Of a DNA stretch of 41,292 nucleotides, positions 1 through 41,292 are shown in pieces (position 1 is the first letter of the stretch; each line of letters begins with the position of its first letter). Both the position numbers and the translations under genes were made by a program. The notes beneath the pieces are model-generated. The model did no database searches, had not been told where the DNA came from, and saw only the letters and a list, made by a program, of their open reading frames with translations. This DNA is from Gammaproteobacteria bacterium (lineage in GTDB: Bacteria > Pseudomonadota > Gammaproteobacteria > GCA-001735895). The stretch spans positions 1 through 41,292 of the forward strand of contig JAAESG010000564.1 of the NCBI GenBank assembly GCA_024229615.1, given 5' to 3'.

Positions 1-143
1 CCGAGGCATTCACGAAAACTTACACCGTTTATCCGGTCCCGGTTGGATTGATATGACGATGGTTGCGAGCTTAAGTAAGTGCCATTCGGGGCAGACCACG
101 ATTAATTCGTTAACTCAAAGGGTATTGCATGCTTTTACTCGCT
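1..143. other. Window edge, no assignable gene
   Basis: Short open stretches run in from the left edge on the plus strand (one stops at 54-56, another continues to 161-163), so the tail of a convergent gene is possible. Neither tail has a recognisable motif, and no clear terminator hairpin with a T-run is seen. Confidence 0.3.
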
Positions 144-989
144 TCAAGCCGAAGCTAGTAGACTGAAACCCCCCGATTCGCAGGCCCGGTCGATTACTTC
201 GCCCCCTTTGAGCACCAGTAGTTCACCGGCGTGCAATGGCCGCCAGTCACCGTCGGTGAGCGGCATGGTCGATACCAGAGTGACCTTTTGCACCCGGTCG
301 GATTCGAGCTTCACCGAGGCCAGCTCCGATTGCCCGAAGCCGTAATCACAGCTAACCGATGTGTAATACAGGCCGGGCGCGCAAATTGAGCCATCAGCCT
401 GCGTGCGAACATGCCCGTGTACAAACATCACGTCGCTGTCTGAGTACAGAAAATTGGCCGATCCCATTTCTCCGATTTCGCGGGCGAAGTCAAAGACCGT
501 CTCCCGGCGAGCCTGCAGGCTCGGAATCTCCGGGCTCTGGTTCCAAAGTCTCGACATCCGCTGCATCAGCACGCAAAAGGCATGCTCCGAATCCGTCGTA
601 CCGACCGGTACCGCCGCGCCTTTTGGATCGAGGCGATATCGGTCGTCGATTCCGGGCAAATCACCATTGTGCGCGAAGCTGTGCACGCGCCCGGCAAGTT
701 CACGCCGAAACGGATGTGTATTCCTGAGTTCCACCGGCCCGAAACTGGCGCGCCGGATATGCGCAATGACGATCTCGCTGGTGAGTCGGTAACCGCGCAG
801 AGTTGACATCAGCACGCTTTCCGCCGCCGCTGTTGATTCACGGATCAGGTTTGCGTCGGGGCCCTCGTAAAAAGCGACGCCCCAGCCATCAGCATGCGGT
901 CCGGTTTCACCACCATGACGCGCAAATTCGTTTAATGACAGCGTAATGCTTGCCGGATGGTGGGCCGACATCCCAAGTAGCTCGCACAT
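144..989 (-). CDS. Class II glutamine amidotransferase, YafJ-like
   Basis: This is a 281-residue stand-alone class II (Ntn-type) glutamine amidotransferase. The second of two nearby ATG codons is chosen because it puts Cys2 directly after Met, as the N-terminal nucleophile requires, and because GGGAG lies 6 nt upstream of it. Visible family blocks are MCELLGM at the N-terminus, HADGWGVAFYE near residues 30-40, AHIRRAS, NTHPF, FAHNGDL and GTTDSE. Members release ammonia from glutamine or cleave gamma-glutamyl amides; the partner or substrate cannot be read here. The gene follows the HxlR-type regulator on the same strand, but the 86-bp gap holds a copy of that regulator's putative operator, which suggests its own regulated promoter. 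Confidence 0.88.
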   Translation of the reverse strand: MCELLGMSAHHPASITLSLNEFARHGGETGPHADGWGVAFYEGPDANLIRESTAAAESVLMSTLRGYRLTSEIVIAHIRRASFGPVELRNTHPFRRELAGRVHSFAHNGDLPGIDDRYRLDPKGAAVPVGTTDSEHAFCVLMQRMSRLWNQSPEIPSLQARRETVFDFAREIGEMGSANFLYSDSDVMFVHGHVRTQADGSICAPGLYYTSVSCDYGFGQSELASVKLESDRVQKVTLVSTMPLTDGDWRPLHAGELLVLKGGEVIDRACESGGFSLLASA

Positions 990-1042
990 TTTCATCTCCC
1001 TAAGTAATACTCCGGGATCATCCTAGACTGTGCCTGGATTTA

Positions 1043-1062
1043 AACAAGTACAATAAATGTAC
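1043..1062 (-). promoter_or_regulatory. Operator copy 3 (HxlR-type site)
   Basis: On the minus strand this reads GTACATTTATTGTACTTGTT. It matches the two sites at 1808 and 1886, including the TTGTT tail outside the palindrome. The dyad GTACA-N5-TGTAC is at 1048-1062. It lies about 60 bp upstream of the amidotransferase start, in the same orientation relative to that gene. Confidence 0.7.
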
Positions 1063-1075
1063 CGAAACTAGCTCA

Positions 1076-1768
1076 TCAGGAGAGGCTTTTGCGCAATTCC
1101 TCGGGATCGTAAAAGACACTGTAGTTAAACCAGTCGTCGATGCCACCCTTCAGTTCCCGGTCACCGCTGACGCTCAGCGTTTTGTTCCTGAGTTCCTTCC
1201 GGAATGTCGTGTAACCCATCCAGATATCCGCCATAACCTTTGACGTAGTAATGAATTCGAGATCGATGTCGAAGCCAGGGTACTTCACACACAGGTCGAC
1301 TTCACCGCGGTCGACCACGAGCCAGTAGGCCCGCCGATTCGCCGGCACGTCGGGGAACATGAAACTGATGACGACTCTTCCCGCCGGAAAGCCGCTGACA
1401 TCGATGCGCCGTCGAATATCCCACATCAGCAACTGCGGGTCGTAGTCGTCCCGGGTCAGCCGGCTGCGTGCCCACTTCAGACCCCACAGACCCAGGCGAA
1501 CGACGACCTCGCCGAGGTCGCGACCGGACTCGGTCAGGAAATACTCCGCAGATTCGCCCTTACCACATTTTTTCTCGACCACTCCGGCTTGCTCGAGCGA
1601 CTTGAGCCGCTGCGACAACAACGATGGCGACATCATCGGGTTACCGTGTTTGAATTCGTTGAAGCGCTTACTGCCGCACATCATTTCGCGAATGATCAGT
1701 GGCGTCCAGCGCTCGTTGAAGATCTCGGCGCCCTTGGCGACGGGGCAAAATTGGCTATAACCCTTCAT
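1076..1768 (-). CDS. HxlR-family transcriptional regulator with C-terminal extension
   Basis: A 230-residue protein. Residues 1 to about 100 form a winged-helix HxlR domain: FCPVAKGAEIFNERWTPLII, followed by the helix region PSLLSQRLKSLEQAGVV. Cys8 lies where redox-sensing members carry their cysteine. The remaining ~130 residues are an extension resembling the small sterol-carrier-like tails of some HxlR proteins; this is a weak assignment. The start at 1768 is preferred over an upstream in-frame start because GGGAG lies 7 nt before it and the HxlR domain begins there. The gene is divergent from the oxygenase gene at 1965, and the shared gap carries two identical palindromes, so autoregulation and control of the neighbour are likely. 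Confidence 0.87.
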   Translation of the reverse strand: MKGYSQFCPVAKGAEIFNERWTPLIIREMMCGSKRFNEFKHGNPMMSPSLLSQRLKSLEQAGVVEKKCGKGESAEYFLTESGRDLGEVVVRLGLWGLKWARSRLTRDDYDPQLLMWDIRRRIDVSGFPAGRVVISFMFPDVPANRRAYWLVVDRGEVDLCVKYPGFDIDLEFITTSKVMADIWMGYTTFRKELRNKTLSVSGDRELKGGIDDWFNYSVFYDPEELRKSLS

Positions 1769-1807
1769 TGCTTTACTCCCGGATTTGGATCGCGAATCGT
1801 ATGCACG

Positions 1808-1822
1808 GTACAAATATTGTAC
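1808..1822. promoter_or_regulatory. Operator copy 1 (HxlR-type site)
   Basis: The palindrome GTACAA-ATA-TTGTAC lies 40 bp upstream of the HxlR start. With its 3' tail it is part of a 20-bp direct repeat, GTACAAATRTTGTACTTGTT, shared with the site at 1886. The two centres are 78 bp apart. Confidence 0.75.
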
Positions 1823-1885
1823 TTGTTGTTCTCTGCGATTGATGGAAATATCTGCATACTGTAAACGATCGAGACGCACAATCCA

Positions 1886-1900
1886 GTACAAATGTTGTAC
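1886..1900. promoter_or_regulatory. Operator copy 2 (HxlR-type site)
   Basis: The palindrome GTACAA-ATG-TTGTAC lies 65-79 bp upstream of the oxygenase start at 1965, where it could block or activate that promoter. It is the best-matched partner of the site at 1808. Confidence 0.75.
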
Positions 1901-1964
1901 TTGTTTGAAAGTCAACAAACTGGATCATGTTGTGAAAACCTGTTTCACTGACCCGGAGCATAAA

Positions 1965-3104
1965 ATGAACGCCACATTGAAAATGAGCACAGAAACTACA
2001 CTGAACTGGAAACAACTGTCTGCCGAACTGGGCGCAGGCTTTGCCACCGAAGCCGCCAACCACGACGCCGACAATCAATTCGTCCATCGAAACTACGCAC
2101 AATTGCGCGACAACGGGTTCTTCAAGATGGCGATCCCGATTGATCTGGGTGGCGGTGGTGCCAGCTTTGCCGAGGCCAGCGATGTCATCAGGGAACTCGG
2201 CCAGCACTGCGGCTCGACCGCGCTTTCATTCGCCATGCATACTCATCCGATAGCGGTCAATGTATTCAAACACCTTCGCGGGGACGAAAAAGCGACCGCG
2301 ACGCTGCAAAAGATAGCGGACAACGACTTGATCATTGCCAATACCGGCGCCAACGACTGGCTGGCGTCATCCGGAGAGATGACCCGGGTCGATGGCGGTT
2401 TCGAGGTTTCTGCACGCAAGCATTTCGTCAGCGGCAGCCCGGGTGCCCAGGTATTCGTCACCAGCGCTAACTATGAGGGTGAAAACGGTACCGAAGTCTT
2501 GCACTTTGCGATCCCCTTCAACAGCGAGGGCATCACACAGCATTCCAACTGGGACACGATGGGAATGCGCGCTACCGGATCAAACGACGTCAGCCTGGAG
2601 AAGGTATTCGTGCCCGATGCCGCGATCATCGTGCGACGACCCGCGGGCGAATGGCATCCGATGTGGAATGCCATCCTGCCAACCGCGATGCCTTTGATCA
2701 TGGCGGCTTATGTAGGCCTCGCCGATGCGGCGGTTGAGTTAGCCCGCCAGACAGCCGCAAAACGTCCCGATGAACTGGCCCCGGTGCTGGGTGAAGTACT
2801 GAACCAACACACCCTGGCTACACTTACGCATCGGGACATGATCCGAATCAACGACAATCACGGGTTTACACCGAGCAACGAAATTGCCGGCGATATCCTG
2901 GCCCGCAAGACTCTGGTCGCCACTGCCGTACAGAAAACTGTGGAACTGGCAGCTGAAATTATAGGCGGCCCCGGATTCTTCAAAGGGAACCCGATAGAGC
3001 GGATTCAGCGAGATATCAAGGCTTGCCATTTCCATCCGTTGCCTTTTCGTCGGCAATACCGATTGACAGGTAGAATCAGCCTTGGGCTGGATCCGACTAA
3101 ATGA
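1965..3104 (+). CDS. Acyl-CoA-dehydrogenase-fold flavoprotein, probable flavin-dependent monooxygenase
   Basis: A 379-residue protein of the acyl-CoA dehydrogenase superfamily. The start at ATG 1965 has GGAG 6 nt upstream; the frame is open further upstream but runs through the operator region. Family blocks include ALSFAMHTHPIAVNVFKHL, GMRATGSNDVSLEKVFVPD and the C-terminal AEIIGGPGFFKGNPIERIQRD. The usual YEGT..IQ catalytic segment of true dehydrogenases is absent; instead the end reads HPLPFRRQYRLTGR, like group D two-component monooxygenases of the DszC/HsaA type. The next gene is a flavin reductase 39 bp downstream on the same strand, which supports an oxygenase that takes reduced flavin from a partner. 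The substrate is unknown. It is probably controlled by the HxlR protein. Confidence 0.8.
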   Translation: MNATLKMSTETTLNWKQLSAELGAGFATEAANHDADNQFVHRNYAQLRDNGFFKMAIPIDLGGGGASFAEASDVIRELGQHCGSTALSFAMHTHPIAVNVFKHLRGDEKATATLQKIADNDLIIANTGANDWLASSGEMTRVDGGFEVSARKHFVSGSPGAQVFVTSANYEGENGTEVLHFAIPFNSEGITQHSNWDTMGMRATGSNDVSLEKVFVPDAAIIVRRPAGEWHPMWNAILPTAMPLIMAAYVGLADAAVELARQTAAKRPDELAPVLGEVLNQHTLATLTHRDMIRINDNHGFTPSNEIAGDILARKTLVATAVQKTVELAAEIIGGPGFFKGNPIERIQRDIKACHFHPLPFRRQYRLTGRISLGLDPTK

Positions 3105-3143
3105 GGGTGAATCGGGGCCAGGAGTACCAGACAGCGAGAAGCG

Positions 3144-3665
3144 ATGATGAGCCGAACATATAAACATAGCGATGAAAACCGCAAGCTGCGCAATGCACTC
3201 GGTCAGTTTCCGACCGGCGTTGCAATTGTTACGGCGCTCGACGATGAGCTACAACCCGTAGGCATGACAATCAACAGCTTCTCGTCGATATCGCTGGCGC
3301 CCGCATTGATTTCATGGTGTATCGATCACCGAGCGGCGAGTCACGGGGCATTCACCAATGCCAGAAACTTCACAATTACGGTGTTATCGGAGTATCAGGA
3401 AAACCTGGCCATACGCTTCGCCACCCGTGGCGCCGACAAGTTTCGCGATATCCACACTGACAGTAACGATGCGCCCGTCATACCGGACGGGTGTGCCTGG
3501 TTCAAATGCCAGGCGTATCGCCCGATCGCGCTAGGTGATCATACGATGCTGGTGGGCACGATCATAGAATTTGCCCGCTATTCAGTACCTGCCCTGGTAT
3601 ACAGGGACGGTCAATTCCAGCGACTTGTGGCAGATACCGAAGCAACAACCCAGGCTGCGGCCTAG
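3144..3665 (+). CDS. Flavin reductase-like protein, FMN-binding split barrel
   Basis: A 173-residue protein of the flavin reductase domain family. The conserved N-terminal block FPTGVAIVTA is at about residues 22-31, followed by GMTINSFSSISLAPALISWCI, the flavin-contacting region, and NFTITVLSE. Such proteins reduce free FMN or FAD with NAD(P)H and pass it to a separate oxygenase. The position directly after the acyl-CoA-dehydrogenase-fold protein makes it the likely reductase of a two-component monooxygenase. Two consecutive ATG codons (3144, 3147) could both serve as start; GAGAAG lies just upstream. The next gene, xdhC, is convergent, with no clear terminator between them. Confidence 0.85.
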   Translation: MMSRTYKHSDENRKLRNALGQFPTGVAIVTALDDELQPVGMTINSFSSISLAPALISWCIDHRAASHGAFTNARNFTITVLSEYQENLAIRFATRGADKFRDIHTDSNDAPVIPDGCAWFKCQAYRPIALGDHTMLVGTIIEFARYSVPALVYRDGQFQRLVADTEATTQAAA

Positions 3666-3732
3666 TAAACAGGTATATTGCACCAGGAATTTGACGTCAT
3701 AGGCCCAACTTGGTTTGACGACGTACACCCGT

Positions 3733-4782
3733 TTAACCGTCCTGCGATTCGAGACGCTTGCCATTTCCGACAGCGACGATCTCGGCCAGAATGGACACCG
3801 CGATTTCTCCCGCGGAACGCCCACCGATGTCCAGGCCAACCGGTGCATGCAGGTGTTCGAGGGTCTCCTCGTCGAAACCCGCCTCGCGCAATCGATCGAG
3901 GCGTCCGGCGTGGGTCCGGCGGCTGCCAAGACAGCCGATGTAGTAAGCCGGCGATTCGAGGGCGGTATGCAGCGCGGGGTCGTCCAGGATCGGGTCATGG
4001 GCGAGAATCGCCAGAGCCGTGCGGGAATCGATAGTCAGCCCCTGCATGGCCTGCTCGGTTCGTTGGTGGATAACGTTAACGCCCGGCAAGCGCTCTGACC
4101 TGGCAAAGGCGGGGCGTGAATCGACTACGGTGACTTCGAAGCCGATGGCGGTGGCCATCGGCGCCAGTATCTGGGCAATATGCACGGCACCGATGATGAT
4201 CAGTTTGCGTGGCCGGGAGTGCGTCATCACGAACAACTCGGATTCGGCTTCCCGAATAACGCTGCCACCACCTCCCTGTTTGTGCAGGCAGTGCACCTGG
4301 TTCAAACTGTCCTCACTGAGTCGTAATGCGCCAGTGACACTGGTGTCATCCACCATCAGCGTAGCACCGTTTGCCAGGTCGATAACCCGCGTAACCGGTG
4401 AATCCCCCATCATTTTTTTGAGTTCGGCCCGGGGCGGTGCGCACATCACGAAAACCCGGAGGCTACCACCGCAGGTAAGGCGAACTTCCCGCGCCTGTTC
4501 GTCACTGACGCCATACTCCAGACTTTGCGGCTCGCCGGCGGCGATAACATCAATCGCTTCAGAGATAACAAAAGGTTCGATGCAGCCACCGGAAACCGAG
4601 CCAACGAATACACCCTTGTCATTGACGGCCAGTTGACTGCCCGCGGGGCAAGGTGATGAGCCCCAGGTGCTGACCACTACCGCGAGGGCAACGCCGTGCC
4701 CTTCATCCATCCAGGTAATGGCCTGTTGCAGTACATCGTCACCGCTCGCCGCTGCAATATTTGCTGTTTGTGTGGTTGGCAT
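3733..4782 (-). CDS. xdhC: XdhC/CoxI family molybdenum-hydroxylase maturation protein
   Basis: A 349-residue XdhC-type protein. The N-terminal domain shows VVVSTWGSSPCPAGSQLAV and GSVSGGCIE, the typical XdhC block with its cysteines. The C-terminal Rossmann-like domain starts at KLIIIGAVHIAQIL and ends with YIGCLGSRRTHAGRLDRLREAGF and PVGLDIGGRSAGEIAVSILAEI. XdhC binds molybdenum cofactor, protects it and promotes its sulfuration and insertion into xanthine-dehydrogenase-family enzymes. AGGAGGA 7 nt upstream is a strong ribosome-binding site. It is the last gene of the minus-strand run, 18 bp after cobT, and probably serves one or both molybdenum hydroxylases in this window. Confidence 0.93.
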   Translation of the reverse strand: MPTTQTANIAAASGDDVLQQAITWMDEGHGVALAVVVSTWGSSPCPAGSQLAVNDKGVFVGSVSGGCIEPFVISEAIDVIAAGEPQSLEYGVSDEQAREVRLTCGGSLRVFVMCAPPRAELKKMMGDSPVTRVIDLANGATLMVDDTSVTGALRLSEDSLNQVHCLHKQGGGGSVIREAESELFVMTHSRPRKLIIIGAVHIAQILAPMATAIGFEVTVVDSRPAFARSERLPGVNVIHQRTEQAMQGLTIDSRTALAILAHDPILDDPALHTALESPAYYIGCLGSRRTHAGRLDRLREAGFDEETLEHLHAPVGLDIGGRSAGEIAVSILAEIVAVGNGKRLESQDG

Positions 4783-4800
4783 TTATTCGTCCTCCTGCCC

Positions 4801-6597
4801 TTAGTGACCAAAACCCGGGGTTGGATCAAGCAGTTCGACAAGCTCATCGGTGAGCGCCTTGCCGAGTTGATCGGCATCGACCAGGGTAAGTGCACGCCGG
4901 TAATAACGAGTGACATCGTGGCCGATACCGATTGCCGATAGTTCTACCTGACCCGAAACCTCTATCTCAGCGATGACCTGGCGAAGATGCTGATCCAGAA
5001 TCGAACCGCTATTGGCGGACAGGGTGGCATCATCGACCGGTGCACCGTCACTGATAACGATCAGAATCTTGCGTTGTTCATGCCTGGAACGCAAGCGCCG
5101 ATATGCCCATGCCAGGGCTTCGCCGTCAATATTCTCTTTAAGCAGGCCTTCCCGGAGCATCAGGCCGAGACCCAGCCGCGCACGCCGCCAGGGTGTATCC
5201 GCCGATTTGTAAATGATATGGCGTAAATCGTTGAGCCGCCCCGGCTGGGCGGGTTGCCCGGAGGCCAGCCAGCGCGCTCTTGCGCGGCCGCCTTTCCAGG
5301 CCCGGGTGGTAAATCCCAGGATCTCGACTTTTACCCGGCAGCGTTCCAGGGTGCGCGCAATCATATCGGCGGTGATAGCAGCCAGCAGGACGGGCTTGCC
5401 ACGCATCGATCCGGAATTATCGATCAGGCAGGAAACGACCGTATCGTGCAACTTGATTTCCCTTTCGCGCTTGAACGACAGGGTATTCAGTGGATTGACA
5501 ATCACCCGCGATAATCGCGATGTATCCAGTTCGCCTTCTTCCAGGTCAAATTCCCAGCCGCGATTCTGTTTGGCCAGCAAACGGCGTTGCAACCGGCTCG
5601 ACAAGCGCCCGACAATGTTACTCAGTTTGCCGATGTGATCGTCAAGCTGGGTACGCAGACGAACCAGCTCGCTGCGATCGCGCAGGCTGCCGGCGTCTAC
5701 AATTTCATCGAACTCATCGGTGTATACCCTGTATTCCGAAGACAGGGCGGGACTCACATCGAAGAAAGCGTTGGGAATTCCGCCACTTCCGTCGATCAGG
5801 GGTTGATCCACATCCTCCCCGGGCAACGGCGCAGTGGCCCGGCTTTCCCGCAGCACACCGTGTTGAGCCCCGACCGCCGCGTCATCCCCGGTTTCCTCAG
5901 CCGAATCCGCGTGCTCGTTCAGCAAATTGCTCTGCACTTCGGAGGGCGGGAGAGTCAATTCGTTATCGTCAGGCTCGGCTCCCGGGAAGCCAAGCACTGT
6001 CAACAGTTTCCCTGCGTGCGTGGCGAAATCCTCTTGTTCCTGCAATGATTCGGCCATGGCGTGGAAATAGTCCAGATGCGGAGTGAGCATTTGCCGCCAG
6101 TCCTCGAAGGCTTTCTCGGCTTGCGCCGGCGGCGCAAGTCCTCCCAGGACCTCACGCGCAAATATGACAACGGCCGTCGCTAGTTGTTCCGGGTGCAGGT
6201 CGGGCATGGTGGACAAAGGGCTACGGCCATACTCGTGTTGAAAATGGGCCTGCAGATTCTTCGCCACGCCGGCGAAAGAATTCGCCCCCAGGCAGTCGCA
6301 GCGGACCGCCTCCAGCGCCCCGAACAGAGAATACGTTTTCGTTTCTCCCGCCGCGACCGGGATGGCCAGTTCATCATCGTGGTAACGCGACCAGAACGCT
6401 GCCGTATCGGCCTGCCCACGTAATCGGTCGATCTCCTCATCCCCATCCGTATTCGACGGACGACTGATGAAAACGGTATTGCCCCCTGCCCTGGAGTCGC
6501 CGGATTTAAAGCTGACTGCCAGCTTCGGATTTTCGGAAAGCGCTCTAGCCGTGGCGGCGGTGACATTCCGGAATTCCGTGATGCGTTCCGGATTCAC
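4801..6597 (-). CDS. cobT: CobT-like cobaltochelatase subunit, VWA domain
   Basis: A 598-residue CobT homologue. The N-terminal part (about 1-210) matches the CobT-specific region. A low-complexity acidic linker follows (about 205-270). The C-terminal von Willebrand A domain carries the metal-ion site DNSGSM at 393-398, then [18 protein letters not shown] and the CobT-type block [17 protein letters not shown]. In aerobic cobalamin synthesis, CobT forms a chaperone ring with the AAA+ protein CobS that drives cobalt insertion by CobN. The start is GTG, 3 nt after the cobS stop, implying translational coupling. No cobN is present here. An alternative role, like that of the CoxD/CoxE pair in molybdenum-enzyme maturation, fits the next gene, xdhC, but the sequence is CobT rather than CoxE. 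Confidence 0.9.
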
Positions 6598-6600
6598 TAT

Positions 6601-7566
6601 TCAACCAGCTTCGGGTTGATTGTTGGCCGTGCTATCCGGAAGATCCCGGCCGAAGCAGCGTTGATAGTATTCGGCAACCGTGGCGCGCTCATGGAGGTCG
6701 CACCGGTTCAGAAATGACACCTGAAAGGCAAAATCCAGGTCATTGAAAATACGTGCATTTTGTGCCCAGCTGATCAGAGTTCGCGGGCTCATCACGGTGC
6801 TGAGGTCACCGTTCTGGAATCCGCTTCGCGACAAATTCGCGAGCTTGACCATGGTCTCGAGAGTGCCCGGTTCTGCATCCCACTCCGGCACCTTGGAGCG
6901 CACAATATCGATTTCCGTATCCTGTGGCGGATAGTTCAGGGCGGTGACAATATTCCACCGGTCGATCTGACCCTGGTTTAACGCCTGGGTCCCGTGATAA
7001 AGCCCGGTGGTATCGCCAAGCCCCACCGTGTTGGCGGTTGCCAACATCCGGAACGACGGGTGCGGGTGCAACACCCGGGATTGATCGAGCAGGGTCAAAC
7101 GGCCATCGGCCTCGAGCACGCGCTGGATAATGAACATTACGTCGGGCCGGCCGGCGTCGTATTCGTCGAATACCAGCGCAACCGGATGCTGATATGCCCA
7201 GGGTAAAATGCCTTCCCGAAATTCGGTTACCTGCTTGCCGTCATTCAGCACGATCGCATCTTTTCCGATCAGGTCCAGACGGCTGATGTGGCTGTCCAGA
7301 TTGATGCGCACACACGGCCAGTTCAGGCGCGCGGCGATCTGCTCGATATGCGTGGATTTGCCACTGCCGTGAAACCCGCTCACCAGCACGCGCAGGTTAT
7401 GCGCGAATCCGGCAAGTATCGACAAGGTCGTATCATGATTGAAGCAATACGCCGGATCTACCTCGGACACATGCTCGCTGCGCTGGCTGAACGCCGGCAC
7501 TTCCAGGTCCACATCCAGGCCAAAAGTCTGCCGTACCGAAACCATCAGGTCCGGTGTGGCCGGCAT
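6601..7566 (-). CDS. cobS: CobS-like cobaltochelatase AAA+ ATPase
   Basis: A 321-residue AAA+ ATPase closely resembling CobS. The N-terminal signature VSVRQTFGLDVDLEVPAFS begins at residue 9. Walker A, GFHGSGKST, is at 64-72 and Walker B, VALVFDEYD, at 129-137; the block TANTVGLGDTTGLYHGTQ follows. It hydrolyses ATP with CobT to load cobalt into hydrogenobyrinate diamide. ATG 7566 (AAGGTG upstream) is chosen because it gives the usual short lead before VSVRQ; an in-frame TTG at 7587 with GGGAG 6 nt upstream is a real alternative. It sits between the corrinoid protein gene and cobT in the same direction. Confidence 0.9.
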   Translation of the reverse strand: MPATPDLMVSVRQTFGLDVDLEVPAFSQRSEHVSEVDPAYCFNHDTTLSILAGFAHNLRVLVSGFHGSGKSTHIEQIAARLNWPCVRINLDSHISRLDLIGKDAIVLNDGKQVTEFREGILPWAYQHPVALVFDEYDAGRPDVMFIIQRVLEADGRLTLLDQSRVLHPHPSFRMLATANTVGLGDTTGLYHGTQALNQGQIDRWNIVTALNYPPQDTEIDIVRSKVPEWDAEPGTLETMVKLANLSRSGFQNGDLSTVMSPRTLISWAQNARIFNDLDFAFQVSFLNRCDLHERATVAEYYQRCFGRDLPDSTANNQPEAG

Positions 7567-7630
7567 ATCACCTTCGAAACTGTTCAATCCCTACTCCCGC
7601 CACGGGTAATCCAGATTATTCTACCTTCAG

Positions 7631-8311
7631 CTACGCGCTTTTGCGCGGTCGGTTGATACCCAGCAGACGATCGAGCTTAAAAACCGCATCCTGCGCATCG
7701 AAGCCAACCGCGTCGGCGCCGATTTCGTCGGCGAATTCCTGGGTTACGGGACAACCGCCGACGATAACCTTGACCTTATCGCGCATCCCGATTTCCTGCA
7801 TACGCTTGATAACATTTTCCATTTCCATTAGCGGTAGCGTCAACAGGGTAGACATTCCCAGTGCATCGGCATCGTGTTCCTTCACCGCATCTATAAACGT
7901 ATCAATATCGATATCGATACCGATATCGACCACATCGTAACCATTGGCCTGCAACACGGCCGCGACCACGGATTTTCCTATGTCATGGATATCGCCCTTG
8001 ATGGTGCCGATGATGATTTTACCATGGGACAGGCGTGTACTACCGACCTCCTTGATCCTTTCATCAAGTATTGCCGTGCCCTGTTTCATCACATCCGCAG
8101 CCATGGCCAGTTCGGGCAGAAAGATGATGCCGGCACCAAAGTCTTCACCGACCTTGTCGATACCCCGGGCCAGACCTTTTTCCACCGCGTCGAGCGGGTC
8201 GACACCAGCTTCCAGCCCATCGTTGACCAGTTTGATGCATTCTTCCTCTTCACCATCGATGACTGTCAGCGCCAGTTTTTCAAAATATTCTTCATTAATT
8301 TCGATACTCAT
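7631..8311 (-). CDS. Corrinoid protein of a methyltransferase system
   Basis: A 226-residue cobalamin-binding protein of the MtbC/MttC type. Residues 1-90 form the helical cap domain (ELAMAADVMKQGTAIL). From about 95 the Rossmann B12 domain begins, with the cobalt-ligand motif GDIHDIGK at 106-113 (His109), the MSTLLTLPL segment at 153-161 and the GG of IVGGCP at 185-186. It carries the methyl group between the MttB-like enzyme encoded directly upstream and a second methyltransferase that passes it to tetrahydrofolate. ATG 8311 is the start, because GGAGGA lies just ahead of it and overlaps an upstream in-frame GTG that would otherwise be read. Only 29 bp separate it from the MttB-family gene. 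Confidence 0.95.
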   Translation of the reverse strand: MSIEINEEYFEKLALTVIDGEEEECIKLVNDGLEAGVDPLDAVEKGLARGIDKVGEDFGAGIIFLPELAMAADVMKQGTAILDERIKEVGSTRLSHGKIIIGTIKGDIHDIGKSVVAAVLQANGYDVVDIGIDIDIDTFIDAVKEHDADALGMSTLLTLPLMEMENVIKRMQEIGMRDKVKVIVGGCPVTQEFADEIGADAVGFDAQDAVFKLDRLLGINRPRKSA

Positions 8312-8340
8312 GAGAATTTCCTCCACTATCTGTTTGTTAG

Positions 8341-9798
8341 TTAACCGAGGTCACGCTGCATGCAGAAATCCAGGTAGGAATCGAGTTCCTGCTGAATTTC
8401 GACCGCCACGGGTGATTGGTGGTTGTCCAGAATTGAGAGCGCCTTCTGTTTGGCTTTTTCCTGCAGCTCTACATGTCCACGTTGCCAGGATTCGAAGAAC
8501 TCCTTGTTGTTCAGTTCGGGCATATAAAATTCTTCGCGGAACCATTTGCGGGTGTGCTTTTCCTTCATATAGCTGCCGGGCAGAGGACCGACTTTCAGGA
8601 TCGTATCAACGGAGAGCCGTTCCTCATCGACCTGGATACCTTTCAGATACTCACCAATGTAGGCTGCCATCTCGTTTTCCAACACCATTTCCGGCCAGGA
8701 CACCAGGTTAAATCCCGCTGTTCCGCCAAGATCAATAATCCAGCTCAGGCCGGCAAGGGCGTAGTTATAGTTTTTCAGCGCCTTTTCATGCGCGGTCTGC
8801 TGATCAAACTCGCAAGAGTCACTCATGCCAAAGCCAACCACGGGTATATTGTGATATTTCGCCATCGCCGCAATACCGCCGCCATTGATACCGTATTCCG
8901 GTGTGCCGGTTGCCCACAAACCGGTACGCATGTCCATGGCAGGGCTGAACGAACAGAATGCCAGGGGGTGCCCGGGTTTATAGCTCTGCGACTGAACCAC
9001 CAGGGAGTAAATTTCGACCATGCACTGAACCAGCATGCCGGCGCGGGTGGCCGGACCGGTGGCGCCGCCCATCAGGGCGCTCTCGATGGAAAGCGGGGTG
9101 CCACTGTCACAGAAGCCTATCAGCCAGTCCGTGTAATGTACGTCAATAACCCGCGGTGGGTTGACCACGACATGGCCCAGCATATGTGGTTTCAGCCGCA
9201 TTTCCTCTTCGCCTCCGGCCGCTATCTGCCACATCTTGATCAGATCGGATACTTCATGCTCGGCACCCGTGTTGTAGACCCAGGTGCCGGGTTTATTGGT
9301 GTGTTTCATCCACTCCGTGGTCAGGATCTGCGAGTTGCAGATCATTTCTTCGTCGTAAAGCCACATAACCGGTTTGTAAAGACCGTGAACGTTTTCGAGG
9401 GCATCTGCCATTAAAGTGCCATCGATAGCATCCTGGCGCGTGACCTTGCGGCGCTCACCGGTGTGGATGTCGTCGATGTATCGCCCGGTTACCGTGCAGA
9501 AGTGGACTTCCCCGGTGCCGATAGAGCAATCCCTGGTCGGATCATTACGGCCGTGCAGGGTAAAGCTACTGGGGCATTTAGCCAGAGCATCCATCACCAC
9601 CTTTTCCGGAATCTTGACCAGTTCACGGTTGTTTTCCAGCTTACAACCCACGTCTTCGAACATCTTGGCCGCGCGCTTATCGTCGCAGCGCACACCTCCC
9701 TGCTCAAGTACACGGATCGCTGCATCGTGTACCATCTCGCACTCATCCCGGGTAATGGGATGAACGCTGCCTACAAGTTTTCCATCGAAACCCTTCAT
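8341..9798 (-). CDS. MttB-family (trimethylamine methyltransferase-like) corrinoid methyltransferase, non-pyrrolysine
   Basis: A 485-residue MttB-superfamily protein. The reading frame is continuous with no in-frame amber codon, so it belongs to the non-pyrrolysine branch, whose characterised members demethylate quaternary amines such as glycine betaine, proline betaine or carnitine rather than trimethylamine. Recognisable regions are GATGPATRAGMLVQ near residues 246-258, the glycine-rich EYGINGGGIAAMAKYHNIPVV near 301-321 and GFGMSDSCEFDQQTAHEKAL near 322-341. GGGG upstream of ATG supports the start. The corrinoid protein gene follows directly, so the pair should form a substrate:corrinoid methyl transfer unit. 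The upstream gene is a dimethylglycine-dehydrogenase-like flavoprotein, hinting at a betaine-type substrate. The exact substrate cannot be told. Confidence 0.92.
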   Translation of the reverse strand: MKGFDGKLVGSVHPITRDECEMVHDAAIRVLEQGGVRCDDKRAAKMFEDVGCKLENNRELVKIPEKVVMDALAKCPSSFTLHGRNDPTRDCSIGTGEVHFCTVTGRYIDDIHTGERRKVTRQDAIDGTLMADALENVHGLYKPVMWLYDEEMICNSQILTTEWMKHTNKPGTWVYNTGAEHEVSDLIKMWQIAAGGEEEMRLKPHMLGHVVVNPPRVIDVHYTDWLIGFCDSGTPLSIESALMGGATGPATRAGMLVQCMVEIYSLVVQSQSYKPGHPLAFCSFSPAMDMRTGLWATGTPEYGINGGGIAAMAKYHNIPVVGFGMSDSCEFDQQTAHEKALKNYNYALAGLSWIIDLGGTAGFNLVSWPEMVLENEMAAYIGEYLKGIQVDEERLSVDTILKVGPLPGSYMKEKHTRKWFREEFYMPELNNKEFFESWQRGHVELQEKAKQKALSILDNHQSPVAVEIQQELDSYLDFCMQRDLG

Positions 9799-9859
9799 GA
9801 TCTGACCCCTCTTGTATTGAGTACCTTGTTTGTCTTAAATCCCGGGGTTTTCCCGGACA

Positions 9860-12307
9860 TTACATCTTCACCCTGGCGCCGGCTGGATCGTAAAAAGGCT
9901 TCAACGACGCCTCGGCAGGCCAGGTTTCGCCAGCAATTTCAATATCGAATGTCGCATTATTGATGAGCTCCGCGGTAACGCCGTCGGGGTGGCGGACATA
10001 GCCCATTCCGACCGCGCTGCCCAACGAGAAACCATAGGCACCCGAGCTCAGGTAGCCGACGATCTCGCCGTTCATACGGATCAATTCGTCGTGAAACAAC
10101 GCGGGTCCCGGATCTTTCAGTTTGAACAAAACCATTTTTCGATTCAGCACCTGCCCAGCCTGCGGCAGCAGGGCTTCGCGGCCATTGAACCCGCCGGGCT
10201 TGTCCATTTTCACAATAAAGCCGAGACCGGCCTGGAACGGCGTGTCATCGGGCGCCAGGTCAAGCACGAACTCCCGATAGCCGCGCTCGCAACGCAGATG
10301 TTCGAGGCTGTGATAGCCGGCCTGCTTCAACCCGAACGGCTTGCCGGCTTCGATAATAATGTCATACACATCCTGGACGAATTCTGACGAAATCTGCAGT
10401 TCCCAACCCAGCTCACCAACAAAGGTCATGCGCTTGGCCCGTACACGTGCATAGCCGATATCAATATCCTGTGCGCTGAGAAATGGAAAGCTCGAATTGG
10501 AAAGATCGGCACTGGTAATCGATTGCAACAGTTCGCGCGACTTCGGACCCTGTACGTTGAGTACCGAGTAAGCCGCGGTGACGTCGGTGACGGTGACATG
10601 CTGGTCGGGCTTGATGTGGCTGGCGATCCAGTTCATGTCACGGCAATGCACCCCGGCCGATGAGTATATGATGAAACAATCGTGCGCGAACCGATCGATG
10701 GTGATGTCGCACTCGATACCGCCCATGGAGTTGAGCATGTGGGTATACACCAGCTTGCCAACGGCGACGTTCACATCGCTCACGCACATCCACTGCAGAT
10801 AGTCGCAGGCATCGCGCCCCTGGACCAGGGTCTTGCCAAAGGAACTGATATCCATGATGACCACGCCTTCGCGCGCGGCCCGGCATTCCTCGGCCGTGTG
10901 CTCATACCAGTTGGGACGAAAGAAGGAGTAGGAGTTTTTCGGTTCGACGCCTTCTGGCGCAAACCACATGGGACGTTCCCATCCCGCGGTTTCGCCAAAA
11001 CAGGCGCCCGCCGCGGCCAGCCTGTCGTGCAGATGACTCTTGCGCGCCGGGCGCGATGTTTGATGATCCTTGAACGGCCAGCCCATTTCGAAAATACTGC
11101 CGAGGGATTCGGCACTGCGCTCACGCAGGTACTTGCGGTTGACCTGGAAGGGATGGAAACGCGCCAGGTCGTAATCGAGCAGGTCCATGTCCGGCTCGCC
11201 ATGGATGATCCACTGCGCCAATGCGCGCGCGATACCGGGGCTGATTTCGAAGCCTTCGGAGTTCAGGCCGGCGGCAATAAAACAGTTGCGCAGACCGGGG
11301 GCCTCTCCCAGGCACGGCAGGCTGTCCGGGGTAAAACTTTCCGGTCCGTTCATGAATTTGTTGATGCCGATGTCAGCCAGTTGCGGAATCATTTCCATAG
11401 CCCTGGTATAAGGCAGCGCAAAGTGGTCCCAATCCTCCTGGATTTCGATGAACTGTTGTTCGACGGGTAGTTTCTCTACCGGTAATGGTTTGCCGCGCGG
11501 CTCGAACGAGCCGATAAGCAACTTGCCGGCGTCCTCCTTCATGTAGGTGTAACCGTCCGTATCCCGTAGTACCGGCAGGGTCGGCACGACGAAGTCCATC
11601 GCCTCGGTCACGATATACATGTGTTCACAGGCGTGGAGCGGGACCCGCACTCCGAGCTGGGCGGCAAAATCCGCGGTCCACAGACCACAGGCCAGCACCA
11701 GGGTTTCACAGACGATGGCGCCGTTTTCCGTGTCGAGCCGGTACTCGCCCGAGGGCAGGTGTTGCAGTTTGTCGACCGGGGTATTTTCAAAAATCCGGGC
11801 GCCGCGTTTTTTTGCCCCGGCGACCAGTGCATTGACGGTGTCGACCGGGCTGAGCTGCCCATCCTCGGGAATGAACAAACCACCGGTGACAATATGCTCT
11901 TCGAGGGCGGGGTAGATGTTTTTCACTTCCCGGGCTGAAATGATGTGGGCGTCGATGCCGAAACTCCCGGCGAGACTGGCGCGCCGCTTCATTTCATGGA
12001 CGCGATCCTGGTTGCGCCCAACGGCAAGGGTGCCATTTTGCTTGAAGCCGGTGGCCATGCCGGTATCGGCTTCGAGTTCGGGGTAAAACCGCGCATTGTA
12101 TCTGGCAATTTCAGTTGTGGCATGACTGCCCCGAAGCTGCATGATCAACCCCGCAGCATGCCACGAAGTGCCGCAGGCAAGGGCACCGCGCTCGAGTAAC
12201 ACGACATCGGTGGCGCCAGCCAGGGTGAGCTGGTAGGCGATCGAGCTGCCCACAACACCGCCACCGACGATGACGATCTGTGCGTGACCTGGTAGATCCT
12301 TGCTCAT
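9860..12307 (-). CDS. Dimethylglycine/sarcosine dehydrogenase-like FAD and folate-binding oxidoreductase
   Basis: An 815-residue two-domain protein. The N-terminal DAO-type flavoprotein has a dinucleotide-binding motif, IVIVGGGVVGSSIAYQL, at 11-27 and the motif SWHAAGL, whose His50 aligns with the histidine that binds FAD covalently in dimethylglycine dehydrogenase. From about residue 430 a GcvT-like aminomethyltransferase domain follows (FGKTLVQGRDACDYLQWMC, YSVLNVQGPKSRELL, ELGWELQISSE), which in this family passes the released one-carbon unit to tetrahydrofolate. The expected reaction is oxidative N-demethylation of dimethylglycine, sarcosine or a similar methylamine to methylene-tetrahydrofolate. 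AAGGT precedes the ATG. It heads the corrinoid-methyltransferase part of the run, just downstream of a MITE-like element. Confidence 0.9.
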   Translation of the reverse strand: MSKDLPGHAQIVIVGGGVVGSSIAYQLTLAGATDVVLLERGALACGTSWHAAGLIMQLRGSHATTEIARYNARFYPELEADTGMATGFKQNGTLAVGRNQDRVHEMKRRASLAGSFGIDAHIISAREVKNIYPALEEHIVTGGLFIPEDGQLSPVDTVNALVAGAKKRGARIFENTPVDKLQHLPSGEYRLDTENGAIVCETLVLACGLWTADFAAQLGVRVPLHACEHMYIVTEAMDFVVPTLPVLRDTDGYTYMKEDAGKLLIGSFEPRGKPLPVEKLPVEQQFIEIQEDWDHFALPYTRAMEMIPQLADIGINKFMNGPESFTPDSLPCLGEAPGLRNCFIAAGLNSEGFEISPGIARALAQWIIHGEPDMDLLDYDLARFHPFQVNRKYLRERSAESLGSIFEMGWPFKDHQTSRPARKSHLHDRLAAAGACFGETAGWERPMWFAPEGVEPKNSYSFFRPNWYEHTAEECRAAREGVVIMDISSFGKTLVQGRDACDYLQWMCVSDVNVAVGKLVYTHMLNSMGGIECDITIDRFAHDCFIIYSSAGVHCRDMNWIASHIKPDQHVTVTDVTAAYSVLNVQGPKSRELLQSITSADLSNSSFPFLSAQDIDIGYARVRAKRMTFVGELGWELQISSEFVQDVYDIIIEAGKPFGLKQAGYHSLEHLRCERGYREFVLDLAPDDTPFQAGLGFIVKMDKPGGFNGREALLPQAGQVLNRKMVLFKLKDPGPALFHDELIRMNGEIVGYLSSGAYGFSLGSAVGMGYVRHPDGVTAELINNATFDIEIAGETWPAEASLKPFYDPAGARVKM

Positions 12308-12333
12308 ATAGTACCTTTGTGCGTCAAGGATTT

Positions 12334-12593
12334 AGCCTGCATATTGCGCCAGTATCCCGAGGCCTGACGCAGGACAGATGCGTCTGAACGCCGGTCTGGA
12401 CTGAAAGCCATAGCCGTAGGCTATGGCTTGAGGGAAAACCAAGTTCAGGCGCATCTGGACAAGTCAGGGCCGGGATAGGGATCGGGCCGTTGGTAAAATG
12501 TATTTTCGTTTTCGCCTGTGAAACCACTATTGTGCTCATCGAATTAAATTAGTTATACCCAGGCCCGAGACCGACTGGTGCAATATGCAGGCT
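12334..12593. mobile_element. MITE-like element with 20-bp terminal inverted repeats
   Basis: The left end, 12334-12353, reads AGCCTGCATATTGCGCCAGT. The right end, 12574-12593, is its reverse complement with one mismatch (19 of 20). Similarity fades inward but a GGCCTG block is still shared. The 260-bp element has no coding capacity and contains a long nested palindrome at 12353-12477. No target-site duplication is evident in the flanks. It fills nearly the whole gap between the Mo-subunit stop (12605) and the flavoprotein start (12307), so it may insulate or reshape transcription there. The parent transposase family was not identified. Confidence 0.75.
12353..12477. repeat. Nested long palindrome inside the MITE-like element
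   Basis: Four stems nest around one centre. TATCCCG 12353-12359 pairs with 12471-12477. GGCC-TGAC 12361-12368 pairs with 12463-12471, with one bulge. A 15-bp arm at 12375-12389 pairs with 12443-12457, with one G-U type mismatch. An 11-bp perfect hairpin, 12405-12415 with 12419-12429, has the loop GTA. It would fold into a strong cruciform or RNA hairpin on either strand, but has no T-run typical of a rho-independent terminator. Confidence 0.8.
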
Positions 12594-12604
12594 GGTGACA
12601 TTCA

Positions 12605-14929
12605 TCAGCTTTCGTTCTTCGCAGTGATCGCGGCCAGTACCTTCTCGGGCGTCAGCGGCAAGTCAAAAATGCGTGTGCCGATGGCGGCGGCAACCGCGTT
12701 GACGATAGAGGCGGCAACCGGGGCGAAAACCGGTTCACCGATACCCTTCGAGCCGAAGGGGCCCAAACCGCTGCGGGACTCGAGCACGATGGACTGGATC
12801 TCCGGTACATCTTCGGAGGTAGGCATCAGGTATTCGCTGAAGGAGCCGTTCTTGAGCACGCCCTTTTCCAGGATCAACTCTTCGCTGAGCGCAAAACCCT
12901 GACCCATCAGGGCGCTGCCCTCTATCTGGCCTTCCACGGCGCGCAGGTTAATCGCCTGTCCCACGTCGTGGGCGCCAACACTCTTGATCACGGTGACTTC
13001 GCCGGTATCGATATCGACGCTGACCTGGGCTGCATGCGCACCGTAGGTGAAATCGGGAAAAACCTCGCCCTGCCCGGTTTCCGGATCGAGTCCTTCGCTC
13101 GGCGGCGCCTTGAAGATGGCCAGGTTTTGGCGATGCACGCCCTCGGCCGCACAGACCTTGACCATTTCCTTGGTCGACATGCAGCGTTCCGGATTATCCA
13201 GCACGAAGACCTTTGAATCGGCGAGATCGAGTTCACCGGGCGATACCTCGAAATGCCTGGCCATGCATTCCAGCAGGTTATCCCGAACTGCGCGGGCAGC
13301 CAGTTCGGTTGCCTTACCGCTCATGTAGAGGGCGCGGCTGGCAGTGGATGTGCCTGCCAATGGGTTTACATGGCCATCGCCGAAGTAAACGGTCACTTCG
13401 TCCATGGGTACGCCGAGAATCTCACCGGCGATCTGCGCCAGGGCCGACATCTGCCCGGCGCCAATATCGGTTACCGCACAGCGTACGATGAGAGTGCCAT
13501 CCATCTCCAGGCCAACCCAGGATTCCGAGGTATCCTTCATCCAGCGGATGCGGCCGTAGCTCTGCTGGTAGCAGGCAAGGCCATGACCATAAACCAGGTG
13601 GTCGGAATTGCCCGGCTGCTCGCCAAGGGCAGCAAGCGCCTGGGTGGCGCACTGATCCGACCATACCGAACTGCGGATGATCTGACCGGTGGTGTTCGGA
13701 TCGCCTGGCTGGATGAAATTCTTGCGCCGCAGTTCCAGCGAATCCATGCCAATCAGCCGGGCGAGTTCTTCCATCTGTGCTTCGCAGGCGGTGTTGGCCT
13801 GCATCGTGCCGAATCCACGAAAAGCGCAGGCCGGCAGGTTGTTGGTCGCCGCCGAAGTCGAATCCACCCACAGGTTGTCGACGCGGTAGGGTCCGGTTGC
13901 GCCGACCGTGGCATAGAGCAGGATATAGGGGCTCAACTTGGCATAGGCGCCGGCATCCGAAGTGATGTCGATTTTCATCGCGGTGATCTTGCCGTCTTTA
14001 GTGACACCGGTTTTATGAGTAAAGGTAAACGGATGACGCGGGCCGTGGGATAAAAAGGAATTTTCACGGGTTTGAATCAGCTTAACGGGGCGTTTTGTAT
14101 CCATCGCCAGCAATGCCAGCCAGACCTCGATGGTCATGACCTCCTTGCCACCGAAACCACCGCCGATGTAGGGCGCCTGCAGATGCACCTTGTTATGGGG
14201 AATACCGAGGGCATTGGCGACTGCGCGAAAATGTTCGACGACCTGGGTACTTGAACGGATATTGAGGATTTCATGCTCATCGACCCAGGCCACGGCCGCC
14301 TCGGGTTCCATGAATGCCTGCTCCTGGTATTGCGATGAAAAAGTGTTTTCCAGGACGTAGTCAGCTTCGGCAAAACCTTTTTCAGTATCGCCCTTGCGAA
14401 TCTTGTAGGCCGAGACAATGTTGTCATCACTGTAAACGATTGGCGCCCCGGGCTTTTGCGAATCGAAAGGGTCATAGACACCGTCGGTGTCTTCATAGTC
14501 GACGACAATCAAATCCAGCGCCTGCTGGGCAAGTTCATAGGTTTCCGCAGCGATAAGAGCGATTGGCTCGCCGTGAAAACGCACTCGATCGGCCGCCAGG
14601 ATCGGTTGAGTGGTGTCCTTGGTGCCGCCGCCGGTCTGACCGGGGAGATCGGTCATAACGGAATTACAGGCCGTAAGATCGGCCGCGGTCAAAACGCTAT
14701 GTACCCCGGCCAACGCCCTGGCCGCCGATACATCGACACCCCTGATATTGGCACTGGCGCGGTCGCTGTGTAATACCTTGGCGAATAACATGCCTTCCAT
14801 GTAAAAGTCACCGGCATAAATCGCCTTGCCATAGACCTTGGTAGGAGCGTCGTTGCGCGGTTTGTTCTTGCCGACCTGGCGCAGGTTTACATTCGCGGTC
14901 GAGCCGGGAGAAACATCGGTCTGATTCAT
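12605..14929 (-). CDS. Molybdenum hydroxylase large (Mo-cofactor) subunit, set 1
   Basis: A 774-residue xanthine-dehydrogenase-family catalytic subunit. Cofactor-binding blocks include GGGFGGKE at 256-263, ACAFRGFG at 367-374 and the C-terminal KGIGEP at 728-733, whose Glu732 is the predicted catalytic base. The FRGFG form is that of xanthine dehydrogenase/isoquinoline-oxidoreductase-type enzymes; the AYRCSFR loop of true CO dehydrogenase is absent. Such enzymes insert water-derived oxygen into a C-H next to a heteroatom, usually in an N-heterocycle or aldehyde. The start overlaps the stop of the 2Fe-2S subunit gene (ATGA). Together with the two upstream genes it forms a complete L-S-M hydroxylase. 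The substrate is unknown; the neighbouring hydantoinase genes suggest a lactam-forming hydroxylation. Confidence 0.92.
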   Translation of the reverse strand: MNQTDVSPGSTANVNLRQVGKNKPRNDAPTKVYGKAIYAGDFYMEGMLFAKVLHSDRASANIRGVDVSAARALAGVHSVLTAADLTACNSVMTDLPGQTGGGTKDTTQPILAADRVRFHGEPIALIAAETYELAQQALDLIVVDYEDTDGVYDPFDSQKPGAPIVYSDDNIVSAYKIRKGDTEKGFAEADYVLENTFSSQYQEQAFMEPEAAVAWVDEHEILNIRSSTQVVEHFRAVANALGIPHNKVHLQAPYIGGGFGGKEVMTIEVWLALLAMDTKRPVKLIQTRENSFLSHGPRHPFTFTHKTGVTKDGKITAMKIDITSDAGAYAKLSPYILLYATVGATGPYRVDNLWVDSTSAATNNLPACAFRGFGTMQANTACEAQMEELARLIGMDSLELRRKNFIQPGDPNTTGQIIRSSVWSDQCATQALAALGEQPGNSDHLVYGHGLACYQQSYGRIRWMKDTSESWVGLEMDGTLIVRCAVTDIGAGQMSALAQIAGEILGVPMDEVTVYFGDGHVNPLAGTSTASRALYMSGKATELAARAVRDNLLECMARHFEVSPGELDLADSKVFVLDNPERCMSTKEMVKVCAAEGVHRQNLAIFKAPPSEGLDPETGQGEVFPDFTYGAHAAQVSVDIDTGEVTVIKSVGAHDVGQAINLRAVEGQIEGSALMGQGFALSEELILEKGVLKNGSFSEYLMPTSEDVPEIQSIVLESRSGLGPFGSKGIGEPVFAPVAASIVNAVAAAIGTRIFDLPLTPEKVLAAITAKNES

Positions 14930-15414
14930 GCTGCTTCTCCTTCTTCGCGCATCTTCCTGGCCGCAAGCAGCACGGCTTCAAAGATACGGGTATAACCGGT
15001 ACAGCGGCACAGGTTGCCACCGAGAGCGCGTTTAATCTCGGCCAGTGACGGATTCTGGTTGTCTGTCAGCAGGGATTTTGCGGCGACGATCATACCCGGC
15101 GTACAGTAACCACACTGGGCGGCGCCGGTTTCGATAAAGGCCTCTTGCAGCGGGTCGGCCTTGCCCGGCTGGCCAATGCCCTTGATGGTGGTTACCTCGC
15201 AACCATCGACATGCCAGGCCAGCGTCAGGCAACTGTCGACGGGCTCTCCGTCGAGCAGTACCGCGCAGGCGCCACAGTCACCCTTTTCGCAGCCGCATTT
15301 GATTTCGACAAAACTTTCGTGACGCAGCGCTTCCAGCAAGGTGCGATGCGCCGGCACGACCAACTCCACGGCTTTTCCGTTGACGTTGACGTTGATGCTT
15401 TTTTCTTTGCTCAT
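14926..15414 (-). CDS. Molybdenum hydroxylase small 2Fe-2S subunit, set 1
   Basis: A 162-residue iron-sulfur subunit. The plant-type ferredoxin domain shows CGCEKGDCGAC near residues 40-50 with the fourth cysteine in DSCLTL. The second, helical 2Fe-2S domain shows CGYCTPGM and CRCTGY. It carries electrons from the molybdenum site to the FAD subunit. It overlaps the large-subunit gene by 4 nt (ATGA) and lies 15 bp after the FAD-subunit gene, so the three are co-translated in the order M-S-L. Confidence 0.95.
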   Translation of the reverse strand: MSKEKSINVNVNGKAVELVVPAHRTLLEALRHESFVEIKCGCEKGDCGACAVLLDGEPVDSCLTLAWHVDGCEVTTIKGIGQPGKADPLQEAFIETGAAQCGYCTPGMIVAAKSLLTDNQNPSLAEIKRALGGNLCRCTGYTRIFEAVLLAARKMREEGEAA

Positions 15415-15429
15415 GAAATGATCCTCGTA

Positions 15430-16290
15430 TCAGGCAAGCTGTTTCCAGGCCTGGGTCAGCAGGCGACGGGTCAGGGAAAACGCGGTCTGCAAGCGGTAAC
15501 CGGCGCTGGCGCGTATGTCATCTATGGGCGCACATTGATCTGCCGCTGTCCTGGCGGCCTGCTCGATGAGGTCTTCGTCGAGCGCCTTGCCGGTCAACAG
15601 ATCTTCGGCGGCGCGCGCACGAAAAACGGTCGGGCCAACCGAGCCCAGGGCGATACGCGCGCTGCAACACACACCGTCTTGCGCCGCGATCATTACCGCA
15701 ACGCCCGTCACGGTGATAGCATCTCCTTTGCGTCGGGCAAGCTTGTAGAACAGGTTGACGCTGTTTACTGCCGGAATACTCCAGCTCACGCTGGTCAGCA
15801 GTTCGTCAGCACGCTTTACCGATTTCTTGTAATCGACATAGAATTCGTCAAGAGGAACGGTGCGCTCACCGCTGGCACTGCTCAGGGTGACCTCTGCACC
15901 GAGCGTCAGCAATGCCGGTACGGTGTCGGCCGAGGGCGACCCGCAGCAAATGTTACCGCCGATAGTGGCTGCATTTCGCACCATGGTACCGGCAAAAATT
16001 TCGGCCGCCGCATACAGTGCCGGGGCATCGGTCTGCATCGCGCTGTCGCGCAGAATATCCGAAATAGTGGTGCATGCACCCACGGTTACCCTGTCACCCT
16101 CACGGTTGATGTAACGCAGATCGTCCAGGGCTTTGAGCGAAATAAAACTTCGACAGGTTTCACGTTTGCCACGAAGGTCCGGGACCAGGTTGGTGGCCCC
16201 TGCCAGCGGCTGCATCTCATCGCTTTTGGCCAGCGCCTGCAGGGCGTCGCCCAGTGACTGTGGCTGGTAGAGGTCGAAGGAAGGTAACAT
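15430..16290 (-). CDS. Molybdenum hydroxylase medium FAD-binding subunit, set 1
   Basis: A 286-residue FAD-binding subunit like CoxM or the FAD domain of xanthine dehydrogenase. It begins MLPSFDLYQPQSLGDAL; the FAD pyrophosphate loops read PLAGATNLVPDLRG, where AGATN replaces the more common AGGTD, and RNAATIGGNICCGSPSAD. The start at 16290 is supported by GGAG upstream; a longer frame to 16347 would overlap the upstream SDR gene and has no support. It passes electrons from the 2Fe-2S subunit to an acceptor. The gene is 35 bp downstream of the SDR gene. Confidence 0.92.
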   Translation of the reverse strand: MLPSFDLYQPQSLGDALQALAKSDEMQPLAGATNLVPDLRGKRETCRSFISLKALDDLRYINREGDRVTVGACTTISDILRDSAMQTDAPALYAAAEIFAGTMVRNAATIGGNICCGSPSADTVPALLTLGAEVTLSSASGERTVPLDEFYVDYKKSVKRADELLTSVSWSIPAVNSVNLFYKLARRKGDAITVTGVAVMIAAQDGVCCSARIALGSVGPTVFRARAAEDLLTGKALDEDLIEQAARTAADQCAPIDDIRASAGYRLQTAFSLTRRLLTQAWKQLA

Positions 16291-16325
16291 AAATTGTCTC
16301 CGGCTAAATCGGTGTCTAAATCGGG

Positions 16326-17108
16326 TTAAACGGCCCAGCCGCCGCAAATGACCATTTCCTGGCCGGTAATGTTCCTGGAGTCATCGCAAGCCAGGAAAAC
16401 AACGGCATTAGCGATATCCTGCGGGGTGGTTACGCGTTTCAGGGCCATTTCGGCCACGTAATCCGCGTATTCCTCTTCATAGCTGGTGCCCTTGGTTCGG
16501 GCTTTTTCGTGGCACAGTTTGTCCATGCGCGGGGTTTCAACAATGCCGGGCATGATGGCATTGACATTGATATTGTGTTCGCCGCAATCGAGTGCCGCAG
16601 TGCGGGTCAGTCCGCGCACACCCCACTTCGAAGAACTGTAACCGGCACGATAGCGGTATCCCTTTAAACCGGATGCGCCCCCGATGTTGACGATCTTTCC
16701 ATACCCGTTTTCGATCATGGATGGAATTGCATATTTCATCGGCAGGAAAGTTCCAATGATGTTCTTGCTCAGCAGGGATTCAAAATCCTCCCCGGAAATA
16801 TCCCAGACCGGGGTTTCGATGGGACCGGTGGCACCGGCTGCATTGACCAGCACATCGATGCATCCATCGAAAAACTCCAGGGCTCCGGCGATCATGGCTT
16901 CGACTTTTTTATCGTCGGTAACATCACAGGAGATCGCGGTTGCCCGGATGCCGTCGGCTTTCAGTTCTTCGGCAAGCTCCTCGATTGGTCCCGGGGTCCG
17001 GGCAACCAGTACAAGATTGGCGCCTTCCGCGGCGAGTTGCCGGGTTATGGTGCCCCCCATTCCCTGGGCTGCACCGGTGATGACTACGTTTCTGTCTTTT
17101 AATTTCAT
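16326..17108 (-). CDS. SDR-family oxidoreductase, copy 1
   Basis: A 260-residue classical short-chain dehydrogenase. The nucleotide-binding motif is TGAAQGMG (residues 11-18), NAAG follows near 89-92, and the active-site pair is YSSSK, with NIGGASG before it supplying the catalytic serine. The C-terminus ends GQEMVICGGWAV. It probably oxidises an alcohol or reduces a ketone with NAD(P) in the pathway served by the flanking hydantoinase and hydroxylase genes. Its start overlaps the hyuB stop (ATGA). A close paralogue of identical length is encoded at 33746-34528; both share the long block PGIVETPRM and MALKRVTTPQDIANAV. Confidence 0.93.
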   Translation of the reverse strand: MKLKDRNVVITGAAQGMGGTITRQLAAEGANLVLVARTPGPIEELAEELKADGIRATAISCDVTDDKKVEAMIAGALEFFDGCIDVLVNAAGATGPIETPVWDISGEDFESLLSKNIIGTFLPMKYAIPSMIENGYGKIVNIGGASGLKGYRYRAGYSSSKWGVRGLTRTAALDCGEHNINVNAIMPGIVETPRMDKLCHEKARTKGTSYEEEYADYVAEMALKRVTTPQDIANAVVFLACDDSRNITGQEMVICGGWAV

Positions 17109-18733
17109 GAGTCCGCTGTCTCCCGCGAGTCGTGTGTAGGCGGTGTGCCATAGCCACCGCCGCCACTGGTTTTCATGATAATCCGGTCACCCTGTTGCAA
17201 ACGCAAATGGGTCTTACCGGCGATATTTTCAGTTTCACCCGAAGCGCGCTTCAGGGTGATATTGAACGTTTTCCCCGCTTCACCGCCCTGCAGACCAAAT
17301 GGTGGAACGATGCAACGCTCAACCATGGAGGTCATCACCACTTCCGGGCCGTTTATCAGGTAAGTACGAATCTGGCCGTCACCACCGCTATGAACACCAT
17401 TGCCACCCGAGCCGCTGCGCAGGGCCTGCTGCTCGATAATAATGGGATAGTTGGCCTCGATCACTTCGGCAGGTGTGTTCATCACGTTGGACATGTGCGG
17501 GCGAGCCACACACATACCGTCACGATCATGGCGAGCACCCTCACCGCCACCATGAACTTCGTAGAGCGTGGTCCATTGTCCGCTGCGTGGATCACGACCA
17601 CTGAACAACAACAGGCCCGAGGTGGTGGAGCCGCCGGCGGTCAATCGTTCCGGGATGGTATTTTCAAAGGCATTGAAAATGGCATCGACGATACGCTGCG
17701 ATGTTTCATGATTCCCACCGACCACCGGTTTTTCCAGGGGCGGATGCAACAACGATCCCTCGCGGATAATGATCTTGAGGGGGCGCGCGCAGCCGGCATT
17801 GGGTTGAATGTCGGGCCCGGCAATGACCTTCATCGCGTAAAAAACGCTGGCCGAGGCGGTAAACGGGGTCGCGTTGAGCGGCCCGGCCGCGGCATCGCCG
17901 GTTTCGGAAAAATCAAATACTGCCTGTTCGTCCTGGATCTCGATACGCACGCGTACCGGGATGCGTTCACCGCCCAGGCCATCGTCATCGAGCCAGTCCT
18001 CGCCGACGTAGACACCGTTGGGCAAGGTTCGAATGGCGGCCCGCATTTCCGCCTCTGACTGATCGTGCAGATCGGTAATGGCGGCCTGAACCGTAGCGGC
18101 GTCATAGCGAGAGAAAACTTCCTGCAGGCGTTCATCGGCAGAATAGGTAGAAGCCATCTGCGCCAGAATATCGCCCTCGCGCTCTTGTGCACCGCGCACG
18201 TTGGCGAGAATCATGTCGAGTTTTTCCCGATCAGGCCCTTGCTCGCTAAACACACGCAAGGGTGGAATGCGCAAGCCCTCCTGCCAGGCATCGCGGGCAT
18301 CCGGAACATAACTGCCGGGTCTTGCACCACCGATATCAGCCCAGTGGGCAAGACTTACCGCATAGGCCTGTATCGCACCTTCAGCAAAGACTGGACGAAT
18401 CGCCTTCACATCCGGCAGATGGTTACCGCCCGCTTCCGGCAGGTTCATAAACCAGACATCGCCAGGTTGCAGCTTTTGCGGTGGAACGCGCTTGAGAAAT
18501 TCCTGCACCGTAGAACCCATGACACCCAGGTGCGCCGGAATGTCACGACCCTGGGCAATCAGGTTACCTGCGCTGTCGGTGAGGGCCGATGACAGGTCAC
18601 CGGCTTCGCGCAGTAGCGGCGAACGCGCCGAACGCATCACGATCAGCGACATTTCCTCGGCAATGGCGGTCAGCGCATTGCGGATCACTTCGACGGTAAA
18701 GGGGTCCGGTCTTTGCTCAGGTTTTGCGTTCAT
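17105..18733 (-). CDS. hyuB: HyuB: hydantoinase B / oxoprolinase-family subunit
   Basis: A 542-residue protein of the hydantoinase B/oxoprolinase family. It opens with DPFTVEVIRNALTAIAEEM, then SARSPLLREAGDLSSAL and GRDIPAHLGVMGSTV; the C-terminal glycine-rich tail ends SGGGGYGTPP. With HyuA it forms an ATP-dependent amidase that opens lactams or cyclic imides, as in N-methylhydantoinase and 5-oxoprolinase; related pairs are carboxylases. ATG 18733 overlaps the hyuA stop (ATGA), and an upstream in-frame start inside hyuA is not needed. The tight coupling to hyuA and to the SDR gene downstream shows one operon. Confidence 0.92.
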   Translation of the reverse strand: MNAKPEQRPDPFTVEVIRNALTAIAEEMSLIVMRSARSPLLREAGDLSSALTDSAGNLIAQGRDIPAHLGVMGSTVQEFLKRVPPQKLQPGDVWFMNLPEAGGNHLPDVKAIRPVFAEGAIQAYAVSLAHWADIGGARPGSYVPDARDAWQEGLRIPPLRVFSEQGPDREKLDMILANVRGAQEREGDILAQMASTYSADERLQEVFSRYDAATVQAAITDLHDQSEAEMRAAIRTLPNGVYVGEDWLDDDGLGGERIPVRVRIEIQDEQAVFDFSETGDAAAGPLNATPFTASASVFYAMKVIAGPDIQPNAGCARPLKIIIREGSLLHPPLEKPVVGGNHETSQRIVDAIFNAFENTIPERLTAGGSTTSGLLLFSGRDPRSGQWTTLYEVHGGGEGARHDRDGMCVARPHMSNVMNTPAEVIEANYPIIIEQQALRSGSGGNGVHSGGDGQIRTYLINGPEVVMTSMVERCIVPPFGLQGGEAGKTFNITLKRASGETENIAGKTHLRLQQGDRIIMKTSGGGGYGTPPTHDSRETADS

Positions 18734-20760
18734 GCACCTGTCCCCGCGGTTATGATCAGATGACCTGTCGCATCGATCCACGCTGTTGCGCCTGGGGGCA
18801 GGACGATGGTCGACCAGTTATCTTCAATGACAGCCGGACCCTCGACCTCCCAGTCAACCGGCAGGGCACCGCGTTCAAAACGCCGGGTCGTCACCGGTCC
18901 GCTGGCGTCGAACCAGCATTGATCGACTGAGATCGGCGTGGTGGATTTTTCCTGCCCGGTTTCGTGAATATCGGTGAAGCTGTGTTGCGATGGAGCGCTA
19001 ACGGTTGTCCGCAGCGATTCAAACAGCCAGGCCTCCTCGGTGGCAAAACCATACAGTTTTTTGTGCCGGGCTCTGAAATCCGCACCCAGTTTTTCCGGGT
19101 CACAGGGCAGGACAAAAGGCACTTCCACCGTATCGCTTTGTCCGGCATAACGGATCAGGCCAATAAAAAGCGTCTCGATGGTGCCGGCAGCGTGCCCGGC
19201 TGCAACAATCGGTGTGCTCAAACGATCCCGCATCGACCGACATAGCGTATCCATGCGATCAGCATCCCAATCGGCACTTGGCATGCGCACGGTATGTTGC
19301 TCGGCATAGCTGAGTTCGGCGGTCAGGCAACCGAGAGCAGAAAATACGCTGGAAAATTTTGGCACCACCACCCTGGCAATGCCGAATTCCCGGGCCAGCG
19401 CCACCGCGTGCATGGGGCCGGCGCCACCAAAGGCAATCAGGGAACAGGATCGCGCATCGACACCGCGCTTTACCGTAACCCGGCGTAGTGCTCGCGCCAT
19501 GGAAGCATTGGCTACCCGGTAAACGCCGAGGGCGGCTTCATCTACCGATGTAGCAAATGCATCGGCAAGCGTCTGCATGGCGGTCCCGGCTGCTTCCCGG
19601 CTCAGTTGGATTGCACCACCGAGCAGGCGTTCAGGATTGAGATATCCCAGAGTCATATTGGCATCGGTCACCGTGGGCAGTTCGCCGCCCAGCCCGTAAC
19701 AGGCCGGACCGGGCTCGGAACCGGCACTATCGGGGCCGACACGCACCGCCGATCCTTCCACACGGGCAATCGAACCTCCACCGGCACCGATGGATTCAAC
19801 CGCCACCATAAGCTGGCGCACCGGCCGGCCGGCAAGGCGCTGGTCACTACCCACCTGAACCTTACCGTCAATGACCACGCAGGTATCGGTGGTGGTGCCA
19901 CCCATATCGAAACCAATGGCGTTGTCCAGACCGAGTTCGCTGCATATCTTGCCAGCCGCGGCCACCCCGGCAGCTGGACCGGACAGGGCAAGCGTCAACG
20001 GGCGACTTCTAACCGCCTCGACCGAAGCCATGCCACCGGCCGAATGAAACAGATGGATGTTACTGTGGTCTCCCGCCCCGGCCTGAAGCTTATCCAGGTA
20101 GCTCGCCGTCAGCGGCATCAGGGCGGCACTTAATATAGTCGTATTAGTGCGTTCGAACTCCCGCGGTTCGGGGCTCATCTCATGGGAGAGTGCAACATAT
20201 TTGACTGTGCTGGAAAGCTGTTCACCCAATCTCTTTTCATGATCCGCATTGACAAAACAGTGTTGCAGCGCGATGGCTACGGTGTCGACATTCAAACTGT
20301 CGATGATCCCGGCCACGCGGCACGCTTCGGCTTCCGTCAGGGGCTTGAGAACCTGGCCCTCGGGCCCGATCCGTTCGATCGCTTCGACGCGAAGATGCTG
20401 CGGAACCAGGGGCGGCAGCTTTGGAGTAACCTCCAGACGATAAAGTTCGCGGCGATTCTGGCGCCCGATTTCGATGGTGTCACGGAAACCCTCGGTGGCG
20501 ACCAGTGCAAGCGGCGCAAGATTACCCTCCACGATGGCGTTGGTCGCCATGGTGGTGCCGTGCATCAAGTCGGAAACCGTGGACCAGTCGATGCGAATGG
20601 CCGCGTATGCGGAGACAATGCTGGTAATTGGATCATGCGTCTGGCTACGGACTTTCGCGGTGCGAACCTCGCCATCGGCAGCATTGATCGCCAGCACGTC
20701 GGTAAACGTGCCGCCGATATCAATGCCAACTTTCCAGGTGCCTTTATCGTTATCGCTCAT
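18730..20760 (-). CDS. hyuA: HyuA: hydantoinase A / oxoprolinase-family ATPase subunit
   Basis: A 676-residue ASKHA-fold subunit. The N-terminal phosphate loop KVGIDIGGTFTDVLAIN lies at about 10-26, then MHGTTMATNAIVEG and the second phosphate motif GFDMGGTTTDTCVV; further on SGPAAGVAAA and GGAGPMHA match the hydantoinase A domain. It phosphorylates the amide carbonyl with ATP before the HyuB-dependent ring opening in characterised relatives. The start is ATG 20760; the frame extends upstream into the promoter without a better start. It is the first gene of the long minus-strand run and divergent from the LysR gene, with a LysR-type operator between them, so it is the likely direct target of that regulator. 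Confidence 0.92.
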   Translation of the reverse strand: MSDNDKGTWKVGIDIGGTFTDVLAINAADGEVRTAKVRSQTHDPITSIVSAYAAIRIDWSTVSDLMHGTTMATNAIVEGNLAPLALVATEGFRDTIEIGRQNRRELYRLEVTPKLPPLVPQHLRVEAIERIGPEGQVLKPLTEAEACRVAGIIDSLNVDTVAIALQHCFVNADHEKRLGEQLSSTVKYVALSHEMSPEPREFERTNTTILSAALMPLTASYLDKLQAGAGDHSNIHLFHSAGGMASVEAVRSRPLTLALSGPAAGVAAAGKICSELGLDNAIGFDMGGTTTDTCVVIDGKVQVGSDQRLAGRPVRQLMVAVESIGAGGGSIARVEGSAVRVGPDSAGSEPGPACYGLGGELPTVTDANMTLGYLNPERLLGGAIQLSREAAGTAMQTLADAFATSVDEAALGVYRVANASMARALRRVTVKRGVDARSCSLIAFGGAGPMHAVALAREFGIARVVVPKFSSVFSALGCLTAELSYAEQHTVRMPSADWDADRMDTLCRSMRDRLSTPIVAAGHAAGTIETLFIGLIRYAGQSDTVEVPFVLPCDPEKLGADFRARHKKLYGFATEEAWLFESLRTTVSAPSQHSFTDIHETGQEKSTTPISVDQCWFDASGPVTTRRFERGALPVDWEVEGPAVIEDNWSTIVLPPGATAWIDATGHLIITAGTGA

Positions 20761-20796
20761 GCCATTCACCCTTGAAAAATGGCGGAATTTCGTAGT

Positions 20797-20901
20797 TAGT
20801 GGAAATTCATTGTGATTTCCACCACAGGGCATTTTATCGCCGAAGCATTGATAAGCTAAATTTCAATTTATTTGTTTTGAAGCAAGTTTTTAGCTATACA
20901 A
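20797..20901 (-). promoter_or_regulatory. hyuA-lysR divergent control region, LysR-box copy 1
   Basis: A perfect LysR-type dyad, ATTGA-N11-TCAAT, lies at 20847-20867. On the minus strand it is followed by a conserved ATAAAATG (-10-like, 20830-20837) directed at hyuA. On the plus strand TTGTTT-N17-TATACA (20872-20900) is a good promoter for lysR. The whole block recurs at 36122-36227 with the same internal spacing, including 25 identical bases from 20847. Confidence 0.82.
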
Positions 20902-20962
20902 GAGAGGTGGAAATCCCTATATTGGTCGGCTTGAAAACAACACGAATATTCCGGGGGTCGCC

Positions 20963-21946
20963 ATGTTGCATTACTCGTTACGCCAGCTGGAGTATTTTGT
21001 CACCACGGCGGAATGTAGTTCCGTCGCCAATGCGGCGCGCATGTTAAGCGTTTCGCAGCCGTCGGTTTCAAAGGCCATTACCAACCTGGAAGGTCAGTTT
21101 TCAACGCAACTGTTTGTTCGTCATCACGCCAAGGGAGTTTCGCTGACCCGGGCTGGCGAGCGTCTCCTGGTCGATGCGCGAAGCCTGTTGCGTTACGCCA
21201 GGGACTTGCAACAAAGCTTCATCGACTCCGGCGAGCTCGTTACCGGGCAGGTCGAGGTGGCTTGCTTCCTGAACGTGGCCCCGATTTTCATGCCGGCCCT
21301 GTTGGCGGATTTTCAGAAGCTCTACGGGAATATTTCGATTCGATTGCACGAAGAGAATCAGGACAAGCTGATTTCAGGCCTGATCTCCGGCCGCTACGAG
21401 ATGGCGTTGATGTTCGACCTGGTGTTGCCTGCCGAAATTACGATTAATAAAATGGCCGGGTTCGATCACTATATCCTTTTACCTGAAGACCATCGGCTGG
21501 CTTCAAAAAAGAAGATTTTCCTGGGCGATATGAAGGATGACAACCTGGTGTTGCTCGATATCCCGCCAAGCCGTGAGTATTTCCTGGGAATTTTTCGCTC
21601 GCTCGGACTGGAACCCCGGGTCTCGTTGAGCTCGCCATCACTTGAAATGGTGCGCGGCATGGTTGGCCAGGGGCGGGGGTATTCCTTGCTGGTGACCCAC
21701 CCGCACCTGGACTATACCTACGACGGTCAAAAAATTGTGACGCTGCCGTTGGCCGACGATATACCACGCGCCGAGCTGGGAATTGCGCGGCACGCACAAA
21801 TCCGTCCGACACGTGCAATGAAGTTGTTTTTTGACTTTTGCACGGACTGGTTTAAGAAATACTATCCCAGGGGTGGGTCCTGCCGCGCCGAACCGCCGCT
21901 TTTCAATCCGTCCGCCGGTTCGCTTAGCGAAGCCAGAAGAGATTAG
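20963..21946 (+). CDS. LysR-family transcriptional regulator
   Basis: A 327-residue LysR-type regulator. The N-terminal winged helix (about residues 5-64) shows LRQLEYFVTTAECSSVANAA and QPSVSKAITNLEGQFSTQLF. The rest is a typical substrate-binding-like effector domain (GQVEVACFLNVAP, LPEDHRLASKK). The last ~25 residues after KKYYP run into a low-conservation tail and may be a secondary extension. It lies divergent from hyuA, and a LysR-type dyad sits in the gap. A second copy of the same dyad block fronts the aminotransferase operon 15 kb away, so this protein probably controls both. The effector is likely a pathway intermediate. Confidence 0.93.
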   Translation: MLHYSLRQLEYFVTTAECSSVANAARMLSVSQPSVSKAITNLEGQFSTQLFVRHHAKGVSLTRAGERLLVDARSLLRYARDLQQSFIDSGELVTGQVEVACFLNVAPIFMPALLADFQKLYGNISIRLHEENQDKLISGLISGRYEMALMFDLVLPAEITINKMAGFDHYILLPEDHRLASKKKIFLGDMKDDNLVLLDIPPSREYFLGIFRSLGLEPRVSLSSPSLEMVRGMVGQGRGYSLLVTHPHLDYTYDGQKIVTLPLADDIPRAELGIARHAQIRPTRAMKLFFDFCTDWFKKYYPRGGSCRAEPPLFNPSAGSLSEARRD

Positions 21947-21949
21947 ACT

Positions 21950-22072
21950 CCGCCATAGCCGGCACAATACGAATCCCCCCCCTGTGTTTTTCAGCCGCTT
22001 GTTCGGTTTACGGCGAATTTTCGGATTATCGCCCTGTGCCTGGCTGGGCAGTCGGATGTAATTTGCGGGCCT
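21950..22072 (-). pseudogene. Degraded 3' fragment of a DUF1638 gene
   Basis: On the minus strand this matches the end of the intact DUF1638 gene at 28465-29073. The translation NYIRLPSQAQGDNPKIRRK corresponds to NYTRLLYLAQSDNPKIHRN there, then a one-base deletion shifts the frame to EQAAEK. A second shift lies in the C-run at 21975-21982. At DNA level about 78 bp (21986-22063) align clearly with 28532-28610. The upstream part of the gene is missing, so this is a dead remnant of a second copy. Confidence 0.8.
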
Positions 22073-22279
22073 GGCCCGCATATCTCCGCGACACTGGATT
22101 CCGTGGCCACTCCCTGACCCTGGACTGTCAGAGGATTAAATCATTCCCTTACGAATTTCTTCTTTTCGCCTGGCCACCTATGCTTGCAATTCCTCTTCTA
22201 TCGCAGGCTCGATCGCAGGTTTCTCATACTCGTTCAACAAGCCTTGATCTATCCCGGGTTTCTGACGGCTAAAAACTGT

Positions 22280-22438
22280 TCAGTGTTTTTGCAACAAGCT
22301 GCCAAATCCCGATACTCTGGTTGTACATCCTGCCTGTCGTAATCAGTGCCAATACATTGCCTGAATACTACTGACGACAGGTTTGCCCAGTTTCTGTTCA
22401 AGTCGATCAATGACGTCGACAGCACATATCGCTGTGCT
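22280..22438 (-). pseudogene. Remnant of an Asp/Glu racemase or maleate isomerase family gene
   Basis: The minus-strand translation STAICAVDVIDRLEQKLGKP, then VVSSIQAMYWH, an in-frame TGA at 22343-22345, then LRQAGC and GFGSLLQKH with a stop at 22280-22282. This is the characteristic C-terminus of the Asp/Glu/hydantoin racemase superfamily (maleate cis-trans isomerase, arylmalonate decarboxylase, EutA-like), where VDVID.LE..LGKPVV.S.QA..W is conserved. The internal stop and the lost N-terminal two-thirds mark it as a pseudogene. Its 5' side is cut off where a CAGATCTC repeat array begins. Confidence 0.7.
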
Positions 22439-22444
22439 GGCACA

Positions 22445-22530
22445 CAGATCTCAGGCACAGATCTCAGGGTGCAGATCTCGACACAGGGGACACACACTTC
22501 GAGGGAGGGATATCAGGGGACACACACTTC
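22445..22530. repeat. CAGATCTC triplet and two CAGGGGACACACACTTC copies
   Basis: CAGATCTC occurs at 22445, 22458 and 22472. It is followed by two direct copies of CAGGGGACACACACTTC at 22484-22500 and 22514-22530. The ACACACAC core reappears before the transposase (23718-23735) and, inverted, after it (24968-25066). Confidence 0.8.
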
Positions 22531-22831
22531 AAGTTGCACAGGATTCCATGGATTTTATCGGCATCTGAATATCCAGAAGGTATCCAGCCTGTTGATTTGC
22601 AGCGGAAAAATTCCACTATTCAGGTGTCGAGTGCGTGTCCCATTGGGGTTGCATCAACCGGTGCGCCAATGGGTGCCTGGTTTTCCATACCAGTCCGGAA
22701 GCGGCTCATACGTTTCTCTTCGTCAGCCGTCCGACAAACACGGGCCAGTTTTAAACGCAAATCAACACATCCATATCCTATATACTCGCGATCATGATCT
22801 AAATACGCCAATCACCTCAGAAGGGATAACC
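22531..22831. other. Non-coding stretch upstream of the methyltransferase gene
   Basis: About 300 bp with no recognisable protein fragment on either strand. An open frame continues through it from 22346 in phase with the methyltransferase, but its translation is unlike any family and lacks conservation features. It probably carries the promoter of the downstream gene. Confidence 0.4.
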
Positions 22832-23623
22832 GTGCCGAGAGAACTACATCAAAGTCAGTACACTGACGCGGCAATAGCAAGCATCGAAATGGTCTGTGGT
22901 GACGGCTTTATGTCTCCCGGTGGTGAACAGTGCGTTGCCCGTATTGTCGAGGGACTGGCTGTTTCCGGGAAGAAAGTACTGGAAGTCGGCTGCGGTCTCG
23001 GCGGGGTCCTGGTCGCCCTGGTACGCAACCATCATGCGGGATCGGTTCATGGTATGGACCTGGAGACTAGCGTTCTGGAGCGGGCAAAAAAACGCGTTCT
23101 CGCCGCAGGGCTGGAAAAGACAATTCGACTTCAGCAAGTCATGCCGGGCCCCTTCCCCGTCGATGACGACAGCTTCGATTTCGTAGTGTGTAAGGAAATG
23201 CTGTGCCACATCGAAGATAAAAAAACGTTTTATGCCGAGTTGGTTCGAGTGATCAAACCCGGTGGCTGGCTGATTGGTAGCGACTGGTTAATCAGCAACG
23301 AGGCGCCGGGAACGCCGGCGTACGAAAGCTGGCGAACACGGCTCAAGGACGCAGGATTGATTTTCCATTTTGCATCCTTTGATGAAACCGTCGCCGATTT
23401 TGGCAATGCCGGTCTGAAAAATGTTCAGGTCAGCGACAATTTCGACTGGATCAACGGCATCCATGATGAACACCATGAACGCGTTCATGGCTCGGCAAAG
23501 CAGGCTTTGCTGGATGCTCTTGGGAACGATGGCTATGAGGCCCTGGTTGTACGCACGCAAAACCGAATCGAAGCTGTGACAAAAGGCATACTGTTGCACT
23601 GTAATTTCAGGGCACAAAAATAA
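22832..23623 (+). CDS. Phosphoethanolamine N-methyltransferase-like SAM methyltransferase
   Basis: A 263-residue class I SAM methyltransferase. The N-terminal SQYTDAAIASIEMVCGDGFM and SPGG block, then SAM motif I VLEVGCGLGG at about 49-58 and the acidic GMDLE, match the single-domain phosphoethanolamine N-methyltransferases of protists and nematodes (about 265 residues). These methylate phosphoethanolamine in three steps to phosphocholine; related enzymes methylate glycine derivatives. GTG 22832 is chosen, with AAGGG 7 nt upstream, because conservation begins there; the frame is open further upstream without similarity. It lies alone between repeat arrays near the transposase and may be a mobile passenger. 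The exact acceptor is uncertain. Confidence 0.75.
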   Translation: MPRELHQSQYTDAAIASIEMVCGDGFMSPGGEQCVARIVEGLAVSGKKVLEVGCGLGGVLVALVRNHHAGSVHGMDLETSVLERAKKRVLAAGLEKTIRLQQVMPGPFPVDDDSFDFVVCKEMLCHIEDKKTFYAELVRVIKPGGWLIGSDWLISNEAPGTPAYESWRTRLKDAGLIFHFASFDETVADFGNAGLKNVQVSDNFDWINGIHDEHHERVHGSAKQALLDALGNDGYEALVVRTQNRIEAVTKGILLHCNFRAQK

Positions 23624-23660
23624 ATTCGGCACAAGGGCTAGCCCACGATTTAACCCGCAA

Positions 23661-23735
23661 GAACAAAGCACGAACAAAGGCGAGGCGAACAAAGGGCGAA
23701 CAAAGGGCGAACAAGAACAAAGGGACACACACTCT
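23661..23735. repeat. GCGAACAAAGG tandem array ending in AAAGGGACACACAC
   Basis: Short imperfect units (CGAACAAAGG, GCGAACAAAGGG twice, GCGAACAAG) are repeated head to tail and end in CAAAGGGACACACACTCT at 23718-23735, just 65 bp before the transposase gene. The last unit shares AAAGG(G)ACACACAC with the inverted repeats downstream of the transposase. Confidence 0.75.
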
Positions 23736-23800
23736 ATCATTGACATCGATCGATCCCAAGATGTAGGATTTCCATATTCTCAGACAAAAGGAATTGACTG

Positions 23801-24769
23801 ATGACCCGACCCAGGAAGGCGTTGATCTCGCTCGCCGATACCCCCTATTACCACATCACCTCACGCTGTGTTCGACGTGCTTATCTTTGTGGGGTAGACC
23901 ATTATTCCGACCGCAACTACGAACACCGCCGACAATGGGTCGTCGACCGCATTCGCCTGCTCTCGTCCCTGTTTGCCATCGACGTCTGCGCCTATGCGGT
24001 CATGAGTAATCATTATCACTTGGTACTCAAGCTCTGTCCCAATCAACTGGATGATATGGAGGATGATCAGATTATCGAGCGATGGTGCGCCTTGTTTAAA
24101 GGCCCGCTGCTGATCCAACGCCATAGGGATGGAGAATCCCTCACATCGCCCGAAATGGCGACCGTAAAGGACACCGTCAAGATCTGGCGCGGGAAGCTCT
24201 CGAGCATCAGTTGGTTTATGCGCTGCCTGAATCAACCCATTGCCAGACAGGCCAATCTGGAAGACCAGTGCACCGGCAAATTCTGGGAATGCCGATTCAA
24301 ATCCCAAGCACTAAAAACCGAAGAAGCCCTATTGTCCTGCATGGTCTATGTCGATCTCAATCCGATTCGGGCTGGATTGGCAACCAGCCCGGAGACCTCG
24401 GACCACACCAGTATTCAGGAACGTATCGAGCCTGTTTTTAATCTGAAACATGCGATAAAGCGCCAATTTGAAAATGGCGATTTGCTGGATCTCAAGACGC
24501 CGCTCAAGGCGCTATTGCATTTCGAGGGTGGCATCGTCGACAAACCTCACTGCGGCATGTTATATAACTTTCAGGACTATCTGGAACTGGTGGACTGCAC
24601 CGGCAGGGTGATTCGAAATAACAAACGGGGTTTCGTCGACAATGAGCTGCCCCCTATCCTGACAAGATTAGAAATATCCCCGAGACAGTGGGTTATCAAT
24701 ACCACCCGGTTTGAAACCATTCATGCCGGACGCTTCAATCGGGTAGTTCCCAATATCGACACGGGATAG
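23801..24769 (+). CDS. REP-associated tyrosine transposase (RAYT, IS200/IS605-like Y1 family)
   Basis: A 322-residue Y1-transposase-family protein. It begins with the family block YYHITSRCVRRAYLCG; the metal-binding HUH motif is H71-Y72-H73 in YAVMSNHYHLVLKL. A tyrosine in CMVYVDLNPIRAG is the likely nucleophile region. RAYTs are single-copy domesticated-like relatives of IS200/IS605 transposases that act on nearby repeats. The frame is intact, so it may be active. It is flanked by short repeats with an ACACACAC core, inverted on the two sides, rather than by obvious GTAG-type REP hairpins. Confidence 0.9.
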   Translation: MTRPRKALISLADTPYYHITSRCVRRAYLCGVDHYSDRNYEHRRQWVVDRIRLLSSLFAIDVCAYAVMSNHYHLVLKLCPNQLDDMEDDQIIERWCALFKGPLLIQRHRDGESLTSPEMATVKDTVKIWRGKLSSISWFMRCLNQPIARQANLEDQCTGKFWECRFKSQALKTEEALLSCMVYVDLNPIRAGLATSPETSDHTSIQERIEPVFNLKHAIKRQFENGDLLDLKTPLKALLHFEGGIVDKPHCGMLYNFQDYLELVDCTGRVIRNNKRGFVDNELPPILTRLEISPRQWVINTTRFETIHAGRFNRVVPNIDTG

Positions 24770-24967
24770 GTTCCATCCCAAATCCATCGGTACCTACTCA
24801 CCATCCTCTCGTGGTAACGGGCGGCCATTGCCCCGGTTTGCCGAAATTACACCCCGTTGTCGGTACCAAGATCAAATTTCACCAACCCAATTAATCTGTA
24901 ACGGATGCTGGCCACAGAACCGTCCTATCATTCTACTTTTTGGGGGCCTTATTACTACCTTCTTTTT
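24770..24967. other. Spacer after the transposase gene
   Basis: About 200 bp with no gene or recognisable remnant on either strand. It leads into the inverted GTGTGTGTCC repeat array. Confidence 0.4.
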
Positions 24968-25080
24968 GGGTGTGTGTCCTTTGAATCTGGGTGTGTGTCC
25001 TTTGAATCTCTCTATCTTGGGTGTGTGTCCTTTGAATCTTTTTTTGGGTGTGTGTCCTTTGAATCTTTTCCTTTGAATCT
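24968..25080. repeat. Four-fold GGGTGTGTGTCC array downstream of the transposase
   Basis: The 21-bp unit (GGGTGTGTGTCC followed by TTTGAATCT) occurs exactly at 24968-24988, 24989-25009, 25019-25039 and 25046-25066. A fifth partial copy, CCTTTGAATCT, is at 25070-25080. Its reverse complement shares AAAGG-ACACACAC with the repeats upstream of the transposase. A frame through it would encode a GVCPLNL peptide repeat, an artefact of the DNA repeat. Confidence 0.9.
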
Positions 25081-25422
25081 TTTTGCTTCGGCGCAACCTG
25101 ATTCAACGTGCCGGTCGGTTGACCAGGCCTCAACAAAATCTCACGTTAACTGATGAGCGCAAATCCAGCCGTCAAATCCGAGTTGTTGCATTACCTGAAC
25201 ATACTCAATCAAGCCGCATGATTTCGATCTAGCCAGAATTTATGCAATGATTGGGTTAAGTCAGATTTCGGATGCTCCAAGACCCGACGGTGGCGCGAAT
25301 TTCTCTCTTTACCTGGTGGACTAGTGAAATAGGGTGTTAATATCTTCATATACCCCAACCATGCTCAGTAAACTTTATAACAAGAATAATCGCAGACAAA
25401 ATCATATTGACAGAATTTACAA
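25081..25422. other. Upstream region of the choline sulfatase gene
   Basis: No supported gene. A 22-codon frame from ATG 25153 (MSANPAVKSELL...) ends quickly and could be a relic. The last 100 bp are AT-rich and presumably hold the sulfatase promoter; no clear operator palindrome is seen, and the ribosome-binding site before ATG 25423 is weak. Confidence 0.4.
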
Positions 25423-26967
25423 ATGACTCAAAAACAACAACCCAATATTCTCGTTATCATGGCTGATCAGTTTGCAGCCCCGGTACTTTCAACCTATGGT
25501 GGAAAGACGGCAATAACACCCCATCTGGACAAGCTGGCCGCTGGTGCTGTGGTTTTTGATTCTGCCTACTGCAACAGCCCACTTTGCGCACCAAGTCGCT
25601 ACGTATTTATGAGTGGCCAGCTACCCAGCAAGATTGGCGCTTATGATAACGCCGCGGAGTTTCCAGCCGATATTCCAACCTATGCCCATTATCTTCGCCA
25701 CAGCGGCTACCGCACAGCGCTTTCCGGCAAGATGCATTTCTGCGGGCCCGATCAATTGCATGGTTTTGAGGAGCGTCTGACTACCGATATTTACCCGGCA
25801 GATTACGGTTGGTTCCCGGACTGGGAAAACTTCGACAAACGCCCCAGCTGGTACCACAACATGTCCTCGGTTACCCAGGCGGGTAAAACCGTGCGCACCA
25901 ATCAGCTCGACTTCGACGATGAAGTTGTCTTTCACGCACAACGCTATTTGTATAACCATGTTCGTGGAGACGACACCCGACCTTTCTGCCTCACAGTCTC
26001 GATGACGCATCCCCATGATCCCTACGCCATTAGTGGCGAATACTGGGATCGTTACGAGGGTATCGATATCGATATGCCCAGCTTTGAATTAGCTGACGAT
26101 GAGCAAGACCCACACTCCCGGCGTCTGCTGCATGTCTATCAAAAAGATCGTGATCAAATGACAGATCAACAGATTCGTGACGCCCGTCGGGCATATTACG
26201 GTGCGGTTAGCTATGTTGACGACCAGGTTGGCAAGCTTATGCAGGCCTTGAAGGAGACCGGTTTAGCTGACAATACGATAGTAGTATTCACCGCTGACCA
26301 CGGCGACATGCTGGGTGAGCGGGGCCTCTGGTACAAAATGAGCTATTTTGAATGGTCGGCTCGCGTGCCACTGATGGTTTACGCCCCCGGATTTTTTGAG
26401 TCTCATCGCGTCAGTCAATCAGTTTCGATTATGGATTTGCTACCGACTTTCGTCGAACTGGCAAATGATGGAAAGCCGCCCGAGTATGCCATGCCCATCG
26501 ACGGTCGCAGTTTGATGACACACTTGAGAGGAGCCGGGTCAACAGACGAGGCCGCACACGACGAAGTCATTGGAGAGTACATGGGAGAAGGTGTTGTAGC
26601 ACCGATGTTTATGATTCGTCGTGGGAACTACAAGTATATTTGCAGCAAACCAGATCCGGACCAGCTATTTAATTTAGCGGAAGATCCAGAAGAGCGCATC
26701 AATTTGGCTGAAGATGAAAAATATCGTGAACTGACCGCAAACTTTCGTAGAGAAGCCACATCCCGGTGGGATTCAGATGCGATCACTCGCGATGTGATTA
26801 TCAGTCAAAAGCGCCGTCGCCTCGTAGCAGAAGCCCATAAACTAGGCAAAGCACCTGTCTGGGATCATCAACCTATATTTGATGCCAGCCAGATGTATAT
26901 GAGAAATACCATCGACCTGGATGATCTGGAAAAACGAGCCCGGTTCCCTCAAGTTAGCGATGAGTAA
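25423..26967 (+). CDS. betC: Choline-sulfatase
   Basis: A 514-residue type I sulfatase with extended resemblance to BetC. N-terminal metal ligands sit in NILVIMADQ, and the sulfatase signature CAPSR has Cys55, the residue converted to formylglycine. BetC-type blocks follow: SGKMHFCGPDQLHGFEERL, TTDIYPADYGW and VSMTHPHDPYAI. It hydrolyses choline-O-sulfate to choline and sulfate, feeding betaine synthesis. No signal peptide is seen, fitting a cytoplasmic enzyme. Its stop overlaps the start of a radical-SAM sulfatase maturase by 8 nt, an arrangement that supplies the formylglycine. Choline and betaine supply would link it to the methylamine genes around it. Confidence 0.93.
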   Translation: MTQKQQPNILVIMADQFAAPVLSTYGGKTAITPHLDKLAAGAVVFDSAYCNSPLCAPSRYVFMSGQLPSKIGAYDNAAEFPADIPTYAHYLRHSGYRTALSGKMHFCGPDQLHGFEERLTTDIYPADYGWFPDWENFDKRPSWYHNMSSVTQAGKTVRTNQLDFDDEVVFHAQRYLYNHVRGDDTRPFCLTVSMTHPHDPYAISGEYWDRYEGIDIDMPSFELADDEQDPHSRRLLHVYQKDRDQMTDQQIRDARRAYYGAVSYVDDQVGKLMQALKETGLADNTIVVFTADHGDMLGERGLWYKMSYFEWSARVPLMVYAPGFFESHRVSQSVSIMDLLPTFVELANDGKPPEYAMPIDGRSLMTHLRGAGSTDEAAHDEVIGEYMGEGVVAPMFMIRRGNYKYICSKPDPDQLFNLAEDPEERINLAEDEKYRELTANFRREATSRWDSDAITRDVIISQKRRRLVAEAHKLGKAPVWDHQPIFDASQMYMRNTIDLDDLEKRARFPQVSDE

Positions 26968-28150
26968 CGGTTTTCGACCCGCTACTGCCCGTGCCCCCTT
27001 CCATTTATTGATCAAACCAATTGGGGCGAAATGCAATCTGCGCTGTGACTACTGTTATTATCTGGAAAAAGACAAGCTCTACCCCAATCAGCATTCTTTC
27101 CGGATGACCAATGAGACGCTGAAATCCCTCACGAAACAATATATAGATTCCCAACCTCCCGGTACCATTGAAGTAAACTTTGCCTGGCAAGGAGGTGAGC
27201 CGACATTGATGGGCATAGAATTCTTTCGCCAGGCAATACGATACCAGAAGCAATTTTCCCGCCCCAACTTAAACATTAGCAACTCTCTACAAACCAACGG
27301 CACATTGCTGAATGATAATTGGGGTGTATTTCTGAAAGAACACAAGTTTTTGGTCGGTATTAGCGTAGATGGCCCGATGAAACTTCACGACCGGTTGCGC
27401 AGAACCAAATCTGGAGAAGGTAGTTTTAACCTTGTTAAACAGGGTATTGAGGTTTTGCGTCGACACAGGGTCGAACACAATTTTCTCTGTACAATTAATA
27501 GTTACAACGCCGACCATCCTCAAAAGGTGTACAAAGCTTTAAAAGGCCTGGGTGCCGAACATATCCAGTTTATTCCCATTGTCGTGCATGATCTTTTTAA
27601 TTCGGGAAAAAATCATCTTCGATCCAGTCATGGAATCAGAGTATCCGAGCTTAGCGTACAGGCAGCGCAATATGGAAAATTTTTTAACGCTGTATTTGAT
27701 GTCTGGCATCAAAAAGATTTGGGGAAAGTCTTCGTACAGAATTTCGAAAGGGTATTGGGTATAATAATGGGTGCGCCCCCCGCAGTCTGCACCCAGGCAC
27801 CAACATGCGGTCAAAACCTGGCAATAGAACACGACGGAACAATCTTTAGCTGCGACCATTTCGTTTATCCCGAATTCAAGCTCGGTCGCCTGCAAGACAC
27901 CCCTCTTGTTGAAATTGTTGATAGCAATCGTCAATTCGAGTTTGGTCAAGCGAAAAAAGATAATCTTTGCAATAGCTGTAAAGAATGCCCCTTTCTCAAA
28001 TTTTGCCACGGCGATTGCCCGGCGCTACGGATAAACAAGGTTAAACAGGAGGAGCACCGGCTTAATTATTTGTGTGAAGGGAATAAATTATTCTTTCAAC
28101 ATAGCGGCGCGAAGATGATGCGGATAGCTCGGTCGATGCAAATGCGGTGA
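26960..28150 (+). CDS. Anaerobic-type sulfatase-maturating radical SAM enzyme (anSME-like)
   Basis: A 396-residue radical SAM protein. The 4Fe-4S cluster motif CNLRCDYC has C25, C29 and C32. Family blocks include FAWQGGEPTLMG, LQTNGTLLN and SVDGP. A C-terminal SPASM domain shows CTQAPTCGQNLAIEHDGTIF, SCDHFVYPEFKLG and CNSCKECPFLKFCHGDCP. It oxidises the active-site cysteine (or serine) of sulfatases to formylglycine without oxygen. ATG 26960 is chosen for its 8-nt overlap with betC (ATGAGTAA). The coding sequence is visibly richer in A and T than the flanking operons, which suggests acquisition together with betC. Confidence 0.92.
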   Translation: MSNGFRPATARAPFHLLIKPIGAKCNLRCDYCYYLEKDKLYPNQHSFRMTNETLKSLTKQYIDSQPPGTIEVNFAWQGGEPTLMGIEFFRQAIRYQKQFSRPNLNISNSLQTNGTLLNDNWGVFLKEHKFLVGISVDGPMKLHDRLRRTKSGEGSFNLVKQGIEVLRRHRVEHNFLCTINSYNADHPQKVYKALKGLGAEHIQFIPIVVHDLFNSGKNHLRSSHGIRVSELSVQAAQYGKFFNAVFDVWHQKDLGKVFVQNFERVLGIIMGAPPAVCTQAPTCGQNLAIEHDGTIFSCDHFVYPEFKLGRLQDTPLVEIVDSNRQFEFGQAKKDNLCNSCKECPFLKFCHGDCPALRINKVKQEEHRLNYLCEGNKLFFQHSGAKMMRIARSMQMR

Positions 28151-28154
28151 ATGT

Positions 28155-28171
28155 TGGGGCGAACTGCCCCA
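28155..28171. terminator. Weak hairpin after the maturase gene
   Basis: TGGGGC-GAACT-GCCCCA forms a 6-bp GC-rich hairpin 4 bp after the maturase stop. No T-run follows, so a terminator role is only tentative. Confidence 0.3.
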
Positions 28172-28209
28172 TGGATGCAACCACCAGGTTGAACAATCCG
28201 ATCAGGTTC

Positions 28210-28377
28210 GACCCGTTCTTTCAGATGATAGGGTATCTACACGCGTGAGTAGTGGAGCGCCCCTTCTCTCGATATGAGCTGCACGCTCGAAGACTTGTCA
28301 CGTTGTCGGAAAGCCTCGAGAGCGCTCAATCCGGCGACACTATTGCCGATGATAACGACCCACATTGCCGTTTCCAT
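28210..28377 (-). pseudogene. N-terminal remnant of an NAD(P)/FAD-dependent oxidoreductase
   Basis: From ATG 28377 on the minus strand the translation begins METAMWVVIIGNSVAGLSAL and continues EAFRQRDKSSSVQLISREG and ALHYSRV. An in-frame TAG at 28237-28239 is followed by IPYHL, after which similarity dissolves. GNS.AGL.A and YSR..(L/I).PY.L are the flavin-fold start of nitrite-reductase-like FAD/NAD(P) oxidoreductases. The gene is cut at 46 codons and the rest is missing. It lies just after the DUF1638 gene, so the operon once extended further. Confidence 0.7.
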
Positions 28378-28378
28378 A

Positions 28379-28468
28379 TTACGGGCGCAGCCAGCGCCCG
28401 GCGATGTCGAGTTTGATCACGAAACCGTTCCCGAATCCCTGGTTCGCTGCCGCGAAGATATGTTTCAT
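28379..28468 (-). CDS. 29-codon frame overlapping the DUF1638 stop, likely relic
   Basis: A short frame (MKHIFAAANQGFG...) starts at ATG 28468, overlapping the DUF1638 stop as ATGA, and ends one base before the oxidoreductase remnant. The overlap architecture matches the rest of the operon, so this may be the stump of a further gene, perhaps a small ferredoxin of the kind that often precedes such oxidoreductases. There are no cysteines left to support that. Confidence 0.25.
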   Translation of the reverse strand: MKHIFAAANQGFGNGFVIKLDIAGRWLRP

Positions 28469-29073
28469 ATGGAACTCAGGAAGGTCTTATAACAACCATA
28501 CCCGGTGTAACGAATTTCGAATCGAAGTCCCAGTTTTTCAGCCGCCTGTTCGGCGTTGCGGTGAATTTTCGGATTATCGCTCTGTGCCAGATAGAGCAGT
28601 CGAGTGTAATTGCCGAAGTAGGCTCTGACCAACCTGGGATTTTTATCCAGCCCCAGCCCTTTCCAGACCAGACGGTCAAAGTGCTGTGCCAGAAAATCAG
28701 TGAGGAAGAAGGTTCCGACTTCGGTATCCATGATATCGGCAAAGGCGTCGTGGCCGGCAAACAACTCGTAACAATGCGCCCCGGCGATGCGTTCAACACC
28801 CTCCTCTTCGAGCACGGCATCGAGTTTGCCGCCGGTACCGCAATCCGCATAGAGCACGATGATGCGGTCAAATTTGTCGCGGGACTGCTGAATTTTGGCA
28901 CGCACGGCTTGCGGAATTTGCTGCGGGGTGTTGTGCAGGTGAGCTGGCAGGCACTCCACCTTCATGAAATCCAGCGAGTTTTGCTTCAATATGGCAACAA
29001 TTTCACGCGCAATGGCACCACAAGTGATCAGCAGTGTCGTGTGTTGCCCGGTTTCAGAGGAGATACTGGTCAT
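28465..29073 (-). CDS. DUF1638 family protein of a corrinoid methyl-transfer operon
   Basis: A 202-residue DUF1638 protein. Recognisable features are LLITCGAIAREIVAIL at the N-terminus, LPAHLHNTPQQIP near residue 43 and IIVLYADCGTGGKLD; several conserved cysteines and histidines (for example in HCYELFAGHDAF) could bind metal or corrinoid. The function is not established. The family is repeatedly found beside MttB-type methyltransferases and RamA-like activators, and here its ATG overlaps the activator stop by one base (TAATG). A dead fragment of a second copy lies at 21950-22072. A role in handling the corrinoid or the methyl carrier is inference from context. Confidence 0.85.
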   Translation of the reverse strand: MTSISSETGQHTTLLITCGAIAREIVAILKQNSLDFMKVECLPAHLHNTPQQIPQAVRAKIQQSRDKFDRIIVLYADCGTGGKLDAVLEEEGVERIAGAHCYELFAGHDAFADIMDTEVGTFFLTDFLAQHFDRLVWKGLGLDKNPRLVRAYFGNYTRLLYLAQSDNPKIHRNAEQAAEKLGLRFEIRYTGYGCYKTFLSSI

Positions 29074-30737
29074 TACCTGATCTCCGCTGGAAACCCCATG
29101 GCCCCCAGGTACATCTTTTGAAAACCAGGCAGGCCCGCCAGCGAAAGGTGCCTGGTTTCGAGCGCAATTTTTTCCGCTTCGACGCGACATCGATCCGACA
29201 ATAGTGCGATCTGCGCGCCCAGTCCGGCCGCATTGGCGATGTAGTGAATGCGCTCGTCGGCAAGATCCGGAATCAGGCCGATACGCCGCGCATTGCGGAT
29301 ATTGATGTAGTTGCCGAATCCGCCGGCAAGCAAAAAGGTATCGATGTTGTTGCCTTCCAGGTCGGCCTCTCGCAGCAAGGCCTGCACCCCACTCATGATT
29401 GCAGCCTTGGCCAATTGCAGCTGGCGGATATCCCCCTGACTCAGAACGATGTCCAGGTGATTGCCGCTGTCGGCTGCCCACACCAGAACAAATTCAGGGG
29501 CGCCATCTTCGCCGTTGCGTAACCGCGCCGCAATGGCTTGGGTCGGTTCCACTTCCGGTTCCACATGCAATCGTCCTGTTTTATCGATGATACCGAGATC
29601 GAGCAACTCGGCAACGGCATCGATGAGACCCGACCCGCAAATTCCGAGGGCCGGCGCATCGCCAATGGTATGGATGACGATGTCCTGCCCGGCACTTACC
29701 CGATCGATCGCCCCGAAAGCGGCGCGCATGCCGTCGCGAATCTGCCCGCCTTCGAGCGCTGGGCCGGCCGGAGATGAACAGGCTGCCAGTCCCTGAGCGG
29801 TCTTCAGAACGACCTCGGCATTGGTGCCGATATCGGCGGCGATGATATTTCCCGTACGGCTGCCGAGGTTTGCCGACAGGATCATGGCAACCGTATCGGC
29901 GCCGACAAAGCCCGCGATGATGGGAAGCAGGTAGGCTTGTGCATTCTCATGCAGGCGCAGACCGCATTCGCGTGCCGAACACCGATGCGGTGCCTTGAGC
30001 ACAGGATCATAGGGTGCACTGCCCAGTGGCGTGGGGTCGATTCCGAGAAACAGGTGATGCATGCAGGTGTTGCCGACCACGCTAACCTGGCAAATCTCTA
30101 CCCGGGTTATCCCTGCCTGGTCACAGGCGCGTTCACTCAGATCGTTTAAAAATGTGGCTATGCGTTGGTGCAGCTTTTTTACATGGGTTGGTTTTTCCGC
30201 GGCAAAGCCGATACGTGAAATCAGGTCACCACCAAACACGGTCTGCGGGTTGAGCCCGGATACGCAAGCCAGCGTGGCGCCGGTTTCAAGATTGATCAGA
30301 TACCCGACCACGGTGGTGGTTCCGATATCAAAAGCAATTCCGTAGGGTGTTTGGCTTTTGCTGACAGGATCGATGTCAATGTGCAGGCCCTGCCATTCGC
30401 CCGGTTCGCTCAGGATCTGGAACGAGGTCTCGTGGGTAGGCGGAGCAATCGAGTACCTGGAATCGTATTGTGGGTAGCACTGACAGGCCAGCCTGTAACC
30501 TTCGCCGATTTCATCCTTGCTGAGCTGGGAAAAGTCAGCCACCGCGGGTTCTGTGGCGACTCCCCTGACCAGTTTGATGCGGCAGCTGCGGCAGCGGCCA
30601 CGGCCACCGCAGGTGGCCATAATGTCGATATCATTTTGGTGCGCGGCACCGAGAACGCTGACGCCGGCCTCGACCGTGAGCGGAGCGCCATCGTCGGTCA
30701 AGGTGATGGCGACAGGATCTCGCTCCCAGGTCTGCAT
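29073..30737 (-). CDS. RamA-like reductive activator of corrinoid proteins (2Fe-2S + ASKHA)
   Basis: A 554-residue protein. An N-terminal plant-type 2Fe-2S ferredoxin domain has Cys43, Cys49 and Cys52 in ATCGGRGRCRSCRI and Cys85 in RLACQC. A long ASKHA ATPase-like domain follows, with GIAFDIGTTTVVGYLI, VVGNTCMHHLFLG, AADIGTNAEVV and LAGGFGNYINIRNA. Such proteins (RACo-type) use ATP to reduce inactive Co(II)-corrinoid back to Co(I). That fits the corrinoid protein encoded at 7631-8311. ATG 30737 overlaps the upstream stop by one base (TAATG); a longer frame has no support. This ferredoxin is 2Fe-2S, unlike the 4Fe-4S C-terminal clusters of methanogen RamA. Confidence 0.92.
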   Translation of the reverse strand: MQTWERDPVAITLTDDGAPLTVEAGVSVLGAAHQNDIDIMATCGGRGRCRSCRIKLVRGVATEPAVADFSQLSKDEIGEGYRLACQCYPQYDSRYSIAPPTHETSFQILSEPGEWQGLHIDIDPVSKSQTPYGIAFDIGTTTVVGYLINLETGATLACVSGLNPQTVFGGDLISRIGFAAEKPTHVKKLHQRIATFLNDLSERACDQAGITRVEICQVSVVGNTCMHHLFLGIDPTPLGSAPYDPVLKAPHRCSARECGLRLHENAQAYLLPIIAGFVGADTVAMILSANLGSRTGNIIAADIGTNAEVVLKTAQGLAACSSPAGPALEGGQIRDGMRAAFGAIDRVSAGQDIVIHTIGDAPALGICGSGLIDAVAELLDLGIIDKTGRLHVEPEVEPTQAIAARLRNGEDGAPEFVLVWAADSGNHLDIVLSQGDIRQLQLAKAAIMSGVQALLREADLEGNNIDTFLLAGGFGNYINIRNARRIGLIPDLADERIHYIANAAGLGAQIALLSDRCRVEAEKIALETRHLSLAGLPGFQKMYLGAMGFPAEIR

Positions 30738-31564
30738 TACTCTGCAGCCGTTGCCGGGACCGGATCGAGATTGAATTCGCCACCGCGATAGGCTTTGAGG
30801 AAGTTCCTGCAAACCCGATCCTGACCGAGCAGGGTAGTGGTGGTGATGATACTCGCCATCATACGGCGATCCAGCGGGTCGATTATCGCGGCATCGAGAC
30901 CGTGGCCCATGGCCAGTATCATATACACCTGGTTGATCAATTTACGTTCGGGCAGGCCGAAGGAGATATTGGATAAGCCACAAACAGTGTGGACGCCGGG
31001 GTAATTTTGTTGCAGGCGCCTGATGATTGCGAGTGAGACGTTGCCTGCCTGTAATTCGGCGCTGACCGGAAATATCAGCGGATCGACAAAGATGTCGTCG
31101 AGACTGATTTTGTTTTCCAGCAATAACTCGATCAATTCAGCGCCGATGCGGTAACGATTGTCTGCATCCTGGGAGATACCTCCATCATCGATGGTCAGAC
31201 CGATGACGCGTGGATTGTATTCCCGGATCAGCGGCATCAGTGCATCCATGCGTTCTTTTTCGCCATTGATGGAATTCAGCAGGGGTCGGCCCTTATGCGC
31301 CTTGAACCCAGCCTCGACAGCCGCCGGGTTAGCGCTATCGATGGCAACCAGTGCCTCCGGGAGCTCATCTTGAATCAACTCGATGACCCAGGTCATGACC
31401 TCGGCTTCCGCGCTACGCATCATTGCCGTGTTGACGTCCAGATAGGCGGCTCCCGCTTCCCACTGCCGGCGGGCCTCATTCAGGATATGGTCGGCATCAC
31501 GGGCTTCGAGGGCCGCGGTAATGGGCTTACGGGTACTGTTGATGCGTTCGCCGATAATAATCAT
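30737..31564 (-). CDS. Methyltetrahydrofolate:corrinoid methyltransferase (MtgA/AcsE-type)
   Basis: A 275-residue pterin-binding TIM-barrel protein. It begins MIIIGERINSTRKPI, the family start, and shows YLDVNTAMM, LVAIDSANPAAVEAG, LLNSINGE and TVCGLSNISFGLPER, all pterin-pocket blocks. It moves methyl groups between corrinoid protein and tetrahydrofolate; in a demethylating pathway it would form methyl-tetrahydrofolate. ATG 31564 overlaps the upstream methyltransferase stop (ATGA), and its own stop overlaps the activator start. The matching corrinoid protein and substrate methyltransferase are 20 kb away. Confidence 0.93.
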   Translation of the reverse strand: MIIIGERINSTRKPITAALEARDADHILNEARRQWEAGAAYLDVNTAMMRSAEAEVMTWVIELIQDELPEALVAIDSANPAAVEAGFKAHKGRPLLNSINGEKERMDALMPLIREYNPRVIGLTIDDGGISQDADNRYRIGAELIELLLENKISLDDIFVDPLIFPVSAELQAGNVSLAIIRRLQQNYPGVHTVCGLSNISFGLPERKLINQVYMILAMGHGLDAAIIDPLDRRMMASIITTTTLLGQDRVCRNFLKAYRGGEFNLDPVPATAAE

Positions 31565-32205
31565 GCGTCGTCCTTCCGGTATACGAAGACCTGGCAAATC
31601 AGTGCATCCGCCAGGGGAGTGGAGTTATAGGGTTTACTGGCATCGACCAAGTGCCAGATTCCGGTGCTTTCCAGGGCCTCGCTTTTTTTCTCGAAGGCTT
31701 CGCCGAGATAGACCGGCCCGAGGGAAAACACCAGCAAGCCGCCGGGGCGGGTGACGCGCACGAGTTCATCCAGGCCCGATAACGGTGCGTGGCCTTCGGT
31801 GAAGACACCCGAGGCCGTGACGGCGGCGAAATGGTCGTCCGGATAGCTCAACGGGCGACCGAGGAACATCTGCTTGAGATCGGCATAAATTTTCTTGGCC
31901 CGGGCCGCCGCCATCATATCGTTGGAGGCATCGAAACCGATGATCTCGGCATAGCCCATGGCGCTCAGAAGTTCACCCATGATGCCGGTGCCCGCGCCGG
32001 CGTCGAGGATCGGCCGAGCGCCCGCGGGTAGATGACGCACCAGCATCGACGTCACCATTGCCGGGTGCGCATAGCCGACGTTTTTCATATGAGTCTCGTA
32101 TTCTCCGGCCCACCGGTCGTAGCTCTCGGAAAGCGCCTCGACGGTTTTGGCCTGATACGCCCTGTGCAGCTGGCTGACATTTCCATCATCATCGGATTTG
32201 GTCAT
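31561..32205 (-). CDS. Class I SAM-dependent methyltransferase
   Basis: A 214-residue Rossmann-fold methyltransferase. SAM motif I reads ILDAGAGTGIMGELL, the acidic motif II GFDAS, and LVRVTRPGGLLVFS follows. The N-terminal AYQAKTVEALSESYDRWAGEYE is typical of UbiE/Williams-Beuren-27-like small methyltransferases. GGGAGG precedes ATG 32205. Its substrate is unknown. Sitting at the head of the corrinoid-activation genes with a 4-nt overlap, it is part of the operon, and may methylate a pathway intermediate or a cofactor. Confidence 0.85.
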   Translation of the reverse strand: MTKSDDDGNVSQLHRAYQAKTVEALSESYDRWAGEYETHMKNVGYAHPAMVTSMLVRHLPAGARPILDAGAGTGIMGELLSAMGYAEIIGFDASNDMMAAARAKKIYADLKQMFLGRPLSYPDDHFAAVTASGVFTEGHAPLSGLDELVRVTRPGGLLVFSLGPVYLGEAFEKKSEALESTGIWHLVDASKPYNSTPLADALICQVFVYRKDDA

Positions 32206-32246
32206 GTTGCCTCCCCGCTTTCGATCATTTGCGTAGCCCCTGGCCC

Positions 32247-33719
32247 TTAGGTCAGTCGGGTGGTGATGCATTTTACCCGATAATAACTGGCCATCGCCGC
32301 CAGCCCCTTCTCACGGCCGAAGCCGCTTTGCTTGGTGCCGCCGAACGGTGTCGCGATACCGCCGGCGAAAAACTGGTTGATGAAAACCTGGCCGCTGTCG
32401 ACGTCGCGCGCGAATTCCAGCGCCCGGTTGATGTCCCGCGTATAAATACCCGCGACCAGCCCGAAGTCCGTGCCGTTAGCGACGGCGATGGCCTGCTCCG
32501 GTGAATCCACGACCTGCACGCACAACACCGGCCCGAAGATCTCTTCCTGGACCACTTTCTCGTCGGCGGAGACTTGATCAAGGATGGTCGGCGTATAGAA
32601 AAAACCGTCCTCCATATCGGTTACCTCACCGATATGACCGCCGGTAGCCACCGAGACAGACCGCGCTCTCGCGCCATCGACATAATCCGCTACTTTCTTT
32701 AATTGCTCAGCCGAAATGAGCGGGCCCAGTTGCGCGTCATCCAGACCATGACCCAATGCGAGTGCCTCGGAAGCCGGCACCAGGCGTTCCATCATGGCAG
32801 CATGCACCGAGCGTTCCACCACCAGCCGGGAACCGGCCGAGCAAACCTGGCCGGCGTTGAGATAGATGGCTTTCAGCGTTCCCTCGACTGCCGCATCGAG
32901 GTCGGCATCCGCCAGTACCACCAGCGGTGATTTACCGCCGAGCTCCAGGGTCACCGAGGCGACGTGATCGGCGGCCGTTTTCATGACCGTTTTACCGGTG
33001 GGCACCGAGCCGGTGAAGGTGACGTGGGATACATCGGGGTGCGCCGTCAATGACGCCCCCGCATCAGCCCCGTAACCCGTGATCACGTTACACACGCCGG
33101 CCGGCAATCCAGCCTGGTGAAGAATATCCGCCAGTATCAATGATGTCAGCGAAGTCTGTTCCGCGGGCTTTATGACCGCGGTACAACCTGCCGCCAGCGC
33201 CGGCCCGGCACCCCTTGCGGTCGTAACCAGGGGGAAGTTCCAGGGGATAATGTGCGCGGTAACGCCAACCGGTTCGTGCAGGGTAAAGGACATGAAATCC
33301 GGACCCAGCGGGATGCTGTCTCCCTGCAGCTTGTCCGCAATCCCGGCGTAGTACTCGAAGTAACCCGCCGCGGTCTCGATATCCCCGCGCGCCTCGCGGA
33401 TCGGTTTGCCGCTTTCCAGGGTCTCGATGTACGCCAGGCGCTCGGCGTCTTCGCGGATCAGCGCCGCGGTTCGCGCCAGTATGCGGCCACGCATGGTCGG
33501 CGTCGTGGCGCGCCATTCCCCGCCCAGGGCCTTCCTGGCACCTGCCACGGCTCGATCGACGTCATCGGTATTTGCGTCCGGGAAGCGGCCGATAACCCGA
33601 CCGGTCGCCGGGTCGATCGTGTCTATCATTCGGCCGCTGGCCGATGCCACCCATTGACCATCGATGAACATTTTCTCCGGCAATCCATCAGGGATTGCCC
33701 ATCGAGTTGCCTGTGACAT
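32247..33719 (-). CDS. Aldehyde dehydrogenase, betaine-aldehyde-dehydrogenase-like
   Basis: A 490-residue NAD(P)-dependent aldehyde dehydrogenase. The catalytic glutamate is Glu259 in LELGGKSP and the nucleophile Cys293 in AGQVCSAGSRL; IPWNFPLV and FTGSVPTGK are the nucleotide-binding blocks, and the end FGGTKQSGFGREKG is typical. The start at 33719 has GGGGG 5 nt upstream; an in-frame ATG 12 bp earlier has none. Possible substrates are an amino-aldehyde or semialdehyde produced by the neighbouring aminotransferase. It lies 26 bp after the SDR gene in the same operon. Confidence 0.93.
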   Translation of the reverse strand: MSQATRWAIPDGLPEKMFIDGQWVASASGRMIDTIDPATGRVIGRFPDANTDDVDRAVAGARKALGGEWRATTPTMRGRILARTAALIREDAERLAYIETLESGKPIREARGDIETAAGYFEYYAGIADKLQGDSIPLGPDFMSFTLHEPVGVTAHIIPWNFPLVTTARGAGPALAAGCTAVIKPAEQTSLTSLILADILHQAGLPAGVCNVITGYGADAGASLTAHPDVSHVTFTGSVPTGKTVMKTAADHVASVTLELGGKSPLVVLADADLDAAVEGTLKAIYLNAGQVCSAGSRLVVERSVHAAMMERLVPASEALALGHGLDDAQLGPLISAEQLKKVADYVDGARARSVSVATGGHIGEVTDMEDGFFYTPTILDQVSADEKVVQEEIFGPVLCVQVVDSPEQAIAVANGTDFGLVAGIYTRDINRALEFARDVDSGQVFINQFFAGGIATPFGGTKQSGFGREKGLAAMASYYRVKCITTRLT

Positions 33720-33745
33720 AGTAACCCCCATCTGTTATCTGTGTT

Positions 33746-34528
33746 TCATACGTCCCAACCACCATCGACCGCCAGTTCCTGCCCGGTGATATTGCGGGCA
33801 TCGTCGGAGGCCATGAACAACACCGCGTTAGCGATATCCTGTGGTGTCGTGACCCGCTTCAGGGCCATGTCCTGCACGTATTCGTCGTAGACCTGATCGA
33901 CACTCCAGCCACGAACCCTGGCCTTACCTTCGCACAGTTTGTGCATGCGCGGCGTTTCGACGATGCCCGGACAGACCGCGTTGACGTTGATGTTGTATCG
34001 GCCGAGTTCCAGGGCGACGGTGCGGGTAATGCCGCGCACCGCCCATTTGGATGCGCTATACGAAGTTCGCATCGGATAACCGCGCAGACCCGAAGTGCCA
34101 CCAATATTGACGATCTTGCCCTCTTTTTGGGCGATCATGGTCGGCGTGACGTGCTTGATCGGCAAGAAGGTACCGCGCTCGTTGGCGGTAATCACGTACA
34201 TGAAATCTTCCACCTCGATGTCCTGCACCGGTGTTTCGATGGGTCCCGTTACGCCAGCGACGTTCACCAGAATGTCGATACGACCATCGAACACTTCCAG
34301 CGCCCGGGTAACCATAGCGCGCACCTGGTCTTCCTCGATGACGTCACAGGCGACGACATGGGCCTGGCGTCCCAGCGCGCGAACTTCCGCCGCGACCTCG
34401 TCGAGCGCTGTCGTATCCCGCGCACACAGCACGATGTCGGCGCCTTCGCGGGCCAGGGTTGTGGTAATCGCCGCACCCATTCCCTTGGCGGCGCCGGTAA
34501 CAATGGCTTTTCTGTTTTCAAGTTTCAT
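33746..34528 (-). CDS. SDR-family oxidoreductase, copy 2
   Basis: A 260-residue short-chain dehydrogenase. It has TGAAKGMG at 11-18, NVAG near 89-92 and the active-site YSASK, with NIGGTSG before it. It is the same length as the protein at 16326-17108 and shares long identical runs, for example KRVTTPQDIANAV and INVNA, so the two are paralogues, probably acting on related hydroxy or keto intermediates in the two operons. The gene lies between the aminotransferase and aldehyde dehydrogenase genes, with about 87 bp to the former. Confidence 0.93.
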   Translation of the reverse strand: MKLENRKAIVTGAAKGMGAAITTTLAREGADIVLCARDTTALDEVAAEVRALGRQAHVVACDVIEEDQVRAMVTRALEVFDGRIDILVNVAGVTGPIETPVQDIEVEDFMYVITANERGTFLPIKHVTPTMIAQKEGKIVNIGGTSGLRGYPMRTSYSASKWAVRGITRTVALELGRYNINVNAVCPGIVETPRMHKLCEGKARVRGWSVDQVYDEYVQDMALKRVTTPQDIANAVLFMASDDARNITGQELAVDGGWDV

Positions 34529-34615
34529 TGATAATTGCCCTTACCTGTTTCGCAGGTTGAATCATTGTGAATTCAGTAATTTATCATTGCCACCGTCGCA
34601 CGGTGATCGTAAGCA

Positions 34616-35986
34616 TCATGATCCGGTGAAATGACGCTCAGCGTCATCCAGGGCTTTGGCAAAGCAATCGAACATTTCGTTGATCTGCTGCTCATCGATG
34701 ATCAGCGGCGGGCAAAACGCCAGTGTATCGTTAACCAGCGCACGTATTATCAGGCCGTATTCCATGGCCCGGTTCATCACCCAGGGGCCGACTTTCCGGG
34801 CCGGATCGAAGTTCGCCCTGGTTGACTTGTCCTCGACCAGTTCTACCGCCCCTATAAGTCCGAGGCCGCGAGTCTCGCCCACCAGCGGATGATCGGCAAA
34901 TTCGTGCAAGCGTTGCTGGAAATACGGCATTACCGATTTCACATGTTCGCCGATACGACGCTCTTCATATATTTTCTGGGTTTCAAGCGCCACAGCAGCA
35001 GGTACGGGATGACCCGAGTAAGTGAAGCCGGTGCCAAAAAGGCCGAATCTACGGCTGCCTTCAACCAGCACGTCGTGAATTTTCTCACTGATCATCACTG
35101 CACCTATGGGCTGATAGGCCGCCGAAAGTGCTTTGGCCATGGTGATGAGGTCGGGCTTCAGGCCGTAGGTCTCGGTCGCGAACATATTACCCGTACGATA
35201 AAAGCCGCTGATGACTTCGTCGACAATCAACAGAATATCGTAACGTTCGAGAAGCGGCTGGATTTTCTCGAAATAACCCGCCGGTGGCGGGATCACCCCG
35301 CCCGCACCCAGGAACGGTTCGGCGATGAAGGCAGCAACGCTATCGGGTCCTTCCTCGAGGATCAGATTTTCGAGATTTGCAGCCAACCGGGTAGAAAACT
35401 CCTGTTCACTCTCATCGGCTTCAGCGTAGTGATAGTAATGCGGGCAATCGGTGTGGATGATGTTCTTGATCGGCACATCGAACGCGTTATGGGCATACTG
35501 CAATCCGGTCAGACTGGCCGCTGCCAAGGTTATCCCGTGGTAGGCGCCGCGGCGGGCGATGATCTTCTTTTTCTGCGGGCGATCGAGAATATTATTGTAG
35601 TACCAGACCAGTTTAACCTGGGTATCATTGGCCTCGGAACCGGAGTTGGTGAAAAATACCTTGGACATCGGCACCGGCGCCCGCTCGATGAGGATTTCAG
35701 CCAGGTCGATCGCGGGCTCAACCGCCTTGTGCGCGAAGTTGTGATAAACCGGCAGCGATTCCAATTGCCGTATGGCGGCCTTGACCAGACGCTGCTCACT
35801 GAAACCCAGGGAAGCACACCAAAGTCCCGCCAAACCCTCGATATAGCGCTTTCCGTCGTCGTCGAAGACATATATTCCTTGTCCACGCTGGAAAATATGT
35901 GGGCCGGACTCCTGATGTTGGGCCAGGTCGGTGAAAGGATGCAGGTGATACTTCACATCCCGTGCATGAGGTGAATTGACCTTCAT
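34616..35986 (-). CDS. Class III aminotransferase (omega-amino acid/diamine type)
   Basis: A 456-residue PLP-dependent fold-type I aminotransferase. The cofactor lysine is Lys285 in ITMAKALSAAYQPIG, and the ring-nitrogen aspartate is Asp256 in LLIVDEVISGF; NSGSEANDTQVKL and RRGAYHGITLAAASLTG bind phosphate. Class III enzymes act on terminal amines such as beta-alanine, taurine, putrescine or 4-aminobutyrate. Its neighbour, the aldehyde dehydrogenase, would oxidise the semialdehyde produced. It is the first gene of the operon that reaches DUF1638, and its promoter region carries the second copy of the LysR-type control block. Confidence 0.93.
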   Translation of the reverse strand: MKVNSPHARDVKYHLHPFTDLAQHQESGPHIFQRGQGIYVFDDDGKRYIEGLAGLWCASLGFSEQRLVKAAIRQLESLPVYHNFAHKAVEPAIDLAEILIERAPVPMSKVFFTNSGSEANDTQVKLVWYYNNILDRPQKKKIIARRGAYHGITLAAASLTGLQYAHNAFDVPIKNIIHTDCPHYYHYAEADESEQEFSTRLAANLENLILEEGPDSVAAFIAEPFLGAGGVIPPPAGYFEKIQPLLERYDILLIVDEVISGFYRTGNMFATETYGLKPDLITMAKALSAAYQPIGAVMISEKIHDVLVEGSRRFGLFGTGFTYSGHPVPAAVALETQKIYEERRIGEHVKSVMPYFQQRLHEFADHPLVGETRGLGLIGAVELVEDKSTRANFDPARKVGPWVMNRAMEYGLIIRALVNDTLAFCPPLIIDEQQINEMFDCFAKALDDAERHFTGS

Positions 35987-36121
35987 TTATATAGGCCTCG
36001 CTGATTGACCTGTCGAAAGGCAAGCTGTGTTTCGGCGTTGATTGTCAAAGCCGACTTTACCAATGCCGTCATTAAATGCCGTTTATGAAATTGGTCCTGA
36101 AAACCCGCAAAAATTCATTCC

Positions 36122-36227
36122 TAGCTGGAATTCATCGCCGTATTGCACTACCAGACATTTTATATCCTCGATATTGATAAGCTAAATTTCAATTTATCTG
36201 TCTAGCTGTTAGTTTTTATCTATACAA
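36122..36227 (-). promoter_or_regulatory. Aminotransferase operon control region, LysR-box copy 2
   Basis: The perfect dyad ATTGA-N11-TCAAT lies at 36173-36193, inside 25 bases identical to those at 20847-20871. The -10-like ATAAAATG on the minus strand (36156-36163) is 17 bp away, exactly as in copy 1. The distal AGTTTTTA.CTATACAA (36211-36227) is also at the same distance. No regulator gene lies on the plus-strand side here. Confidence 0.82.
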
Positions 36228-36305
36228 AGAAGACCCGGACTTAATGCTCCTTGACGGGCCGAAGCCACCACGGACTCAGCGGAGTGCCAACTCAGCAAAG
36301 ACTCC

Positions 36306-36399
36306 CTTCGGCACTTCCGGGGAAATATCAATGCTCCGGTTTGACATCATTCTTCATTAAACGGAATCGCCAGGCATTCTTTCCCCGGAGTATCGGAGA
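36306..36399. repeat. Imperfect inverted repeat downstream of mocA
   Basis: TCCGGGGAAA at 36316-36325 pairs perfectly with TTTCCCCGGA at 36380-36389. Imperfect pairing extends about 8 bp outward on each side. The loop is about 54 bp. It lies between the mocA stop and the aminotransferase promoter and could contribute to termination or be a small element remnant; nothing else is seen in this gap of 479 bp except the LysR block. Confidence 0.5.
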
Positions 36400-36465
36400 G
36401 CAAGACGCTGGTTGAGTGTTGCATCGGCTATCCCGAAAATTGAAAGTTTACCGGTGACACTGACC

Positions 36466-37122
36466 TCATCTTGATTCCTTCAGTCCATGCAGATACGACA
36501 GCGAATCTGTCGTATCGAAATCGGTGAACACGGCGTCATCGATAACCGGCACATCACGAACATTAGCGATATTTTCGATTATCAATCCCCTACCCCCGGT
36601 GTCTCCTGTGAGCGCTTTCAATGCCGGAAAATAGCGCGCCGACCACAACACCGGATTGCCCCGCCGGCCATCCTTGTAAGGCACAACAATATCCCGCTCC
36701 GTCGCCGGATCGAACTCGGTGATCAGCTGATTAATCTGTGCGTTACCGACCAGGGGCATATCGCCCAGCAAAATCAATGCACCATCCATTTCCCTGGCTA
36801 CCGCTTGAATGCCAATGCGCAATGAGCTGGCCATGCCTGAAACATAATCGGGATTGAAGACGATTTCAGCCCGATAATTCTCCAGTGATTTTTGCACCAA
36901 CTCGGCTTCGTGTCCTGTCACCACGATCACCTGACACGCGTCTGATTCCACGGCAGATCTGACCACATGGTTGATCATGGGCGCATCGCCGAGCTCGGCT
37001 AGTAACTTGTTCTGTCCTCCAGCGCGGCGGGACTGGCCAGCCGCCAGGACTATCGCCGCGATTTTAGGCCTTGTCAGTGTTGCCTGGCTATTTTTCGATG
37101 CTTTCCAATACCTGCTATGCAT
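36466..37122 (-). CDS. mocA: Molybdenum cofactor cytidylyltransferase (MocA-like)
   Basis: A 218-residue MobA-like NTP transferase. The nucleotide-binding signature is AAIVLAAGQSRRAGGQNKLL (about residues 22-41); LILLGDMPLV carries the metal-binding aspartate, and RGNPVLWSARYF and DTGGRGLI are the later family blocks. MocA attaches CMP to molybdopterin to give the dinucleotide cofactor used by bacterial xanthine-dehydrogenase-family hydroxylases. It follows the second hydroxylase gene set on the same strand after a structured 322-bp gap. The gene supports a cytosine-dinucleotide form of the cofactor in these enzymes. Confidence 0.9.
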   Translation of the reverse strand: MHSRYWKASKNSQATLTRPKIAAIVLAAGQSRRAGGQNKLLAELGDAPMINHVVRSAVESDACQVIVVTGHEAELVQKSLENYRAEIVFNPDYVSGMASSLRIGIQAVAREMDGALILLGDMPLVGNAQINQLITEFDPATERDIVVPYKDGRRGNPVLWSARYFPALKALTGDTGGRGLIIENIANVRDVPVIDDAVFTDFDTTDSLSYLHGLKESR

Positions 37123-37162
37123 AAGGGAAAATCCTGGTCACCGCTGCAGGAATATATCCACG

Positions 37163-37301
37163 GAATCTCTGCAAAATGCAGAGATTCTGCGGCACTAAGG
37201 ATGTGCCGCCACTTTTCGATCACACAAGTGATTGAAAAATGAAGAAAAACCTAAAATCGCATTTTTCGTGCTCTGCTAAGTCAGGATGACTTATGCAGAG
37301 C
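37163..37301. repeat. Three consecutive hairpins in the 322-bp gap upstream of mocA
   Basis: Hairpin 1: an 11-bp perfect stem, 37163-37173 with 37177-37187, loop AAA. Hairpin 2: GCGGCAC (37189-37195) with GTGCCGC (37203-37209). Hairpin 3: GCTCTGC and TAAGTCA (37270-37283) with TGACTTA and GCAGAGC (37287-37301), with one bulged T. Hairpins 1 and 3 share the CTCTGC/GCAGAG core. No T-run follows on the minus strand. No gene is seen in 37123-37444. Confidence 0.7.
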
Positions 37302-37444
37302 TTCCCTAATAGATATATTCCATAGCGCATTATCCGATCTATGCCGATAACGCCACAAACCATGAAGATACGAGAACATTACCCGATAAAAATCCCACAG
37401 GCCAGCATGGATTCCGTCAGCAGTGCCGGGGATAAATATGCAGG

Positions 37445-39703
37445 TTAAAGAACCGGAGACAAAACGTCGATAATTCTTTGCGGCGTTATCGGCAATTCGG
37501 TGAGGTTTGTATCCAGCGCGTGATTGATGGCGTTGACGATAGCCGGTGCCGGCGGGATGGTGGCAATTTCTCCAACGGCCTTGGCGCCGTAGGGTCCGGT
37601 AGGTTCGTTGTTTTCGACCAGCAGCACCTCCACCGGCGGCATTTCTGGCGCATTGGCCAGATGATAGCGGCTAAACCGATCCCCTTTCACACGCCCGTTA
37701 TCGGCGTCGATATCAATATCCTCGAACAATGCATATCCCATTCCCATCTGTATCCCGCCATGGATTTGCCCTTCGACCAGTTGGGGATTAATGGCGCGAC
37801 CCAGGTCGTGAACCGCAAGATAGTCCACCACCTGTACCGCACCGGTCAGCGTATCCACCTCGACCTCGGCAAAATGGGCAGCATAGGAGCCCGGATTTGC
37901 GCTTGCCCGATAGGTTTCGGTGGCGCTTACCGACCTGTCTCGACCCGCTTCACGTGCCGCCAGTTCAGCCAGCGAGATGGCGCCTTCGTGCACGCCGCCG
38001 CGGTGCACGTAACCGTCCCCGAGGAACAAATCCGCGACCGCGGAATTCAACTCCAGTGATGCGGCGGCAAGTATCTGCTGTTTCAGCCTTTCCGCGGTCT
38101 GCCGCACTGCTTCTCCGGCGATGTACGTCATGCGACTGGCCCGGGTCCCGAGATCATATTCGCAGATCTCGGTATCGACCTCGCAAAAAACAATTCGCGC
38201 CGGTGAAATATCGAGCACTTCGGCAATGATCTGAGCCAACACGGTATTTGAACCGCAACCGAGATCATGCAGGGCGCAGGTCAGGTCGAGCCCGCCATCT
38301 TCACGCAGCCGCAGGGTCGCCGTGGTGGCTTCGTGAAAGCCTGGAAAGCACCCGTTGATATGGGTGGCGCAAGCCATACCCACGCCCCGCTTGCGGCGCC
38401 CGCCTGTCGAACCCGCCGACCATCGATTGCCCCAGTCGAAATGGACCGAACCCTGTTCGACGCAATCACGGATACGGGCATTACCCAGACCAAGACCCGT
38501 GACCGGGTCGGCATCGTTGGGACGGATCAGGTTTTTAAGTCGAAACTTCACCGGATCCATCCCCAGTCGTCGGGCGACATGATCCAGGTTGATCTCGGAA
38601 ATGGCATGGATCTGGGGGGAGCCGTATCCCCGGTATGCGCCGGACGGGAGTGTGTTGGTATAAAATGATCGCCCCCGATAATGCTGACTATCAATATTGT
38701 AAATCCGGCAAAGCCGCTGTGACATAGACGTCGGCAGAAATATTCCACCCGTGCAATAGGCGCCAACATCGATCAGAACATCCGTATCGCGGGCCAGAAT
38801 GCGCCCATCACGATTGACGGCGGTTTGAATGTAACCAATCGCTTTGGAGCGGGTGCGGGTCGCGGTGAAGGTTTCGCCCCGATTGAAGGCTATGGAAACC
38901 GGTCGCTGCAGCGTTTTGGCAAACCATGCGCACAACGGGTCAAGAACCGGTTCGGCCTTGCCGCCGAAGGAGCCGCCAATCGGAGTCTTGACCACGCGGA
39001 GTTGCGAGGCGGGCACACCGGTTGCCCTGGCAACAACAAACTGCACTGCAAAAATGCTCTGGCAGGGAGTGAGGATCAGGATACGCCCATCCGTTTCAGG
39101 CATCGCGATACAGACGTGATTTTCCATCGCACAGTGATGGGTTTTTGGAGTGGTCACCGTATCTTCGACAATCAGATCGGCACGGTTGAAAGCGGCTTCG
39201 GTGTTTCCATAATCGAAGATCGTCTCGTCGACCGGTTTTTCAAACATCGATGCTCGATCCGAAGCCGCCATTTCCTCGCAGAAATCCCTGGCGGCAAGCG
39301 CATCGAAGACAGCGGGCAGGCAGTCATACTCGACCTCGATCAAACCTGCGGCCCGGTCTGCGATTTCCTGCGTTTCGGCAACAACCGCCGCTACCCGGTC
39401 ACCGACATGACGCAGCACACGGGGAAACATCGTTTCGTCTTCCGGCGCCTCCTGATCCTCGAACCAGATGGTGCTGTTGTAGCTGTTGCCGGGGGTATTA
39501 CCATGATGAAAAACCCCGATAACACCCGGCACGGCACCGGCAGCGTCGACATCGATACGCCTGATTTTCGCATGGGCGGCACTGGAAAAAACCAGTTTGG
39601 TGTGAAGCAGGCCCTCGACTTTCAGGTCCGCGGTAAAGCAAAGCCGGCCGCTGACCTTGTCATAGCCATCGAGTATCGGCAGGGACGAGGATATGTGTTT
39701 CAT
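37445..39703 (-). CDS. Molybdenum hydroxylase large (Mo-cofactor) subunit, set 2
   Basis: A 752-residue xanthine-dehydrogenase-family catalytic subunit. Cofactor blocks are GGSFGGKA at 243-250, GAYRGYG at 355-361 and the C-terminal KAVGEI, with predicted catalytic Glu712. The CO-dehydrogenase loop AYRCSFR is absent. ATG 39703 overlaps the stop of the FAD-subunit gene (ATGA). The sequence differs clearly from the set 1 subunit at 12605-14929, so the two enzymes are not recent duplicates and may act on successive or different substrates. The gene order S-M-L differs from M-S-L in set 1. Confidence 0.92.
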   Translation of the reverse strand: MKHISSSLPILDGYDKVSGRLCFTADLKVEGLLHTKLVFSSAAHAKIRRIDVDAAGAVPGVIGVFHHGNTPGNSYNSTIWFEDQEAPEDETMFPRVLRHVGDRVAAVVAETQEIADRAAGLIEVEYDCLPAVFDALAARDFCEEMAASDRASMFEKPVDETIFDYGNTEAAFNRADLIVEDTVTTPKTHHCAMENHVCIAMPETDGRILILTPCQSIFAVQFVVARATGVPASQLRVVKTPIGGSFGGKAEPVLDPLCAWFAKTLQRPVSIAFNRGETFTATRTRSKAIGYIQTAVNRDGRILARDTDVLIDVGAYCTGGIFLPTSMSQRLCRIYNIDSQHYRGRSFYTNTLPSGAYRGYGSPQIHAISEINLDHVARRLGMDPVKFRLKNLIRPNDADPVTGLGLGNARIRDCVEQGSVHFDWGNRWSAGSTGGRRKRGVGMACATHINGCFPGFHEATTATLRLREDGGLDLTCALHDLGCGSNTVLAQIIAEVLDISPARIVFCEVDTEICEYDLGTRASRMTYIAGEAVRQTAERLKQQILAAASLELNSAVADLFLGDGYVHRGGVHEGAISLAELAAREAGRDRSVSATETYRASANPGSYAAHFAEVEVDTLTGAVQVVDYLAVHDLGRAINPQLVEGQIHGGIQMGMGYALFEDIDIDADNGRVKGDRFSRYHLANAPEMPPVEVLLVENNEPTGPYGAKAVGEIATIPPAPAIVNAINHALDTNLTELPITPQRIIDVLSPVL

Positions 39704-40602
39704 GCCGGCGCTTTCGCCCACCCTGCCCAGCTGAATTCCCTGGCAAAAAGGCGTTGCAGTAGATCGAGCCCGAGTCCCATGACCGCATGCCGCTTGTAAG
39801 CTTGCGAGATCCGGCCGGGAATTGCCGCATCCACCGCGGCGGTCAGCGCCTGCAGGAAATCATCGGCAAGCGTATTGTCGACAGTTCGCCCGCGAAGTTG
39901 TCGTTCGACCGACCGCAAACGCAGTGGCACGGGCCCTAAGGCCCCGGCAACAATCCGGACATCATTGATGCGGTTGGCACTGGAATCATAATCGGCAAGC
40001 AGCGCCAGGTTCAGCCGTGCGATTGCCAGTTCCCGGCGACGACCAATTTTGCCAAATGCGCTGATCCGGTTGGCGCCAAACTGCAGCGGGATTGTTATAG
40101 CTGCGATTATATCGCCGTTGCCGAGACTGGTTTTACCTAAGCCAGTTACGACTTCATCGAATGCCTGGATGGTCGTGGTTTTGTCACGACGCAGCACCTC
40201 GATCCGGCAATCAAGACACTTCAGAACGGGCAGCAGATCCCCACCCGGCACGGCGCTGGCAATATTGCCGCCAATGGTGGCGCGGTTTCTGATTTGTAAT
40301 GAACCCACCTGCCCGGCAGCCTGCGTCAGAACAGGAAGCTTTGCCGCAAGCACGTGATGTTCCGCCAGGGTCGAGAGCGGAGTTGCCGCACCAATGTGTA
40401 TGGCATCGATATCTGCATCGATGAAGTTCAGCGCCTGCATCCGGGAAATGTCGATGACCAGGTCCGGCCGCGGCCCCTGTTCGAGCGCGATGACCATATC
40501 GGTTCCCCCTGCAATATACGAAATATTGCCACTGAAACCGCCAACCAGGGCAACGACCTCCGCTACGCTATCCGGCCTGGCCAGCTGAACCAGATCCCTC
40601 AC
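39700..40602 (-). CDS. Molybdenum hydroxylase medium FAD-binding subunit, set 2
   Basis: A 300-residue FAD-binding subunit. The FAD loops are YIAGGTDMVIALEQG and RNRATIGGNIASAVPGGDLLP, both close to the family consensus, followed by the CoxM-type C-terminal domain (ALGPVPLRLRSVERQL). It takes electrons from the 2Fe-2S subunit. The start overlaps the 2Fe-2S gene stop by 4 nt (ATGA), and its own stop overlaps the large-subunit start, so the three subunits are translationally coupled. Confidence 0.93.
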   Translation of the reverse strand: MRDLVQLARPDSVAEVVALVGGFSGNISYIAGGTDMVIALEQGPRPDLVIDISRMQALNFIDADIDAIHIGAATPLSTLAEHHVLAAKLPVLTQAAGQVGSLQIRNRATIGGNIASAVPGGDLLPVLKCLDCRIEVLRRDKTTTIQAFDEVVTGLGKTSLGNGDIIAAITIPLQFGANRISAFGKIGRRRELAIARLNLALLADYDSSANRINDVRIVAGALGPVPLRLRSVERQLRGRTVDNTLADDFLQALTAAVDAAIPGRISQAYKRHAVMGLGLDLLQRLFAREFSWAGWAKAPA

Positions 40603-41141
40603 TCCGGCACGGCCCGGGCACCCGCTGAAGCAACGGATTTCACCGCCTTGACGATATTCAGGAAGCCGGTGCAGCGACAGATATTTCCCGCCAGTGTACG
40701 ACGAATTTCAGCGTCGCTCGGGGTTGGATTTCGACGCAATAGTCCTTCACTCGCGATAACCATACCCGGTATGCAGTAACCACACTGGACCGCACCATGA
40801 TCGATAAAGGCCTGCTGCAGCGCGGAGAGTGTACCATCCGCATTTTCCAACCCCTCTATCGTGGTAATTCGCATTCCCTCGACCTGAAACGCCAATACCA
40901 GACAGGAATTGACCGCCTGATCGTCGATCAAAACGGTACATGCTCCACATTCCCCTTCTCCACAGCCTGTCTTCAGGCCGGTCAATCCAAGCCTGTTGCG
41001 CAGAAACTTCGCCAGGGTTTCTGTCGCCGGGACGGTATGTTGGTACTCCACCCCGTTAACCTGGAAGGTTATCGCTGACGGCCCCCCTGAAAGCGGCATC
41101 TCTAGCCGCCTGGGGATTATATGGGCGTTATGTTGTTCCAT
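40599..41141 (-). CDS. Molybdenum hydroxylase small 2Fe-2S subunit, set 2
   Basis: A 180-residue iron-sulfur subunit with GCGEGECGACTVLID near residues 60-74 and NSCLVLAF for the first cluster, then VQCGYCIPGM and GNICRCTGF for the second. Compared with set 1 it has an N-terminal extension of about 20 residues (MEQHNAHIIPRR...). ATG 41141 is given; a GTG at 41150, with GAGGAT upstream, is a credible alternative start. It is the first gene of the set 2 hydroxylase and is preceded by a gap with a dyad-symmetric operator candidate. Confidence 0.92.
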   Translation of the reverse strand: MEQHNAHIIPRRLEMPLSGGPSAITFQVNGVEYQHTVPATETLAKFLRNRLGLTGLKTGCGEGECGACTVLIDDQAVNSCLVLAFQVEGMRITTIEGLENADGTLSALQQAFIDHGAVQCGYCIPGMVIASEGLLRRNPTPSDAEIRRTLAGNICRCTGFLNIVKAVKSVASAGARAVPE

Positions 41142-41205
41142 TTTGCTCACGCAACAGATCCTCGATTTGTAAAAAATTACAAAAACATTAACAGAAGAAA
41201 AACCT

Positions 41206-41236
41206 TTCATATAACTAGTTTTTCTAGCATTATGAA
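41206..41236. promoter_or_regulatory. Dyad-symmetric operator candidate upstream of hydroxylase set 2
   Basis: TTCATA (41206-41211) mirrors TATGAA (41231-41236), and CTAG (41215) mirrors CTAG (41224), all around one centre at 41221; 10 of 13 base pairs are symmetric. A second palindrome, TTGTAA-AAAA-TTACAA, is at 41167-41182. Both lie in the AT-rich upstream region of the 2Fe-2S subunit gene. The binding regulator is unknown; the LysR dyad of the other operons is not present. Confidence 0.5.
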
Positions 41237-41292
41237 AAGAATTTCTTTCCATATAGGGTCGTTCATGACCGATATGCCATCCCTGAAAGGAC

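Follow-up and report, generated by a model that had tools for sequence, protein, structure and literature searches.

Within the TnpAY1 transposases, subclass 2.3 carries the motifs NHYH, WE and YVDLNP in a protein of ~325 aa, and no REP-like flanking repeats were reported for it (Quentin et al. 2018, PMC6006769). A second described group, the TIRYTs or TIRtrons, comprises tyrosine transposases with inverted repeats sharing the sequence GGGGWSAS (Di Nocera et al. 2013, PMC3733652). Twenty of the 26 described TIRYTs fall in the related subclass 2.1 and the rest in 2.2 and 2.5, with none in 2.3 (PMC6006769). The literature we searched gave no biochemistry for subclass 2.3, and no description of the terminal motif reported below. 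Here we analyze a RAYT locus in a 41,292-nucleotide gammaproteobacterial contig (JAAESG010000564.1; "the window").

The transposase gene (23801..24769, + strand) is an intact ORF of 322 aa with the HUH motif N70-H71-Y72-H73, F161-W162-E163 and the tyrosine motif Y183-VDLNP; H71, H73 and Y183 are invariant in a 46-sequence alignment. An AlphaFold model (pLDDT 84) predicts an HUH fold with a single tyrosine, and its best PDB match is 4ER8 (E 2.7e-4), the structure of a RAYT bound to a REP hairpin, followed by ISDra2 and IS608-type entries. A sequence-profile search against solved structures returned no significant match for the RAYT, and Pfam returned none for the window protein. The NCBIfam model REP_Tyr_transpos aligned partially to it, at 44.5 bits against a cut-off of 80. 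The RAYT model matched 46 of the 46 aligned sequences, and Y1_Tnp weakly matched 45, the exception being the window protein. The identification of the enzyme as a RAYT-type (HUH/Y1) transposase is thus supported. Its NHYH, WE and YVDLNP motifs and its length near 325 aa, compared with Table 1 of PMC6006769, are the signature of subclass 2.3, to which it is assigned on the basis of signature, length and taxa. Like members of that subclass (PMC6006769), it is found in several diverged copies per genome within Gammaproteobacteria, namely Chromatiales / Alteromonadales and kin, with relatives in Ectothiorhodospira, Colwellia, Alteromonas and others. Unlike what the same survey recorded, the gene is surrounded by inverted termini of GGACAC type and by arrays with a fixed edge.

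The left terminal motif, GGGACACACAC, lies at 23722..23732 (+), 68 nt before the RAYT start codon. It is preceded by an array of five tandem copies of the host flank GAACAAAG (23661..23722, +), which are partial units: four lack the motif and the fifth runs into it. Four inverted copies of the motif, GTGTGTGTCC, lie 200-290 nt past the RAYT stop (24970..24979, 24991..25000, 25021..25030 and 25048..25057, all - strand), and in each unit the motif is bordered on its outer side by (AA)AGATTCAAA, a flank specific to this locus; a further unit at 25070..25079 (-) consists of flank only. A distal pair of GGGACACACAC motifs (22487-22497 and 22517-22527, +) stands 30 nt apart and faces an inverted near-motif, GTGCGTGTCC, at 22631..22640 (-). 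The first-pass annotation had recognized a RAYT between inverted sets of these repeats, and this stands, with three + strand copies and four inverted ones around the ORF. It had also set the repeats apart from the usual GTAG-type REP hairpins and had noted that the left set brackets a methyltransferase gene; by eye the repeats at the window RAYT indeed have no GTAG foot, and the two distal copies do lie upstream of that gene. The repeats resemble TIRYT repeats in being inverted around the gene and unrelated to GTAG REPs, and GGGGWSAS fits GGGGACAC at 22486-22493, the RAYT-proximal copy AGGGACAC being one base off. TIRYT repeats also sometimes occur in dimers or clusters, as here (PMC3733652).

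The methyltransferase gene (22832..23623, +; class I SAM type, Pfam Methyltransf_11 3.7e-20) had been proposed as a possible passenger of the element. Such a composite transposon, in which inverted arrays would mobilize methyltransferase and RAYT together, is suggested by motif copies on both sides of the two genes, but we consider it scarcely credible. Another genome of the same genus (G004) is colinear with window positions 12136-21936 and with the methyltransferase (22846-23638) at 83-87% nucleotide identity and has no match to the window RAYT, so that the methyltransferase and ~10 kb to its left are kept where the transposase is missing, rather than the supposed cargo being missing from an empty site. 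Synteny with G004 is lost just downstream of the stop codon of the methyltransferase gene, at the start of the RAYT unit. In G004 only 167 bp separate a LysR-like gene from the methyltransferase match; the window is ~740 bp longer in this interval, and the extra DNA holds the distal motif pair. Rather than marking an end of the RAYT unit, this pair is matched by an inverted partner, GTGCGTGTCC, and the two together make up a gene-less mini-element of ~160 bp. Furthermore, at the other full RAYT copies in the source genome, motif and RAYT are not separated by a gene of this kind. We reject the methyltransferase as transposon cargo and regard it as a resident host gene outside the element. Two findings had been named beforehand as telling against the first-pass annotation: one, the methyltransferase kept without the RAYT, is what G004 shows, while the other, absence of the repeats from the RAYT clade, is not so.

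Indeed, the same kind of motif is found before the gene, and in many relatives inverted after it, both in the same genus and in other families, and ~80 relatives from named Gammaproteobacteria show enrichment of it ahead of the gene and, in inverted form, behind it. In an unbiased 6-mer count comparing 78 loci from named species with control windows, the top upstream 6-mers were ACACCC, CACCCA and GACACC, present at 46-47 of 78 loci versus 8-10 of 72 controls (ACACCC 47 versus 8; GACACC 46 versus 9, p=2e-9 for GACACC). Downstream, inverted CACCCA occurred at 40/78 loci versus 8/66 controls. The motif logo reads [GA]GACA[CG]CCA[CT] and has its median position at -80 from the ATG; outside the motif, positions -9 to -4 are rich in A/T. 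In Aeromonas sp. RU39B, homology between the closest copies (93-95% identity) begins at base one of GGACACCCA and ends with the final base of TGTCC, although in one case it reaches 6 nt past TGTCC. Because homology among these copies runs from GGACAC to TGTCC, the motif is the element end and the flank is not mobile. The GGACACACAC motif is therefore the terminus of the transposase element, common to its clade, and alignment of the copies establishes GGACAC(A/C)CA, at the level of sequence, as its terminal recognition site. The earlier suggestion of cognate sites belonging to a less studied RAYT subgroup is upheld by this clade-wide motif, the repeats being the end sites of that subgroup. A REPIN-like inverted mini-pair, GGACACCCA...TGGGTGTCC, spans 58 bp in Aeromonas finlandensis (L249 1867-1924), ~1 kb upstream of a RAYT.

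We found no clean empty site for any full RAYT copy, and mobility consequently rests on dispersed copies with shared ends. For the Aeromonas copies, the flanking DNA was absent from the other genomes searched. At the window copy an empty-site junction cannot be set: on the left, divergence begins immediately beyond the methyltransferase stop, and on the right, the array borders directly on what is left of another transposase gene. This 3' remnant, which we take to be IS1380-like, lies directly outside the right array (25085-25260) and has longer relatives in G004, G008 and G016. A plasmid collection yielded 13 records, all <60% identical, and no near-identical pairs for comparison of array length.

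The source genome, a 5.24 Mb draft in 735 contigs with some RAYT copies at contig ends, contains four full RAYT copies plus fragments, the three outside the window being 69-81% identical to it. A genome-wide count, as the first-pass annotation had recommended, gave 13 matches to RGGGACACACAC versus 0 for the reversed pattern, indicating that the repeat is not due to chance, and most matches accompany additional copies of this RAYT, complete or fragmentary (C601, 81% identity; C662, 76%; a fragment on C317). The motif or a variant precedes the three further full copies and several 5' fragments, and inverted copies or variants follow the other full copies as well. The close RAYT fragments on C317, C89 and C139 are all 5' fragments, two of which break off at nearly the same residue (66 and 68), immediately ahead of the HUH motif. 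The fragment on C317 (860-1330) is located at the 3' end of csrA, and the element end therefore supplies the last residues of CsrA (EGHTL).

Across the loci of the relatives, the share of bases lying in direct 10-mer repeats is 13%, 21% and 5% in the first three upstream bins of 100 bp, 9-11% at +200-400 downstream and ~1% elsewhere. Local direct duplications were found at 43/77 loci versus 4/69 (p=2e-11) and at 38/77 versus 8/65 (p=2e-6). Read inward, an array unit begins with outside flank particular to its locus and continues through the motif into the interior for a variable length, and many units end before or within the motif. The duplications have a nearly fixed outer edge beside the motif. 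In 41 arrays the median within-array SD was 1.2 nt for the outer edge versus 7.6 nt for the inner (Wilcoxon p=6e-6), where the scoring requires a match near the motif and may sharpen the outer edge somewhat. The 8-mer-seed edge analysis was noisy in controls with seeds placed elsewhere, and is backed by stricter scoring, in which 54 edge-spanning matches start at a median of 10 nt (IQR 9-12) outside GACA and shuffles gave 0. Inner ends vary from a few to >300 nt inside the motif. An example is found in RU39B, where units of 27, 54, 82 and 335 nt followed by the whole element all begin at (CT)CTTCGA; the right side of another RU39B copy is the mirror image of this left series, and in A. caviae a single 413-nt unit stands ahead of a full copy.

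Duplication also occurs away from the RAYT. On contig C82 of the source genome, a native motif inside a dctM-like coding sequence (KGVCPPGV) is triplicated at 30- and 31-bp spacing, breaking the reading frame, and no RAYT is present within the 8 kb read. Since the dctM-like orthologues in G027 and G004 have a single motif copy, this native site was duplicated in place. In a further array (G026:C20) no coding frame was seen through the array. Among isolated motif sites in the genus, 9 of 33 have a 7-nt flank repeated within 80 nt, compared with 2.5% of random positions (p=1e-7). Tandem motif arrays are present in 5 of 17 RAYT-bearing versus 4 of 78 RAYT-less genomes (95 relatives, p=0.008), and two of those four RAYT-less genomes carry RAYT end fragments. 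The isolated motifs of G004, 18 in number in a genome with no window-RAYT match, are mostly free of duplications, indicating that the motif alone is insufficient for arrays. One of these dispersed GGGACACACAC sites resembles a remnant of the left end of a RAYT.

The position of the arrays allows an explanation by selection, in which they are regulatory iterons, operators for TnpA that tune its promoter, with copies arising by unequal recombination. A likely RAYT promoter lies directly inside the left motif (TTGACA 23740-23745, 18 nt, TAGGAT 23764-23769, +), a TTGAY box follows just downstream of the left motif in 33/79 relatives, and motif copies are repeated upstream. However, downstream arrays, away from the promoter, are nearly as common, many partial units are motif-less and one array sits inside the dctM-like gene; we judge this explanation of the arrays improbable. 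Even less probable, in our view, is that the units are separate insertions of short mobile DNA made elsewhere, as proposed for REPINs. Gene-less inverted mini-pairs do exist (window 22487-22640, L249 1867/1916 and sites in G005), but the flank within a unit is specific to its locus, even the opposite ends of a single element having different flanks, and the dctM unit is the gene's own coding sequence.

The reading we favor, and hold to be probable, is that the RAYT and its GGACACACAC termini form a small transposable element of TIR type in subclass 2.3, whose HUH transposase also nicks, extends and rejoins DNA in situ. The transposase would cut the strand that reads GGACAC ~10 nt outside the motif and remain bound to the 5' end through a phosphotyrosine; host polymerase would lengthen the free 3' end, running a variable distance into flank, motif and interior, and the new 3' end would then be joined back to the held 5' end. 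Every round would add one more tandem unit whose outer edge is fixed and whose inner edge varies, and arrays of flank and motif would thus grow at both element ends and at chance motifs. As the left motif abuts the -35 box, TnpA binding there may also lower transcription of the element itself. A fixed start with a free end is the expected trace of site-specific nicking, extension and rejoining. HUH enzymes make such nicks and joints. While the element and its sites are well supported, we infer the chemistry from the fixed-edge duplications and by analogy with HUH enzymes, and cutting at the fixed edge and rejoining are accordingly put forward as presumed activities of TnpA. The broader proposal, that an HUH tyrosine transposase, besides transposing, repeatedly duplicates its own site and host DNA from a fixed nick, also at chance motifs in host genes, is advanced tentatively, with our own judgment leaning slightly towards doubt.

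The junctions bear on both this reading and its main competitor, in which the transposase does no more than bind or nick the motif and the resulting roadblock leads to ordinary polymerase slippage or template switching, which makes the units with no enzymatic rejoining. Localization to the motif needs only a lesion or roadblock there, variable unit length is typical of slippage, and where a site is nicked or covered by protein, slippage could produce a fixed edge much like this one. On the other hand, most array junctions show either <=2 nt of overlap or homology or a small number of added bases. Slippage generally relies on longer homology, which makes plain slippage less likely. The restart point is also nearly fixed in unrelated flanks, and units extend >300 nt. 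We therefore regard slippage as rather unlikely, while taking it seriously. Counted against enzymatic rejoining, 73 of 257 junctions have 1-5 extra bases and others longer spacers, which simple rejoining does not explain.

The element also differs in several respects from the closest known systems. In-place, fixed-edge duplication of host flank is not described for TIRYTs in the part of PMC3733652 considered here. Like TnpA-REP/RAYT systems with REP and BIME, the closest structurally (HUH fold, 4ER8), the locus has one enzyme with its own family of short sites in both orientations around the gene, but REPs are GTAG-footed hairpins, in contrast to the short GGACAC motif that serves as the site at this locus, where array units also include host flank. 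The HUH fold and Y1 tyrosine are shared with IS200/IS605 (IS608, ISDra2), in which left cleavage also falls away from the recognized hairpin; the larger protein and the array growth at both ends seen here are differences. A RAYT subclass without recorded end sites in PMC6006769 is now given end sites, which makes it testable. Enzymatic duplication in place would explain the growth of RAYT-linked clusters, would predict from sequence alone a cut site ~10 nt outside GGACAC, and would mean that tandem repeats can be introduced into host genes by a transposase that does not transpose in the process, giving repeats specific to a locus an enzymatic origin.

Two minor features accompany the element. 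A repeat of ~95 bp at window 25259-25354, upstream of a sulfatase-like gene, had no Rfam match and is present in many genomes of the genus, several times per genome in some. The source genome also encodes another RAYT-like protein (C324 990-1685), which is shorter and of a different type.
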